This document shows, one piece after another, positions 1 to 64,000 of a stretch of 64,000 nt of DNA. Each line of letters opens with the position of its first letter. Positions within the stretch are counted from its first letter, which is position 1. The position numbers and the translations under genes are program-made. The notes under the pieces were generated by a model. The model did not search any database. It was not told where the DNA came from and saw only the letters and a program-made list of their open reading frames with translations. The stretch is taken from contig JAJZVV010000001.1 of assembly GCA_021845595.1 (NCBI GenBank), positions 124,001 to 188,000 on the forward strand, given 5' to 3'. The DNA comes from Pseudomonadota bacterium (GTDB lineage Bacteria; Pseudomonadota; Alphaproteobacteria; Acetobacterales; Acetobacteraceae).

Positions 1-1588
1 CCGCCTGCTGGACGAGCTGGACGGGCTCGATCCCACGTTCGATTCCTGGCTCGCGACGGAGCGGACGCGGTTGCGTAGCGCCGCACGACGGGTCGGCGAG
101 GCCGTGCTGCTGGCGCAGAACGCGCCCGAACACGTCGCGGTCGCGGCCCGCCAGCTCATCACCATCGATCCGCTGCACGAGGGGGCATGGCAGGCGCTCA
201 TCCGCAGCCACGCCGAACGCGGCGAGCGCGGCCTTGCCATCGAGGCGTTCGAGCAGTGCCAGGCCGCCTTGTCGGAGCGGCTCGGCGCATCGCCGGCAGA
301 GGAAACCCAACGTCTCGTGCGCGCCCTGCGGCTGGAGCCGGCGACGCCGCTCGCCGTCGCGCCCCTGGCCCCGAGCCGTACCGCCATCGCCGAACCGCAC
401 GGAATGCCACGCCTCGGCGTGCTGCCGCTCCGTCTCGCCAGTGGCCGTGACGACGACTCGTTCGCCGCCGGCCTGCTAACCGAACTGACCACGTCCCTCG
501 CGCGCTGCGACCTGTTCAACCTCGTGCCCAGCGATACGGCGGTACCGCATTCCGGCCCCGCCCTCGACTTCCTGCTCGATGGCATGCTGCAGCCGGCCGG
601 GGACCAGATCCGCGTCACCTTGCGCCTCGCCGATCTCGCCGGCGGCGGCCGGCTGATCTGGGCGCGGCGGTTCGATTACGCCTTGGCCGACCCGCTCGCC
701 GCCGGCGAGGAGATCGCCGCCCGGACGGCCGCCGAAATCGAGCCCGAAATCCTGATGGCCGAAGCCCGCGATGCCAGCGAGGACGAAGGGCGCGCCAGCT
801 CGGGCCGGGCCCTGATGCTGCGCGCCGTGGCGCTGATCATGCGGCCGGACCAGGACGGGCTGACCCGCGCCGGTGACCTGCTCGCCGCCGCCATCGCCAG
901 CGCCCCCGACAGTGCGCCCGCGCACGCCTGGTACGCGCTCTGGCAGGTGATGATGGTCAGCCAGGGCTGGGCCAGGGATCGGGCCGGCGCCGCGCGCCAT
1001 GCCCTCGCGCTCGCCGAACGCACCGTGATGCTGGCGCCCAACGAGCCCACCTGCCTCACCATCGCAGGCCATGTCCGCGCCCTGGTGGAGCGGCGGCTGC
1101 CGGAGGCGATGGCGCTGCACGAGCGGGCCCTGGCGCGCAACCCGAACCATGCCATGGCGTGGAATCTCTCCGGCATCGGCTGTCTCTACCAGGGCGACCT
1201 CGCCGAGGCGGAGCGACGGCTGGCCCGCTACAAGGCGCTGGCCCCCCTCCATCCGCTGGCCTTCATGCTCGATACCGGCTTCGTGATGCTGGCGCTGCTC
1301 AAGCGCGATTATCCGGCGGCGGCGGCGGCCGGGCGCGGTGTCTGCGGCATCAACCCGCCCCTGGTTTCCTCCGGCCTGCCCTGCCTCGCCGCACTCGGCC
1401 ATCTCGGCCAGACGCAGGAGGCCGCGACGCTGCGCCGGCGCCTGCTCGGCCTCGATCCGGCGCTCTCGGTGCAAACCTATCTGCGGTCCACGCCATTGCG
1501 CGCCGCGGACGCGGAGCCCATCGCCGAAGGCCTGCGGCGCGCCGGGCTTCCGGAGGGCGAATTCGTCATGGAGAGCCGGGCAGGCTGA
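1..1588 (+). CDS. BTAD / TolB-like / TPR regulator, 5' end missing
   Basis: The reading frame is already open at the left edge (first full codon at base 2), so the N-terminus, probably a winged-helix DNA-binding domain, is outside the window. Visible order: the last helices of a bacterial transcriptional activator (BTAD) domain up to about codon 115, ending in the ETQRLVRAL type of helix; a TolB/FlgO-like domain typical of class-III adenylate-cyclase-like proteins, beginning near RLGVLPLRLAS; then several TPR repeats (AHAWYALW, LAPNEPTCL, RNPNHAMAWNLSG) to the C-terminus. No cyclase or kinase catalytic domain is seen in the visible part. A DNA-binding regulator that senses through its TPR part is the best guess; its target is unknown. 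The stop at 1586-1588 lies about 40 bases before the 63-bp repeat array. Confidence 0.75.
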   Translation, partial: RLLDELDGLDPTFDSWLATERTRLRSAARRVGEAVLLAQNAPEHVAVAARQLITIDPLHEGAWQALIRSHAERGERGLAIEAFEQCQAALSERLGASPAEETQRLVRALRLEPATPLAVAPLAPSRTAIAEPHGMPRLGVLPLRLASGRDDDSFAAGLLTELTTSLARCDLFNLVPSDTAVPHSGPALDFLLDGMLQPAGDQIRVTLRLADLAGGGRLIWARRFDYALADPLAAGEEIAARTAAEIEPEILMAEARDASEDEGRASSGRALMLRAVALIMRPDQDGLTRAGDLLAAAIASAPDSAPAHAWYALWQVMMVSQGWARDRAGAARHALALAERTVMLAPNEPTCLTIAGHVRALVERRLPEAMALHERALARNPNHAMAWNLSGIGCLYQGDLAEAERRLARYKALAPLHPLAFMLDTGFVMLALLKRDYPAAAAAGRGVCGINPPLVSSGLPCLAALGHLGQTQEAATLRRRLLGLDPALSVQTYLRSTPLRAADAEPIAEGLRRAGLPEGEFVMESRAG

Positions 1589-1627
1589 CTCGCTCCACGA
1601 GAGTCTGTCAGCACTTCATTGAAGCGC

Positions 1628-1830
1628 GGACAGACACTAGCTCTTTGTTTACGCGTCTGTTTATCCGCCTCCGGCGATTCCGCCTGCGGCGGACAGACAC
1701 TAGCTCCTTGTTTACGCGTCTGTTTATCCGCCTCCGGCGATTCCGCCTGCGGCGGACAGACACTAGCTCCTTGTTTACGCGTCTGTTTATCCGCCTCCGG
1801 CGATTCCGCCTGCGGCGGACAGACACTAGC
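1628..1830. repeat. 63-bp tandem repeat array, 3.2 copies
   Basis: The string ggacagacactag begins at 1628, 1691, 1754 and 1817, an exact 63-bp period. Three full units are almost identical (the first has ctcttt where the others have ctcctt), and a fourth is cut off after about 14 bases. Each unit carries two dyads: acagac paired with gtctgt about 20 bases later, and tccgcc-tgc-ggcgga, a 6-bp stem with a 3-base loop. The unit starts of the form ctagctc-ttgtttacgcgtc resemble intergenic elements seen in alphaproteobacteria, but I cannot confirm a family. There is no spacer between units, so this is not a CRISPR. The stop codon of the minus-strand racemase gene (1826-1828) falls inside the truncated fourth copy. 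Confidence 0.9.
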
Positions 1831-2968
1831 GCACCGCCCCGGCCTCGCGCAGGGCGGCGATCTCGGCCGGTGCGAACCCGGCTGCTTCGAGCACCTGATC
1901 GGTGGCCGCGCCGGGCGGCGTGGGCGGGGCGGGGCGCTCCGTGGCGCTGCGCGAGAAGCGCGGCGCCGGTGCCGGTTGGGTGACGCCGCCGAGTTCGACG
2001 AACGCCTCCCGCGCGCGCGCATGCGGATGCGACGCGGCCTCCGACAGCGACCGCACGCCGGCGACACAGGCGTCGGTGCCCTCCAGCGCCGCGCTCCATT
2101 CGGCGCGGCTGCGGGTGGCGAAAATCGCCGTCAGCCGGGCGCGCATCGCGGGCCACGTGGCGCGATCGTACTGGCGCGCCACGAACTCCGGCTCCAGTCC
2201 GACGCGGGTGGCCAGTTCGGCGAAGAATTTCGGCTCCAGCGCGGCGACGGAGACGAACCGGCCATCGGCGGTGGCGTAGGTGTCGTAGAACGGCGCGCCG
2301 CCGTCGAGCAGGTTCTCCCCGCGCGTCTCGCGCCAGCGCCCGGCCGCCAGCCAGGCGAAGAACGGCGCCATCAGCACGGCCGCGCCGTCCACCATCGCCG
2401 CGTCCACCACCTGCCCCCGCCCCGAACGGCCGCGTTCGAGCAGGGCGGCGAGGATGCCGACGACCAGGAACATGGTCCCGCCGCCATAGTCGCCGACGAG
2501 GTTGAGCGGCGGCACCGGCCGATCCCCGGCCCGGCCGATGCCGTGCAGGGCGCCGGCGAGGGAGATGTAGTTCAGATCGTGCCCCGCCGCCGGCGCCAGC
2601 GGTCCGGTCTGGCCGAACCCGGTCATGCGCGCGAACACCAGGCGCGGGTTGCGCACGTGGCAGGTCTCCGGCCCGAAGCCGAGCCGCTCGGCGACGCCGG
2701 GGCGAAACCCTTCGATCAGCACGTCGGCCCCATCCATCAAGCGGAGCAGAACGGCCAGTCCCTGCGGCTGCTTGAGGTCGATCGCGATCCGGCGGCGGTT
2801 GCGCAGCACCACGTCCTGCTGCGGCGCCAGCGCCAGCGCGCCGGGTTCGGTCTCGGTGCGATCGACGCGGATCACCTCGGCGCCGAGATCGCCGAGCAGC
2901 ATCCCCGCCAGCGGTCCGGGCCCGATGCCGGCCAGCTCGATGATCCGCACCCCGGCCAATGGCCCCAT
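1826..2968 (-). CDS. Alpha-methylacyl-CoA racemase / family III CoA transferase
   Basis: A 380-residue protein of the CaiB/BaiF family, most like alpha-methylacyl-CoA racemase (AMACR), which epimerises 2-methylacyl-CoA thioesters so that they can enter beta-oxidation. It starts with the characteristic GVRIIELAGIGPGPLAGMLL and has the AMACR pair His130 (in AGHDLNYIS) and Asp160 (in LVGDYGGG), the positions of the catalytic acid and base. The length matches the family. Start: ATG at 2968, just before the conserved beginning. It is divergent from the acyl-CoA dehydrogenase at 3065, with 96 bases between them for both promoters; the pairing fits branched-chain acyl-CoA breakdown. Its TAG stop is contributed by the repeat array. 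A CoA transferase role cannot be excluded. Confidence 0.85.
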   Translation of the reverse strand: MGPLAGVRIIELAGIGPGPLAGMLLGDLGAEVIRVDRTETEPGALALAPQQDVVLRNRRRIAIDLKQPQGLAVLLRLMDGADVLIEGFRPGVAERLGFGPETCHVRNPRLVFARMTGFGQTGPLAPAAGHDLNYISLAGALHGIGRAGDRPVPPLNLVGDYGGGTMFLVVGILAALLERGRSGRGQVVDAAMVDGAAVLMAPFFAWLAAGRWRETRGENLLDGGAPFYDTYATADGRFVSVAALEPKFFAELATRVGLEPEFVARQYDRATWPAMRARLTAIFATRSRAEWSAALEGTDACVAGVRSLSEAASHPHARAREAFVELGGVTQPAPAPRFSRSATERPAPPTPPGAATDQVLEAAGFAPAEIAALREAGAVR

Positions 2969-3064
2969 CGCGCCCTCCCCGCGCCGCCGCGCGCGCCACT
3001 GTCTAACGATGCGGCAGGGCGCTACACTCGGGGCAAAGGAAACGCCAGGCAAGGGACCGACCCG

Positions 3065-4228
3065 ATGGACACGCACGCCGACCGCGCCGCCACCCCTGCC
3101 CGCCCGGTGATGACGGCGGGCCATGAGCAGTTTCGCGAGCAGGTGCGGCGCTTCGTGGAGCGTGAGATCGTGCCCCATCACCGCCAATGGGAGCACGACG
3201 GCATCGTGCCGCGGGCGCTGTGGCAGGCCGCCGGGGCGCAGGGGCTGCTGTGCTGCACGCTGGCGGAGGAGTTTGGCGGCGCGGGCGCGGATTTCGGCTA
3301 TTCCGCCGTCGTCGTCGAGGAGCTGGCGCGGGCTTCGGCCTCCGGCGTCGCCTTCCCGCTGCATTCGGACATCGTCGTGCCCTACATCGCCCGCTACGGC
3401 GACGAGACGCAGAAGCGGCGCTGGCTGCCGAAGATGGCGGCGGGCGACATCATCACCGCCATCGCCATGACCGAGCCCGGCACCGGCAGCGATCTGCAGT
3501 CGATCCGCACCACCGCGCGGCGCGACGGCGACGAATACGTCATCAACGGCCAGAAGACCTTCATCAGCAGCGGCCAGAATTGCGGCCTGGTCATCGTCGT
3601 CGCCAAGACCGACCCATCCAAGGGCGCCAAAGGCACCAGCCTGATCTGCGTCGAGGAGGGCACCAGGGGCTTCGTCAAAGGCCGCAAGCTGGAAAAGATC
3701 GGCCGCCACGCCGCCGACACCTCGGAGCTGTTCTTCGAGGATGTCCGCGTCCCCGTCGCCAACCGGCTCGGCGAGGAGGGCCAGGGCTTCCGCTACCTGA
3801 TGCAGGAGCTGGCGCAGGAGCGGCTGATCATCGCCCTCGGCGCCGCCGCGACGATGGAGACGATGCTGGCGCAGACCATCGCCTACACGCGCGAGCGCAC
3901 CGCCTTCGGCACCAAGGTGTTCGATTTCCAGAACACCCGCTTCAAACTCGCCGAGGCCAAGGCGCAGGCGTCGATGTACCGCATCTTCGTCGATCACTGC
4001 CTGGCGCTGCACCTGGAGCGCCGGCTCACGCCGGACCTCGCCGCTGCCGCCAAACTCAACGGTACCGACATGCTCTGCCGCCTGCTCGATGATTTCCTGC
4101 AGATGCACGGCGGCTACGGCTATATGAGCGAATACGCCATCGGCCGCGCCTGGGCCGATGCACGGGTCGGGCGCATCTACGGCGGCAGCAACGAGATCAT
4201 GAAGGAAATCATCGCGCGCACGCTGTAA
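3065..4228 (+). CDS. Acyl-CoA dehydrogenase, long-chain/isovaleryl type
   Basis: A 387-residue flavoprotein that would oxidise an acyl-CoA to the 2-enoyl-CoA and pass electrons to ETF. The signatures are complete: AMTEPGTGSDL (FAD/substrate loop, about 134-144), the middle beta domain with NGQKTFIS, the C-terminal helix bundle with RTAFGTKVFDFQ, and YGGSNEIMKEI at the end. The usual catalytic Glu of the YEGT motif is Gly here, whereas Glu is present in AQERL (about residue 252), the base position in isovaleryl- and long-chain-type enzymes. It therefore probably uses that base and branched or long substrates. Start: ATG at 3065; a second in-frame ATG lies 45 bases later. The next gene follows after 29 bases on the same strand. 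Confidence 0.92.
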   Translation: MDTHADRAATPARPVMTAGHEQFREQVRRFVEREIVPHHRQWEHDGIVPRALWQAAGAQGLLCCTLAEEFGGAGADFGYSAVVVEELARASASGVAFPLHSDIVVPYIARYGDETQKRRWLPKMAAGDIITAIAMTEPGTGSDLQSIRTTARRDGDEYVINGQKTFISSGQNCGLVIVVAKTDPSKGAKGTSLICVEEGTRGFVKGRKLEKIGRHAADTSELFFEDVRVPVANRLGEEGQGFRYLMQELAQERLIIALGAAATMETMLAQTIAYTRERTAFGTKVFDFQNTRFKLAEAKAQASMYRIFVDHCLALHLERRLTPDLAAAAKLNGTDMLCRLLDDFLQMHGGYGYMSEYAIGRAWADARVGRIYGGSNEIMKEIIARTL

Positions 4229-4257
4229 TCCGTGGGCGGCAGCGGACGCAGGACCAG

Positions 4258-5187
4258 ATGATGAGCCCATTGACCCGCCGTGCCGCGCTGTTCGGCGCCT
4301 GCGCCTGCTGCGCGCTGGCCACGCGTCGCGCGGTGGCGGCGTCGGATTTCGTCGAAATCGCTCCGGGCATGGTTTTCCGCCGCGGCGTGGACGAGCAGGC
4401 GAGCGTGGCGAACGCGGACGCCATCGCCAACACCGGGTTCATCGTCGGCGCCGAGTCCGTCGCCGTGATCGATCCCGGCGGCAGCCTCGCGGACGGCCAG
4501 GCGCTGCGCGCCGCCATCGCCGCCCGCACCACGCGGCCGGTGCGCTTCGTCGTGCTCTCCCATGTCCATCCCGACCACATCTTCGGCGCCGCCGCCTTCA
4601 CCGAGGGGGCGCCGAAGATCGTCGGCCACGCCCGCCTGCCCGCCGCGCTGGCGACGCGGGGCGAGTATTACCGGCGCCACCTCGCCGAACTTCTCGGCGC
4701 CGAGGCAGCCGGGCCGGTCGTCACACCCAACCTGCTGGTCGCGGACACCCATACGCTCGATCTCGGCGACCGGCGCCTCACTCTCCGCGCCCATCGCCCG
4801 GCGCATACGGACACCGACCTCACCCTGTTCGACGAGCGCACCGGCACGCTGATCGCCGCCGATCTGCTGTTCATCGGCCGCGTGCCCTCGTTCGACGGCG
4901 ACCTCAAGGGCTGGCTCGCCGAGCTCGACGCGCTCGCCGCGATCCGGGCGGCGCGCGTGGTCCCCGGCCACGGGCCGGTGACGACGGACTGGCCGGCGGC
5001 GGCGGCGGACCTTCGCCGCTACCTGAGCCTTCTGCTCACCGAAACCCGCGCCGCGATCGCCGCCGGCGTGCCGATCGAACAGGCCGCCACCCGCGTCGCG
5101 GCGAGCGAGCGCGGACGCTGGGCGCTGTTCGACGACTACAACCCACGCAATGTTCTCACCGCCTACCACCAGCTCGAATGGGAATAG
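4258..5187 (+). CDS. Exported metallo-beta-lactamase-fold zinc hydrolase of the quinoprotein relay type
   Basis: A 309-residue protein with a metallo-beta-lactamase fold. The N-terminus has a twin-Arg-like signal (PLTRRAALFGA then an Ala-rich stretch to about residue 27), so it is periplasmic. The metal site is visible as SHVHPDH (about 100-106), HTDTD (about 183) and VPGHGPV near residue 240. With a SoxYZ-like carrier and a CXXCW protein immediately downstream it matches the families named quinoprotein relay system zinc metallohydrolase, related to SoxH. These were defined by co-occurrence with PQQ-dependent dehydrogenases; the reaction is not known. Start: the first of two adjacent ATGs at 4258; the second is equally possible. 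Confidence 0.82.
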   Translation: MMSPLTRRAALFGACACCALATRRAVAASDFVEIAPGMVFRRGVDEQASVANADAIANTGFIVGAESVAVIDPGGSLADGQALRAAIAARTTRPVRFVVLSHVHPDHIFGAAAFTEGAPKIVGHARLPAALATRGEYYRRHLAELLGAEAAGPVVTPNLLVADTHTLDLGDRRLTLRAHRPAHTDTDLTLFDERTGTLIAADLLFIGRVPSFDGDLKGWLAELDALAAIRAARVVPGHGPVTTDWPAAAADLRRYLSLLLTETRAAIAAGVPIEQAATRVAASERGRWALFDDYNPRNVLTAYHQLEWE

Positions 5188-5200
5188 AGGAGCGCACGAC

Positions 5201-6007
5201 ATGATCCCGCGCCGTGACCTTCCGCTGCTGCTGCTCGGGGGCGCACTCGTCGCCGCCCGCCCGGCCTGGGCCGATGACGACGAGGACAAGCGGGCCGCGC
5301 GCTGGAAAGAGGTGCGCGAGGCGATTTTCGGCGACCGCGCCATCGGCGACGGGACCAGCGTGGTCGGGCTCGACGCGCCGCCGCGCGCGGAGGACGCGGC
5401 ACTCGTGCCGGTCGCCCTCCTCGTCAAGGATCCGGCCCGGGTCAGCGGCGTCTACCTCGTCATCGACGGCAATCCGGGCCCCCTCGCCGCACATGTCCAT
5501 TTCGGCGCGCTGGCCGACCCGCGGCGACTGACGCTGCGCGTGCGCGTCGATCAATATACCGACATGCACGCGGTCGCCGAAACGCGCGACGGCGCGCTGC
5601 TCGCGGTCAGCCACTTCATCAAGGCTGCCGGCGGCTGCTCGACGCCGATGGGCTCGCAGCTCGATGCCTCGCTGGCCGATGCCGGGTTCATGCGGCTGCG
5701 GCTGATCGGCCCGGTGGCGCCGGGCCAGCCGGTGCAGGCGCTGCTGATGGTGCGGCATCCCAATTTCAACGGCATGCAGATGGACCCGGTGACGCGCAAC
5801 TACACGCCGGCGCGCTTCATCCAGACCGTCGATATCGGCTTCGAGGGCCAGCCGGTGCTGCGCCTGGACAGCGACATTTCGCTCGCCAGCGATCCGGCGA
5901 TCGGCTTCGGCTTCACCCCGCCCAAGGCCGGCAAGCTCACCGTCGCCGTGCGCGACAGCTCCGGCGCGGCGTGGCACGAGGCGTTCGATGTCGCGCCGCT
6001 GTCCTGA
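5201..6007 (+). CDS. Quinoprotein-associated SoxYZ-like carrier protein
   Basis: A 268-residue exported protein: signal peptide with a Leu-rich core and a PAWA-DD cleavage region near residue 22, then a SoxY-like domain ending in KAAGGCSTPMG, and a SoxZ-like immunoglobulin domain beginning near MRLRLIGPVAPGQ with the family phrase MVRHPNFNGMQMD. In SoxYZ the C-terminal Cys of SoxY carries the sulfur substrate; here the single Cys in GGCS sits inside the fused chain, as in the SoxYZ-like carriers found with PQQ dehydrogenases. Start: ATG at 5201 after gaggag (SD), 13 bases past the metallohydrolase stop. The 3' end overlaps the next gene by 20 bases, showing one operon. Confidence 0.85.
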   Translation: MIPRRDLPLLLLGGALVAARPAWADDDEDKRAARWKEVREAIFGDRAIGDGTSVVGLDAPPRAEDAALVPVALLVKDPARVSGVYLVIDGNPGPLAAHVHFGALADPRRLTLRVRVDQYTDMHAVAETRDGALLAVSHFIKAAGGCSTPMGSQLDASLADAGFMRLRLIGPVAPGQPVQALLMVRHPNFNGMQMDPVTRNYTPARFIQTVDIGFEGQPVLRLDSDISLASDPAIGFGFTPPKAGKLTVAVRDSSGAAWHEAFDVAPLS

Positions 6008-6521
6008 GCTTGCCGCGCTCGCCCTCGCGGCGTTCCTGATCGGCGCCGGGCCGGCCAGCGACGAGCCGACGGCGCCGTGGACCGGCGACCCGCACGCGCC
6101 GCTGCCGGCGAGCATCGCCGGCGGCGGCGTCGTCCACACGGACGCCCTGCGCGCCCTCATCGCCTCCGGCGCGCCGCTGCTGCTCGATGTCGCCGCCCGC
6201 GCCGAGCGCCCCGAGGGCCTCGCGCCGGGCAACGTGTGGATACCGCCACCGCACCGCGACATCACCGGCAGCGTCTGGCTGCCCGGCTTCGGCCGCGGCG
6301 CGCTGGCGGCCGAGGAGGCGAGCGCGTTCCAGGCCCGCGTCGCCGCCCTGGCCAACGGCGATCACGACCGCACCATCGTCGTCTATTGCCACGAGCGCTG
6401 CTGGCTGAGCTGGAACGCAGCGCGACGGCTGATCGACGCCGGCTGGCACCACGTGCTCTGGTATCCGGAGGGCGTGGAGGGCTGGGAGGGCGCCGGGCAG
6501 GCGCTGGCCGCGACGCGCTGA
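5988..6521 (+). CDS. PQQ-dependent catabolism-associated CXXCW protein (rhodanese-like)
   Basis: A 177-residue protein with a hydrophobic N-terminal signal (about residues 8-22) and a rhodanese-like fold in which the active loop reads YCHERCWLSW, that is C-x2-C-W, the hallmark of the family known from PQQ-linked alcohol catabolism loci. The preceding line IVVYC and following WNAARRLIDAGW with WYPEG are typical of the family. It probably handles thiol or sulfane chemistry in the periplasm together with the SoxYZ-like carrier; the true role is unproven. Its ATG at 5988 lies 20 bases inside the end of the carrier gene, so translation is likely coupled. It ends 3 bases before the stop of the convergent DedA gene. 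Confidence 0.86.
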   Translation: MSRRCPELAALALAAFLIGAGPASDEPTAPWTGDPHAPLPASIAGGGVVHTDALRALIASGAPLLLDVAARAERPEGLAPGNVWIPPPHRDITGSVWLPGFGRGALAAEEASAFQARVAALANGDHDRTIVVYCHERCWLSWNAARRLIDAGWHHVLWYPEGVEGWEGAGQALAATR

Positions 6522-6524
6522 GCT

Positions 6525-7028
6525 CTACCAGAACCAGCGGATCGCCAGCCGCCCCGGCGCCAGCACGCCGAGCGCCCAGATCAGGGCGGAGGCGATATTG
6601 GCCAGCTGGAACGGCAGCGCCGGCATGGCGCAGATGCCGGCGACGAGCGGCACGGCCGAGCGCAGCGGGCCGAAGAAGCGGCCGAGGAACACGCCCAGCA
6701 CGCCCCAGCGGGCGAAGAAGGCCTGTCCGCGCACCAGCAGATCCGGCCGGCGCGACAGCGGCCAGTATCCGGCGATCGCCGACTTGAAGTGATAGCCGAG
6801 CCGGTAGGAGACCCAGTCGCCGAGCACGGCGCCGAGCGCGGCGGCCGCCCAGACCGGCCAGAACCCGACCCCCGCCGCGCCCAGCAACCCGCCGGCGCCG
6901 AGCAGGATCGCGGTCGCCGGCAGCAGCAGGGAGACGAAGGCGAGCGACTCGCCGAAGGCCAGCGCAAACACCACCGCCGGCGCGAAGTGCCCGTTGGCGC
7001 CGATGACGCGAAGCACCGCGTCGGTCAT
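6525..7028 (-). CDS. DedA-family membrane protein
   Basis: About 167 residues. A short DedA/SNARE-associated-type integral membrane protein with the family core: LPATAILLGAGGLLG, then GAVLGDWVSYRLGYH, then FGRFFGPLRSAVPLVAGI (F-x-x-R-x-x-P-x-x-R-S-x-x-P style). DedA proteins move or flip lipid carriers and support membrane homeostasis. Start chosen: ATG at 7028. An in-frame TTG at 7052 overlaps the stop of the upstream gene (sequence TTGA) and would add 8 residues and couple translation; neither start has a clear Shine-Dalgarno. It is the last gene of a four-gene minus-strand cluster. The protein is shorter than the usual 200 or so residues, lacking part of the C-terminal membrane segment. 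Confidence 0.82.
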   Translation of the reverse strand: MTDAVLRVIGANGHFAPAVVFALAFGESLAFVSLLLPATAILLGAGGLLGAAGVGFWPVWAAAALGAVLGDWVSYRLGYHFKSAIAGYWPLSRRPDLLVRGQAFFARWGVLGVFLGRFFGPLRSAVPLVAGICAMPALPFQLANIASALIWALGVLAPGRLAIRWFW

Positions 7029-7048
7029 GCCGCCGATGGTGTCCGCGC

Positions 7049-8164
7049 TCAATGCCGGATCAGCGCCAGCACGATCTCGGCGGCGATCAGGATGATGATG
7101 AGCACCTCGAGCAGTTCGGCTCGGCTGCTCGCCGCCTCGGCGTAGAGCGCCTCGTAGGTGTCGCGGATGATGGCGAGCTTGCGCGCCACCGCCGCGTTCA
7201 CCGAAGGCACGCGGAACAGGTCCAGGGCGGCGCTGTAGATGCGGGCGAGATAGACGTCCTCCGTCACCTGCAGGGCGTTGTCCACTTTCTCGGTGAGCTC
7301 CGTCACCTCGGCCACCAGCATGTAGAGCCGCCGCGCCAGGCCGGCATAGCGGCGCGCGCTGAACAGGGCGGTGCCGCGCCGTGTGGAATCGACGAGATCG
7401 TTCATGCGCGGCAGTTCGTCATCGAGAAGCTCGTCGTAGTAGCGCATTTCGAGCAGCTGCGCGTTGGCGACCTCGATGACGTCGATCACGTCGGACTCGC
7501 CGCGCGGCTCGTAGACGAAGGCCCGGTCCCAGGTCAGCACGGCGAGATCGTCGGTGTAGTAGGAGAAACGCTGGCGCAGCAGCTCGGCCCGCGCCGGCTC
7601 GGACAGCGGCCGCGCCTCGCCGGCGAGCAGCGGCACCAGGTCGATGCGCTCGACGAGCTCGGCCGCGCTCGGCCGGCCCTCGACCACGCGCAGCACGCCG
7701 ATGAGGTAGTCCTCCTCCAGGGTGCGCACGCTCGGGCGCGTGAGCGCCGGGCCGATCACGCCGCGCAGCCGTTCGAGCAGCGCGTGCCACGGCGGCGCGG
7801 TGCCGTCGGGCCCGACGCTGCGATCCAGCAGGTTGAGCTGGCGACAGAATTCGGACCAGTCCAGCCGCTCCAGCCCGACGCGCAGCGCCAGGCTGACGAC
7901 ACCGAAATCGAACACCCGCGCAGTGAGGCCGGCGCGGACCTCCCTCTCGCCGAGGGTCAGTGCGAGCTCCCCGAGCCCCAGCACCACGGGCGGCACGCCG
8001 AAGGCGACGGCCTTGGCCGGCGTGACGGTAAAACGGCCGCGCGCCGCCTGCCCCTGCGCTCGCCGGGACCAGAGGGTTTCGACCTGCGTCAGGTCGATCG
8101 TATCGGCGATGTCGAACAGCCGATAGGCGATGGCCGCGCCGGCGATGATCTCGGGCGCGGCCAT
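7049..8164 (-). CDS. RMD1/YagE (DUF155) family protein
   Basis: A 371-residue protein of unknown biochemical function with the arrangement of the RMD1/YagE (DUF155) family: an alpha/beta N-terminal half, then the strongly conserved block around residues 215-265 (FSYYTDDLAVLTWDRAFVYEP and the following EVANAQLLEMRYYDELLD), long helices with coiled-coil character (VTELTEKVDNALQVTEDVY), and one C-terminal hydrophobic segment (LLEVLIIILIAAEIVLALI) that would anchor it to the membrane. Eukaryotic relatives (Rmd1, Sif2/3) act at microtubules or mitochondria; bacterial members have no agreed role. Start: ATG at 8164, 4 bases after the dehydratase stop, which argues for one operon with it and the downstream DedA gene. 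Confidence 0.8.
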   Translation of the reverse strand: MAAPEIIAGAAIAYRLFDIADTIDLTQVETLWSRRAQGQAARGRFTVTPAKAVAFGVPPVVLGLGELALTLGEREVRAGLTARVFDFGVVSLALRVGLERLDWSEFCRQLNLLDRSVGPDGTAPPWHALLERLRGVIGPALTRPSVRTLEEDYLIGVLRVVEGRPSAAELVERIDLVPLLAGEARPLSEPARAELLRQRFSYYTDDLAVLTWDRAFVYEPRGESDVIDVIEVANAQLLEMRYYDELLDDELPRMNDLVDSTRRGTALFSARRYAGLARRLYMLVAEVTELTEKVDNALQVTEDVYLARIYSAALDLFRVPSVNAAVARKLAIIRDTYEALYAEAASSRAELLEVLIIILIAAEIVLALIRH

Positions 8165-8168
8165 GTCG

Positions 8169-9698
8169 CTACATCGTCGCGCCGATCTGCCAGGGGGCGA
8201 ACTCGGCGGCGCCGAAATCGAACCGCTCGCTCTTGGTCGGCTCGCCCGAGGCGACGCGGAGGATGAGATCGAAAATCCGCTCGCCGCACTGCGCCACGCT
8301 CTCCTCGCCATCGAGGATGGTGCCGCAATTCACGTCCATGTCGTCTTCCATGCGGCGGTACATCGGCGCGTTGGTGGCGAGCTTGATCGAGGGCGCCGGC
8401 TTGCAGCCGAAGACGCTGCCCCGCCCGGTGGTGAAGCAGACCAGATTCGCCCCGCCGGCGACCTGCCCGGTGGCCGCCACCGGGTCGTAGCCGGGCGTGT
8501 CCATGAACACGAACCCTTTCGCCGTCACCGCCTCGGCGTAGCGCACGACATCGACGAGGTTGGTGCTGCCGGCCTTGGCCATGGCGCCGAGCGATTTCTC
8601 CAGGATGGTGGTCAGCCCGCCGGCCTTGTTGCCGGGCGACGGGTTGGCGTCCATCTCGGCGCCCTCGCGGGCGGTGTAGTCCTCCCACCATTTCATCAGC
8701 CCGACGAGCTTCTCGCCGACCTCGCGCGAGACCGCGCGGCGGGTGAGCAGATGCTCGGCGCCGTAGGTCTCCGGCGTCTCCGACAGGATCACCGTGCCGC
8801 CGTGACGGACCAGCAGGTCCGAGGCCATGCCCAGTGCGGGATTGGCGGAGACGCCCGAATACCCGTCCGAGCCGCCGCACTGCAGCGCCAGGGTGAGCTC
8901 ACGCGCCGGTACCGGCTCGCGATGCACCTGGTTGGCCTCGGCCAGCACCTCGCGCACGAACGCGATCCCGGCCTCGACCGTCTTGCGCGTGCCGCCCATG
9001 GACTGGATGTCCATCGCCCGGAGCCGGCCGGCGAGGCGCTGCTCCTCCATCAGCCCGCCGATCTGGTTCACCTCGCAGCCGAGCCCGAGGACGATGACGT
9101 GGGAGAAGTTCACGTGCCGCGCATAGCCGCCGAGGGTGCGGCGCAGCAGCGCCAGCGGCTCCTTCTGCGTCATGCCGCAGCCGGTCTTGTGGGTGAGCGC
9201 GACGACGCCATCGACGTTCGGGTAGTCGGCGAGCGGATCGTGGCCGGAGAACGGATTGCGCCGGAACGCGCCGGCGACGAGCTCGGCGACATGGGCGCTG
9301 CAGTTCACGCTGGTGAGGATGCCGATATAGTTCCGCGTCGCGACGCGGCCGTCGGCCCGGCGGATGCCCATGAAGCTGGCCGGCGGATCGATATACGCCG
9401 TCGGTCGGGCGTCGACGCCGTAGGCGTAGTCGCGCGAGAAATCACCCATGCCGCAATTCTGCGTGTGCACGTGCTGGCCGGGCGCGATCGGCTGGGTGGC
9501 GAAGCCGATGATCTGACCGTAGCGGCGCACCGGCTCGCCCTCTGCGTGGGCGCGGACGGCAACCTTGTGCCCGGCGGGAATGCGCTCGGCCGCGACGACG
9601 CCCTCGGCCACCGGCGCGCCAGGCAGGAGCGCGGCGCGGGCGATGACGACGCCGTCCTCGGCATGGAGGCGAATGACGGGTGCGGTCATGGCGGTCAT
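8169..9698 (-). CDS. UxaA/GarD-family sugar-acid dehydratase
   Basis: A 509-residue enzyme of the altronate/galactarate dehydratase family. An N-terminal SAF domain covers about residues 8-90 (ending in HVHTQN), followed by the UxaA catalytic part with GIRRADGRVATRNYIGIL (about 110-127), THKTGCGM, GLGCEVNQI, LQCGGSDGYSG and CFTTGRGSVFG. The family removes water from an aldonic or aldaric acid using Fe(II). With an HpcH/HpaI aldolase in the same operon, galactarate or glucarate to 5-keto-4-deoxyglucarate is the most natural reaction, but altronate or another acid is possible. Start: ATG at 9698 overlapping the aldolase stop (ATGA). Confidence 0.85.
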   Translation of the reverse strand: MTAMTAPVIRLHAEDGVVIARAALLPGAPVAEGVVAAERIPAGHKVAVRAHAEGEPVRRYGQIIGFATQPIAPGQHVHTQNCGMGDFSRDYAYGVDARPTAYIDPPASFMGIRRADGRVATRNYIGILTSVNCSAHVAELVAGAFRRNPFSGHDPLADYPNVDGVVALTHKTGCGMTQKEPLALLRRTLGGYARHVNFSHVIVLGLGCEVNQIGGLMEEQRLAGRLRAMDIQSMGGTRKTVEAGIAFVREVLAEANQVHREPVPARELTLALQCGGSDGYSGVSANPALGMASDLLVRHGGTVILSETPETYGAEHLLTRRAVSREVGEKLVGLMKWWEDYTAREGAEMDANPSPGNKAGGLTTILEKSLGAMAKAGSTNLVDVVRYAEAVTAKGFVFMDTPGYDPVAATGQVAGGANLVCFTTGRGSVFGCKPAPSIKLATNAPMYRRMEDDMDVNCGTILDGEESVAQCGERIFDLILRVASGEPTKSERFDFGAAEFAPWQIGATM

Positions 9699-10474
9699 GA
9701 TTTTTTCTCGAGCCCCTCGCGGAAGGCGCCAACGGCGGCGCGCGCAGCCTGCAGCAGCAGACCGCTGTCATTGAGGATGGTGCAGAAGCGAAAGCCCATG
9801 CCGATGGCGCGCACGGCATAGGAGGGCGAACCGCAATGGATGCCGGCGGCAATGCCGCGCTTGCCGGTCTCGGCGATCAGGCGCTCGTAGATCGCGAGAA
9901 TCTGCGGCTCCTCGCGGTCCATGCGCGGCGCCAGGCCGAGGGAGAAACCGAGGTCCGAAGGACCGACATAGATCGCGTCGATGCCTTTCACGTCGAGGAT
10001 GGCATCGAGATTATCGAGCGCCTGCTGCGTCTCGATCATCGGGATGCAGAGAATCTCGTCATTCGCGGTGGCCTGATAGCCGACCGACTCGCCATAGATG
10101 CCGGCGCGGATCGGCCCGTTGGAGCGGCTGCCGCGCGGGGGATATTTGCATGCGGTGATGAACGCCTCGGCCTGGTCGCGCGTGTTCACCATCGGGCAGA
10201 TGACGCCATAGGCGCCGGCGTCGAGCACTTTGCCGATGATGCCGGGCTCGTTCCACGGCACGCGGACCATCGGCAGCACCGGATGGACCTGCATCGCCTG
10301 GAAGCAGGCGACCATGGAGAGATAGTCCTGCACGCCGTGCTGGAGATCGACGGTGACGCTGTCCCAGCCGCCCTGCGCCATCACTTCGGCCGAGAACCCG
10401 GCGGGGATCGCGAGCCAGCCATTGATGGTGGGCTTGCCCTCGCGCCAGCGCTGCTTGAGCGTGTTCTTCGTCAT
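9695..10474 (-). CDS. HpcH/HpaI-family class II aldolase
   Basis: A 259-residue aldolase that would split a 2-keto-3-deoxy acid into pyruvate and an aldehyde. The family signatures are present: SVTVDLQHGVQDY (the Asp/His base region, about 39-51), PMVRVPWNEPG, GAYGVICPMVNT (metal Glu/Asp region), CIPMIETQQALDNLD and DAIYVGPSDLGFSLG. It resembles 2-dehydro-3-deoxyglucarate aldolase (GarL type) and fits the dehydratase encoded downstream with a 4-base overlap. Start: ATG at 10474 after gggaggg about 9 bases upstream. The 103-base gap to the SDR gene upstream probably holds the operon promoter. Substrate specificity in this family cannot be read from sequence alone. Confidence 0.86.
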   Translation of the reverse strand: MTKNTLKQRWREGKPTINGWLAIPAGFSAEVMAQGGWDSVTVDLQHGVQDYLSMVACFQAMQVHPVLPMVRVPWNEPGIIGKVLDAGAYGVICPMVNTRDQAEAFITACKYPPRGSRSNGPIRAGIYGESVGYQATANDEILCIPMIETQQALDNLDAILDVKGIDAIYVGPSDLGFSLGLAPRMDREEPQILAIYERLIAETGKRGIAAGIHCGSPSYAVRAIGMGFRFCTILNDSGLLLQAARAAVGAFREGLEKKS

Positions 10475-10557
10475 GACCGTGCTCCCTCCCGTGGCAAGTC
10501 AGGAATGCTAGGCACAGGGAGGGGCAGCGTCAAAGCCCACTCGCGGCATGGCTGCCG

Positions 10558-10573
10558 CCCGCGCCGGCGCGGG
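10558..10573. terminator. 16-bp GC palindrome after the SDR gene
   Basis: cccgcgccggcgcggg is a perfect 16-base palindrome five bases beyond the stop of the minus-strand SDR gene. It lacks a U tract on either strand, so it is at best a weak or Rho-assisted terminator; in DNA this GC-rich it may be chance. Confidence 0.3.
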
Positions 10574-10577
10574 GGGA

Positions 10578-11336
10578 TCAGCGCGGCGTCATGCGGATCG
10601 CCCCGTCGAGGCGGATCGTCTCCCCGTTCAGCATCTGGTTCTCGACGATCTGCACCGCGAGCTGGGCGAACTCGCGCGGCTGGCCGAGCCGCGCCGGGTG
10701 CGGCACCGAGGCCGAGAGCGAGGCGCGCGCGGGCTCCGGCAGCTTGCCGAGCAGGGGTGTGTCGAAAATCCCCGGCGCGATGGTGCAGACGCGGATCAGC
10801 CGCGAGGCGAGATCGCGCGCGGCCACGATGGTCATGCCGACGACCCCGGCCTTGGAGGCGGAATAGGGAATCTGGCCGATCTGGCCCTCGTACGCGGCGA
10901 CCGAGGCGGTCAGCACGGCGACGCCCCGTTCGCCGTCCTCAGGCTCGGTGCGCGCCATCGACGCTGCCGCCAGGCGCAGGGTGTTGAAGGTGCCGATCAG
11001 GTTGACCCGGATCACCGCCTCGAACTGCTCGAGCGGAGCGGGATTGCCGTCGCGGTCGACCAGCCGCTGCGCGCCGCCGCGCCCGGCGCAGTGGATCAGG
11101 ATGCGCAGCGGGCCCATCGCCTCGGCCGTCTCCACCACCGTGCGCATCGCCGCCTCGCTGGTGACGTCCGCGGCGACGAACCGCGCCCCGATGCGCTTGC
11201 CGACATCCTCGCCGGGCGAGCCTGGCAGATCGCAGATCAACACTTTGGCGCCACGCGCGATCAGCGCCTCGGCGCTGGCCAGCCCGAGCCCGGAGGCGCC
11301 GCCGGTGACGATGGCGACCTTGCCTTTCGGATCCAT
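10578..11336 (-). CDS. SDR dehydrogenase, 3-hydroxyacyl-CoA dehydrogenase type II-like
   Basis: A 252-residue short-chain dehydrogenase/reductase. It has the NAD-binding TGGASGLGLASA motif (about residues 11-22), an Asp after strand 2 (CDLPG) favouring NAD, the NAG-like CAGRG, and the catalytic YSASKAG. The insert around VDRDGNPAPLEQFEAVIRVNLIGTFN and the PGIFDTPLLGKLPE loop are typical of the HSD17B10 / type II 3-hydroxyacyl-CoA dehydrogenase group, which acts on short branched 3-hydroxyacyl-CoA in isoleucine breakdown. The thiolase gene sits 14 bases upstream on the same strand, so the two probably perform consecutive steps of beta-oxidation. Start: ATG at 11336; no better in-frame start is seen. 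Confidence 0.85.
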   Translation of the reverse strand: MDPKGKVAIVTGGASGLGLASAEALIARGAKVLICDLPGSPGEDVGKRIGARFVAADVTSEAAMRTVVETAEAMGPLRILIHCAGRGGAQRLVDRDGNPAPLEQFEAVIRVNLIGTFNTLRLAAASMARTEPEDGERGVAVLTASVAAYEGQIGQIPYSASKAGVVGMTIVAARDLASRLIRVCTIAPGIFDTPLLGKLPEPARASLSASVPHPARLGQPREFAQLAVQIVENQMLNGETIRLDGAIRMTPR

Positions 11337-11350
11337 GGATGTCTCTCCGT

Positions 11351-12532
11351 TCAGATGCGTTCGATGATGGTCGCGTTGGCCATGCCGCCGGCCTCGCACA
11401 TGGTCTGCAGCCCGTAGCGGCCGCCGCTGCGTTCCAGCGCGTGCAGCATCGTTGTCATCAGCCGCGCGCCCGAGGCGCCGAGCGGATGGCCGAGCGAAAT
11501 GGCGCCGCCGCACGGGTTCAGCCGCCCATCGTCGGCGCCGATCTCCTTGTGCCAGGCGAGCGGGACCGAGGCGAAGGCCTCGTTGACCTCGAAATGGTCG
11601 ATGCGGTCCAGCGACAGGCCGCTCTTCTGCAGCACGCGCCGCGTGGCCGGGATCGGCGCGGTGAGCATCAGCAGCGGATCGTCGCCGATGACGTCGAAAC
11701 CGACGAACCGCGCGCGCGGCCGGCAGCCGAGGCGCGCCGCCGCCTCCTCGCTCATCAGCAGCACGGCGGCGGCGCCATCGGTGATCTGGGAGGAATTGCC
11801 GGCGGTGACCGACCAGCGGATCTCGGGAAAGCGCTCGGCCAGCGCGGGATGCTCGAACGAAGGCTTGAGCGCCGCCAGCCCCTCCGGCGTGGTCGTCGGG
11901 CGGATGGTCTCATCCTCGCAAACGACGCCGTTGCCCGACGGCACGGGCACGATCTCGGCGTCGAAATGCCGCGCCGCCCGGGCGGCGGCGGCGCGCTGGT
12001 GCGAGCGGGCGGCGTAGGCGTCGAGCGCGGCGCGGTCGATGCCCCAGCGCGCGGCGACGATCTCGGCCGAGACCCCCTGGTTCACCAGCCCGGGCGCATA
12101 CCGGCGCGCAAACCCCTCGCCGAAAGGATCCTTGCCGACCCGCGAGCTGCCCATCGGCACCCGGCTCATGGATTCGACGCCGCCGGCGATGACGATGTCA
12201 TACGCGCCGGCCATGATGCCCTGGGCGGCGAAATGCACCGATTGCTGCGAGGAGCCGCAGCGCCGGTCGATGGTGGTGGAGGGAACGTGCTCGGGGAAAC
12301 CGGCGGCGAGCCAGGCGATGCGCCCGGGACTGCCGGCCTGCTCGCCGACCTGGCTGACGCAGCCGATGATGACGTCATCCACCTGGCCAGCATCGATGCC
12401 GTTGCGCTCGACCAGCGCCTTCAGCGCCACCGCCAGCAGGTCGCACGGATGCACCGCGCTGAGGCTGCCGCCTTCCTTGCCACGGCCCATCGGCGTGCGC
12501 ACGGCATCGATGATGACGGGTTCGCGGCGCAT
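11351..12532 (-). CDS. Thiolase (acetyl-CoA C-acyltransferase)
   Basis: A 393-residue degradative-type thiolase. The nucleophile is Cys92 in IDRRCGSSQQS; the base His is in GGAISLGHPLGASG, the second Cys in TMCEAGG, and NEAFAS gives the conserved Asn. It would cleave 3-ketoacyl-CoA to acetyl-CoA plus a shortened acyl-CoA. It is co-directional with the SDR gene 14 bases downstream and divergent from the acyl-CoA synthetase at 12626. Start: ATG at 12532, preceded by a weak gga-rich stretch. FadA-like and lipid or sterol-degrading thiolases are hard to separate by eye. Confidence 0.9.
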   Translation of the reverse strand: MRREPVIIDAVRTPMGRGKEGGSLSAVHPCDLLAVALKALVERNGIDAGQVDDVIIGCVSQVGEQAGSPGRIAWLAAGFPEHVPSTTIDRRCGSSQQSVHFAAQGIMAGAYDIVIAGGVESMSRVPMGSSRVGKDPFGEGFARRYAPGLVNQGVSAEIVAARWGIDRAALDAYAARSHQRAAAARAARHFDAEIVPVPSGNGVVCEDETIRPTTTPEGLAALKPSFEHPALAERFPEIRWSVTAGNSSQITDGAAAVLLMSEEAAARLGCRPRARFVGFDVIGDDPLLMLTAPIPATRRVLQKSGLSLDRIDHFEVNEAFASVPLAWHKEIGADDGRLNPCGGAISLGHPLGASGARLMTTMLHALERSGGRYGLQTMCEAGGMANATIIERI

Positions 12533-12625
12533 CGGTCTCCTCCTATGCTCGTTGCCAACATTGAGCCGTCCGGAGCGCGCCGCTGTCAATCGGGCGCCCG
12601 GCGGTACGCCCAAGGAGGACACCGG

Positions 12626-14152
12626 ATGGACTTGCTTGCCGCCCGCGCCGACGCGACGCCGACGAAGATCGCGCTGCACCTGCCCGACAGCGGCGAGGCG
12701 ATGGATTTCCGCACACTCGATACCCGCGCGGCGCGCGCGGCGCGCTGGCTTGTCGGTCGTGGCCTGCAGGCGGGCGAGCGCATCGCGCTGCTGATGGAGA
12801 ACCGGGCCGAGCTGATCGAGCTCGCCTTCGCCGCCCAGCGCGCCGGCCTCTATTACACGCCGATCTCGAACCATCTCCGCCCCGCGGAGATCGCCTACAT
12901 CCTCGCCGATGCCGGCGCGCGGCTGCTCGTCGCCACGCCCGAGACCGCAGCCGCGGCCGCCGCCGCGCTGGCCGATCGGCCGGACCTCCCCCGCTTCATC
13001 GCCGGCGGCGACGTGCCGGGCTTCGCCTCCTACGAGGCGGTACGCAACAGCCAGGACCCCGTGCCGCCCCTGCCGGAGCGGCCGGTCGGGCGCGACCTGC
13101 TCTATTCCTCCGGCACCACCGGCCGGCCCAAGGGCGTGAAAATGCCGCTGCTGCCGCCGGAGATGCGGTCGAACCCGCCAGTGCATCCGAGCTGGCACTT
13201 CTATGGATTCTCGGCCGATACTGTCTATTTCTCCCCCGGCCCCCTCTACCACGCCGCGCCGCACCGCTACGTGCTGCGCGTGGTGCAGGAAGGGGGAAGC
13301 TGCATCATCCCGCGCAAGTTCGCCGCCGTCGCCGCGCTCGCCGCGATCGAGCGCTACCGGGTGACGCACAGCCAATGGGTGCCGACCATGTTCCACCGGC
13401 TGCTGGCCTTGCCGGAAGCGGAACGCCACCGCTACGACCTCGCCAGCCACCGCGTCGCCATCCACGCCGCGGCCCCATGCCCGGTCGCGCTGAAGCGGGC
13501 GATGATCGCCTGGTGGGGACCGATCCTCTACGAGTACTATGCCGGCTCGGAGGCCTTCGGCATCACCGTCATCGACAGTCCGACCTGGCTCGCCCATCCC
13601 GGCTCGGTCGGCAAGCCGCTGTCGGGCGCGGTGCACATCCTGGGCGAGGACGGACGCGAGCTGCCGCCCACCGAGGTCGGCACGATCAGCTTTTCTGGCG
13701 GGCCACCCTTCGAATATCTCAACGCGCCGGAGAAGACCGCGGCCGCCTATGACGCTGCCGGGCGGGCGAGCTATGGCGATCTCGGCTGGCTCGACGCCGA
13801 GGGATTCCTCTATCTCAGCGACCGGCGCGCGGACCTGATCATTTCCGGCGGGGTCAATATCTACCCCGCCGAGGTGGAGGACACGCTGATCCAGCACCCG
13901 CTGGTCGCCGACGCCGCGGTGATCGGGCTGCCGGACGCCGAGTTCGGCGAGCAGGTCGCCGCGATCGTGCAGCCGCACAACCCGGCGGCGGCCGATCCGG
14001 CCACGGCGGCGGCACTGATCGCCTTCTGCCACGAGCATCTCGCCGGGCCGAAATGCCCCCGCCGCATCTTCTTCACCGACGCCCTGCCACGATCGGAAGC
14101 CGGCAAGCTGCTGCGCCGGCTGCTCAAGGAGCAGTACCGCAGCGCCGCGTAG
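12626..14152 (+). CDS. AMP-forming acyl-CoA synthetase (FadD/caiC-like)
   Basis: A 508-residue ANL-superfamily ligase. The P-loop reads LLYSSGTTGRPKGVK (about 156-170); later motifs are YYAGSEAFG, YGDLGWLDAEGFLYLSDR (about 383-400) and the hinge LIISGGVNIYPAEVEDTL, with the C-terminal Lys in RSEAGKLLRR. It activates a carboxylic acid to its CoA thioester, likely feeding the divergent thiolase-SDR pair. The shape of the active-site region (SPGPLYHAAPHRY) is that of medium or long-chain acid ligases found in sterol and fatty acid degradation loci. Start: ATG at 12626 after an excellent aaggagg at 12612-12618. Confidence 0.88.
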   Translation: MDLLAARADATPTKIALHLPDSGEAMDFRTLDTRAARAARWLVGRGLQAGERIALLMENRAELIELAFAAQRAGLYYTPISNHLRPAEIAYILADAGARLLVATPETAAAAAAALADRPDLPRFIAGGDVPGFASYEAVRNSQDPVPPLPERPVGRDLLYSSGTTGRPKGVKMPLLPPEMRSNPPVHPSWHFYGFSADTVYFSPGPLYHAAPHRYVLRVVQEGGSCIIPRKFAAVAALAAIERYRVTHSQWVPTMFHRLLALPEAERHRYDLASHRVAIHAAAPCPVALKRAMIAWWGPILYEYYAGSEAFGITVIDSPTWLAHPGSVGKPLSGAVHILGEDGRELPPTEVGTISFSGGPPFEYLNAPEKTAAAYDAAGRASYGDLGWLDAEGFLYLSDRRADLIISGGVNIYPAEVEDTLIQHPLVADAAVIGLPDAEFGEQVAAIVQPHNPAAADPATAAALIAFCHEHLAGPKCPRRIFFTDALPRSEAGKLLRRLLKEQYRSAA

Positions 14153-14169
14153 TGGCCGCCCGCCGGGGG

Positions 14170-17100
14170 CTACTCCGCGGCCAACGCGGTCGCCGGCGCG
14201 CGATAGCGCTCGATCAGTTTCGTCCGCGCCGCCGCCGCCTCGCGCATCGCGCGCTCCTTGACGTGGCCGTAGCCGGCGATCTGGGCCGGGATCTCGGCGA
14301 GCGAGATCGCCGTCTCCAGCGTCTCGCGCGTCACCGTGCGCGCGATCTCCCCCATCAGCGCCTCATATTCCTCGATGAGACGCCGCTCCGCCTGGCGCTC
14401 CTCGGTGCGGCCGAACGGATCGAGCGCCGTGCCGCGCAGGAACTTCAGCCGCCGCAGCACGCCGAACGCCTGCAGCACCCACGGCCCATAGGCGCGCTTG
14501 ACGAGATGGCCGGTGCTCGGATCGCGCTTGGCCAGCAGCGGCGGGGCGAGATGGAATTGCAGCGTGTAATCGCCCTCGAACTGCGCCTCCAGCCGGGCGC
14601 GGAAGGCGCCGTCGCTGTAGAGCCGGGCCACTTCGTACTCGTCCTTGTAGGCCATCAGCTTGAAGAGATTGCGCGCGACCGACTCGGTCAGCGCCGAGGA
14701 GGTCGGTGCGATCTCCGCCTCACGCGCGCCCACGCGGGCGACGAGCTCGCGGTAGCGCCGCGCGTAGGAGCGGTTCTGGTAGCGCCGCAGCTCTTCTGCG
14801 AAGCGGTCGATGCGCCCGTCAAGCGTCTCCGGCGCTTTCGCCGCGCCGTTGCGCTCGCCGACGATGGCGGCGACCCGCGCTGGGTCCTGCGCCGCGGCGC
14901 GGCCCCATTCGAAGGCGGCCTTGTTCATCTCCACCGCGGTGCCGTTCAGCTCGATCGCCGTCATCAGGGCCTCGCGCCCGATCGGCACCAGTCCGCGCTG
15001 CCAGGCGTAGCCGAGCACGAAGAGATTCGTGCCGATGGCGTCACCGACGAGCGCGGTGGCGAGCGCGGTGGCATCGACCATGTCCATCCGCCCCGCTCCC
15101 ACCGCACCCTCGATCGCGTGTTCGAGCTTGCCGATCGGCAGGCGCATTCCAGGATGCATGACGAAATCGGCGGTGATCGTCTCGTGCGTGTTGACCACGG
15201 CGCGGGAGCGCCCGGGCTCCAGCGCCGCCAGCGCCTCCCGCCCGGCGCCGACGACGAGATCGCAGGCCAGCAGCAGATCCGCGCCGCCCATGCCGACGCG
15301 CAGACTGCGCAGATCCGCGTCGCTGGCGGCGATCTTGATATGGCTCCAGACGCTGCCGCCCTTCTGCGCCAGACCCATCTGGTCGAGCACGGTGACGTGC
15401 TTGCCCTCGGCATGCGCGGCAACCCCGAGCAGGGCGCCGATCGTCACCACGCCGGTGCCGCCGATGCCGGCGACGAGCAGGCCGAACGGCCGGTCCAGCG
15501 ATGGCAGGCTGGGCTCCGGCAGATTTTCGAAGATCGCCGCCTCCACCCGCTTGCCGCGGCGCAGCTTGCCGCCATGCACGGTGACGAAACTCGGGCAGAA
15601 CCCTTCGACGCAGGAGAAATCCTTGTTGCACGAGGATTGATCGATGGCGCGCTTGAGCCCGAACTCGGTCGGCAGCGGCGCCACCGAAAGACAGTTCGAC
15701 TGTACCGAGCAATCGCCGCAGCCCTCGCACACGCGCGCGTTGATCACGGCGCGCTTGGCCGGATCGACCATGGTGCCGCGCTTGCGCCGCCGCCGCTTCT
15801 CGGAGGCACAGGTCTGGTCGTAGACGATCGCGGTCACGCCTTCGATGTCGCGGAGTTCGCGCTCCAGCGCCGGAAGATCCCGCCGATGCCGCACCGTGGC
15901 ACCAGCGGCGAGATCCGTGACGGCGGCGTATTTCTCCGGCTCGTCGGTGACGACATGGACCTGCCGCACGCCCTCGGCCGCGAGCTGGCGCGTGATCTGC
16001 GCCGGCGTGGGGTGACCATCCACCGGCTGGCCGCCGGTCATCGCCACCGCGTCGTTGTAGAGCAGCTTGTAGGTCATGTTCACGCCCGCGGCGACGGCGG
16101 CGCGGATGGCGAGGATGCCGGAATGGACGTAGGTGCCATCTCCGATGTTGGCGAAGACGTGCTTCTCCTCGGTGAACGGCGCCTGGCCGATCCAGGCCGC
16201 GCCCTCGCCGCCCATCTGGGCGTAGGGCTCGGTGCTGCGGTCCATCCATTTCGCCATGAAGTGGCAGCCGATGCCGGCCATGGCGCGGCTGCCGTCGATC
16301 ACCTTGGTGGAGGTGTTGTGCGGGCAGCCGGAACAGAAATACGGCCGGCGCAGCACGCCGGCGTCGAGGCGCTGCACGGAGGCCGCCTGCGTTTCCAGAA
16401 ACGCCAGGCGATTGTGCATCGCGGAGCTTTCGCCGTGCCGGGGCGCCAGCCGCCGCGCCAGCACCAGGGCGATGTCCGCCGCCGACAACTCGCCCGCCGC
16501 GGTGAGCAGCGTCGCGCCGGTCTCGTCATGCTTGCCGACGACGCGCGGGCGCTCGGCGAGGCCGTAGAGGATGTCCTTCACCTGGCTCTCGATCACCGGA
16601 GCCTTCTCCTCGACGACGACGATCTCCTCGAGGCCGGCGGCGAAGGCGCGGATGGTCTGCGGGTCGATCGGCCAGGTCAGGGCGAGCTTCAGGATGCGCA
16701 AGCCCGCGCCGCGCCCCTCGAGATCGAGGTCGGCAATGGCCTGGCGCAGGTCGAGCAGCGACTTGCCGGCGGTGATGATGCCGAACCGCGCCCCGGCATC
16801 GTCGCGCAGCACGCGGTCGAGCCGGTTCTCGCGCACATAGGCCTGGATCGCCGGCAGCCCGATCGCGTGCACGCGGGCCTCCTGATCCATCGGCTGATCA
16901 CCGATGCGGATGCCCGCCCCGCCCGGCGCGCGGCGCTCGCCGTCCGGATAGGCAAAGCGGAAATCATCCAGCGCGAAACTGACGGACGCGGAACTGTCCA
17001 CGACATCGGCCACCGTCTTGAAGCCGACATAGAGCCCGGAATAGCGCGACGCCGCCCAGCCATGCAGGCCGAGTTCGATCAGGTCGTGCACCGAGGCCGG

Positions 17101-17616
17101 CACCAGCACGGGCACCAAACTCGCGATCAGCGCCGGCTCGCTCTGGTGGGGCACGGTGGAGGATTTGCAGCCGTGGTCGTCGCCGGCCGCCAGCAGCACG
17201 CCGCCATAGGGCGAGGTGCCGGCGAAATTGGCATGCTTGATCGCATCGCCGGCGCGGTCCACGCCCGGCCCCTTGCCGTACCAGAACGCGAAGACGCCGT
17301 CGTAGCGGGCGCCCGGATACAGCGGCACCTGCTGCGAGCCGCCGATCGCGGTGACGGCGATCTCCTCGTTCAAGCCGGGCTGGAAATGCACGTGCTGAGC
17401 GGCCAGATGCTCACGGGCCTGCCAGAGCTGGATATCCACCTGGCCGAGCGGCGAGCCGCGATAGCCGCTGATGAAGCAGGCCGTGTTCAGCCCCGCCCGC
17501 ATATCGAGCGCGCGCTGCAGCAGCGGCAGACGCACCAGCGCCTGGGTGCCGGTGAGATAGACCCGGTCGATGTCGACGGCGTATTTGTCGTCGAGCGTGA
17601 TGGCACCGTGCTTCAT
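14170..17616 (-). CDS. Indolepyruvate:ferredoxin oxidoreductase, fused subunits
   Basis: A 1148-residue single-chain 2-oxoacid:acceptor oxidoreductase in which alpha (IorA-like) and gamma (IorB-like) parts are fused. The N-terminal pyrimidine-binding domain starts near TGTQALVRLPLLQ with FISGYRGSPLGQ; the TPP-binding half carries YFCSGCPHNTST and ANIGDGTYVHSG; an Fe-S region follows with CEGCGDCSVQSNC; the C-terminal gamma domain begins around AGIGGTGVVTIG. Such enzymes oxidatively decarboxylate aryl or branched 2-oxo acids, derived from amino acids, to acyl-CoA. Start: ATG at 17616, with cactcc/gggagt upstream. It ends 17 bases from the convergent synthetase gene. The context of acyl-CoA enzymes fits amino acid breakdown. 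Confidence 0.9.
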   Translation of the reverse strand: MKHGAITLDDKYAVDIDRVYLTGTQALVRLPLLQRALDMRAGLNTACFISGYRGSPLGQVDIQLWQAREHLAAQHVHFQPGLNEEIAVTAIGGSQQVPLYPGARYDGVFAFWYGKGPGVDRAGDAIKHANFAGTSPYGGVLLAAGDDHGCKSSTVPHQSEPALIASLVPVLVPASVHDLIELGLHGWAASRYSGLYVGFKTVADVVDSSASVSFALDDFRFAYPDGERRAPGGAGIRIGDQPMDQEARVHAIGLPAIQAYVRENRLDRVLRDDAGARFGIITAGKSLLDLRQAIADLDLEGRGAGLRILKLALTWPIDPQTIRAFAAGLEEIVVVEEKAPVIESQVKDILYGLAERPRVVGKHDETGATLLTAAGELSAADIALVLARRLAPRHGESSAMHNRLAFLETQAASVQRLDAGVLRRPYFCSGCPHNTSTKVIDGSRAMAGIGCHFMAKWMDRSTEPYAQMGGEGAAWIGQAPFTEEKHVFANIGDGTYVHSGILAIRAAVAAGVNMTYKLLYNDAVAMTGGQPVDGHPTPAQITRQLAAEGVRQVHVVTDEPEKYAAVTDLAAGATVRHRRDLPALERELRDIEGVTAIVYDQTCASEKRRRRKRGTMVDPAKRAVINARVCEGCGDCSVQSNCLSVAPLPTEFGLKRAIDQSSCNKDFSCVEGFCPSFVTVHGGKLRRGKRVEAAIFENLPEPSLPSLDRPFGLLVAGIGGTGVVTIGALLGVAAHAEGKHVTVLDQMGLAQKGGSVWSHIKIAASDADLRSLRVGMGGADLLLACDLVVGAGREALAALEPGRSRAVVNTHETITADFVMHPGMRLPIGKLEHAIEGAVGAGRMDMVDATALATALVGDAIGTNLFVLGYAWQRGLVPIGREALMTAIELNGTAVEMNKAAFEWGRAAAQDPARVAAIVGERNGAAKAPETLDGRIDRFAEELRRYQNRSYARRYRELVARVGAREAEIAPTSSALTESVARNLFKLMAYKDEYEVARLYSDGAFRARLEAQFEGDYTLQFHLAPPLLAKRDPSTGHLVKRAYGPWVLQAFGVLRRLKFLRGTALDPFGRTEERQAERRLIEEYEALMGEIARTVTRETLETAISLAEIPAQIAGYGHVKERAMREAAAARTKLIERYRAPATALAAE

Positions 17617-17797
17617 TCCGGACACTCCCGTTGGCGTCGGCCGCCCGCGACGGCGGCCGCCCTGAGGGTGAAGATAGGGGATCGGCGCGACGGGCGCCAA
17701 TGGCCGGCCGGCGCCAGAGAAAATCGCAAGGTTTCGACGCTCCCGCACCGGCACCCGGCGGCGCGGGATTGTGCCCGCCCGCCTACGGCGAAATTTT

Positions 17798-17826
17798 GTT
17801 GCGCGTTGTGCGGCGCAGCACGCAAC
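17798..17826. promoter_or_regulatory. Imperfect dyad in a divergent promoter region
   Basis: gttgcg and cgcaac form perfect 6-base outer arms around a partly paired centre (11 of 14 positions pair overall). The dyad lies in the 281-base gap between the divergent oxidoreductase (start 17616) and acyl-CoA synthetase (start 17898), about 70 bases upstream of the latter. It could be an operator or an RNA hairpin. Nothing else in this gap is recognisable. Confidence 0.35.
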
Positions 17827-17897
17827 GGGCCGTTTGCTCGGGCCGCCCGCGCGGCCTATTGTTCCCGAAAATTCCACCCTGAGGAGGCAGTGCGGCG

Positions 17898-19616
<1,719 letters not shown>

Positions 19617-19623
19617 ACGCGCG

Positions 19624-20571
19624 ATGGACCAGCCCGCGCGCTCGGCGCGCCGACGCCAAGGCCGTGCGAACGCGCTGCCGAAGGTCGTGCGCATCGGGCT
19701 GCCGAAGGATCGCTGGCGCGACCTCTATCATTCGCTGCTGGTGCTGCCGTGGAGCGGCTTCTTCGCCATCCTGGTCAGCTTCTACCTGGTCGCGAACACC
19801 GGCTTCGCGACCTTGTTCCTGCTCCAGCGCGGCGCCATCGCCGGTGCCGAAACCGGCACCTGGCTGGAGGCGTTCTTCTTCAGCGTCGAGACCATGGCCA
19901 CCGTCGGCTACGGCGTGCTGCACCCGGGCACGCTCTATGGCCATATCGTCGCCACGGCGGAAATCATCTTCGGCGTCATGGTGGTGCCGCTGGCGACCGG
20001 GCTGGTGATCGCCAAATTCACCCGCCCGACGGCGCGCATCCTGTTCAGCCGCCACGCCGTGATCACCGCGTTCGAAGGCCGTCCGACGCTGATCTTTCGC
20101 GCCGCCAATCTGCGCAGCAACCAGATCATCGAGGGCCGCGCGCAGGTTTCGCTGCTCCGCCGGCAGACCACGGAGGAAGGCTATCAGTTGCGCCGGATCA
20201 TCGATCTGCCGCTGCTGCGCGAGACCAGCCCGATCTTCGCGCTCAGCTGGTCGGTGATGCACCGGATCGACGCGACGAGCCCGCTGGCCAGCGCGGACGC
20301 GGCGACGCTGCACGCGGATGACGTCCGCATCATCGTCGTGATGACCGGCATCGACGGCACCACGTCTTCGACCGTGCACGCCACCTACCAGTACACGGCC
20401 GGCGATATCCGCTTCGATCACGCCTTCGTCGATGTCGTCTCGCTGGCCGCGGACGGCACGCCGCACATCGACTTCAACCGCTTTCACGAAACGCGGCCGA
20501 CGCCATCGGCCGCGGCCGTGGCGCCGGTTCAGCGCCCGCCGGAAACGGGCAGGATCGCGCCGGTGACGTAG
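19624..20571 (+). CDS. Inward-rectifier-type potassium channel (KirBac)
   Basis: A 315-residue protein with the KirBac plan: a slide helix rich in basic and aromatic residues (WRDLYHSLLVLPW), first membrane helix (about 44-62), pore helix and selectivity filter ATVGYG (about 92-97), second membrane helix (about 108-130), and a C-terminal cytoplasmic immunoglobulin-like domain beginning LIFRAANLRSNQI and including the conserved WSVMHRID. Such channels pass K+ and respond to lipids or ions at the cytoplasmic face. Start: ATG at 19624, 7 bases after the acyl-CoA ligase. The last 43 bases overlap the 3' end of the convergent SDR gene. Confidence 0.92.
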   Translation: MDQPARSARRRQGRANALPKVVRIGLPKDRWRDLYHSLLVLPWSGFFAILVSFYLVANTGFATLFLLQRGAIAGAETGTWLEAFFFSVETMATVGYGVLHPGTLYGHIVATAEIIFGVMVVPLATGLVIAKFTRPTARILFSRHAVITAFEGRPTLIFRAANLRSNQIIEGRAQVSLLRRQTTEEGYQLRRIIDLPLLRETSPIFALSWSVMHRIDATSPLASADAATLHADDVRIIVVMTGIDGTTSSTVHATYQYTAGDIRFDHAFVDVVSLAADGTPHIDFNRFHETRPTPSAAAVAPVQRPPETGRIAPVT

Positions 20572-21281
20572 GACGAGGCCGGCGAGAGCAGCCAGGCGAT
20601 CGCCTCCGCCGTCTCCTCGGGCGAGCCGACGCGCTGCATCGGCACGAAGCCGACCAGCCGCGCCAGACGGTCGCCACCGCCAGCGGCGGCGTGCAGTTCG
20701 GTCTCGATCAGGCCGGGTGCGACGGCGTTGACCCGGATGCCCTCGGCGGCAACCTCGCGCGCGAGGCCGATGGTGAAACTGTCCACCGCACCCTTGCTCG
20801 CCGCGTAATGGACCCACTCGCCACCGCCGCCGAGTTCGGCCGCGCGCGAGCCGACATTGACGATCGCCCCGCCCTTGCCGCCGTGCTTCGTCGACATCCG
20901 CCGGATCGCCTCGCGGGCACACAGGAACAGGCCGGTGACGTTCACCGCCAGCACCCGCTCCAGCACCGCCGGCGTGATCGACTCCACCCGCCCGACCGGG
21001 CCGGTGACGCCGGCATTGGCGACCAGCCCGCCGAGCGGGCCGAGCGCGCGCTCGGCCTCCTCGAACAGGCGAACGATGTCGGCCTCCCGGCCGGTATCGC
21101 CCTGGATCGCCACCGCCTTGCCGCCGGCCGCGGCGATCGCGGCGACGACCTGGTGCGCGGCGGCCTCGTTGCTGGCAAAATTGACCGCAACCGGGTGGCC
21201 CTCGGCGGCCAGCCGCCGGCATGTGGCCGCGCCGATGCCGCGGCCGCCGCCGGTGACGATCACCATGCGCTTTTCGCTCAT
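20529..21281 (-). CDS. Short-chain dehydrogenase/reductase
   Basis: A 250-residue classical SDR: TGGGRGIGAATCRRL (about 10-24), NFASN after strand 2 (favouring NADP), NAGVTG, NVGSR and catalytic YAASKGA (about 158-164), ending in the family tail SYVTGAILPVSGGR. It is closest in style to glucose-1-dehydrogenase or FabG-like sugar and alcohol oxidoreductases; the substrate is not determinable. Start: ATG at 21281 after gggaggg. It lies 36 bases downstream of rpsD in the same direction and may be co-transcribed with it. Its 3' end overlaps the potassium channel gene tail to tail by 43 bases. Confidence 0.87.
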   Translation of the reverse strand: MSEKRMVIVTGGGRGIGAATCRRLAAEGHPVAVNFASNEAAAHQVVAAIAAAGGKAVAIQGDTGREADIVRLFEEAERALGPLGGLVANAGVTGPVGRVESITPAVLERVLAVNVTGLFLCAREAIRRMSTKHGGKGGAIVNVGSRAAELGGGGEWVHYAASKGAVDSFTIGLAREVAAEGIRVNAVAPGLIETELHAAAGGGDRLARLVGFVPMQRVGSPEETAEAIAWLLSPASSYVTGAILPVSGGR

Positions 21282-21317
21282 TGTTCCCTCCCTGTGCCGG
21301 CCGTTGGGGCCGACGGA

Positions 21318-21932
21318 TCAGCGCGAATAGAACTCGACCACCAGATTCGGCTCCATCTGCACCGGATAGGGCACGTCCGAGAGCTTCGGGCTGCGCAGGA
21401 AGCGTCCGCGCATGGCGCGGTGATCGACCTCGAGATACTCCGGCGTGTCGCGCTCGCCGCTCTGCGCCGCGTCCAGCACCATGGCGAGCTGCTTGGACTT
21501 CTCGCGCACTTCGACCACGTCGTTGTCGCGCACGAGATAGGAGGCGATGTTCACCCGCTTGCCGTTGACCATGACATGGCCGTGGGAGACGAACTGGCGC
21601 GCGGCGAAGGGCGTGATGGCGAACTTCATGCGGTAAACGACGGCATCCAGCCGGCGCTCCAGCAGCTCGATGAGGTTCTCCGACGTGTCGCCCTTGCGAC
21701 GCACCGCCTCCTCATAATATTTCCGGAACTGCTTCTCGCCGATATTGCCGTAATAGCCCTTCAGCTTCTGCTTCGCCATGAGCTGCACGCCAAAGTCGGA
21801 CGGCTTTTTCCGCCGCTGACCGTGCTGGCCCGGACCATATTCGCGCTTGGCGAGCGGGGACTTGGCGCGCCCCCAGAGGTTAACGCCCAGGCGGCGGTTG
21901 ATTTTGTACTTGCTTTCGGCGCGCTTGGTCAT
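21318..21932 (-). CDS. rpsD: 30S ribosomal protein S4
   Basis: A 204-residue ribosomal protein S4, the 16S rRNA binding protein that starts assembly of the small-subunit body. It begins [20 protein letters not shown], and has the S4 RNA-binding domain around [13 protein letters not shown] and [16 protein letters not shown] (about 95-135) and the typical end VVEFYSR. Length matches alphaproteobacterial S4 (about 205). Start: ATG at 21932 with gaaaggg 8-14 bases upstream. It is encoded alone, away from the ribosomal operons, as is usual in alphaproteobacteria. The 253 bases upstream (21933-22185) hold its promoter; no recognisable hairpin or other gene is seen there. Confidence 0.97.
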
Positions 21933-22185
21933 GCGCGATGCCCTTTCTTCATCCTGCCGCGCGGGCGCAGGGGCCGCGCGTGGCGTGTTGCACCGGTAGG
22001 CCGTCACGCAAAACGCAACGGCGGGCGCGGCGCCCCGGGTACGATGCCCTGGCGCCGTCCACGTTCCCGGCAGTGGGTCGGCGCTATAGGCACCGGTGGC
22101 CGGCCTGTCAACCGGTCCGCCGGAACCGTGTCCTGCCCCTGAAATGCGCTTGCGGAGTTCCGAAATTCGACACTAGGCTTGGGCG

Positions 22186-22395
22186 ATGATCTCACGCCGC
22201 GACATTGCCTGGCTCGGCACCATCGCCGGTTTCGCCGGCGGGCTCGTCGGGGGCATCGCGCTTGGCCTCGGCATCGCCCTGGCGCTTCGCGGCGCGATGC
22301 TCGGAATCGCGCTCGCATTGGCCGGCGTGCCGCTGTCCGGCCTCGCCGGCTGGCTCATTGCCCGCCGCCTCGCCGCCGAGTCCGAGCGGGTCTGA
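22186..22395 (+). CDS. Small membrane protein, unknown function
   Basis: A 69-residue open frame in the normal coding style of the window. It has a short basic start (MISRRDIAW), two hydrophobic Gly/Ala/Leu-rich stretches (about 9-33 and 36-60) broken by a single Arg, and a basic end RRLAAESERV. GxxxG-like spacing (GFAGGLVGGIALGLG) suggests tightly packed membrane helices. It is divergent from rpsD. I do not recognise a family, and the Shine-Dalgarno (aggcttggg) is weak, so the gene is likely but unproven. Confidence 0.5.
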   Translation: MISRRDIAWLGTIAGFAGGLVGGIALGLGIALALRGAMLGIALALAGVPLSGLAGWLIARRLAAESERV

Positions 22396-22571
22396 CCGGC
22401 GCTCCGGTTCCGGCACACGCGAGAACTGTGGTTCTTAATATATTTGCAACCATGCAATGCAACCCCTAAGCTGGATACCGTCCGGAATGCGTCCATGCGG
22501 GTGCGGAAATAGTTCTTAAGACGTATCCGGCTAGATTGCGCGATATTGGAGCCTTGGGGGGACTTCAGGGC
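22396..22571. other. AT-rich intergenic stretch upstream of a cyclase gene
   Basis: This gap is clearly richer in A/T than its surroundings. It holds a short dyad agaac-tgtg-gttct (22422-22435) followed by aatatattt, and the octamer gttcttaa occurs twice (22432-22439 and 22512-22519), 80 bases apart. It probably contains the promoter of the GGDEF gene and possibly the end of the small upstream gene's transcript. No c-di-GMP riboswitch consensus is apparent. Confidence 0.35.
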
Positions 22572-24488
22572 ATGGTTCGCCTGAACCGCTGGTTGCCGCA
22601 GCCATGGTCACTGCTCGCGCTCGTGGTGGCCTTCGCGGCCGCCGCTGGGCTGGGGCTCGGCCTGAGTCGCGCCGTGGGCCGGGTCGCGCTCATCTGGCCG
22701 GCCAACGGCGTGGCCGTCGCCCTCCTCCTGGCCGCGCCGGTGCGGGAGCTGCCGGCGCGGCTGCTGGCGCTGTTCGCCACCGATGTTGCCGTGAATCTGG
22801 CCTGGGGCGAGGACCCCTGGCCAGCGGCGATGGCCATCGCCGGCACCAATGCCGGTGAGATCGCGGCGATGGTCGGGCTGTTGCACGCGCGGCTCCAGCG
22901 TCGGCCGGACCCGACGCGGCCCGGCGCGCTGGGCTTTCTGATCGGCGGCGCCGCCGTGGTCGCAGCCTTTGCCGCCCTCGTCGCTGCGGATTCGCTGTTC
23001 TTCTTGGAGGACCGCCCCTTCCTGCCGGTCCTGGCCGCCTGGTTCGGTGCCGACGCGCTGGGGCTGATCATCGTCACCCCGATCATGCTGGCGCTCGACC
23101 GAGCGGGGATCCGCGCGCTCGCCGCCGGGCCACGGCCGATGGCGACGGTGCTGCTGATCCTGCTGCCTGCGGTGGTTGCGCTCGCCGCCTGCGCCGGGGA
23201 GAACGACGGCCTTGCGTTTCTCGTCTTCCCGCCCCTGATGCTGGCCGCCTGGCGCCTGCCGGCCGCCGGCACCGCGCTGGCCCTGATCTTGATCGCCGTC
23301 ATCACGGTCGGCACGGCCGCCGCCGGCACCGGCTCGTTCGTCGTCGAGGCCGCACACGATCCCGCCGCCTTCGCCTGGATCAGCCCGCCGCAGTTTGCTC
23401 AGCTCTATCTGGCCTGCATCGCGGCAAGCGGTTTCGCCGCCACCGCCGGCCGCCAGCAGATCAACCGGCTTCGCCGCGCCGTTGCCGCCCGCGCCGCCCG
23501 GCTGCGCGACAGCGAAATTCGGACCCGCGTTCTGGCCGAAAGCTCCTCCGATATCATCCTGCGCATCGGCGCCGATGGCCTGCCCCGGTATATCTCGCCC
23601 GCCGTCACCGAAATGCTGGGCTGGACCGTCGCCGAGGTGCTCGGCAGCGACTGGCGCGCGCTCATTCACCCGGACGATCAGCGCGAGGTGCGTCGGATGC
23701 TCGGACAGGCCGCCCGGGAAGCTGCCTCGGTCGGCTTTCGCTACCGGCGGCGGCACAAGAACGGGTCCTATGTCTGGGTGGAGACGCGCACGCGCGCGCG
23801 CAAGGACCCCACGACCGGTGCCGTGATCGAATACATCGCCAACATTCGGGACGTCACGGCGCAAAAGGCGGCCGAGGAGGCGCTCGCGGAGGCCCACGCG
23901 CGGCTGGCTCAGCTGGCGACCACCGACGGGCTCACCAACCTGCCCAACCGCCGCAGTTTCGACAGCGCGCTGGACAGCGAATGGCACCGCGCGCGCCGGG
24001 AATTGATCCCCGTCTCGCTGCTGATGATCGACGTCGATTGCTTCAAGAAGTTCAACGACCATTTCGGCCATCTCGCCGGCGACGACTGCCTGCGCGCGGT
24101 CGCCGATGCCATCCGCGGCGCCGTGCATCGCGCGTGGGACACCGTGGCGCGCTTCGGCGGCGAGGAATTCGCCGTCCTGCTTCCGGCCACCGACGCAGCG
24201 GGTGCGTTGCACATCGCCGAGGCCATGCGCCGGGCGGTGCGCGGGCGGGCGATGCCCCATCCGGGCAGCCCCAACGGCATCGTCACCGTCAGCATCGGGG
24301 TCGCGACCGAGGACACCGATCATTATGCCACGGCGGAGGCCCTGATCGCCGCGGCGGATGCGGCGCTCTACGCCGCCAAATCCGCCGGACGGGACCGCGT
24401 GATGGTCGCCCCGGCATCGCCGCCGCTGGTGCAGATCGCGGCCCCGCCGGTCGCCGACGCGCCGCAACTGATCGCCACCCGCGCCTGA
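22572..24488 (+). CDS. Membrane diguanylate cyclase (MASE1-PAS-GGDEF)
   Basis: A 638-residue protein that would make cyclic di-GMP. Order: MASE1 membrane sensor (about 10-290, some eight membrane helices, with the diagnostic IWPANGVAVALLL), a PAS domain (about 315-440, containing RYISPAVTEMLGW and the PAC end IRDVTAQKAAEEAL), then GGDEF (about 450-610). The active site reads GGEEF (529-533), and RAWD five residues before it is an intact RxxD inhibitory site, so product feedback is expected. There is no EAL domain. Start chosen: ATG at 22572; a TTG 36 bases upstream is in frame but lacks support. A paralogue of identical architecture is encoded at 31850-33727. Confidence 0.9.
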   Translation: MVRLNRWLPQPWSLLALVVAFAAAAGLGLGLSRAVGRVALIWPANGVAVALLLAAPVRELPARLLALFATDVAVNLAWGEDPWPAAMAIAGTNAGEIAAMVGLLHARLQRRPDPTRPGALGFLIGGAAVVAAFAALVAADSLFFLEDRPFLPVLAAWFGADALGLIIVTPIMLALDRAGIRALAAGPRPMATVLLILLPAVVALAACAGENDGLAFLVFPPLMLAAWRLPAAGTALALILIAVITVGTAAAGTGSFVVEAAHDPAAFAWISPPQFAQLYLACIAASGFAATAGRQQINRLRRAVAARAARLRDSEIRTRVLAESSSDIILRIGADGLPRYISPAVTEMLGWTVAEVLGSDWRALIHPDDQREVRRMLGQAAREAASVGFRYRRRHKNGSYVWVETRTRARKDPTTGAVIEYIANIRDVTAQKAAEEALAEAHARLAQLATTDGLTNLPNRRSFDSALDSEWHRARRELIPVSLLMIDVDCFKKFNDHFGHLAGDDCLRAVADAIRGAVHRAWDTVARFGGEEFAVLLPATDAAGALHIAEAMRRAVRGRAMPHPGSPNGIVTVSIGVATEDTDHYATAEALIAAADAALYAAKSAGRDRVMVAPASPPLVQIAAPPVADAPQLIATRA

Positions 24489-24601
24489 TCGGCCTCAGCC
24501 GTGCGCGCCGCGGCACCGTGACCCGCCGGGATCGAGGGTCGCCGCGGCGGCGCGGGTACGCGACACTCCGTCCGATCATCACGCGGCGGGGGGAGATCGG
24601 C

Positions 24602-25879
24602 ATGCCAGACCAACCGGGCGGTGGCACCGCGCGCGCCGCTGCCCCGCCATGGCGGCGGCTCCTGCTCGCCACCAGCCTTGTTCTGATGGCGTTCGTCCTG
24701 CGCGTTCCCGTCGCCAGCGTCGGCCCGGTGCTGCCGGAGGCGGCCCGTGCGATCGCGCTCTCCGCCGCCGCGAGCAGCGTGCTGACCACGCTGCCCTCGC
24801 TCTGCTTCGGCCTGTTCAGCCCGCTCGCCGCGGTGCTGCGGCGTAGGATCGGCATCGAGCGCGGCATCCTGATCGCCCTCCTCGCCATCGCCGCCGGCAC
24901 CGCGCTGCGCGGCATCCCCGAGGCGCCATTCCTGTTCGGCGGCCAGATTCTCGCCTGCCTCGGCATCGCCATCGTCAACGTGCTGCTGCCCGGCCTGGTG
25001 AAGCAGGATTTTCCCGACCAGGCGGCGCTGATGACCGGCCTCTATGTCACCGCGCTCTGCGGCGGGGCGGCCGTCGCCGCCGCGTTCACGGTGCCGCTTC
25101 GGCTGACGCTTGGCGGCTCATGGGCGGGGGCGCTGGCGGTCTGGGCGATCCCGGCGGTGATCGCGGCGGCGCTGTGGGTGCCGAACCTGCGCACCGGGGT
25201 CGACGCCACCGGCGCGCACCGCACCGTCGTGCGCGGACTGTGGCGCGATGCCCTGGCCTGGCAACTGACGCTGTTCATGGGCCTGCAATCCGCCTTCGCC
25301 TATATCAGCTTCGGCTGGCTCGCGCCGATGCTGCGCGACCGGGGGCTTTCGGCGCGGCAGGCCGGCTTCGTGCTGGCGGCGAACGTGCTCGCCCAGGCGG
25401 TCTCATCCCTGGTGGCGCCGACCCTGGCGACACGGCGGCGCGACCAGCGCGCGATCAATCTGGTCTCGGTGCTGGTCTGCACGCTGGGCTTCGAGGCCTG
25501 CATTTTCGGCCCGCTCTCCCTCGCCTGGCTCGCCTCGACGGCCTTCGGCCTGGCGCAGGGCTCGCTCTTCGCCGTCGGGCTGACCATGATCGTGCTGCGC
25601 GCCGCCGATGCACCGGTCGCCTCGGAGCTTTCGGCGATGGCCCAGACGATCGGCTACAGCCTGGCGTCGCTGGGGCCATTGGCCGCCGGGCTGCTGCGCG
25701 GGGCAACCGGCAACTGGAACGCGGTTGGCGTGCTCGGGCTGGCGATGGGCGTGGCACTGGCCGCCGCCGGCCTGGGCGCCGGACGGGCGGTCCAGGTCCA
25801 GGCGGTCAGCGCCGCGCTGCCCTACGCCGCGAGGTCCGGCAGGCCGGCCAGGGACTCGGCCAAGGCCGCCTCGTCGTAG
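24602..25879 (+). CDS. MFS transporter, CynX/NimT type
   Basis: A 425-residue integral membrane protein with about 12 hydrophobic segments in two halves. The opening [14 protein letters not shown], the FGLFSPLAA segment and [18 protein letters not shown] are the marks of the cyanate/nitroimidazole (CynX/NimT/YycB) branch of the major facilitator superfamily. Members export or import small anions and drugs; the substrate here is unknown. Start: ATG at 24602 preceded by gggggag. The last 58 bases overlap the convergent TrpB2-type gene, so the C-terminal tail (Arg/Ala-rich, hydrophilic) is under double coding constraint. Confidence 0.85.
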
Positions 25880-27186
25880 GCACGGTCCTCCAGCTTGCCG
25901 GCGAAGTAATCCATGTAGGCCTGCATGTCGAAATGGCCGTGGCCGCAGAGATTGAACAGGATGGCGCGGGAGACGCCTTCCTGCTTGCAGCGCAGCGCCT
26001 CGTCGATGGCCCCGCGCACGGCGTGATTGGCCTCCGGTGCCGGCAGGATGCCCTCGGTGCGGGCGAACTGCACCCCAGCCTCGAAGCACTTCGTCTGCGT
26101 GTAGGCGCGGGACTGGATCAGGCCCAGTTCCTGCGTCAGGCTGACCAGCGGCGCCATGCCGTGGTAGCGCAGCCCGCCGGCATGGAACCCCGGCGGCATG
26201 AAGGTCGAGCCCAGCGTGTGCATCTTCACCAGCGGGGTGAGATGCCCGGTATCGCCGAAATCATACGCGTATTTGCCGCGCGTGAGCGACGGGCAGGCCG
26301 CCGGCTCGCAGGCGACGATGCTGACCTTCCGCCCGCCGCGCAGTTCGGCGCCGATGAAGGGAAAGGCGATGCCGGCAAAGTTGCTGCCCCCGCCGGTGCA
26401 GCCGACGACGATGTCGGGGTAGTCGCCCGCCATTTCGAGCTGTGCGATCGCCTCCTCGCCGATGATGGTCTGGTGCAGCAGGACGTGGTTGAGCACGCTG
26501 CCGAGGGCGTATTTCGTGTCCTCGCGCTGGGCCGCGACCTCCACCGCCTCGCTGATGGCGATGCCGAGACTGCCGTTGGACTCGGGAAACTGGGCCAGGA
26601 TCTGCCGCCCGGCATTGGTCTCGGTGCTCGGGCTGGCGACGCAGCGCGCGCCCCAGGTCTCCATCAGCGCCTTGCGGTAGGGCTTCTGGTGGAAGCTGAC
26701 CTTGACCATGAACACGTCGACCTGAAGGCCGAACACGGCCCCCGCGTAGGCCAGCGCGGATCCCCATTGCCCGGCCCCGGTCTCGGTGGCGAGGCGCCGG
26801 ACGCCCTCCTCCTTGTTGTAGAAGGCCTGCGGCACGGCAGTATTCGGCTTGTGGCTGCCGGCCGGGCTCACGCCCTCGTACTTATAGTAGATGCGCGCCG
26901 GCGTATCGAGCGCACGCTCCAGCCGCCGGGCGCGGTAGAGCGGCGAGGGCCGCCACTGGCGGTAGACATCGCGCACCGGCCCGGGAATCTCGATATAGCG
27001 CTCGGCCGAGACCTCCTGCTGGATCAGCGCCATGGGAAAGAGCGGCGCGAGGTCGCCCGGGCCGATCGGCTGGTGCGTGCCTGGATGCAGCACCGGTTCC
27101 GGCGGGCGCGGCAGGTCGGCGACGAGATTGTACCAGGCCTTCGGAATGCGGCTCTCGTCCAGAACATACTTCACGGTATCGGACAC
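25822..27186 (-). CDS. TrpB2-type tryptophan synthase beta-like PLP enzyme
   Basis: A 454-residue PLP enzyme of the TrpB2 group (longer than the standard beta subunit of about 400). PLP Lys113 lies in [15 protein letters not shown], the phosphate loop in [11 protein letters not shown], and the typical start [19 protein letters not shown] is characteristic of TrpB2. These stand-alone enzymes condense indole with serine or phosphoserine and usually do not pair with TrpA; none is seen here. Start: GTG at 27186 after gaggggaaa, an unusual start codon. It reads in the same direction as the two oxygenase genes upstream, 151 bases away, so it may have its own promoter. Confidence 0.9.
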
Positions 27187-27337
27187 GGTGCGTTTCCCCT
27201 CGACGTTTTACTGCCTCGTTGCGGACGTCATGCGAAGAGGATCGCGCACGGACTCCGGGGCGTCAATCACGCGCCGGTTGTCCCGCCTCATCGATCAGGC
27301 GTGCGCCGCGCGGGAATGCCTGAGCAGGCACGGACGA

Positions 27338-28012
27338 TCAGATCGCGATCGGGCGGTCCGGAAAGCAGAGCTGCTCGCGATCCCGCCAGCGCGGGCTGAC
27401 ATAATTGATTTCCATCAGCCGCCGGATCCCGTCGATCGGCCGCGGCTCGAACCCGTGCCAGGTATTGGCACCGGGAATGAAAATCACCGCGCTGTCGAAC
27501 TCGGCCGACGACCGCCCGACCCAGCGGCGATCGGCGTCGTAGATGTCCGTGCCCCACTCGTTCGCGTCCGGCCCGGTGCAGAGATAGATCACCATCGAGA
27601 ACCATTTTTCCGGGATATCGCAGTGCGGCTCCAGCCAGGCCCCGTCGATGTCCTGGATGTACTCGATACGCAGGAACCCGCCGTCGACGGAGATGCCGCA
27701 GGTCTCGGCGAAGGCTTTCGCGACCTCGCTTCGCTGCAGCGACTCGGCGAGCAGCGCGCACGGGCGATGGCGCGCGATCCGCTCGGCATTGAAGAACGTC
27801 CGCTTGTCGTTGAAGGATGCGCGGGTTCCGTCATGATGCATGACCGCGGGCGGCGCGATCGGCAGGCTGAGGATGCCGACACAGGCGCTCTCCGGCAGCA
27901 CGTCCTTCAGCCGCCAGTGCCGGTACGGCGTTTCCTCGCGCTGCGCGGCACGCAGCGCGGCGGCGAAATGCGCCGCGACCGACCCCGGTTCGGGAAGAAT
28001 CGGAAATTCCAT
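27338..28012 (-). CDS. 2OG-Fe(II) oxygenase-like protein B
   Basis: A 224-residue protein with the double-stranded beta-helix motif of 2-oxoglutarate/Fe(II) oxygenases. His130 and Asp132 lie in LEPHCDIPEKW, the distal His186 in NTWHGFEPRP, and an Arg (197/198) 11 residues later could bind 2-oxoglutarate; hydrophobic strands flank them (FSMVIYLC, AVIFIPG). The sequence is highly regular, so the gene is surely real, but the substrate is unknown. It lies 28 bases after oxygenase A in the same direction. The two share the WHGF element yet differ elsewhere, so they are distant relatives rather than a recent duplication. Start: ATG at 28012. Confidence 0.75.
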   Translation of the reverse strand: MEFPILPEPGSVAAHFAAALRAAQREETPYRHWRLKDVLPESACVGILSLPIAPPAVMHHDGTRASFNDKRTFFNAERIARHRPCALLAESLQRSEVAKAFAETCGISVDGGFLRIEYIQDIDGAWLEPHCDIPEKWFSMVIYLCTGPDANEWGTDIYDADRRWVGRSSAEFDSAVIFIPGANTWHGFEPRPIDGIRRLMEINYVSPRWRDREQLCFPDRPIAI

Positions 28013-28040
28013 GCGAGCGTCTCCCGATCTGCTGCCGTGC

Positions 28041-28721
28041 CTAACCGATCTTTCGCGGCGCCCAGTCGATCACCTGGCGCAGGCCGGGGATCGATTTCGC
28101 CACCGCGCTCAGCGTGTGACGCCAATATTCCCGCCGCACATACCACTCGGAATCGACGTAGCAGAGCTGCAGACTCATGCGCTGGCCCTTCTGAGGCAGG
28201 AATCCGTGCCAGGAATGATCGCAGACGCGGAACATCAGCATCCGGCCGAATTCTGGCGCGAACTCGAAGGCGACGTCCTCGCGATCGGCGCTGCGCAGCA
28301 CGCGCAGCCGGCCGCGCTCATACGGCCACTCGGGGCTGAAGCCGACGAGAACGGTGACGATCTTGTGCTTCGAGTCGGGGTGTGCGTAGCCCTCGTTATA
28401 GTGCCCCGTGGTGTTGCCCATCATCACCACGACCGGCGGGCAGTCGCTCAGATCCATGTCGAACTTCGCTTCGACGAGATGGCGGAAGCGCGTGCTCAGC
28501 AGATCCTGCACCACGCGGCCGAATTGCGGCCCGTACCGCAGCGCGGGCAGCGCGTAGCTGCCCCGATCGGGGATCCGCGGCGCGTCCGCCAGCACCGGCT
28601 GCTTGTATTGCAGCGGGATCGCCTGCTCGACGAAGCTGAAGTCGTACGGATCCCGCCGCAGTTCCGCGGCGGCAATGGCGGCCTCGTCGAGGAGTTGAAA
28701 CGGCGGCTCGGACTGCGCCAT
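28041..28721 (-). CDS. 2OG-Fe(II) oxygenase-like protein A
   Basis: A 226-residue protein with a 2OG-Fe(II) oxygenase core. His114 and Asp116 lie in GYAHPDSKHK, the distal His172 in DHSWHGF, and Arg181 in KGQRMSLQL nine residues later is the likely 2-oxoglutarate ligand. The run RGRLRVLRSAD matches the usual strand carrying substrate contacts. Family members hydroxylate proteins, lipids or small molecules; the target is unknown. Start: ATG at 28721 with aaggag 8-13 bases upstream decides against a longer frame beginning at 28814. Upstream lie FNR-type boxes at 28801 and 28901, so expression is probably oxygen-controlled. It precedes oxygenase B by 28 bases. Confidence 0.78.
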   Translation of the reverse strand: MAQSEPPFQLLDEAAIAAAELRRDPYDFSFVEQAIPLQYKQPVLADAPRIPDRGSYALPALRYGPQFGRVVQDLLSTRFRHLVEAKFDMDLSDCPPVVVMMGNTTGHYNEGYAHPDSKHKIVTVLVGFSPEWPYERGRLRVLRSADREDVAFEFAPEFGRMLMFRVCDHSWHGFLPQKGQRMSLQLCYVDSEWYVRREYWRHTLSAVAKSIPGLRQVIDWAPRKIG

Positions 28722-28800
28722 GAGGCTGCTCCTTGGAGAGCCGGTCTGACCGGCATTGCGGACCGGCCGCCATCGGGCAGCAGCCGTGTCGAGTCTGTCC

Positions 28801-28814
28801 TTGATCTGAATCAA
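28801..28814 (-). promoter_or_regulatory. FNR-type box upstream of the oxygenase pair
   Basis: TTGATctgaATCAA, a perfect match to the FNR/anaerobox consensus TTGAT-N4-ATCAA. It lies in the 189-base gap between nrdG and oxygenase A, centred 86 bases before the oxygenase ATG. The site is symmetric; the assigned strand follows the gene it probably serves. Confidence 0.75.
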
Positions 28815-28900
28815 GTCCGCCCCATCCGGATCGGGCCAGCCAACATCAGCCCGGGGCGAGGCGACCGAACACCGCGTAGAGCGGGCCGGCGCCGGCGTCG

Positions 28901-28914
28901 TTGACCTGGATCAA
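28901..28914 (-). promoter_or_regulatory. Second, weaker FNR-type box
   Basis: TTGACctggATCAA differs from the FNR consensus at one position of the left half-site. It is exactly 100 bases from the box at 28801 and overlaps the last codons and stop of nrdG (28911-28913). Two boxes on the same face with a long spacing could allow activation plus repression, or this copy may be chance. Confidence 0.45.
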
Positions 28915-29639
28915 ACGCCGCCACCGGCCGCGGACGCGCCCGCTGGGACCGGTGCACGGCGGACCTTCACGGGCAGAATGGAGCCCATCTCGGCGAGCAG
29001 CGGATCGGGCAAGGGCGCCGCCTCGGCGACGAGCCGGGCATCGGGGCAACCGGCGCAGCTGAACTCCTGGATCACCCACTCGGCGACGCCGCGCGCCGCC
29101 AAGGTTTCGGCCATCTCGACCATCGTGCGCCAGGGCAGCAGCGACGGGTGGTAGGTGGTGCGGATTTCATAGGGAACGCCGCCGGCCAGCACGACGTCGA
29201 GCGCCAGCAGGAAGCGCTGGCCGACGCGGGCCCGCCCGGTCACCAGCCCGGCCAGTTCGGGCGGCGCCTTCCAATCCAGCCCGATCCAGTCAAGGAGCGG
29301 CAGGATGCGCGCGAGCGGATCGGGGAGCACGCCGGAGCTGTGCAGCCCGGTGGCGAAGCCGCGCTCCGCGCACTCCGCCAGCGCCGCATCGAGCCCCTCC
29401 TGCGAGCACGGCTCACCGCCGCTGAAGACGACGCCGTCGAGCAGTCCGCGCCGCCCCTCCAGCCAGCTCAGGCAGTCGGGCCACGTGAGCTGACCCGGCT
29501 TCTTCGGGCGCAGATGCGGCGCGTGGCAGTAGCGGCAGGCGAGCGGGCAGCCCTGGAGGTGGACGACGCAGGCCAGCCGTCCCGGGAAATCCTGGGTGGT
29601 GAAGCGCGTCAGCCCGCCGATGCGCAGGGTCTCATGCAT
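28911..29639 (-). CDS. nrdG: Anaerobic ribonucleotide reductase activating radical-SAM protein
   Basis: A 242-residue radical-SAM enzyme that uses a [4Fe-4S] cluster and S-adenosylmethionine to place the glycyl radical on NrdD. The cluster motif is C31-PLA-C35-RY-C38, preceded by TTQDFPGRLACVVHLQGCP, and the SAM-binding GGEP is in VVFSGGEPCSQEG. It is of the longer class (about 240 residues) that pairs with NrdD enzymes of the non-enterobacterial type. Its ATG at 29639 overlaps the nrdD stop by 8 bases, so the two are co-translated. The C-terminal Ala/Gly tail overlaps the weaker FNR-type box. Confidence 0.93.
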   Translation of the reverse strand: MHETLRIGGLTRFTTQDFPGRLACVVHLQGCPLACRYCHAPHLRPKKPGQLTWPDCLSWLEGRRGLLDGVVFSGGEPCSQEGLDAALAECAERGFATGLHSSGVLPDPLARILPLLDWIGLDWKAPPELAGLVTGRARVGQRFLLALDVVLAGGVPYEIRTTYHPSLLPWRTMVEMAETLAARGVAEWVIQEFSCAGCPDARLVAEAAPLPDPLLAEMGSILPVKVRRAPVPAGASAAGGGV

Positions 29640-31746
29640 CTGCCGCCACGAAGAAGCGCCGCTCCTCGAACTCGCCTTGCTTGCCCAGATTGAACGATGC
29701 CACCGGCCGATGATAGCCCATCACGCGCGTCCACACCTCGCAAACCCGCTCCGCGTTTCCCTCGGCCGCGCAGGTCGGGCAGAACCGGTGCTCGCCGGCG
29801 AGGTAGCCATGGTCCGGGCAGATCGAAAAGGTTGGCGTCACGGTGATGTAGGGCAGCCGGAAGCGGGTGAGCGCGCGGCGCACCAGGTCGCGGCAGGTCG
29901 CGGCGGAGCCGATGGGCTCGCCGAGATAGAGATGCAGCACCGTGCCGCCGGTATATTTCGTCTGCAGCTCGTCCTGGCGCAGCAGCGCCTCGAACGGATC
30001 GTCGGTGAAGCCGACCGGCAGCTGGGAGGAGTTCGTGTAGTACGGCTTCGTCGCCGTGCCGGCGTGCAGAATCCCCGGATAGCGCTTGCGGTCCTCGCGC
30101 GCGAACCGGTGCGTCGCGCCCTCGGCCGGCGATGCCTCCAGATTGTAGAGATGCCCGGTCTCCTCCTGGAAGGCGACGATGCGGGCACGGACATGGTCGA
30201 GCAGATCGCAGGCGAAGCGGTGGCCGGCGGGGCTGGTGATGTCCTCGGCGCCGGCGGTGAAGTTGCGGATCATCTCATTGATGCCGTTGACGCCGATGGT
30301 CGAGAAATGGTTGCGCAGACTGCGCAGATAGCGCCGTGTGAAGGGATAGAGCCCGTCATCCATGTGGCGCTGGACCACCTTGCGCTTCACCTCCAGGCTC
30401 TCGCGCGCCAGCTCGAGCAGGCCGTCGAGCCTGGCGTAGAGTGCCGCCGCATCGCCGGCGAACTCATAGCCCAGGCGCGCGCAGTTGATGGTGACGACGC
30501 CGATCGAGCCGGTCTGCTCGGCCGAGCCGAACAGGCCGTTGCCGCGCTTGAGCAGCTCGCGAAGATCGAGCTGCAGCCGGCAGCACATCGAACGGATCTG
30601 GTTGGGCTTGAGATCCGAATTGATGAAGTTCTGGAAATAGGGCAGCCCGTAGCGCGCCGTCATCGCGAACAGGCGCTCCGCATTCTCCGACTCCCAAGGG
30701 AAGTCCGGGGTGATGTTGTAGGTCGGGATCGGGAAGGTGAACACGCGCCCGCGCGCATCGCCCGCGCTCATCACCTCGATGTAGGCACGGTTGATGGCAT
30801 CCATTTCCGGCTGCAGATCACCATAGCGGAACGGCATCTCCTCGCCGGCGATCACCGGCACGGTGGCGCGCAGATCCTCCGGGCAGGTCCAGTCCAGGGT
30901 GACGTTGGTGAATGGCGGCTGGCTGCCCCAGCGCGAGGGCACGTTGAGGTTGAAGACGAATTCCTGGATGTTCTGACGGATCTCGGCGTAGGAGAGCCGA
31001 TCCTTGCGCACGAACGGCGCCAGGTAGGTGTCGAACGAGCTGAAGGCCTGCGCGCCGGCCCATTCGTTCTGCAGCGCCCCGAGGAAATTGACCATCTGCC
31101 CGACCGCGCTGGAGAGATGGCGCGGCGGCGCCGCGTCCACCTTGCCGGGAACGCCGTTCAGCCCCTCCTCGAGCAGCATGCGCAGCGACCAGCCGGCGCA
31201 GTAGCCGGCAAGCATGTCGAGGTCGTGGATGTGCAGCGAGCCGTCGCGATGCGCCGCGCCGACCTCGGGCGAATAGACATGGCTGAGCCAGTAGTTGGCC
31301 GTGAGCTTGCCGGCCGAATTGAGGATGAGGCCGCCGAGCGAATAGCCCTGGTTGGCATTCGCCTGCACGCGCCAGTCCGATCGGTCGAGATACTCGCTGA
31401 CCGAGGCGATGGCATCGACCGCGACGCTGCGGTCCGAACGCAGGCGCGCATGCTGCGCCCGATAGCGGATATAGGCGCGCGCCGTCTCGTGCCAGCCGCC
31501 GCGCATCAGCGCCAGTTCCACCGCGTCCTGGATCTCCTCCACCGACGGCGGCTGCCAGATCGTGCGGGCGGCAAAGCCCGCCGTCACCTCGGCCGCGAGG
31601 TCCGCGGCCACGGCGTCATCGAATTCGCCACTCGCTCGCCCGGCCCGGGCAACCGCCGCCGCGATCCGACGGATCTCGAAACGGGCGCGCGAGCCGTCGC
31701 GACGGACGATCTCGGATGGAACGGGGACAGCGAGTTCGTTCGGCAT
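29632..31746 (-). CDS. nrdD: Anaerobic ribonucleoside-triphosphate reductase (class III)
   Basis: A 704-residue class III reductase making deoxyribonucleotides without oxygen. An N-terminal ATP-cone covers about 10-100 (starting SEIVRRDGSRARFEIRRI). The barrel contains SLHIHDLDMLAGYCAGWSL and NVTLDWTCPEDL. Near the C-terminus is a metal site with C643, H646 (ICPDHGYL), C656 and C659 (RFCPTC), and the glycyl radical position is most likely Gly677 in RVMGYHRPV. Start: ATG at 31746 with gaggga about 10 bases upstream. A perfect FNR box and a TATATA -10 candidate precede it. NrdG follows with overlap. Confidence 0.95.
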   Translation of the reverse strand: MPNELAVPVPSEIVRRDGSRARFEIRRIAAAVARAGRASGEFDDAVAADLAAEVTAGFAARTIWQPPSVEEIQDAVELALMRGGWHETARAYIRYRAQHARLRSDRSVAVDAIASVSEYLDRSDWRVQANANQGYSLGGLILNSAGKLTANYWLSHVYSPEVGAAHRDGSLHIHDLDMLAGYCAGWSLRMLLEEGLNGVPGKVDAAPPRHLSSAVGQMVNFLGALQNEWAGAQAFSSFDTYLAPFVRKDRLSYAEIRQNIQEFVFNLNVPSRWGSQPPFTNVTLDWTCPEDLRATVPVIAGEEMPFRYGDLQPEMDAINRAYIEVMSAGDARGRVFTFPIPTYNITPDFPWESENAERLFAMTARYGLPYFQNFINSDLKPNQIRSMCCRLQLDLRELLKRGNGLFGSAEQTGSIGVVTINCARLGYEFAGDAAALYARLDGLLELARESLEVKRKVVQRHMDDGLYPFTRRYLRSLRNHFSTIGVNGINEMIRNFTAGAEDITSPAGHRFACDLLDHVRARIVAFQEETGHLYNLEASPAEGATHRFAREDRKRYPGILHAGTATKPYYTNSSQLPVGFTDDPFEALLRQDELQTKYTGGTVLHLYLGEPIGSAATCRDLVRRALTRFRLPYITVTPTFSICPDHGYLAGEHRFCPTCAAEGNAERVCEVWTRVMGYHRPVASFNLGKQGEFEERRFFVAADA

Positions 31747-31764
31747 GGCGTTTCCCTCGGCTAC

Positions 31765-31812
31765 CTATATATAGTAGCTCGCCGTCCGAATCTCCCCCTT
31801 GATCTAGATCAA
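31765..31812 (-). promoter_or_regulatory. FNR-dependent promoter of nrdDG
   Basis: TTGATctagATCAA at 31799-31812 is a perfect FNR-type dyad (with flanking c and g the palindrome extends to 16 bases). About 35 bases closer to the gene the minus strand reads ctatatatag (31765-31774), the best -10-like element in the region. The nrdD ATG is at 31746. The spacing is close to that of FNR class II activation, so induction at low oxygen is expected. Confidence 0.75.
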
Positions 31813-31849
31813 GGCCCTTTTGCCGTCCGACCGCCGACGCCAGCCCCGC

Positions 31850-33727
31850 TCACGCGGCGGCGACTCGGCTGCGCAGCGGGCCGGGGCTGCGTCGCGCCGG
31901 GCGGGCACGCACCACACGATTGCGGCCCTGACGTTTGGCCTCGTAGAGCGCATTGTCGGCCGCGGCGAGGAGTTCCTCCGGCGCGCCCTGCCCGGGCCAG
32001 GCATCGGCGACGCCGATGCTGACGGTGACGATGCCGCGCGGATTTCCCTCGTGCGGCAGGCTGAGCCCGGCCAGAACGCCGCGCAGCCGCTCCGCCGCCA
32101 GCGCCGCGGCGCCGATCTCGCTGCCGGCGAGGAGCACGGCGAATTCCTCGCCGCCATAGCGGGCCGCCATGTCGCCCGGGCGGCGGAAGGCCGCGCCGAT
32201 CGCCTCGGCGACCGCCCTGAGGCACGCGTCGCCCTGCGGATGGCCGTAGCGATCATTGTAGCGCTTGAAGAAATCCACATCGATCATGAGCAGGCCGAGC
32301 GCCGAGCCGTCCCGGGCGGCGCGCCGCCACTCGCGCTGCAGCAGCGCGTCGAACTGGCGGCGGTTGCCGAGACCCGTCAGCGCGTCGGTCGCCGCCAGCG
32401 CCTCCAGCGCCGCGTTGGCCGCCATCTGCCGCGCCTCCTCGGCCTTGCGCGCGGAAATGTCGCGGGCACGCAGGACGATTTCCTCCACCACCCCGGTCAG
32501 CGGATCGGTCAGCGGGCAGATCCGGGCCTCGACCCAGACCGCGTCGCCGTCTGCCCTTGTGCAGGACAGGGTCAGCGGCGCTGGCAGCGATCCGCCGCGG
32601 GCTTCGCCCAGCGCCTGCTCCAGCGCCGCGCGGTCCGCGGGGCGGACCAGATCGAGAATCGTCCGTCCGACCGCCTGCTCGGCCGCCAGCCCCAGCAATC
32701 CGGCCATCGCCGGCGAGACGGCGTGGCAGACGCCGTCCGGCCGGCAGCGCAGCATGCCGTCATCCGCGTTTTCGGCGAGCAGCCGGAACCGCGCTTCGCT
32801 GCGCGCCAGCGAGCGCTCGCGCTCAGCCAGCGCCGCGATCGCACCGCTCCGCGCGGCGGCGATGGCACCGAGCGCGTAGGCCATCACCAAGCTTGCCAGC
32901 AGATAGAGCTGTACCGAAACCACCGCCAGCCCGGGCGCGGCGCCGAAGGCGAGCGGACCCCGCCCGGCCAGGGTGAAGCCGAGCGCGACCGGGGTGAGCA
33001 GCACCACCGAGAGCATCGCGCCGGCAAACCCGAGCGCCTCGACGAGCGCGACCATGGGCAGGAAGGCGAGTGCCGACAGGGCGAGTCGGCTCTGGGCGAA
33101 GATCGGCACGGCGCAGGCAAGGAACGCCACGATCAGCGCCAGCGTCCACGGCCAGCGCGTGCGGGCGAACAGCGTGCGCAACTCCGACCCGGCAAGGCCC
33201 AGCACCAGCGGCGTCGCGAACGCGGTGCCGAGCGCGTCGGCGGCGAACCAGCTCCGCAGCACACGCCCTTCATCGAAGCCGGCGAATCCGGACAGGACCT
33301 CCGCGGCGAAGGCAGCGCCGAGCAGCGGGGCAACGCCAACGGCGGCGACGGCAAAGCGGACCAGCCCCGCGCCGCTGGCCAGCCCGGCGACGCCGCTGCC
33401 GCGCGGGTGCAGCAACGACGCCGCGACCAGCACCTCCACGCTATCGCAGCCGGCGAGCGCCAGCGCCATGCCGCCGGAATCGCCCCGCAGCAGATCGGCC
33501 GCCAGCGTGCCGAGCAGACCGGCGAGGAGATAGGCGGGGGCACGCGCGAGCGGCGCGCGCAGTACCAAGGCCAGCAACAATCCGTTGCCCGGCCAGATCA
33601 CGGCGACGCGGCTGTCCGGGCCGATCACCGCCAACGACGCCCAGGCTGAGGCACCGACCACGACCGCGACGCCGAGGCTTGCAGCCAGCGTCCGCCAGGC
33701 TCGACGGTATCCCACGGCATCCCCCAT
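31850..33727 (-). CDS. Membrane diguanylate cyclase (MASE1-PAS-GGDEF), second copy
   Basis: A 625-residue protein with MASE1 membrane sensor (about 10-290, with VIWPGNGLLLALVL), PAS (about 310-440, ending ARDISARKAEEARQM) and GGDEF domains. The active site reads YGGEEFAV (around residue 525) and RPGD five residues before it is an intact RxxD inhibitory site. The predicted product is cyclic di-GMP. It shares full architecture with the cyclase at 22572 but the membrane halves have diverged, so signals probably differ. Start: ATG at 33727. The nrdD promoter lies directly after its stop on the same strand; read-through is possible but the FNR promoter sits between. Confidence 0.9.
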   Translation of the reverse strand: MGDAVGYRRAWRTLAASLGVAVVVGASAWASLAVIGPDSRVAVIWPGNGLLLALVLRAPLARAPAYLLAGLLGTLAADLLRGDSGGMALALAGCDSVEVLVAASLLHPRGSGVAGLASGAGLVRFAVAAVGVAPLLGAAFAAEVLSGFAGFDEGRVLRSWFAADALGTAFATPLVLGLAGSELRTLFARTRWPWTLALIVAFLACAVPIFAQSRLALSALAFLPMVALVEALGFAGAMLSVVLLTPVALGFTLAGRGPLAFGAAPGLAVVSVQLYLLASLVMAYALGAIAAARSGAIAALAERERSLARSEARFRLLAENADDGMLRCRPDGVCHAVSPAMAGLLGLAAEQAVGRTILDLVRPADRAALEQALGEARGGSLPAPLTLSCTRADGDAVWVEARICPLTDPLTGVVEEIVLRARDISARKAEEARQMAANAALEALAATDALTGLGNRRQFDALLQREWRRAARDGSALGLLMIDVDFFKRYNDRYGHPQGDACLRAVAEAIGAAFRRPGDMAARYGGEEFAVLLAGSEIGAAALAAERLRGVLAGLSLPHEGNPRGIVTVSIGVADAWPGQGAPEELLAAADNALYEAKRQGRNRVVRARPARRSPGPLRSRVAAA

Positions 33728-33823
33728 CCAGCGGCCCTTCGTGCGATGGCCCCCGCATGCGATTCATGCCGTGGTGTGGTTAACGCGATCTGAACGGCGG
33801 TGCAGAACGACCTGAAAGGCGGT

Positions 33824-36496
33824 TCAGGATTCGGCCCCGAGGCTGCGATCGGCCATTTCGAAGCTGTTGCGGCTGAGCCCGGCGGTGGCGCGGAGATCGG
33901 CCAAAGCCGCGCGCATGGCAGCGGCGCGCGGCGGATCATAGCGGCGCCAGGCGCCGAACGCCGGCACCAGCCGCGCCGCGACCTGCGGATTGATCGCGTC
34001 GAGCGCGCGGAGTCGGTCGGTGACGAAGCGGTAGCCCGCGCCCGAGGGGGCATGGAAGCAGGCCGGGTTCCCCATCGCGAAGCTGCCGATCACCGCGCGC
34101 ACCCGGTTCGGGTTGTGCAGGTCGAAATCCGGGTGCGCGGCGAGGGCGCGGATCTCCGCCACCTGGTCGTCGACCGGCACGCCGGCGCGGCAGGCCATCG
34201 CCTGGATCGCAAACCATTTGTCCAGCACCAGGTCGTCGCCGCGCCATGCGCGATGGAAGGCGTCGAGCGCGGCGGTCCGCGCCGCGCCAGCGCGGCCGGC
34301 GAGCAGCGCGAGGGCGGCGAGCACGTCGGTCATGTTGCGTCCGGCCTCGAACTGCGCGCGCGCCAGGGCTTCCCCTTCGCCATCTTCGCCTTCGCCGGCC
34401 GCGACGAGGTACGCCAGTGCGGTATTCTTCAGCGCCCGCCGCCCGATCGCCGCGCCGTCGTTGCGGTAGGGGCCGGTCTCGGCGAAGCCGGCGTAGGCGG
34501 CGCGCAACCGGGGGGCCAGCGCGCGGCCCAGTCCGGCGCGGACGAACTCGCGCGCGGCGTGGATGCCGTCGACATCGACCACCGCCATCTGGTCGGCGAG
34601 CAACGACTCGCCCGGCAGCGCCAGCGCCTCGGCGGCGAAGGCGGGGTCGCGCTCGGCGCCAGCGAGGGTGGCGGCGAACGCCTCCACCAACCCATCATCG
34701 AGTGCCAGCACGCGGCCGGCGCGATGGTCCGCCACGAGGTCCAGCAGCACCGCCATGGCGTAAGTCTGCACCGCATCCCAGCGCTGGAACGGATCCGTCT
34801 CCTGCGCGGCGAGGCGGCGCAGCTGATCGCGCCCGCGCCCGGCCAGCTTCACGGGGGCGGAAAAGCCGCGCAGCAGCGAGGCCGTCGGCGCCACCGCGAC
34901 ATCCTCGAAGACGAAGACCTGCTCGGCCTTGTCGAGCACGAGCACGCGCTCGCCACGGGTCGCCGCGTTCTCGCCGGCCAGACGCAATGGCAGTTCGGTT
35001 CCGTCCGGGCCGAGCAGTGCCATGGCAACCGGGATCATGAACGGTGCCTTCTCCTCCTGCCCCGGAGTCGGTGGCGTCGCCTGGCGCAGCGTGAGCGAAT
35101 AGCGCCGGGCGATGGCGTCATACCGCTCATCGGCGCTGATCTCCGGCGTGCCGGCTTGCGAATACCAGAGCATGAACTGGCGGAGGTCGACGCCCGATGC
35201 GTCCTGCATCGCGGCGACGAACGCCTCGATCGTCACCGCCTGGTTGTCGTGGCGCGCGAAATATAGATCCATGCCGCGCCGGAACCGCTCGCGCCCGAGC
35301 AGGGTCGCGATCATGCGCACGACCTCGGCGCCCTTCTGATAGACCGTCGCGGTATAGAAATTGTCGATCTTGAGATAGCTCGCCGGACGCACCGGGTGCG
35401 CGAGCGGGCCTGCATCCTCGGGGAACTGCGCGGCGCGCAGCCGGCGGATGTCGGCGATGCGCTTGACCGCGGCGCTGCCCATCGCGGCGGAGAATTCCTG
35501 ATCGCGATAGACCGTCAGCCCCTCTTTCAGCGAAAGCTGGAACCAGTCGCGACAGGTGATGCGGTTGCCGGTCCAGTTGTGGAAATACTCGTGCGAGACG
35601 ACGGTCTCGATGCCCTGATAGTCGATGTCCGTCGCCGTCTCGGGGCGGGCCAGCACGTAGCGGGTGTTGAAGATGTTGAGGCCTTTGTTCTCCATCGCGC
35701 CCATGTTGAAGTCCGAGACGGCGGCGATGTTGAACACATCCAGATCATATTCGCGCCCGAACGCCTCCTCGTCCCAGCGCATCGCCTGTTTCAGACAATG
35801 CATCGCGTGGCCGCAGCGATCCTCGTCGCCGCGCCGCACCCAGATGGCGAGCGCCACCGTGCGCCCGGAAGCGGTGACGAATTCATCGCGGACGGCAACG
35901 AGATCGCCGGCAACGAGCGCGAACAGATAGCAGGGCTTCGGGTGGGGGTCGTCCCAGGTGGCGAAGTGCCGCCCATCCTCGTGCGTCCCACTCGCCACCG
36001 GATTGCCGTTGGACAGCAGAACCGGGCAGCGCGCGCGATCGGCGATCAGCGTCACCGAATAGCGCGCCATCACGTCCGGCCGGTCGGGGAAATAGGTGAT
36101 GCGGCGGAATCCCTCCGCTTCGCACTGGGTGAAGAAGCTGCCGCCGGAGACGTAGAGACCGGAGAGTTCCGTGTTCCGCTCGGGGGAGATGTGCGTGACG
36201 ATGTCGAGCGTGCAGGCGGCCGGAGCGGCCTCGATCACCAGCGCGCCGGGCTCCAGCCGATGCGCGCAGGGCGCACCATCGAGGTGGAGATCGCGCAGCG
36301 TCAGCGCCTCGCCATCCAGCCGCAGCGGTGCGTCGGCCTCGGCGGCAGGATTGCGCCGCAGCACGAGACGCGTGCGCACCACCGTCTCGGCCGGATCGAG
36401 CTCGAAGGTCAGGGCCACGTGATCGACGAGGAACGCCGGCGGACGGTAGTCGGCGAGCCGCACCGGTGCGGCGGACGCATTGCGATCGGTCATCAT
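33824..36496 (-). CDS. pepN: Aminopeptidase N (M1 family)
   Basis: An 890-residue zinc aminopeptidase that removes N-terminal residues from peptides in the cytoplasm. The exopeptidase motif GAMEN is at 266-270 and the zinc site HEYFH at 302-306 with the third ligand Glu325 (SLKEGL). Flanking sequence NWTGNRITCRDWFQLSLKEG and KGLNIFNTRYVLA is of the E. coli PepN subtype; length and the helical C-terminal domain agree. Start: the first of two ATGs at 36496, after aaaaagggag, which rejects a longer TTG-started frame. The K+ channel gene upstream ends 25 bases before it on the same strand. Confidence 0.95.
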   Translation of the reverse strand: MMTDRNASAAPVRLADYRPPAFLVDHVALTFELDPAETVVRTRLVLRRNPAAEADAPLRLDGEALTLRDLHLDGAPCAHRLEPGALVIEAAPAACTLDIVTHISPERNTELSGLYVSGGSFFTQCEAEGFRRITYFPDRPDVMARYSVTLIADRARCPVLLSNGNPVASGTHEDGRHFATWDDPHPKPCYLFALVAGDLVAVRDEFVTASGRTVALAIWVRRGDEDRCGHAMHCLKQAMRWDEEAFGREYDLDVFNIAAVSDFNMGAMENKGLNIFNTRYVLARPETATDIDYQGIETVVSHEYFHNWTGNRITCRDWFQLSLKEGLTVYRDQEFSAAMGSAAVKRIADIRRLRAAQFPEDAGPLAHPVRPASYLKIDNFYTATVYQKGAEVVRMIATLLGRERFRRGMDLYFARHDNQAVTIEAFVAAMQDASGVDLRQFMLWYSQAGTPEISADERYDAIARRYSLTLRQATPPTPGQEEKAPFMIPVAMALLGPDGTELPLRLAGENAATRGERVLVLDKAEQVFVFEDVAVAPTASLLRGFSAPVKLAGRGRDQLRRLAAQETDPFQRWDAVQTYAMAVLLDLVADHRAGRVLALDDGLVEAFAATLAGAERDPAFAAEALALPGESLLADQMAVVDVDGIHAAREFVRAGLGRALAPRLRAAYAGFAETGPYRNDGAAIGRRALKNTALAYLVAAGEGEDGEGEALARAQFEAGRNMTDVLAALALLAGRAGAARTAALDAFHRAWRGDDLVLDKWFAIQAMACRAGVPVDDQVAEIRALAAHPDFDLHNPNRVRAVIGSFAMGNPACFHAPSGAGYRFVTDRLRALDAINPQVAARLVPAFGAWRRYDPPRAAAMRAALADLRATAGLSRNSFEMADRSLGAES

Positions 36497-36521
36497 GGTC
36501 GCTCCCTTTTTCGGCGCCAAC

Positions 36522-37460
36522 TCACTCCGGCAGCCGGCCGCGCGGGCCTTCGCCGCCGGTGCCGCGCAGGATTTCGCTCACGCCGAACAGCAGCAGGAAC
36601 AATCCGGCCACCACCTCCGCACCGGCGAGAATCCGGGCCAAGGCGCCATGCGGCACGATGTCGCCATACCCGACCGTGCTCAGGGTGACGATGCTGAAAT
36701 AGATCGCATCGCCGAAGCCAAGCGGAAACGCGCCCGCGTGGTTGGCGAATTGCGGCACCGCCGAGAGCATGTCCGCGATGCGATAGAGACAGGCGAAGAC
36801 GACCACGAGCAGCGAGTAGAGCGTGAAGAATGCCGTCATCGGCAGCACCAGCCGGTCCAGCCGCCGCGCGACGCCTTCGAAAATCAGGGCGATGTCGATC
36901 AGCAGCAGCACGACGTCGCCGACCGCGAAGGCGACCTGCGCGGCGATCGCCGCCATCGCCACCAGCAGCGCCACGCCCTGCCCGGCCGGGCCCAATCCGG
37001 CCAGCGGCAGCAGGAAGGAGGCGCCGCCGACCAGCGCGGTGCCGGGGACCCAGCGGGCGAGGCGCGGCAGATGCGTCAACTCCCGCCGCCGCCGCGCGCG
37101 GATCATCGCCGCGATGCGGCCGCGGCGGGCAAAGCTGCTGCCGAGGAAGGCGAGCAGCGGCAGGGCGAGAGCGGCGATCGACGGCGCCCGCGGCGCATCG
37201 TGGAAATTGGCGTCGCGGAAAAAGACGAAGATGCAGGCGTAGACGGCGAGGAAATTCGCCAGCGTGATGGCGAAATGCAGCCCGCCGGGAAAGACCACGT
37301 AGAAGAAGCCGAAGCCCACCGCGCAGGTTCCCAGCGCGGCGAGATCGAACTCCCACTCCCCGCCCGCGGCCACCGCGACGAGCCCGACCAGGATCAGCGT
37401 GAAGAGCAGCGCGCGCAGCCAGTGGCGCGACCCCTGGGTGTCGTCGAGCGCGCGCATCAT
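36522..37460 (-). CDS. Voltage-gated-like potassium channel with extra N-terminal membrane segments
   Basis: A 312-residue membrane protein ending in an ion-channel pore: pore helix YFSIVTLS, filter TVGYGD (262-267) and a final membrane helix (about 277-297). Before this there are hydrophobic segments at about 16-32, 43-75, 93-107, 147-200 and 209-225, with an Arg-rich loop (ARRGRIAAMIRARRRR, 111-126). No RCK or cyclic-nucleotide domain follows. Start: ATG at 37460, overlapping the LivM stop as ATGA, so it is translationally coupled to the branched-chain amino acid transporter operon, an unusual partner. It is distinct from the KirBac at 19624, which has a C-terminal domain instead. Confidence 0.85.
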   Translation of the reverse strand: MMRALDDTQGSRHWLRALLFTLILVGLVAVAAGGEWEFDLAALGTCAVGFGFFYVVFPGGLHFAITLANFLAVYACIFVFFRDANFHDAPRAPSIAALALPLLAFLGSSFARRGRIAAMIRARRRRELTHLPRLARWVPGTALVGGASFLLPLAGLGPAGQGVALLVAMAAIAAQVAFAVGDVVLLLIDIALIFEGVARRLDRLVLPMTAFFTLYSLLVVVFACLYRIADMLSAVPQFANHAGAFPLGFGDAIYFSIVTLSTVGYGDIVPHGALARILAGAEVVAGLFLLLFGVSEILRGTGGEGPRGRLPE

Positions 37461-38518
37461 TCTTCGCCTGCGCGCAGGCGGAGGCTGCCGGCGATGCCGG
37501 CGGGGAAGAAGTAGACGATCAGCACGAAGATCAGCCCGAGCCAGAGCAGCCACCGATCCGGGTCGAACAGCGCCGGCAGGATCGGCAGGCCGGCGGCGGC
37601 TCCGGCCAGCGCCTGCAGCAGCGTTTCCAGATAATATTGTGCCAGCACCATGAGCGCCGCCCCCAGCGCTGCCCCGTAGAGCGTCCCCATGCCGCCGATC
37701 ACCACCATCAGCAGCAGATCCACCATGATGGCGAAGGACATCGTCGTCGCCGGCCCGTTATAGCGCAGCAGCAGCGCCATCAGCGCGCCGGCGCAGGCCG
37801 CGACCCCGGCGGCGATGGCGCTGGCCAGGCTGCGATAGAGCACCACCCGGTAGCCCAGCGCCTCGGCGCGGAACTCGTTCTCGCGGATCGCCTGCAGCAC
37901 GCGCCCGAACGGCGCGTTCACCACCCGGAGCAGAAACAGGAACAGCGCCAGCGCCACTGCGAAGATGAGATAGTACGTGAGCAGGCGGCCATCGAAGCGG
38001 ACGCCGAGTACGGGGTGGGCGAGCAGGCGGAACCCCGGGCTCAGCGCGGCCGGGACCGAGAATGTGAGCCCGTCCTCCCCGCCCGTCAGGTCGCGCAGCT
38101 GGCTCGCCAGGGTCAGCGCCACGCTGGCCACCGCCAGGCTCAGCATGGAGAAGAAGATTGCGCGCACGCGCAGGCTGAGCAGCGCGATCGAGCCCGCGAG
38201 CAGCATCGACAGGCCGATGCCGGCCGCGGCCCCGAGAGCGAGCGCGCCCCAGCCGGGCGTGAACCGCGCGAGCGCGATCGCCACGCCATAGGCGCCGATG
38301 CCGAAGAACATCGTGTGCGCGAACGAGACGATACCGGCGTAGCCCAGCAGCACGTCGTAGCTCGCCGCCAGCACGATGAAAATGGCGATGCGCGAGGCCG
38401 TCGCCATCGCCCGCGTGCCGGGAAACAGGAACGGCGCGAAGGCCAGCGCGCCGAGCAGAGCGGCGAGCAGCAGACCGAGCAGCAACCGCCCGCCGCGCGC
38501 CGGGGCCGCGGCGCTCAC
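37457..38518 (-). CDS. livM: Branched-chain amino acid ABC permease
   Basis: A 353-residue LivM-type permease with about ten membrane helices; the family phrase ASYDVLLGYAGIVSFAHTMFFGIGAYG lies near residues 52-78, and the cytoplasmic EAA-like loop reads VLQAIRENEFRAEALGYRVVLYRSLAS. With LivH it forms the membrane channel for leucine, isoleucine, valine or related compounds (urea and amide relatives exist). Start: GTG at 38518, in a GTGA overlap with the livH stop; no nearby ATG is better. It is followed by an overlapping potassium channel gene. Confidence 0.93.
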   Translation of the reverse strand: MSAAAPARGGRLLLGLLLAALLGALAFAPFLFPGTRAMATASRIAIFIVLAASYDVLLGYAGIVSFAHTMFFGIGAYGVAIALARFTPGWGALALGAAAGIGLSMLLAGSIALLSLRVRAIFFSMLSLAVASVALTLASQLRDLTGGEDGLTFSVPAALSPGFRLLAHPVLGVRFDGRLLTYYLIFAVALALFLFLLRVVNAPFGRVLQAIRENEFRAEALGYRVVLYRSLASAIAAGVAACAGALMALLLRYNGPATTMSFAIMVDLLLMVVIGGMGTLYGAALGAALMVLAQYYLETLLQALAGAAAGLPILPALFDPDRWLLWLGLIFVLIVYFFPAGIAGSLRLRAGEE

Positions 38519-39504
38519 GTCCGCACCAGCGGCAGCAGCCCGCGCGGGCGCCACAGCAGCACCCCGGCCATCAGCGCGACATTGGACAGCAGCGCGAGCT
38601 TCGGCGCGAGGAAGCCGACGTAATTGGTGATCAGCCCGACCAGCAGGGCGCCGAGGAAACTGCCGCTCACCGAGCCGAGCCCGCCGATGACGACGACGGT
38701 GAACAGCAGCACGGTCAGCTCCCCGCCGAGCCCGGCGGTGACGGTGCCGGCATAGACCGCCCACATCGCCCCGCCGAGGCCGGCGAGCGCCGTGCCGACG
38801 GCGAAGACGAGGATGAACAGCCGGCGCACCCGGTAGCCGAGCGCCTCGACCATCTCGCGATCCTCGACGCCGGCGCGCACGACGAGCCCGATTCGCGTGC
38901 GCGCCAGCACCAGCCGGAGCACGACGAACGCCGCCAGCCCCGACGCGGCGGCGACGAGGCGGAATTTCTCCACCGCGCCGCCGGCGAGGATGAAGCTGCT
39001 GGCCAGCGAGGCCGGCTTGGCCAGCGTCAGCGCATCCGGCCCCCAGATCACCACGCTCACCTGTTCGGCGACGATCATGGCGCCGACGGTGATGAGGATC
39101 TGGCGCAGATGCGCGCCGTAGACGCGGCGGATGATGACGCGCTCGAAGACGAGGCCGAGCCCGCCGCACACCAGCGCCGCGGCACTACCGGCCGCGGCCA
39201 GCACGAGCAGGTTCGGACCCAGCCCGGGCGCGGCGACGAGCCCCGACAGCCTGGCCCAGACGCTGGCGGCGATGAAGGCGCCGAAGCCGACGAAGGCGCC
39301 ATGGGCGAAGTTCAGCACATCCATCAGGCCGAAGATCAGCGTCAGGCCGGAGGCCATGAGAAACAGCAGCATGCCCATCGCCAGACCGGAGGCGGAGAGC
39401 GTCAGCCAGTCGGCGAAGCCCATCGCCGGCAGCGCGGCCAGGAGCAGCAGCGGCACGGCCAGCATCGGCGCGGCATCGCCCGCCCGCACGCCTGGCAGCC
39501 TCAT
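38515..39504 (-). CDS. livH: Branched-chain amino acid ABC permease
   Basis: A 329-residue LivH-type permease. Characteristic features are ASGLTLIFGLMDVLNFAHGAFVGFGAF near residues 51-77 and the EAA-type loop VEDREMVEALGYRVRRLF. About 30 residues precede the usual first helix, with another hydrophobic stretch (PMLAVPLLLLAALPAMGFA) that might act as a signal or additional helix. Start: ATG at 39504, in an ATGA overlap with the livF stop. It partners LivM. Confidence 0.93.
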   Translation of the reverse strand: MRLPGVRAGDAAPMLAVPLLLLAALPAMGFADWLTLSASGLAMGMLLFLMASGLTLIFGLMDVLNFAHGAFVGFGAFIAASVWARLSGLVAAPGLGPNLLVLAAAGSAAALVCGGLGLVFERVIIRRVYGAHLRQILITVGAMIVAEQVSVVIWGPDALTLAKPASLASSFILAGGAVEKFRLVAAASGLAAFVVLRLVLARTRIGLVVRAGVEDREMVEALGYRVRRLFILVFAVGTALAGLGGAMWAVYAGTVTAGLGGELTVLLFTVVVIGGLGSVSGSFLGALLVGLITNYVGFLAPKLALLSNVALMAGVLLWRPRGLLPLVRT

Positions 39505-40229
39505 TGGTGGCTGCCCAGATGCAGGCCGAGCAGACGCACCTGCAGCGCCGTGTCGGCGGCGAGCGCGGCCATGGTCCCGACATGGACGATGCGCCCGTCA
39601 TCCATCACCGCGACATCGTCGCCGAGGGCGGCGGCCATGGCGAAATTCTGCTCGACCAGGAGAATCGTCGTCCCCGCCGCCTTCAGCCGCGCAAAGGCGG
39701 CGATGAGCTGGTCGATGACGCCGGGCGCGAGCCCCTTGCTCGGCTCGTCCACCACCAGCATCCGCCGCGTCTCGACCATCGCGCGCCCGATCGCCAGCAT
39801 CTGCTTCTGACCGCCCGAGAGCGCCCCGGCCGGCAGCTCCCATTTCTCGCGCAGCACCGGAAACAGCGCCAGCACCTCGTCGATGCGCGAGGCGGCGAGG
39901 CCGCCCGGCCCGGTGCCGAGCAGCAGATTCTCCCGCACCGAAAGCCCGGCGAACAGGCCCATCGTTTCCGGCACATAGGCGATGCCGCGGCGGGCGATGG
40001 CCGGCGGATCGAGGGCGGTGAGCGCGCTGCCGGCGAATAGAATCTCGCCCGCGCTCGCCCGCCACAGCCCCATCACGGTGCGCAGCGTCGTCGTCTTGCC
40101 GGCCCCGTTCCGCCCCAGCAGCATCATCAGCCGCCCCTCGCCGAGGGCGAGATCGACCCCGTGCAGGATATGGTAGCGGCCGATATGCGTGTGCACGCCG
40201 GCCAGCCGCAGCAGCGCCGGGTCAGCCAC
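39501..40229 (-). CDS. livF: Branched-chain amino acid ABC ATPase
   Basis: A 242-residue ATPase subunit: Walker A GRNGAGKTTTLRTVMGL (about 39-55), Q-loop near YVPETMG, signature LSGGQKQMLAIGRAM (about 138-152), Walker B MLVVDEPSKGLAP. The YVPETMGLFAGLSVREN block is typical of LivF. It forms the motor pair with LivG. Start: GTG at 40229, 8 bases inside the end of livG; the longer frame has no ATG with support. Confidence 0.93.
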   Translation of the reverse strand: MADPALLRLAGVHTHIGRYHILHGVDLALGEGRLMMLLGRNGAGKTTTLRTVMGLWRASAGEILFAGSALTALDPPAIARRGIAYVPETMGLFAGLSVRENLLLGTGPGGLAASRIDEVLALFPVLREKWELPAGALSGGQKQMLAIGRAMVETRRMLVVDEPSKGLAPGVIDQLIAAFARLKAAGTTILLVEQNFAMAAALGDDVAVMDDGRIVHVGTMAALAADTALQVRLLGLHLGSHQ

Positions 40230-40992
40230 GGCCGGGCCGCCGGCCGAGATAGGCCTCCTGCACCAGGGGCGAGGCGACCACCTCCTCGGGCGCGCCATCG
40301 GCGACCAGGCGGCCCTGGTGCAGCACGATCACCCGGTCGGCGAGGCGGCGCACCACGTCCATCTTGTGCTCCACGAGCAGGACCGTCGCCCGGCGCGCCG
40401 CCTTGATCTGCTCGATGAGGTCGAGCACCACCGGCGCCTCGTCCACGCTCATTCCGGCCGTCGGCTCGTCGAACAGGAACACGCTCGGTTCGAGGGCGAG
40501 CAGGATGGCGACGTCGAGCTTGCGCTGGTCGCCATGGCTGAGCGCCACCGCCGGGACCGCGGCGCGCGCCTGCAGGCGCACCTGCGCGAGCACGGCGTGG
40601 GCGCGCTCGATCAGGGCACGGTGGCGCGCGGCGCGGCTGAACACGTCGAGCCCGATGCCGGCGCGCGCCTGCACGGCGAGGCGGACATTCTCCAGCACCG
40701 ACAAGGTCGGGAACAGGTTGGTGAGCTGGAAGGCCCGGCCGAGGCCGAGGCGGCTGCGACGCGACGGGGGCAGGCGGGTGATGGTCGCACCGTTCAGCCG
40801 TACCGCGCCGGTGCTGGCCCGCAACTGGCCGGAGAGCAGATTGAAATAGGTGGTCTTGCCGGCCCCGTTCGGCCCGACGATGGCGGTGAGCGTGCCCGGA
40901 TGGAACGCGCAGGAGACGTCGTCCACGGCGACCTGGCCACCGAAGCGAATGCCGAGCCCCTCGCTCTCCAGCGCCGGCGCGGCCGGGTTCAT
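40222..40992 (-). CDS. livG: Branched-chain amino acid ABC ATPase
   Basis: A 256-residue ATPase of the LivG type: Walker A GPNGAGKTTYFNLLSGQ (about 38-54), the LivG-specific GLGRAFQLTNLFPTLSVLENVRLAVQ, signature region ALSHGDQRKLDVAILLAL (the usual SGGQ reads SHGD, which is the LivG norm), Walker B FLFDEPTAGMS and the C-terminal VLHQGRLVADGAPEEV. Start: ATG at 40992, overlapping the livK stop (ATGA). All five liv genes overlap, so they are surely one transcript. Confidence 0.93.
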   Translation of the reverse strand: MNPAAPALESEGLGIRFGGQVAVDDVSCAFHPGTLTAIVGPNGAGKTTYFNLLSGQLRASTGAVRLNGATITRLPPSRRSRLGLGRAFQLTNLFPTLSVLENVRLAVQARAGIGLDVFSRAARHRALIERAHAVLAQVRLQARAAVPAVALSHGDQRKLDVAILLALEPSVFLFDEPTAGMSVDEAPVVLDLIEQIKAARRATVLLVEHKMDVVRRLADRVIVLHQGRLVADGAPEEVVASPLVQEAYLGRRPGRG

Positions 40993-42203
40993 CGCCCGTT
41001 CTGGATCGGCACGGCCATGTCGTGGAGGGAAATCTCGCGGGTCAGTTCCGGCACCGCCCAGGCCAGCGCGGGATCGACCTTGATGCGGAACGCATACATC
41101 GCCTGCAGCGCCTGATGGTCCTGGGCGCGGAAGACCATCTCCCCCTTCGGCGTCGGGAACGCCATGCCTTCCATCGCCGCGATCAGGGCCTCCGTGTCGG
41201 TGCTGCCGTGCGTCTTTTCCAGCGCCGTCACCACCGCCATCGCCGCGCTCATGCCGCCGCAGGTGAAAAAGTCGGGCGGAGCGTGGAAGCGCTTCTCGTG
41301 CTCGGCGACCAGCCAGTCATTCGCCGGGTTCTTCGGGATCGCGTAGTAGTAATAGGTGGCGCCTTCGAGGCCCGGGAACGCCTTGTAGGCGGCGAGCGCG
41401 GGCAGGATGTTGCCGCCGGTCGAAATCTCGATGCCGAGCCGCTCGGGCGCGAGCGCCTTCAGCGCCGCCAGCGGATTGCCGCCGCCGGCCCAGATCACGA
41501 AGATGATCTTGCGCCCCTTCTCCTTCGCCAGCGCGTCGAACAGGCGCTGCGCCGGGGCGGTGAAATCGGTCGTCGCCGGCGGCGCGTATTCCTCGTGGAC
41601 CAGCCTGGCCCCGGTCGCGGGCAGCGCGGCGCGGAACGCGGCCACGCCATCGCGGCCGAACGCGTAATCCTGCGCCAGGGTGGCAATCACGGTATCGGGC
41701 TTGCCGATGGCCAGCGCGTTGGCGATCGCATCCTGCGAGGAGTTGCGCGCGGTGCGGAAAATATAGCGGTTCCACTTGGCCCCGGTGATGGAATCGGCCA
41801 CCGCCGGCTCGACGATCAGGAGCTTCTTGTTGTCCTGCGCCACCGGCAGCATGGCCAGAGCCACCGCCGAGGAGGTGCCGCCGATGGCGAGATCGGCGCC
41901 GTCATCACCATAGGCCTCGGCGAGCAGGTTGCGCCCGACGTCCGGCTTGCCCTGGCTGTCCTTCTCGATCACCTCGATCTTCCGCCCGGCGACGGTCATC
42001 GTGCCTTTGGTGGCGTATTCGAGGCCGAGCCGGAACCCGGTCTCCATCTGCTTGGCATAGGCTTCGAGCGGACCGGTACGATCCTCGACCACGGCGATGC
42101 GGACCGGCTTCGCCTCCTCGGCCCGAACCGGCCCGGCCAGGAGGAGAAGCGCGCCGACCGCCGCGGTCCCGAACCAGCGAGGCAGCGATTTCAGCAGCGG
42201 CAT
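40989..42203 (-). CDS. livK: ABC transporter periplasmic substrate-binding protein
   Basis: A 404-residue periplasmic-binding protein of the Leu/Ile/Val family. A signal peptide runs to about residue 28 (VGALLLLAGPVRA-EE); the mature part starts VRIAVVEDRTGPLEAYAKQMETG and continues as two Rossmann-like lobes. It captures the substrate for LivHMGF. Its divergence from classical LivK (for example the LIGGTSSAVALA loop) leaves amides, aromatic acids or other small ligands possible. First gene of the operon: ATG at 42203 with ggaga 9-13 bases upstream; the 98-base gap to the Usp gene should hold the promoter. Confidence 0.9.
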   Translation of the reverse strand: MPLLKSLPRWFGTAAVGALLLLAGPVRAEEAKPVRIAVVEDRTGPLEAYAKQMETGFRLGLEYATKGTMTVAGRKIEVIEKDSQGKPDVGRNLLAEAYGDDGADLAIGGTSSAVALAMLPVAQDNKKLLIVEPAVADSITGAKWNRYIFRTARNSSQDAIANALAIGKPDTVIATLAQDYAFGRDGVAAFRAALPATGARLVHEEYAPPATTDFTAPAQRLFDALAKEKGRKIIFVIWAGGGNPLAALKALAPERLGIEISTGGNILPALAAYKAFPGLEGATYYYYAIPKNPANDWLVAEHEKRFHAPPDFFTCGGMSAAMAVVTALEKTHGSTDTEALIAAMEGMAFPTPKGEMVFRAQDHQALQAMYAFRIKVDPALAWAVPELTREISLHDMAVPIQNGR

Positions 42204-42301
42204 GGGCGTAGTCTCCTGCGGCGGTCAGTCGGATGGGCGGCGCACGAGTTTGCGCACCCGCGCCCCGCCGCGCAAGAGAGCGCCCTCCGCGTCACGGCCC
42301 G

Positions 42302-43159
42302 TCAGTGCGACATCAGCACCGGAACCGTCATGTGCATCAGCAGCGAACGCGTCACCCCGCCGAGCACGAGTTCGCGCGCCCGGGAATGCCCATAGCCGCC
42401 GACCACCAGCAGGTCGGCCCCGGATTCGAAGGCGCGGTTGAGCAGTTCATCGCCCTCGCCGATCTCCGTCACGCTCGAGTGCGCGGCGCTGACCTTGATG
42501 CCATGGCGAGCCAGATGCAGCGCGATGTCCGCCGCCGGCAGCGCCCCTTCCCCGGCGATGCCGCCGCGCGCATTGACCGCCAGCACCGTCACTGTCTCGG
42601 CCTTTTGCAGAATCGGCAGCGCGTCATTGAGCGCGCGGGCCGACTCCCGGCTCGCGTTCCAGCCGACGAGTACGTTGCGGCCGACGGATGCGAACTTGCC
42701 GGCATAAGGAACCACCAGCACCGGGCGGCCGGAGGCCAGCAGCGCCTGGTCGACAACGTGCCGGCCGCCGCCACGATCCGGATGATCGGGATCCACCTGG
42801 CCGACCACGGCGAGATCGGCGTAGCGCGCGTGAAGCGCGATCGTCGGCGCGACTTCGCCATCGACCAGCCGCCATTCGCCCGCAATGCCGTCGCGCTCGA
42901 TGCGGGCGCGGAACTCCGCCTCCACCTTGGCGGCGCGATCGCTGCTGGCGGTGCGCAGCCGTTCCATCAGATCGTCCATCTGCTGCGCATCGACGAAGGC
43001 GGCGGTCTCCAGCGCAAGCGCCGCGGGGCGGGCGAAATCGATGACATGCAGACCGGTGAGGTGCGCCCCGAACCGGCGCGCCAGATCCGCTGCCAGCTCG
43101 AGACGGCTGGCGGATTGTTCGGTGGTGTCGAGTTGCACCAGGATATCCTTGAGCGACAT
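42302..43159 (-). CDS. Universal stress protein, tandem Usp domains
   Basis: A 285-residue protein with two UspA folds (about 1-145 and 150-285). The second half keeps the nucleotide loop GGYGHSRARELVLGGVTRSLL (G-x2-G-x9-G-S/T style), the first has a degenerate one. Such proteins bind ATP and support survival under oxygen limitation or other stress. It reads in the same direction as the BON-domain gene upstream, from which it is separated by 247 bases containing two long palindromes. Start: ATG at 43159 with agggga 8-13 bases upstream. Confidence 0.9.
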   Translation of the reverse strand: MSLKDILVQLDTTEQSASRLELAADLARRFGAHLTGLHVIDFARPAALALETAAFVDAQQMDDLMERLRTASSDRAAKVEAEFRARIERDGIAGEWRLVDGEVAPTIALHARYADLAVVGQVDPDHPDRGGGRHVVDQALLASGRPVLVVPYAGKFASVGRNVLVGWNASRESARALNDALPILQKAETVTVLAVNARGGIAGEGALPAADIALHLARHGIKVSAAHSSVTEIGEGDELLNRAFESGADLLVVGGYGHSRARELVLGGVTRSLLMHMTVPVLMSH

Positions 43160-43189
43160 GGGCTTTCCCCTATCTTCTTCAATGGCGGC

Positions 43190-43320
43190 CTAGAGCAACC
43201 TCCGATCTGATTGAGCCGTTCCGGCTCGATCAGATCGGAGATAAGTTGCTCTAGACTCATAGGTTTCTAGAGCACGACCGTCCGACCGGATGATTCCATC
43301 AGGTCGGACCGTGCTCTAGA
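43190..43320. repeat. Pair of CTAGAGC intergenic palindromes
   Basis: Two long imperfect hairpins stand side by side. The first spans 43190-43254: outer arms ctagagcaac/gttgctctag (10 bp), then ctccgatctgat/atcagatcggag (12 bp) and gagcc/ggctc, loop near 43217. The second spans 43266-43320: tctagagcac/gtgctctaga (10 bp), gtccgacc/ggtcggac (8 bp) and gatg/catc. Both begin with CTAGAGC and end with GCTCTAG, the trait of dispersed intergenic palindromes in alphaproteobacteria (RIME or Bru-RS-like). They lie between the BON and Usp genes and could end or stabilise the BON transcript. Confidence 0.88.
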
Positions 43321-43406
43321 GCGCCGATGCTGGCGCGCGGGTCAAATCCGTGATCGACATTGTGTACGTGCACCGACCCACGCGGCCCCGATTGCGGCAT
43401 CAGCGC

Positions 43407-44075
43407 TTAGCGCCGGACGGAGATCTGGTTGACGACCTGCGAGACGCCGGGCGCGGCCCAGGCCGCATCCTCCGCGGCGCTGCGCTCCCAGGCGGTGTTC
43501 ACCGTCCCGCGCAGCGTCACCATCCCGCCGCTCACCGCCACCTCCAGGCCCGTGGCCTCGAGTTCCGCATGGCGGCGCAGCGCCGCCTCGATGCGTTCCC
43601 GCACCACGCCGGGCGCCACGCTCGGCCGCACCACGATCGCATTGATGACGCCCGTGACCCCGGAGAGGCGCCGGATATCGCGCTCCGCCGCGTGCTTCTG
43701 GAACTGCCAGTCCACGTCGCCGGTGAGCGTCACCACGCCATGCTCGACTTTCACGCCGAGCCGTTCGCCGGGAACCTCGATGTCCCAGTTCAACAGGCTC
43801 ACCGCGCGGTGCGCGATCTCGTCGTCGGCACCCTTGCGATGCGAGGGGACGCGAACCTCGATTTCCTCGGCGATCGCGCGCACGCCCTTCACCCGGCGCG
43901 CCGCGCGCTCGGCGGCCATCTTTTCGGCGAAGCTCTCGACGAAGCCACTCAGGGTAACGACCCCGTCCTGCGCGACGACGCCGATATGCGCGGCATCGAC
44001 GCTCGGCTCCCACTCCAACTCCTCGAGCACGAGGCTCCGCAGTTCGCTGTCGCCCAGCCCGCCGGCGTTCACCAT
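43407..44075 (-). CDS. Triple BON-domain protein (OsmY-like, cytoplasmic)
   Basis: A 222-residue protein made of three BON domains at about 8-75, 80-145 and 150-222. Each has the strand-turn V-x-V/L-x-G-x-V: GVVTLSGFVES, GVVTLTGDVDW and GMVTLRGTVNT. BON domains bind phospholipid or protect membranes under stress. There is no signal peptide, unlike OsmY. Start: ATG at 44075 after aggaggg; an in-frame ATG 36 bases earlier is less well placed. An FNR/FixK-like box lies about 95 bases upstream, and a Usp gene follows, so this looks like an oxygen-limitation stress pair. Confidence 0.88.
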   Translation of the reverse strand: MVNAGGLGDSELRSLVLEELEWEPSVDAAHIGVVAQDGVVTLSGFVESFAEKMAAERAARRVKGVRAIAEEIEVRVPSHRKGADDEIAHRAVSLLNWDIEVPGERLGVKVEHGVVTLTGDVDWQFQKHAAERDIRRLSGVTGVINAIVVRPSVAPGVVRERIEAALRRHAELEATGLEVAVSGGMVTLRGTVNTAWERSAAEDAAWAAPGVSQVVNQISVRR

Positions 44076-44166
44076 GGCACCCTCCTGCCACAAGCGGCCA
44101 GCTATGCTCACCTACTCCTCGAGCACGCGGCCCGAATGGACAATGGCCCACCCCGAGCCACCTGCC

Positions 44167-44180
44167 TTGATCTGCGTCAA
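44167..44180 (-). promoter_or_regulatory. FNR/FixK-like box upstream of the BON gene
   Basis: TTGATctgcGTCAA fits TTGA-N6-TCAA, the FixK/FNR dyad, with one change in the right half-site. It lies about 95 bases before the BON-domain gene start, in the 169-base gap after the sugar ABC operon. Confidence 0.6.
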
Positions 44181-44213
44181 ACGCTTCGCAATACCGCCCA
44201 TTCCACGATCGCG

Positions 44214-44240
44214 CCCGGCCGTTTCAGGGCCACGGCCGGG
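44214..44240 (-). terminator. Hairpin at the end of the sugar ABC operon
   Basis: cccggccgt and acggccggg are perfect 9-bp arms around a 9-base loop, starting 5 bases after the stop of the ABC ATPase gene. There is no U tract, so termination may need Rho; the stem could also protect the mRNA end. Confidence 0.5.
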
Positions 44241-44244
44241 TCGG

Positions 44245-45345
<1,101 letters not shown>

Positions 45346-45351
45346 GCACCC

Positions 45352-46248
45352 TCATCCTTTCGTGGCCCCGGCCGTCAGGCCGGCGACGTAGTAATCCATC
45401 AGAAACACGTAAATCACCACCGGCGGCGCCGCTGCCATCAGCGCTGCAGCCATGATCTTGCCCCACTCGAACACGTCACCACGCACCAGATCCCCGATGA
45501 TGCCGACATTCAGCACCATCTGGTCGCTGGTGTAGAGATAGGCCAGCGGATAGAGAAAATCGCCCCAGCTCACCGTGAAGGCGAAAATCGTGGCGGCGAT
45601 GATCCCGGGCATGGCGACGGGGATGAAAATGCGCAGCAGCAATTGCAGCCAGCTCGCCCCGTCGATCAGCGCCGCCTCATCGAGTTCCTTCGGGATCGAG
45701 GAGAAATAGCCGATCATGATCCAGGTGCAGAACGGCACCGCCAGAGTCGGGTAGATCAGCACCAGGCACCAGGTGCTGTTGACCAGCCCGAGCCCGCCGA
45801 GAATCTGGAACAGCGGAATGAACAGCAGCGATTCCGGGATCAGGTAGGTCAGAAACACGCCCGTCGCCAGCGCCGAACTGCCCCAGAACCGGATCCGCGC
45901 CAGCGCGAAGGCGGCGAGCACGGAAATCACCATCGATACTGCGACCACACAGACAGTGACCCAGACGGTGTTGAAGAAATAGCGGCGGAACGGCGCGTAG
46001 GTCACCAGGTAAACGAAATTCTCCAGCGTCGGATGATGCACGAGCCATGGGCTGCCGTGCTGGGCGGAGATCTCGCCCGACGATTTCAGGCTCGTCACCA
46101 GCATGTAGAATGGCGGCACGAGGAACATCACCACGAACACGCCGAGTGCGGCGTAGCTGCCATAGAGCGCCCAGCGCCGCTGGCGCGCGATGCTGGCGTG
46201 GCGCCGGCGCGCCGGCTGCTGCGCCAGCGCTGCCGAGGCCGCCGTCAC
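45352..46248 (-). CDS. Carbohydrate ABC permease (MalG/UgpE-like)
   Basis: A 298-residue inner-membrane permease with six membrane helices and the EAA loop KELDEAALIDGASWLQLLLRIFIPVAMPG (about 190-218), the binding site for the ATPase. An Ala/Arg-rich cytoplasmic N-terminus precedes the first helix (about 30-50). Start: GTG at 46248 in a GTGA overlap with the upstream permease stop; an adjacent ATG is out of frame. It forms the channel with the other permease. Confidence 0.9.
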   Translation of the reverse strand: MTAASAALAQQPARRRHASIARQRRWALYGSYAALGVFVVMFLVPPFYMLVTSLKSSGEISAQHGSPWLVHHPTLENFVYLVTYAPFRRYFFNTVWVTVCVVAVSMVISVLAAFALARIRFWGSSALATGVFLTYLIPESLLFIPLFQILGGLGLVNSTWCLVLIYPTLAVPFCTWIMIGYFSSIPKELDEAALIDGASWLQLLLRIFIPVAMPGIIAATIFAFTVSWGDFLYPLAYLYTSDQMVLNVGIIGDLVRGDVFEWGKIMAAALMAAAPPVVIYVFLMDYYVAGLTAGATKG

Positions 46249-47189
46249 ATCGCCTCCTGCGAGCGGCGGGTGACGCCGCGCAGCACGAAGACCGCGGCGA
46301 TGGCCAGCACCGGCAGCATGAAAAGACTGACCGCAGCGCCGAGCGGAATGTTGCCGGACTGGATGCCGACCTGGAACGCGTAGGTGGCGAAGATGTGCGT
46401 GGTGTTGAGCGGCCCTCCGTTGGTGAGGATGCGCACGATGTCGAAATTGGCGAAGGTGACGATGAGGCTGAACAGCACGGTGAGGCTGATGACGTTGCGC
46501 ATCATCGGCAGCGTGACGTAGCGCAGCTTCTGCAGCCCGGTCGCCCCGTCGATCGCCGCCGCCTCGAACAGCTGCTCCGGCACCGACTTCAGCGCTGCGA
46601 GATACATGATCATGAAGAACGGCTCGCCCCACCAGGTATTCACCAGGATCATGCAGAACCGCGCCCAGCCGGGCTCGCCGAGCCAGGACACGGAGGGCAG
46701 GCCGAGCCGATTGAGCAGCCAGTTGAGCGCCGAATAGGTCGGATCGAACAGCCACCACCAGCCGAGTGTCGACAGCGCCAGCGGTATAACCCACGGAATC
46801 AGCAGCAGGCCGCGATAGAAGCGCTGCCGCCGCGAGGGAATCGCGTGCATCAGGTGTGCCAGCACGAACCCGATGAAGGCCTTCGCCACCACCGCGCTGA
46901 TCGCGAACAGCACGCTCTGGAACACCACCATCTGGAACGTGGCGCGGTTGAGCAGGAAGACGAAATTGTGCCAGCCGACGAACCGTGTCATCGATTTGTC
47001 GAGCAGGCTCAGATAGATGGCGTAGACGGCAGGATAGACGACGAGGCCGGCGATCAGCGCGATCAGCGGCAGCGCCATGATGAAGCCCACCATCGAACGC
47101 CGGCGCATGGCGCTGTGCAGGCGCCCCCGCGCCGCCGGCGCCGGCGCGGCGACGGTCTCGACGATCGGGATGCTGCCAGCCTGCACCAT
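46245..47189 (-). CDS. Carbohydrate ABC permease (MalF/UgpA-like)
   Basis: A 314-residue permease with six membrane helices; the EAA loop reads PEQLFEAAAIDGATGLQKLRYVTLPMMRN (about 208-236). The N-terminal tail is basic (MRRRSMVGFIMALPLIALI). It pairs with the second permease, with which its stop overlaps. Start: ATG at 47189, 23 bases after the binding-protein stop at 47213, all in one direction, so the operon order is binding protein, permease, permease, ATPase. Confidence 0.9.
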   Translation of the reverse strand: MVQAGSIPIVETVAAPAPAARGRLHSAMRRRSMVGFIMALPLIALIAGLVVYPAVYAIYLSLLDKSMTRFVGWHNFVFLLNRATFQMVVFQSVLFAISAVVAKAFIGFVLAHLMHAIPSRRQRFYRGLLLIPWVIPLALSTLGWWWLFDPTYSALNWLLNRLGLPSVSWLGEPGWARFCMILVNTWWGEPFFMIMYLAALKSVPEQLFEAAAIDGATGLQKLRYVTLPMMRNVISLTVLFSLIVTFANFDIVRILTNGGPLNTTHIFATYAFQVGIQSGNIPLGAAVSLFMLPVLAIAAVFVLRGVTRRSQEAM

Positions 47190-47212
47190 CGCTTTTCCTC
47201 CCGCCGCGGATC

Positions 47213-48559
47213 TCAGCCGAGATACCCCTCGAGCTCGTTCTCCGCCCAGGCGATCGCCTTCTCGATCGGGAGTCCGCCCTGCGTGACTTTGGCGATGAGA
47301 TTGCAGGTCAGCGCCTGGTTGTAGATCTGCACGGCGATCTGCGGTGGCGCCGGCAGGCCGGTGATCCAGCGGTTCGCCTTATGGAAGGGGCGGAGCGGAT
47401 AGTTGTAGAGCGTCCCCGGAGGTGGACCCGCCTTGTCCCAGATGTCGAAATCGAGCATCGAATCGAAGGGGGGAATGTCGAAGCCATAGACGACATCGCA
47501 ACGCTGCTGCACCTGCTCGCGCTGCATCAGATATTCGATCAGCTCCTTGCCCGCGGTCTTGTTGCGGCTGAACGACCAGACGCCGAACTGGAAGATGTTC
47601 ATCGGGACGAACCGCCCGGCCGGCCCGGCCGGGGTCGGGAAGGACCAGCATTGCGCTGCAACTTTCGGCGCATCGCGCAGCGCCACCGCCCAGGCGGACG
47701 GCGGGTTGTAGATCAGCGTGGTCTGATCGCCGATGAGCATGCGGTTGTCGATCGCATCGTCAAAACTGTAGACGTCCTGGGGCAATTCCGGCACCAGGCG
47801 CTTCATGTATTCGAGCACCGCACGGGTCGCGTCGGACTTCACCGTGATGGCGCCCTTGGCATCGACGAGCTGCGCCCCGAACGAAGCGAAGATCGAGCCC
47901 GAGGTATCGACCGAATCCGCGGTCGTGCCGAGCCCGATGCCGAATGGCTTGCCGATCTTCTTGCTCGCCGCCGCGGCCTTGAGGAAGGTTTCGAAGGTCC
48001 AGGTGTCGGAGAGTGCGGTATGCTCGGCGCGCGCCGGATACATCGCCGGCAGGTCGATGCCGCAATGCTCGCGAAACAGGTCGAGACGCGCGCAGGGCCC
48101 TTTGTACTGGCTGCCGGAACTCGCCGGCACCGCCATCCAATGCCCGTCGACCTTGCCGAGATACTGATAGAATGGATCGAGCGCGCCATATTTCGCCTCG
48201 AGGCGGCCGACCACGTCGTCCACCGGCTCCAGCTTGGCATGGTGGTTCTGCACCTCCCACGTCGGGAAGCTGAGAACGTCATGGCCTGTGCGCGCCTGGT
48301 CCTCGGCGGCGATGGTGACCAGCAGCTTGTTGCCCGAGGAGGTGATGCGGTCGAAATCGACCTCGACCTTGTTCTTCTCGGCCCAGGTGGCGATCTGCTT
48401 CGCCATCACTTCGTTGCCCTGCGGCACCCAATGGTCCCAGAACCCGACCGAGAGCCGTCCCGCCGCGTGGCTGGTGCGAATATGCACCAGCGGCAACGCC
48501 CCCGTCGCCGCCGCCAGCCGCAGCGCCTTGCGCCGCGTGATGCGCCGAACCGAACCCAT
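47213..48559 (-). CDS. Extracellular solute-binding protein, family 1, Tat signal
   Basis: A 448-residue binding protein of the sugar (CUT1) type. The N-terminus has a twin-arginine signal, RRITRRKALRLAAATGALP, ending near SHA at about residue 32, so it may be exported folded. The mature part (LSVGFWDHWVPQGNEVMAKQ onward) has the family's two-lobe alpha/beta pattern with aromatic residues for sugar stacking. Start: ATG at 48559 with ggaggg 9-14 bases upstream; first gene of the operon. Ligand unknown: no catabolic enzyme or regulator sits beside it. The 252 bases to eno (48560-48811) are a divergent promoter region with no clear element. Confidence 0.9.
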   Translation of the reverse strand: MGSVRRITRRKALRLAAATGALPLVHIRTSHAAGRLSVGFWDHWVPQGNEVMAKQIATWAEKNKVEVDFDRITSSGNKLLVTIAAEDQARTGHDVLSFPTWEVQNHHAKLEPVDDVVGRLEAKYGALDPFYQYLGKVDGHWMAVPASSGSQYKGPCARLDLFREHCGIDLPAMYPARAEHTALSDTWTFETFLKAAAASKKIGKPFGIGLGTTADSVDTSGSIFASFGAQLVDAKGAITVKSDATRAVLEYMKRLVPELPQDVYSFDDAIDNRMLIGDQTTLIYNPPSAWAVALRDAPKVAAQCWSFPTPAGPAGRFVPMNIFQFGVWSFSRNKTAGKELIEYLMQREQVQQRCDVVYGFDIPPFDSMLDFDIWDKAGPPPGTLYNYPLRPFHKANRWITGLPAPPQIAVQIYNQALTCNLIAKVTQGGLPIEKAIAWAENELEGYLG

Positions 48560-48697
48560 TCTTGTTTCCCTCCCCGCCCGGCCAGCCCGGACAGATCCGC
48601 GCTGGCCTGACCAGATCCTGAACCCCGTTTGCGGGCTCGACGGGGTCGGCCTGCGGCCACGCGCCCGCGATATCGGATCCAGGGACGAGCACGTTAA

Positions 48698-50089
<1,392 letters not shown>

Positions 50090-50099
50090 ACCGTGACCT

Positions 50100-50121
50100 C
50101 ACGGCCGGCCCCAAGGCCGTG
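50100..50121. terminator. Hairpin between convergent eno and the small secreted-protein gene
   Basis: cacggcc and ggccgtg form a 7-bp stem with an 8-base loop in the 38-base gap between the two convergent stops. It could serve both directions; no U tract follows. Confidence 0.4.
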
Positions 50122-50127
50122 GCGCCG

Positions 50128-50454
50128 CTACGGGATATGGAACCCGAAGCCGATCCCAGGGGTCATCACCACCGGCGGCGGGGCGTAGTAGGCCGGCGGG
50201 GGGTAATAGGCCGGGGGCGCATAGACCACCGGCGGCGGCGCCGCGACATAGCCATAGACGCCCGGCCCGCCAGCCCAGCCGCCGCGCCACCAGCCGTGAT
50301 GCTCACGCCACTCATGCTCGCGCCATTCGTGGCCCCGCCAGCCATCACCCCGCCAGCCATCACCCCGCCAGGGAGGATCGGCCTTTGCCGGCAGCGCCGA
50401 GGACAGCACCGCCAGGGACCCGGCAACCGCAACAGTGAGCCCCAGAAAACGCAT
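50128..50454 (-). CDS. Small secreted Trp/Arg/His-rich and Pro/Tyr-rich protein
   Basis: A 108-residue protein with a clear signal peptide (MRFLGLTVAVAGSLAVLSSALPAKA, cleaved near residue 25). The mature part has two low-complexity halves: repeats of five residues WRGDG-WRGDG-WRGHE-WREHE-WREHH, then a Pro/Tyr/Val-rich stretch (PPPVVYAPPAYYPPPAYYAPPP) ending in GFGFHIP. At DNA level the unit gccatcaccccgcca is duplicated exactly (50341-50370). Start: ATG at 50454 after ggaggagg rather than an upstream frame start. It resembles uncharacterised exported alphaproteobacterial proteins; function unknown, perhaps envelope or metal binding. Confidence 0.72.
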   Translation of the reverse strand: MRFLGLTVAVAGSLAVLSSALPAKADPPWRGDGWRGDGWRGHEWREHEWREHHGWWRGGWAGGPGVYGYVAAPPPVVYAPPAYYPPPAYYAPPPVVMTPGIGFGFHIP

Positions 50455-50668
50455 GATACAACCTCCTCCATCGACCCGGAACGGCCCCGCACCTCGCACC
50501 GCCCCGCTAGGAGCACGTCAGACGGTGGCACGGCCGCCGGTGGAGGCAGAGATAAGGTTTCGTTGATGACATGACTGCGGCCCCGGTCTTACATCTTGGT
50601 CATCGGCTGCAACGTTCGGATACACTGGCCCCGGATAGCGATTCGCCGGGCGGTTCGGAGAAGAGGGC

Positions 50669-50998
50669 ATGGCGCTGATGCGCAAGACACGACGCCGGCT
50701 GCGGGCCGCGCTGCTGCCGCTGCTGTTCCTCGGCCTGGTCGGCTATTTCGGCTGGAACGCGACCAGCGGCGAGTTCGGCCTCAAGGCCTACGCGACACGC
50801 CAGCGCGACCTGCACACCGCCGAGGCCGGCCTAACGCGCACGCAGCAGGAGCTCGGGGCCTGGGAAGCCCGCGTGCTGGCATTGCGCGCGGCCCATCTGG
50901 ACCGCGACCTGCTCGATGAGCGGGCGCGGGCCATGCTCAATCTGGCCGATCCGAATGAAATCGTCGTGCCGCTGCCGCCGGCCCAGCACGGCGATTAG
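50669..50998 (+). CDS. ftsB: Septum formation initiator (FtsB/DivIC-like)
   Basis: A 109-residue bitopic membrane protein: basic start (RKTRRRLR), one membrane helix (about 14-30), then a coiled-coil (about 45-80) and a short tail ending with DPNEIVVPLP, typical of alphaproteobacterial DivIC/FtsB proteins, which link early and late cell-division proteins in the septum. Its position between eno and pdhA is the standard place. Start: ATG at 50669 after aagaggg; another ATG 9 bases later is possible. The 210 bases to pdhA contain only a small hairpin (50999-51012). Confidence 0.88.
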   Translation: MALMRKTRRRLRAALLPLLFLGLVGYFGWNATSGEFGLKAYATRQRDLHTAEAGLTRTQQELGAWEARVLALRAAHLDRDLLDERARAMLNLADPNEIVVPLPPAQHGD

Positions 50999-51208
50999 CC
51001 GCGAAACCGCGGTCCCGGGCGGGGATACGACACGAACGAACCTTCTCAGCCCCGGCTGCAGACAGGATCGACCATTTTCCGCCGACCGCACGCAGTTTCT
51101 GCGAAGGGCAGCTTTTGCGTTGCACAATCAGCGGATTACGACAGCGGCGCTTGCCGCGACGCGCGCCAGCGGCTACCTCTGCACCCGGTTTCAGGCGGTG
51201 GGGCGAGG

Positions 51209-52225
51209 ATGGCGATGGCGCAGGCAGCCGAGAACAGGAAGCGCGGCAAGACACGGGCGAGCGGGCCCGCGACCGAGCATCTGGTGAGGGCGTATCACGA
51301 CATGCTGTTGATCCGCCGCTTCGAGGAGCGCGCGGGCCAACTCTACGGCATGGGGCTGATCGGCGGGTTCTGCCACCTCTATATCGGCCAGGAGGCGGTG
51401 GTCGTCGGGGTGCAGATGGCGCTGAAGGAGGGGGACCAGGTGATCACCTCCTACCGCGACCACGGCCACATGCTCGCCACCGGCATGGCGGCGCGTGGCG
51501 TGATGGCGGAACTCACCGGCCGTTCGGGCGGGTATTCGCACGGCAAGGGCGGCTCGATGCACATGTTCTCGCGCGAGAAGAACTTCTTCGGCGGACACGG
51601 CATCGTCGGCGCGCAGGTCAGCCTCGGCGCCGGCCTCGCATTCGCCAATGCCTATCGCGGCAACGACAATGTCTCCGTGACCTATTTCGGCGAAGGCGCC
51701 TCCAACCAGGGCCAGGTCTACGAGAGCTTCAATCTCGCGGCGCTGTTGAAGCTGCCGGTGGTGTTCGTCATCGAGAACAACCGCTACGGCATGGGCACCA
51801 GCGTCGAGCGATCGAGCGCCTCGAAGAATCTGTCCCTCAACGGCGCCCCGTGGGGCATTCCGGGCCGGCAGGTGGATGGAATGAACGTCGTCGCGGTGCA
51901 TGAGGCCGCGGTCGAGGCGGTGGCGCATTGCCGTGCCGGCAATGGTCCGTTCCTGCTGGAAATGCAGACCTATCGCTATCGCGGCCACTCGATGTCCGAT
52001 CCGGCGAAATACCGCACCCGCGAGGAGGTGCAGAAGATGCGCGCCGAGCACGATCCGATCGATCACCTGCGCGCGCAGCTGGTCGAGGCCGGCGTCGAGG
52101 AGGCCAAGCTCAAGACGATCGAGGACGAGGTCAAGGCCGTCATCCAGGAAGCGGCCGAGTTCGCGCAGGCGAGCCCCGAGCCGGACCCGTCCGAACTTTG
52201 GACCGACGTGCTGGCGGAGGCGTGA
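51209..52225 (+). CDS. pdhA: Pyruvate dehydrogenase E1 component, alpha subunit
   Basis: A 338-residue E1 alpha subunit of the heterotetrameric pyruvate dehydrogenase. It has the TPP-binding region [33 protein letters not shown] (from about 166), the phosphorylation-loop-like [19 protein letters not shown] (about 254-272) and [11 protein letters not shown]. With E1 beta it decarboxylates pyruvate. Start: ATG at 51209 after ggcgagg; a second in-frame ATG follows 6 bases later. Next gene begins 5 bases after the stop. Confidence 0.96.
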
Positions 52226-52230
52226 GAGCG

Positions 52231-53580
52231 ATGTCCACTCAGATCCTGATGCCCGCCCTCTCGCCGACCATGACCGAGGGCAAGCTCGCGCGCTGGCTCA
52301 AGAAAGTCGGCGATGCGGTGCGCGCCGGCGACGTCATCGCCGAAATCGAGACTGACAAGGCGACGATGGAGGTCGAGGCCGTGGATGAGGGCAAGATCGC
52401 CCAGATCCTCGTCGAGGAAGGCACCGAGGGCGTGGCGGTGAACACGCCGATCGCGGTGCTCGCCGGCGAGGGCGAGAGCGCGGCGCCAGCGGCGAAACCG
52501 GCGCCGGCCGCGCCCGCGGCAAAACCAACGGCGAGCCCCGCCCCGGCCGTACACGCCCCGGCGCACGCGGCGGCGGAGAAGGATTGGGGCGCGCAGGCGC
52601 CGATCACCGTGCGCGAGGCGCTGCGCGACGCCATGGCGGCGGAAATGCGCCGCGACGGCGATGTGTTCCTGCTCGGCGAGGAGGTCGCCCAGTACCAGGG
52701 CGCCTACAAGATCAGCCAGGGTCTGCTCGATGAGTTCGGCCCCAAGCGGGTGATCGACACGCCGATCGCCGAGCACGGCTTCACCGGCATGGCCGTCGGC
52801 GCGGCGATGACCGGGCTGAAGCCGATTCTCGAGTTCATGACCTTCAATTTCGCCATGCAGGCGATCGACCACATCATCAATTCGGCGGCCAAGACGCGCT
52901 ACATGTCCGGCGGGCAGATGCACTGCCCGATCGTGTTCCGCGGCCCCAACGGCGCGGCCTCGCGCGTCGCCGCCCAGCACAGCCAGTGCTACGCGAGCTG
53001 GTATGCGCACGTACCCGGCCTGAAAGTGATCGCGCCCTGGTCTTCGGCCGACGCCAAGGGGCTGCTGCGCGCCGCCATCCGCGATCCGAACCCGGTGATC
53101 TTCCTCGAAAACGAAATCCTCTACGGCCAGACCTTCGATTGCCCGACCGACGAGGAGTTCGTCCTGCCGATCGGGCGCGCCAAGATCGAGCGGGCGGGCA
53201 GCGACGTCACCATCGTCGCCTTCAGCATCATGGTCGGCGTCGCGCTGCAGGCGGCGGAAGCGCTGGCCGCGGAAGGGATTTCCGCCGAGGTGATCAATCT
53301 GCGCACGCTGCGCCCGCTCGATACCGAGACCATCGTCGCCAGCGTGAAGAAAACGTCACGCCTCGTCACCGTCGAGGAAGGCTGGCCCTTCGCCGGCATC
53401 GGCGCGGAGCTGTGCATGCAGATCGTCGAGCACTGCTTCGACTGGCTGGACGCACCACCGGCGCGCGTGCACGGCCTCGATGTCCCGCTGCCCTACGCAG
53501 CCAATCTCGAAAAGCTCGCGCTGCCACAGCCGGACTGGGTGGCGGACGCGGCGCGCAAGCTGATGCAAGGCGCGCGGTAA
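52231..53580 (+). CDS. pdhB: Pyruvate dehydrogenase E1 beta subunit with lipoyl domain
   Basis: A 449-residue E1 beta in which residues 1-80 are a biotinyl/lipoyl domain, with the lipoylated lysine expected at Lys43 ([10 protein letters not shown]). An Ala/Pro linker (about 85-125) follows, then the normal beta chain from [15 protein letters not shown]. The transketolase pyrimidine region ([13 protein letters not shown]) and C-terminal domain ([11 protein letters not shown]) are complete. This fusion is a known alphaproteobacterial trait. Start: ATG at 52231, 5 bases after pdhA. The lipoyl domain is 47 of 54 residues identical to that of PdhC in the first part. Confidence 0.96.
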
Positions 53581-53595
53581 AGGGGAGACGCACCG

Positions 53596-54942
53596 ATGGC
53601 GACGAACATTCTCATGCCGGCACTCAGCCCGACCATGACCGAGGGCACGCTCGCGCGCTGGCTCAAGAAGGAAGGCGAGACCATCCGCGCCGGCGACGTC
53701 ATCGCCGAGATCGAGACCGACAAGGCGACGATGGAGGTCGAAGCGGTCGATGAAGGCGTGCTCGGCAAAATTCTCGTGGCCGACGGCACCCAGGGGGTGA
53801 AGGTCAACGACCCGATCGCCGTGCTCGTCGCCAGTGGCGAGGCGGTGCCGGCGTCGCCCCAGGCGGCGCCCGCGCCCGCCGCTGCAGCGCCGTCCGCCGC
53901 CGTACCGGCGAGTCCGCCGCCGCCCGCTCCCCACGCGCCCGCGGCCCCCACACCTGCATCCCACGCACCCGCATCCCACGCACCTGCATCCCACGGGCCC
54001 GCCGGGGGAGCGAACGGGCACGATGCCGCACCGCGCACGGTCGCCTCCCCGCTGGCCCGGCGCATGGCGCTGCAGGCCGGGCTCGATCTCGGCAGCATCA
54101 CCGGCAGCGGCCCGAACGGGCGCATCATCCGCGTCGATGTCGAGGCCGCGCTCAATCGGCCCGCGGCGCCCAGCGCGGCGCCGGCCGCATCCGCCGCGCC
54201 CGCCATCGCGCCCGCCGCAGCGCCGAAAGCCGCCTCCATCACCGCACCGCACACGCTGGTGCCGCACAGCACCATGCGCCGCGTGATCGCCCGCCGCCTC
54301 ACCGAGGCCAAGCAGCAGATCCCGCATTTCTATCTCAGCATGGATATCGGCCTCGATGCGCTGCTGAAGCTGCGCGGCGAGCTCAACGCCAGCGCACCAA
54401 AGGATGGTCCGGGCGCCTTCAAGCTCTCGGTCAACGACTTCGTCATCAAGGCCGCCGCCCTGGCGCTGCGCCGCGTGCCGAAGGTGAACGCGAGCTTCAC
54501 CGAAGAGGGCGTCGTGCTCTATGACGATGTCGACATCAGCGTCGCCGTCGCAATTCCGGACGGACTGATCACGCCGATCATCCGCAAGGCGGACCAGAAA
54601 GGGCTCGCCGCCATCAGCAGCGAAATGAAGGAACTGTCCGCGCGCGCACGCGCTGGCAAGCTCAAGCCGGAGGAATTCCAGGGCGGCGGGTTCTCGATTT
54701 CCAACCTCGGCATGTTCGGCATCCGCGATTTCTCCGCCGTCATCAACCCGCCGCAAGGCGCCATCCTCGCCGTCGGCGCCGGCGAACAGCGCCCGGTCGT
54801 CAAGGACGGCGCGCTCGCCATCGCGACGCAGATGACCTGCACCATGAGCGTCGATCATCGCGTCGTCGACGGCGCGCTGGGAGCGGAATGGCTCGCCGCG
54901 TTCAAGGCGATCATCGAAGCACCGCTCAGCCTGATGCTGTGA
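53596..54942 (+). CDS. pdhC: Dihydrolipoamide acetyltransferase (E2)
   Basis: A 448-residue E2 core protein that transfers acetyl groups to CoA. Lipoyl domain 1-80 with Lys43, a long Ala/Pro linker with repeated ASHAP units (about 90-140), the E3-binding domain (about 147-185, [16 protein letters not shown] and SGPNGRI), a second linker, and the catalytic domain from about 215 ending with the active-site [18 protein letters not shown]. Start: ATG at 53596 with ggggag 9 bases upstream. Confidence 0.96.
53953..53997 (+). repeat. 15-bp coding repeat in the pdhC linker
   Basis: Three units of 15 bases (c-c-t/c-gcatcccacg-ca/gg) encode repeated PASHA/G residues of the flexible linker. The unit is in phase with the reading frame, so copy number could change linker length without a frameshift. 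Confidence 0.85.
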
Positions 54943-54964
54943 CGCGCGGCGAAAGGAACGGAAG

Positions 54965-56365
<1,401 letters not shown>

Positions 56366-56411
56366 CGCGCCGGCGCGGCGCCCAAGCCGCGCCGCGTCGC
56401 GCGAGCACACC

Positions 56412-57377
56412 ATGCCCACCCGCATCCTCATCGACCACCGCACCGGTACCGCCGCCGAGCGCCACCCCGAGAAGGCGAACCGGCCGGACAACCCGATCCA
56501 GCGCAAGCCGGGCTGGATCCGCGTCAAGGCGCCCAACCATCCGGTCTATTTCGAGACCCGCGACCTTATGCGCGGCAACCGGCTGACGACGGTGTGCGAG
56601 GAAGCGGCCTGCCCGAACATCGGCGAATGCTGGTCCCAGCGCCACGCCACCATGATGATCATGGGCGAGACCTGCACCCGCGCCTGCGCCTTCTGCAATG
56701 TCCGCACCGGCCAGCCGGCGCCGCTGGAAGCCGATGAACCCGCCCGGGTGGCCGATGCCGTCGCCCGGCTCGGGCTGCGCCACGTCGTCATCACCTCGGT
56801 CGATCGCGACGACCTGCCCGATGGCGGCGCCGCCCATTTCGCCGCCGTCATCGCCGCGCTGCGCGCCGCCGCCCCGGCCACCACCGTCGAGGTGCTGACC
56901 CCCGATTTCCTGCGCAAGCCGGGCGGCGCCGAGACGCTGGCGCAGGCGCGGCCGGACGTGTTCAACCATAATCTGGAAACCGTCCCGCGGCTCTACCCCT
57001 CCATCCGCCCCGGCGCGCGCTACTACCAGTCGCTGCGCCTGCTCGATCGGGTGAAGGCGCTGGAGCCGCGCATCTTCACCAAATCCGGCCTCATGGTCGG
57101 CCTCGGCGAAACGCGGCCGGAGATTCTTCAGGTTATGGACGATCTCCGCGTCGCCGACGTCGATTTTCTCACCATCGGCCAGTATCTGCAGCCGACGGTG
57201 AAACACGCCGCGGTCGATCGCTTCGTCCCGCCCGAGGAATTCGCCGAACTCGCCGCGCTGGCCCGCGCGCGCGGCTTCGCCATGGTCGCCGCCTCGCCGC
57301 TGACGCGCAGCTCCTACCATGCCGACGCCGATTTCGCTGCTCTGCGCGCCGCCCGCGCCACCGCGGTTCCGGCCTAA
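56412..57377 (+). CDS. lipA: Lipoyl synthase
   Basis: A 321-residue radical-SAM enzyme that inserts sulfur into octanoyl groups of the PDH lipoyl domains. It has both clusters: Cys62, Cys67, Cys73 ([12 protein letters not shown], the auxiliary cluster) and Cys88, Cys92, Cys95 (CTRACAFC, the SAM cluster), plus the late RSSYHAD serine. Start chosen: ATG at 56412; a frame opening in the end of lpdA (56334) is in phase but not conserved. It directly follows the enzymes whose domains it modifies. Confidence 0.96.
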
Positions 57378-57381
57378 GCGC

Positions 57382-57876
57382 ATGCCGACGCATGCCGAGC
57401 GCCGCCTGGTTCCCTATCGGCCAGAGCAGCTGTTCGATCTCGTCGCCGATGTCGGGCGCTATCCGCAGTTTCTGCCGTGGTGCGTCGGCGCGCGGGTGCT
57501 GACCCGCGATGAGGAAAAGCTGTTCGCCGATCTCACCATCGGCTTCGGCCCGTTCCGCGAAAGCTTCCGCTCGCGCGTGGTGCTGGAACGGCCGCAGCGG
57601 ATCAATGTCCGCTACGAGAACGGCCCGTTCCGCTATCTCAACAACCACTGGGTGTTCGATCCCGACCCGCGCGGCTGCTCGCTCGATTTCTTCGTCGATT
57701 TCGAGTTCCGCAGCCGCATGCTTCAGGCCGCCATCGGGGTCGTCTTCAATGAGGCGGTGCGGCGCATGGTCAACGCCTTCCAGAAACGCGCGCGGGACGT
57801 TTATGGCCCGCCGGCGGCGACCCTCGCGGTGCGCCCCGCCGCCCCAGGAATTTCCCCTGCCAAGGCCGAGAGCTGA
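57382..57876 (+). CDS. Coq10/RatA-like START-domain protein
   Basis: A 164-residue protein of the polyketide cyclase/START family. The phrases YRPEQLFDLVADVGRYPQFLPWC and FRSRMLQAAIGVVFNEAVRRMVNAFQKRA are those of Coq10 and the bacterial RatA homologue. Coq10 binds ubiquinone and supports respiration; E. coli RatA was reported as a ribosome-associated toxin, so the bacterial role is debated. The ATG at 57382 follows the lipA stop by 4 bases. The C-terminal tail (about 145-164) is Pro/Ala-rich and variable. Confidence 0.9.
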   Translation: MPTHAERRLVPYRPEQLFDLVADVGRYPQFLPWCVGARVLTRDEEKLFADLTIGFGPFRESFRSRVVLERPQRINVRYENGPFRYLNNHWVFDPDPRGCSLDFFVDFEFRSRMLQAAIGVVFNEAVRRMVNAFQKRARDVYGPPAATLAVRPAAPGISPAKAES

Positions 57877-57881
57877 ACGCG

Positions 57882-58946
57882 ATGACGTTTACCCCCGCCC
57901 CGCCGGACCCGGCCCTGCCACCGGTGCGCGCCAATCTCTACTCCGACACCCAGACCAAGCCGACACGGGCGATGCGGGCGGCGATGATCGAGGCCGAGGT
58001 CGGCGACGAGCAGCGCGGCGAGGACCCGACCGTGAACGCGCTGTGCACCCGCATGGCCGCCCTGCTCGGCAAGGAGGCAGCGCTCTTCCTGCCTTCGGGG
58101 ACGATGTGCAACGAAATCGCCCTGCTGGTGCATTGCCGCCCGGGCGATGAGGTGCTGGCCCACCCGAGCGCGCATATCCTCGCCGCGGAGGGCGGCGCGC
58201 CGGCGGCACTGGCCGGGGTGCAGGTCACGCCGCTCGACGGCCCGCGCGGGCAATTCGATCCGGCGACGCTGATCGCCGCCCTGCGCCCGCCGAGCCGCTA
58301 CAGCCCGCCGCAGTCCCTCGTCGTCGTCGAACAGACGTCCAATCTCGGCGGCGGCTCGGTCTGGCCGCTGGAGACGCTGCGCGCGGTGGCCGTCGCCGCG
58401 CGCGCGCATGGGCTGGCGACGCACATGGATGGCGCCCGGCTGCTCAACGCCTGCGTCGCCGCCGGCGTGCCGGCGCAGGAGATGGCCAAGGGCTACGACA
58501 GCGTCTGGCTGGACTTCACCAAAGGCCTCGGCGCCCCGCTCGGCGCCGTGCTGGCCGGCTCGCACGCCTTCATCGATGCCGCCTGGCGCTGGAAGCAGCG
58601 CCTCGGCGGATCGCTCCGCCAGGCCGGCATCTGCGCCGCCGCCTGCCTCTACGCCCTCGACCACCATGTCGAGCGCCTGGCCGACGACCATGAGAATGCG
58701 CTCGCGCTGGCGCGGATGCTGGCGCAGACGGCGGGCCTCGCGGTGGAACTGCCGGAGACCAACCTGGTGTTCTTCGATACCACGGAGACCGGGATGGAGG
58801 CGGCCGAACTCGCCGCCCGTGTCCGCCGGCGCGGCGTTCTGATCAGCGCCATGGGCCGCCACCGGGCGCGCGCCTGCCTGCATCTCGACATCGGCCGCAC
58901 CGAAGTCGCGCTCGCCGCCGAGGCGATCCGCGACGCGGTGCGGTAA
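57882..58946 (+). CDS. Threonine aldolase-family PLP enzyme
   Basis: A 354-residue beta-eliminating lyase/threonine aldolase. The start NLYSDTQTKPTRAMRAAM is the family hallmark, EVGDEQRGEDPTVNAL and LPSGTMCNEIALL follow, and the PLP lysine is Lys214 in LDFTKGLGAPLGAV. The enzyme would split threonine or allo-threonine into glycine and acetaldehyde, although homologues act on other 3-hydroxy amino acids. Start: ATG at 57882, 5 bases after the Coq10-like gene, so it is in the same transcript. Convergent with trxA, 15 bases away. Confidence 0.9.
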   Translation: MTFTPAPPDPALPPVRANLYSDTQTKPTRAMRAAMIEAEVGDEQRGEDPTVNALCTRMAALLGKEAALFLPSGTMCNEIALLVHCRPGDEVLAHPSAHILAAEGGAPAALAGVQVTPLDGPRGQFDPATLIAALRPPSRYSPPQSLVVVEQTSNLGGGSVWPLETLRAVAVAARAHGLATHMDGARLLNACVAAGVPAQEMAKGYDSVWLDFTKGLGAPLGAVLAGSHAFIDAAWRWKQRLGGSLRQAGICAAACLYALDHHVERLADDHENALALARMLAQTAGLAVELPETNLVFFDTTETGMEAAELAARVRRRGVLISAMGRHRARACLHLDIGRTEVALAAEAIRDAVR

Positions 58947-58961
58947 GCCCGGCGGACGCGG

Positions 58962-59288
58962 TCAGATCTGGCCCTGCACCCACTGCTTCAGCGCGCTCTT
59001 GGGCAGCGCGCCAACCTGGGTCGAGGCCGGCTTGCCGTCCTTGAACAGGATCAGCGTCGGGATGCCGCGCACGGCGTAGTGGTTCGGCGTCACCGGGTTC
59101 TCGTCCACGTTCACCTTGGCGATCGTCAGCTTGCCGGCGAATTCACGGCCCAGCTCCTCGAGCGCGGGTGCGATCATCCGGCACGGGCCGCACCACTCCG
59201 CCCAGAAATCGACCAGCACCGCGCCCGGCGCGCCCAGCACGTCGTTGGCGAAGCTGGCGTCGGTGACCTTCTTCGTATTCTCGCTCAT
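58962..59288 (-). CDS. trxA: Thioredoxin
   Basis: A 108-residue cytoplasmic thioredoxin. Active site EWCGPCRM with Cys33 and Cys36, cis-Pro in RGIPTL, and the family order FWAEW, AKVNVDENP, LILFKDG. It supplies electrons to ribonucleotide reductase, peroxiredoxins and others. Start: ATG at 59288 with gaggct as a poor Shine-Dalgarno. It lies 72 bases downstream of addA on the same strand, a common arrangement in alphaproteobacteria. Confidence 0.97.
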   Translation of the reverse strand: MSENTKKVTDASFANDVLGAPGAVLVDFWAEWCGPCRMIAPALEELGREFAGKLTIAKVNVDENPVTPNHYAVRGIPTLILFKDGKPASTQVGALPKSALKQWVQGQI

Positions 59289-59360
59289 CGGAGCCTCTTG
59301 ATGTCAGTGTCAGCACAATAAACGGATCAGCACAGCACTTGGTCGGCCGGGCCCTCGGGA

Positions 59361-62300
59361 TCAAGCCGAATCGGCCCATGCGCCAGGCGCATGACGCGCA
59401 AGCAATGCGGGCGGAAGTGTGACGACGCGCGCCGACTGCGTCCAGACCAGCACGCAGTCGATGGCGCGGTCGGCGAACACCTCCGCGAGCACGGCGCGAT
59501 AGGCCGCCATCTGGCGCAGATAGAGCACCGGCGTGTCCTCGGCCCGGTCGGGCGGGCGGCGATTGGTCTTGTAGTCGGCGACCAGCACCCGGCCGGGCAG
59601 CACGGCGAGCCGGTCGACCAGCCCGCCCACCGCCCGGCCGGCGATGACGCCCGTCAGCGGCACTTCCGCGCGGCTGCCGGGGCCGAACAAGGGGGCCAGC
59701 GCGGGGTGATCGAGAACCGCCAGCGTCTCGCCGGCGAGCCCGGCTGCCGCCGCTTCGTCGAGCCCCTGGCGGCGGAGAAAGCCTTCGGCGGCAAGGGCGC
59801 GGCGCTCGGCCGGCAGGTCCGGCAGGTGCTGCAGCAGGGCATGGATCAGCTCGCCGCGCCGCCGCGCCGCGCCGCGCGGCGGCGCCAGCGGGGACAGCGC
59901 CGGCGGCGCCGCGCCGGGCACCGCCAATTCACCCCGGCTCGGCGCCAGCGCCGCCGGCAGCGCGAGCTCGGCCGGCGGCGAAACGGCTCGCCACCGGGGC
60001 GCGGCGCCGGCCCAGCCCGGCAACGCGTGCTGCGGCACCGCTGCCGGCGGCGGCGCGGCACCGGGCGCGGCGGTCTGCGGGCTGCTATGGCGCAGCATCG
60101 TGCCACCCCAGGGCAGCGGCGCCGGCTGCGAGACGGCGCCGAGCCGGGCGAACCCCGCGCTGACGAGCTCGTACCAGCATCCCTGCGACACGGCGCGGCG
60201 AGGCTGCCAGCCGCAGACCACCAGCCGGTCCTCGGCGCGGGTCAGCGCGACATAGAGCAGGCGGTTATGCTCCTGGCGCTGCGCCTCGCGCACGCTCTGG
60301 AGCCGGCGGTCGAAGCCCTCGCTGCGGAACTCCTTGCGCGGCGCCCACAGCGGCAGCGTCACACCCGGCCCGCCGGCATCCTCGGCCCAGACCAGCGGCG
60401 ACGGCGGCGGCGGCAGCGCGGTGGTATCGGGCAGGATCACCAGCGGTGCCTGCAACCCCTTGGCGCCGTGCACCGTCATCACCCGCACCGCGTGCCCGGC
60501 GCCCTCGGATTCCCGTTTCACCTCCGCCCCCGAGGCGCGCAGCCAGTGGACGAACCCCTGCAGCGATGGCGTGTGCAACCGGGCGTAGGTGAGCGCGGCG
60601 TTGATCAGCTCGTCGATCGGCTCGGCTGCTTCCGGCCCGAGCCGGCCGAGCAGCCGCGCCCGACCGCCGAGCCGGCCGAGCGCCTCGGCCAGCAGCTCGT
60701 GCGGGGCGGCGTAGTCCACCCGCGCCAGCAGGGCAGCGAAGAAGTCCCACGCCGCACCCCACTCCGCCCGCTCGGCAGCGCGCCCGCGCAGGCTCTGCCA
60801 CAGCGGCCCGGTGCGCCCGACGGCCAGATCCATCAGGCTCGCATCGTCGAGGCCGCCGAGCGGGCTGGTGAGCAGGCAGGCGAAGGCGAGGTCGTCCTCG
60901 GGCAGCAGCAACGCGTCGCACAGCGCGAGCAGGTCGGCCGCGGCCGGCTGGTCGGTCAGCACCAGCCGGTCGAGCCCGGCGACCGGCACGCCGCGCGCCT
61001 TCAGCGCCCGCACCAGCGCGTTGGCAAAGGCGCCGCGGCGGCGCACCAGTACCAGCACGTCGCCCGGGGCCAGCGCCCGGCCACGGCTTTCCAGCACGAC
61101 ACCGCCGCCCACCTGGTCGCCGATCCAGCCGGCGAGCGCGTCGGCCAGCCGCTGCGGCGCGCTGACCTCGCGGGCATAGGTCTCGGGCAGGGTCCAGGGA
61201 CCCGGATCGGCGGCCTGCTCTGGCGGGGCGAGCGGCCAGAGCTCGACGCTGCCGGCGTGCGCGGCGCGGTCGGCGTAGTGGCGCAGGCTCCGGCCGGGGA
61301 CGAGCACGCCGTCCGCGGCGTTCGCGGCGGCAAAGACGGCATCGACCAGCGCCAGGACCGGGGCGGTGGAGCGGAAGGAGACATCCAGCGTCACCTCCCG
61401 CCAGGTCTCGCCGGCATCCTGCACCCGGGCGCGGAGCCGGGCGGCCCAATCGTCGAAGCCGGCCGGATCGGCGCCCTGAAACGAATAGATCGACTGTTTG
61501 CGGTCGCCGACGGCGAAGACCGTGCGCCGTCCGGCCCGCGCGCCCTCGCCGGCGAAGAATTCGCCGCTCAGCGCGTCGGCGATGCGCCACTGCGCCGGGG
61601 CGGTGTCCTGCATTTCGTCGATCAGCAGATGGTCCAGTCCGCCATCGAGCTTGAACAGGACCCAGGCCGCGCCGGGATCGACCAGGAGACGCGAGCTGCG
61701 GCCGATGAGGTCGTCGAAATCGAGCAGCCCGTCGTCGGACTTCTGGCGCTCGTAGGCGCTGATCGCCGGCAATGCCAGGGTGAGGAGCGCGATGGTCGCG
61801 GCGGCGGCGCGGGCGGCCTGCAACCTGTCGCGCACGGCGCGGACGCGGTCCTGCTCGGCCAGCAGCGCATCCAGCAGGTGCGGTTCGGCGGCGTTCAGCG
61901 CCGAGTTGATCAGCTTGCTGGCGGAACGCGGCTCGCCGGCGACGGTCAGAAACAGCCCGGCCCACTCCGCCCAGCATCGCGCGCGTTCGCCCGGTGAGCG
62001 CGCCAGCCAGGCCAGCATCGATCGCCCGCGCTCGGCGACCGAGGCACTGCCGGCGGCGACCAGGCGGGCGGCGACGGGGCGCAGCGTCGCTTCCTCCGGC
62101 CAGCGCATCGCGTCGGCAAGAACCGCCTCGGCATCCGTCGTCGCCACGCCGAGGGCGCGGGCGATGGCCGCCTCGCGCGCCGCCGGGGTGAGCGCCTGCA
62201 GCCCGGCGAGCCCGTCCGGGCCGTTGCGCAGCATCGCCACCAGCGCGCCGAACTCCTTCGCCTTGACCAGACCGGCGAGGCAGGCGACCGCACCCGCCGC

Positions 62301-62813
62301 CGGCCCGGCCGCGGCGAGCGCGTTCTCCCACGCAGCACGCAGGCGCGGTGCCGCGTCGGCCGCTTCCAGCGTTTCGAAATGCGGCGTGAGCTGCGCCTCC
62401 AGCGGAAAGCGGCGCAACAAGGACTGGCAGAAGGCATGGATGGTGCCGATGCGCATGCCGCCCGGCAGATCCAGCACGCGCGCGAACAGCGCCCGCGCCG
62501 CCACGCGCTGCTCCGCCGCCGGCGCAATGCCGAGCCGGCGAAGCTCGGCATCGAGCGCCGCGTCCGCCGCCGTCGCCCAGTCGCCGAGCCGGCGCTGCAG
62601 GCGCAGCGCCATCTCGGCCGCCGCCGCCTTGGTGAAGGTGAGGCAGAGGATCCGCTCGGGCGCCGCGCCGGCGAGCAGCAGGCGCAGCACGCGGTCGGTC
62701 AGCAGCTTGGTCTTCCCCGACCCGGCCGAGGCGGCCACGAACGCCGAGACCGCCGGATCGGAGGCCTGAAGCTGCTCGGCCTCGGCGCGGGCGCGGGCGG
62801 AAAGCCCCGTCAT
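59361..62813 (-). CDS. addA: Double-strand break repair helicase-nuclease AddA
   Basis: A 1150-residue UvrD/Rep-type helicase with nuclease. Walker A AASAGSGKTKLL (about 28-39), helicase motifs CLTFTKAAAAEMALRL, IGTIHAFCQSLLRRFP, LLIDEMQDTAPAQW, AVGDRKQSIYSFQGAD, VMTVHGAKGLQAPLVILPD and NRLLYVALTRAEDRLVV, and a C-terminal PD-(D/E)XK site with VLVADYKTNR. Together with AddB it processes DNA ends for RecA loading. Start: ATG at 62813; the frame opening 45 bases earlier is not conserved. AddB stops 17 bases upstream. Confidence 0.95.
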   Translation of the reverse strand: MTGLSARARAEAEQLQASDPAVSAFVAASAGSGKTKLLTDRVLRLLLAGAAPERILCLTFTKAAAAEMALRLQRRLGDWATAADAALDAELRRLGIAPAAEQRVAARALFARVLDLPGGMRIGTIHAFCQSLLRRFPLEAQLTPHFETLEAADAAPRLRAAWENALAAAGPAAGAVACLAGLVKAKEFGALVAMLRNGPDGLAGLQALTPAAREAAIARALGVATTDAEAVLADAMRWPEEATLRPVAARLVAAGSASVAERGRSMLAWLARSPGERARCWAEWAGLFLTVAGEPRSASKLINSALNAAEPHLLDALLAEQDRVRAVRDRLQAARAAAATIALLTLALPAISAYERQKSDDGLLDFDDLIGRSSRLLVDPGAAWVLFKLDGGLDHLLIDEMQDTAPAQWRIADALSGEFFAGEGARAGRRTVFAVGDRKQSIYSFQGADPAGFDDWAARLRARVQDAGETWREVTLDVSFRSTAPVLALVDAVFAAANAADGVLVPGRSLRHYADRAAHAGSVELWPLAPPEQAADPGPWTLPETYAREVSAPQRLADALAGWIGDQVGGGVVLESRGRALAPGDVLVLVRRRGAFANALVRALKARGVPVAGLDRLVLTDQPAAADLLALCDALLLPEDDLAFACLLTSPLGGLDDASLMDLAVGRTGPLWQSLRGRAAERAEWGAAWDFFAALLARVDYAAPHELLAEALGRLGGRARLLGRLGPEAAEPIDELINAALTYARLHTPSLQGFVHWLRASGAEVKRESEGAGHAVRVMTVHGAKGLQAPLVILPDTTALPPPPSPLVWAEDAGGPGVTLPLWAPRKEFRSEGFDRRLQSVREAQRQEHNRLLYVALTRAEDRLVVCGWQPRRAVSQGCWYELVSAGFARLGAVSQPAPLPWGGTMLRHSSPQTAAPGAAPPPAAVPQHALPGWAGAAPRWRAVSPPAELALPAALAPSRGELAVPGAAPPALSPLAPPRGAARRRGELIHALLQHLPDLPAERRALAAEGFLRRQGLDEAAAAGLAGETLAVLDHPALAPLFGPGSRAEVPLTGVIAGRAVGGLVDRLAVLPGRVLVADYKTNRRPPDRAEDTPVLYLRQMAAYRAVLAEVFADRAIDCVLVWTQSARVVTLPPALLARHAPGAWADSA

Positions 62814-62830
62814 GCCGGAACCCCGCCCAT

Positions 62831-64000
62831 TCAGTCCTCCTCCTCGGCGCCCGCCCACTCCGCGACCCGGGCGAGCTGGGCGTAGTCGGAGCGGAACGGC
62901 ACGCGGCCGGGCACCGGCTGGGCCAGATAGGCCTGTTCGGCGCGGGCGAAGCGCGCGATCAGGTCCAGCAACCCGTGGCGGGCCGCGGCGACCTCGCGCG
63001 CCAGCTCCGGCTCATCGGCGCCGAGCGGCGCGAGCTCCTCACCGGGCTCGAAGCCGCCGGTCAGGCGCCAATAGAGCAGGCCGCGCGGGTCGGCGGCGAA
63101 CTCGGGACCGAAGGCGCCGTCCTGCGCCATGGCCGCGAGCAGCGGCAGTTGCGGCGCCAGCCCGTGCCGGACCAGCTTCGGGTCCGGCGCGGTGCCGGTC
63201 TTGTAGTCGATGACGACGATCCGGCCGTCGGCGTGGCGCTCGATGCGGTCGGCGCGCCCGCGCACGGTCAGACCCGGCAGCTCCCAGGACCCGCCACGCT
63301 CCCCGGCGAGCGCCACCGGCGCACCATGCTCCGCCCGCCGCGTCTGCTCGCGCGCGGCCACCCAGGCGGCGATGCGCGTCAGCCGCGGGCGCAGCCAGGC
63401 CGTGAGCGCGGGACGCAGCCGGGCGTTCGCCAGTGCCACCTCCAACGCTTCGCCGAGCCGCGCCGCCGCGTCCGCCGGCCATCCGGTGCCGACGGCCTCC
63501 AGGCAGCGATGCAGCCCTTCATGCACCAGGATGCCGTAGTCGACATCGTCGATCGCCTCCTCGATCGGCGCCAACGGCTCCAGCCGCAGCACGTGGCGGG
63601 CATAGATCGCGTAGGGATCCCGCAGCCAGGTCTCGATCTCGGTGACCCGCAGCCGGCGCGGCCGCAGCGTGAGCGGTGGGCACGGATGCGGCGGCGCGGC
63701 GGGCCGTGCCGGACCATCGGGCTGATCGAGCGCGCGCGCCCAGGACGCGGCCGGATGCTCGGCCAGGTGCAGCCCGCGCCCGCGCAGCAGGGCTTCCAGC
63801 CGCACCAGCCAGCGGGCCGGCACCGCGGGCGCGCCCTCGCGCCGGCGCGGGCAGGAGAGCACCACCTCGCGCGCGGCACTGGCGGCAGCGAGGAAGTCGC
63901 GCGCGCCCTGGCCGATCGCCGCCTCCGGGCTCGGCAGCCCGACCGCTTCGCGCATCGGCCGGCTCAGCCACGGGCCGGGGTCGCTGGCCGGCGGCCAGAC
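62831..64000 (-). CDS. addB: Double-strand break repair protein AddB, 5' part outside the window
   Basis: The frame runs open from the right edge (upstream residues read WPPASDPGPWLS) to the stop at 62831, so only the C-terminal 390 residues are seen. They include the RecB-like nuclease: RVTEIETWLRDPYAIYARHVL, then GILVHEGLH, RGRADRIERH and the catalytic VVIDYKTGTAP (PD-(D/E)XK with the Asp and Lys), ending EWAGAEEED. AddB pairs with AddA encoded immediately downstream. The internal Met at 63955 is not the real start. Confidence 0.93.
   Translation of the reverse strand, partial: VWPPASDPGPWLSRPMREAVGLPSPEAAIGQGARDFLAAASAAREVVLSCPRRREGAPAVPARWLVRLEALLRGRGLHLAEHPAASWARALDQPDGPARPAAPPHPCPPLTLRPRRLRVTEIETWLRDPYAIYARHVLRLEPLAPIEEAIDDVDYGILVHEGLHRCLEAVGTGWPADAAARLGEALEVALANARLRPALTAWLRPRLTRIAAWVAAREQTRRAEHGAPVALAGERGGSWELPGLTVRGRADRIERHADGRIVVIDYKTGTAPDPKLVRHGLAPQLPLLAAMAQDGAFGPEFAADPRGLLYWRLTGGFEPGEELAPLGADEPELAREVAAARHGLLDLIARFARAEQAYLAQPVPGRVPFRSDYAQLARVAEWAGAEEED

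Follow-up and report, generated by a model that had tools for sequence, protein, structure and literature searches.

What needs hydroxylation just as oxygen runs out? This question is posed by a locus in a stretch of 64,000 nucleotides (hereafter, the window) from an Acetobacteraceae genome (GCA_021845595.1, contig JAJZVV010000001.1, positions 124,001 to 188,000), in which two genes for oxygenase-like proteins lie behind the genes of an anaerobic ribonucleotide reductase and follow boxes of the type read by oxygen regulators. A first-pass annotation had offered three explanations of this layout, namely repression at low oxygen, microaerobic induction of the two proteins as sensors, or a product made at the switch between aerobic and anaerobic conditions. 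Here, we find that the pair belongs to a well-supported, controlled three-gene module, RidX-A-B, whose third gene encodes a chorismatase-like protein.

The oxygenase-like pair, its boxes and the candidate regulator

The two genes, A (28041-28721, minus strand, 226 aa) and B (27338-28012, minus strand, 224 aa), are diverged from each other, adjacent and read in the same direction as nrdD (29632-31746, minus strand) and nrdG (28911-29639, minus strand), behind both of which they are located. The identity of these neighbours, as given in the first-pass annotation, was borne out by matches to TIGR02487 for the anaerobic ribonucleoside-triphosphate reductase NrdD and to TIGR02495, the NrdG2 model, for its activase. 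A and B are complete genes, with intact frames and a third-position G+C (0.86 and 0.85, respectively; 0.87 in nrdD) that reflects the codon bias of real genes. The mechanical list of open reading frames begins A at a TTG at 28814; we placed its start at the ATG at 28721, because the residue numbers of the first-pass annotation fit this start. The metal residues named there proved correct: H114/D116/H172 of A and H130/D132/H186 of B do not vary across alignments of 46 A and 44 B sequences, those of the window among them, nor do R181 of A and R197 of B, which presumably occupy the expected position of the 2-oxoglutarate (2OG)-binding arginine. Pfam family PF13640 was matched by A above the cut-off (2.2e-7) and by B weakly, under the cut-off (0.0033); NCBIfam yielded no family for either protein, and a phage collection searched with A gave no match.

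The AlphaFold2 models of A and B (pLDDT 92.3 and 92.1, respectively) both adopt the double-stranded beta-helix fold that the annotation had presumed. Foldseek and VIA-align comparisons against the PDB showed that the nearest solved folds of both proteins are PasI from Photorhabdus (Z 21.0 and 2.4 A over 185 residues for A; Z 18.8 and 2.8 A over 192 residues for B) and PolD from Streptomyces (Z 20.1 and 2.1 A over 183 residues for A; Z 18.8 and 2.5 A over 185 residues for B), followed by Tpa1/OGFOD1, Pseudomonas P4H and PHD2 with Z values of about 13 to 17. Judged by these models and the invariant residues, A and B are members of the Fe(II)/2OG oxygenase superfamily with a predicted oxygenase activity.

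An exact TTGAT-N4-ATCAA box lies at 28801-28814, 79 bases upstream of the start codon of A, and a copy with one mismatch at 28901-28914, which overlaps the 3' end of nrdG and is identical in two genomes of the same genus. Both had been correctly called at first pass, and a further exact box at 31799-31812, 52 bases upstream of nrdD, was added here. In total, the window holds five boxes with at most one mismatch versus 0.26 expected. One at 27405 was rejected as a regulatory site and taken as a coding coincidence, because it falls within the coding sequence of B, as it also does, at the same position, in many relatives. Across the 3.6-Mb assembly, we counted 17 exact boxes versus none for the reversed control pattern. 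Three of them precede A-B, RidX and hemN with a second oxygenase-like pair behind it, while further ones stand before nrdD, nosZ, pqqC, a ccoN cluster (cbb3 oxidase) and ubiT (about 48 bases upstream, with a ubiD-family gene on the box's other side); together, these genes look like a genuine low-oxygen regulon. Several other exact boxes precede genes with no evident oxygen link, such as glgA and genes for HlyD-like and alginate-export-like proteins. A search for a minus-10 element gave a weak peak 24-29 bases past the box, with nothing clear in the window itself.

As for the regulator, the FnrL model had a single match in the window genome (97% complete), a FixK-like protein, which scores against the FixK model with an E-value of 3.2e-55, under that model's cut-off. 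It has no cysteines in its N-terminal part, and its gene neighbours encode FixJ (above cut-off) and a histidine kinase with two PAS domains. FixK boxes have the same consensus as FNR boxes. On these grounds, a FixLJ-FixK cascade is likelier than FNR to read the boxes; hence, the oxygen-regulator type of box claimed in the first-pass annotation stands, but FNR itself as the regulator gives way to a likelier FixK-like protein, as judged by one model search.

Conservation and neighbourhoods of the RidX-A-B module

We searched for A and B in 100 genomes, comprising the window genome and 99 relatives. An A-like match was found in 45 genomes and a B-like match in 21, but close copies were confined to six genomes for A (at least 394 bits) and seven for B (at least 314 bits), and the two genes are adjacent in all six genomes that carry close copies of both. 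When 84,980 species genomes were scanned with the B alignment, 534 relatives were returned, the best 80 of which were fetched; A of this subgroup was present in 51 of these best 80 loci, giving 52 loci with the window. Genes were called with our own simple codon-based script, which may have erred on short or low-G+C genes; six loci without A or B in these gene calls (L058, L063, L072, L078, L119 and L153) were left uncounted, and the neighbour tally omits eight loci duplicated by other fetched contigs. The set includes loci of the same genus (L081 and L082, which are G001 and G002 of the 100 genomes, and four from Rhodopila).

The third gene, RidX, lies directly upstream of A in 22 of the 52 loci and within the next two genes downstream in 14 (on the opposite strand in L094), with neither arrangement in 16; thus it adjoins A-B in 36 loci and is found within 6 kb in 37. 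In the window genome it is on the same contig, 129 kb from A-B, with its own exact box 56 bases upstream of its start. Among the 100 genomes, full-length RidX (at least 490 bits) occurs in G000, G001, G002, G016 and G036, all of which have A-B; that is, in five of the seven genomes with close B versus none of the other 93 (p 2.8e-7, with three of the five from one genus). It is absent from G059 and G021, both carriers of close B, which in G021 lies at a contig end. A broader RidX tally of 51/100 consists mostly of shorter RidA-type matches and was left aside in the full-length count.

In 32 of 50 loci, the 300 bases in front of the module contain a box with at most one mismatch (an exact one in 18 loci), compared with 10 of 214 control starts in the same loci (exact in four), an odds ratio of 36 for loci that are not independent and are uncorrected for relatedness. 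Two loci with fewer than 250 upstream bases (L118 and L134) were dropped from this count, and 18 of the 50 modules have no such box. An earlier, cruder test had given a control value of 51/543, which was inflated by shared divergent promoters and gene-call errors. The conservation of the pair as a unit, beside nrdDG and beside other oxygen-independent genes, is upheld; what has to be revised is the unit's composition, since the A-B pair is kept but RidX joins it as a third gene, one that its distance of 129 kb had hidden from the first-pass annotation.

The window genome also carries a second diverged pair, A2-B2 (L041), with identities of about 30% (A2 to A) and 43% (B2 to B). Here, hemN, A2 and B2 are contiguous (a gap of 10 and an overlap of 4 bases) behind an exact box and form one apparent operon. 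In the wider family, single A-like genes of about 30-37% identity have different neighbours, and one of 17 such loci (L073) has a box of up to one mismatch directly upstream. Most Azospirillum loci show an ELM1-like gene, then B, then an A-like gene, and no box lies close by.

Not more than 6 kb from the module, NrdG was found in eight of the 52 loci, NrdD in six, HemN in four, UbiU and UbiV in seven each, UbiT in five and an Fnr-like regulator in four; for UbiU, the expected number is about 0.2 if 12 of 3,500 genes are in reach and the loci are independent. In two loci (L089 and L102), A-B-RidX-hemN are contiguous, and in L107, RidX-A-B is followed by ubiT-ubiU-ubiV. Elsewhere, one exact box lies between divergent ubiT-U-V-RidX and A-B (L088), and a one-mismatch box between divergent hemN and a related pair (L157). 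The recurrent named enzymes NrdDG, UbiTUV and HemN replace oxygen-using steps, while enzymes of the A/B family need oxygen. Genes that by eye resemble those for an acyl carrier protein, a ketosynthase and a dehydratase were seen within 6 kb in three of the 52 loci, all from Hyphomicrobiales, and such fatty-acid-type (acpXL-like) genes also occur in one Rhodopila locus at a distance of about 7 kb; a link between them and the module was considered and rejected.

The module is also found on plasmids. In Acidiphilium multivorum, plasmid pACMV3 combines nrdDG, ubiT-U-V-RidX, pdxST and A-B, and its ubi genes bear SCP2 and U32 annotations; the same gene set is present on a plasmid labelled Acidithiobacillus ferrooxidans, and pACRY03 of A. 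cryptum JF-5 carries A-B. On all three plasmids, the RidX beside A is broken across two reading frames and lacks part of its C-terminal half, and on the two on which ubiTUV was seen an intact RidX follows ubiV. Because the carriers include named strains (Rhodopila globiformis DSM 161, L121, as well as the Acidiphilium plasmids), the module is experimentally accessible.

Proposed function of the module

RidX is a protein of about 385 residues that matches the FkbO/Hyg5 chorismatase model TIGR04444 (5.9e-12) and FkbO in the PDB (5.6e-5). Because its TIGR04444 scores (45.5 and 56.3 bits) fall far under the curated cut-off of 325 bits, we do not assign it to the FkbO/Hyg5 subfamily. In its C-terminal RidA-like half, Glu370 aligns with Glu338 of FkbO and is kept in at least 95% of 39 RidX sequences. 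Gly285 and Cys363 are also conserved, and their spacing suits two of the three residues (Gly, Gly and Cys) described as diagnostic of Hyg5-type (CH-II) chorismatases (excerpt of PMC7170507); the remaining Gly position is alanine or serine in RidX, in a part where the alignment is uncertain. The product of a chorismatase is not accurately predictable from its sequence (excerpt of PMC3949708).

A chorismatase-like enzyme together with two hydroxylases of the small-molecule type suggests a short aromatic pathway. We tentatively propose, at somewhat under an even chance, that RidX-A-B is a low-oxygen-induced biosynthetic module in which RidX forms a hydroxybenzoate while A and B hydroxylate a small molecule that may serve ubiquinone synthesis. 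An FNR/FixK-type activator would turn the module on when oxygen is low, RidX would split chorismate into hydroxybenzoate and pyruvate, and A and B would use Fe(II), 2-oxoglutarate and residual oxygen to hydroxylate a small molecule derived from the hydroxybenzoate. The likeliest destination of this product, suggested with more reserve, may be the ubiquinone head group under microaerobic conditions, since ubiT-ubiU-ubiV operons recur beside the module and the window genome has no match to the UbiC family. A UbiC match is likewise missing from 98 of the 100 genomes and RidX is present in just five, so RidX is not the general source of hydroxybenzoate. The lack of close B in 93 of the 100 genomes also counts against ubiquinone as the destination; G016 has RidX-A-B with no UbiU match, and G059 has A-B with neither RidX nor UbiU. 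Coq7 and one flavin ubiquinone hydroxylase score above cut-off in the window genome, and we rejected the idea that A/B fill a missing flavin-hydroxylase slot in ubiquinone synthesis given the presence of these two enzymes. Also against the proposal stand the RidX scores far under the curated cut-off, the 18 modules with no box of up to one mismatch, the presence of B without RidX in G021, the exact boxes before genes with no evident oxygen link, and the contrast between A and B, which should need oxygen, and neighbours that replace oxygen-using steps.

A more specific form of the proposal, which we consider unlikely, is a soluble low-oxygen route to the head group: RidX would provide hydroxybenzoate from chorismate in bacteria lacking UbiC, and A/B would hydroxylate the free acid before prenylation. 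At trace oxygen, such a route would bypass the flavin enzymes with their poorer oxygen affinity, and UbiUV would take over at zero oxygen. Enzymes of the UbiA/Coq2 type accept hydroxylated 4-hydroxybenzoates (excerpt of PMC5479927). If this route were true, A/B would be the first 2OG oxygenases in quinone biosynthesis. If the ubiquinone reading holds in general, the module would be a source of the head-group precursor for some bacteria without UbiC, a gap stated for Hyphomicrobium denitrificans (excerpt of PMC12423496), as well as a new class of quinone hydroxylase.

The same enzymes could instead make a separate shikimate-derived small molecule at low oxygen, such as a signal, pigment, chelator or antibiotic-like compound, apart from ubiquinone. 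This is a real possibility, if a rather doubtful one: several known chorismatases of the RidX fold belong to secondary metabolism (excerpts of PMC7170507 and PMC3949708), the closest folds, PasI and PolD, come from nucleoside-antibiotic pathways, ubiquinone ring hydroxylases already exist in the window genome, and the acyl carrier-, ketosynthase- and dehydratase-like genes mentioned above lie near three loci. However, such biosynthetic or transport genes (carrier plus synthase in 3 of 52 loci, an ABC-type ATPase in four and a reductase in six, the latter two by eye) are less common near the module than NrdG, UbiU and UbiV (eight, seven and seven), and the ubiTUV operons accompany it in several backgrounds.

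Alternatively, A and B could be protein hydroxylases that sense oxygen or modify the translation machinery, in the manner of PHD2 or the EF-Tu hydroxylase of Pseudomonas. Precedents exist for hypoxia-induced oxygenases as sensors, the A profile matches PHD2 at 3.1e-5, and the next-ranked folds (Tpa1/OGFOD1, Pseudomonas P4H and PHD2) are of this kind. We nevertheless judge this reading improbable, because PasI and PolD are closer (Z 18.8 to 21.0 versus about 13 to 17) and a partner of the chorismatase fold is unsuited to a protein modifier. The sensor explanation of the first-pass annotation is accordingly possible but not favoured, the closest solved folds being those of enzymes that act on small molecules.

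The proposed biosynthetic module also presupposes induction, and FNR-type boxes can repress. If they do so here, A/B would be aerobic enzymes shut off at low oxygen, as might be expected of enzymes that need oxygen. Such repression is very unlikely, and we rejected it as the main logic: A2-B2 follow hemN directly, in the same direction and behind one box, in an apparent operon; boxes sit between A-B and divergent ubiTUV-RidX (L088) or between a related pair and hemN (L157); and the module's boxes lie 48-108 bases from the start in 30 of 33 cases, similar to the spacing at ubiT (about 48), nrdD (52) and the ccoN cluster (about 81). Because hemN or ubiTUV thus share an operon or a box with the module, these layouts favour low-oxygen induction of A-B, and the first of the three original explanations is disfavoured. 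Oxygen-dependent enzymes under low-oxygen control are not absurd, given that E. coli Fnr switches on ubiUV at 0.1% oxygen (excerpt of PMC10470549), that a proline hydroxylase gene is a FixJ target (excerpt of PMC4999443), and that pqqC, whose product uses oxygen (excerpt of PMC12423496), has an exact box in the window genome. Finally, the view that A-B are mere neighbours of anaerobic genes, an association without functional content, could draw on flanking genes that differ between loci, on the many loci that are fragments of metagenome-derived genomes, and on the cruder test, in which boxes preceded two of nine nrd and none of six ubi units and so were no sharp marker, but it is scarcely credible against the excess of UbiU within 6 kb and a RidX that keeps its own exact box even where it is unlinked, as in the window genome.

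Comparison with known systems

No description of a RidX-A-B module was recognised in open-access PubMed Central, a scope outside which subscription papers and preprints fall, and this agrees with the first-pass annotation, which knew of no described system of this layout. Every protein family involved is already known; what appears to be new is a low-oxygen regulon member made up of oxygenases and a chorismatase-like enzyme. The closest likeness of A and B is to PasI (9ei6, 9ei7) and PolD (9blq), their nearest folds at 14-21% identity, in which the HxD motif and the distal His line up with those of A and B. To our knowledge, no enzyme of the PasI/PolD type acts on an aromatic ring, a further point against the proposal. 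PasI and PolD act in nucleoside-antibiotic pathways, of which no genes were recognised by eye among the recurrent neighbours of A-B, and, unlike them, A and B are tandem paralogues with a low-oxygen box and a chorismatase-like partner. PHD2/EGLN and the Pseudomonas prolyl hydroxylases have the fold and the HxD...H...R site in common with A/B but are further away than PasI and PolD.

With the chorismatases FkbO, Hyg5 and XanB2, RidX has in common the catalytic Glu, one Gly and the Cys (as compared with FkbO and Hyg5), but it scores far under the curated level of FkbO/Hyg5 and has Ala or Ser near the third diagnostic position. As a hydroxylase under a low-oxygen regulator, the FixJ-controlled L-proline 3-hydroxylase SMc03253 of Rhizobiales is comparable by its description (excerpt of PMC4999443); it differs from A-B in being a single gene with another regulator. 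Lastly, the Fnr-controlled, oxygen-independent ubiquinone pathway UbiTUV of E. coli (PMC10470549), in the excerpted account of which RidX-A-B goes unmentioned, needs no oxygen, whereas A and B should; its genes are found next to the module in several loci as well as on two plasmids, and ubiT of the window genome likewise has an exact box.

FNR/FixK-type boxes, the bases that follow them, and flanking genes

Across 33 RidX-A-B modules (a chorismatase-like gene with the two Fe(II)/2OG-oxygenase-type genes), the sequence immediately 3' of the FNR/FixK-type box (TTGAT-N4-ATCAA) is conserved, with G as its second base in 28 modules and C as its fourth in 26. Another box in the window, carrying one mismatch (44167-44180), lies about 92 bases upstream of a gene with three BON domains. 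The nrdDG-A-B region itself is flanked by two related membrane PAS-GGDEF-like genes, one on each side (22572-24488 and 31850-33628), recognized by eye.

Plasmid-borne sets and other settings of the oxygenases

On two plasmids, pACMV3 of Acidiphilium multivorum and one labelled Acidithiobacillus ferrooxidans, nrdDG, ubiTUV, pdxST, RidX and A-B occur together with transposases around them (L223, NC_015179.1 20000-49000; L224, CP084173.1 44000-70000), and this set represents portable genes of oxygen-independent biosynthesis. The Acidithiobacillus plasmid may derive from Acidiphilium present in the culture. A second, distinct setting of related oxygenases was found in L139-L160, mostly from Azospirillum, where an ELM1-family gene (PF06258 in L139) directly precedes a B-A-like pair without a box. 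Further oxygenase-like genes adjoin an FnrL-like gene (L103 9359-12711; L090 8855-11008); among these, a third type of about 265 amino acids had no match in NCBIfam.

PQQ genes of the window genome

Besides A-B, pqqC is a further oxygen-using biosynthetic gene behind an exact FNR/FixK box, located about 76 bases upstream (L216:2094-2822, contig G000:C28). On another contig (L214, G000:C25:1-14000), ubiTUV and a ubiD-family gene adjoin pqqE, a urate-oxidase-N-like gene and two more that by eye resemble serC and pyrD. This gene set is of the same kind as that with which, according to a proposal in PMC12423496 (section 14), Hyphomicrobium denitrificans would make PQQ without oxygen.
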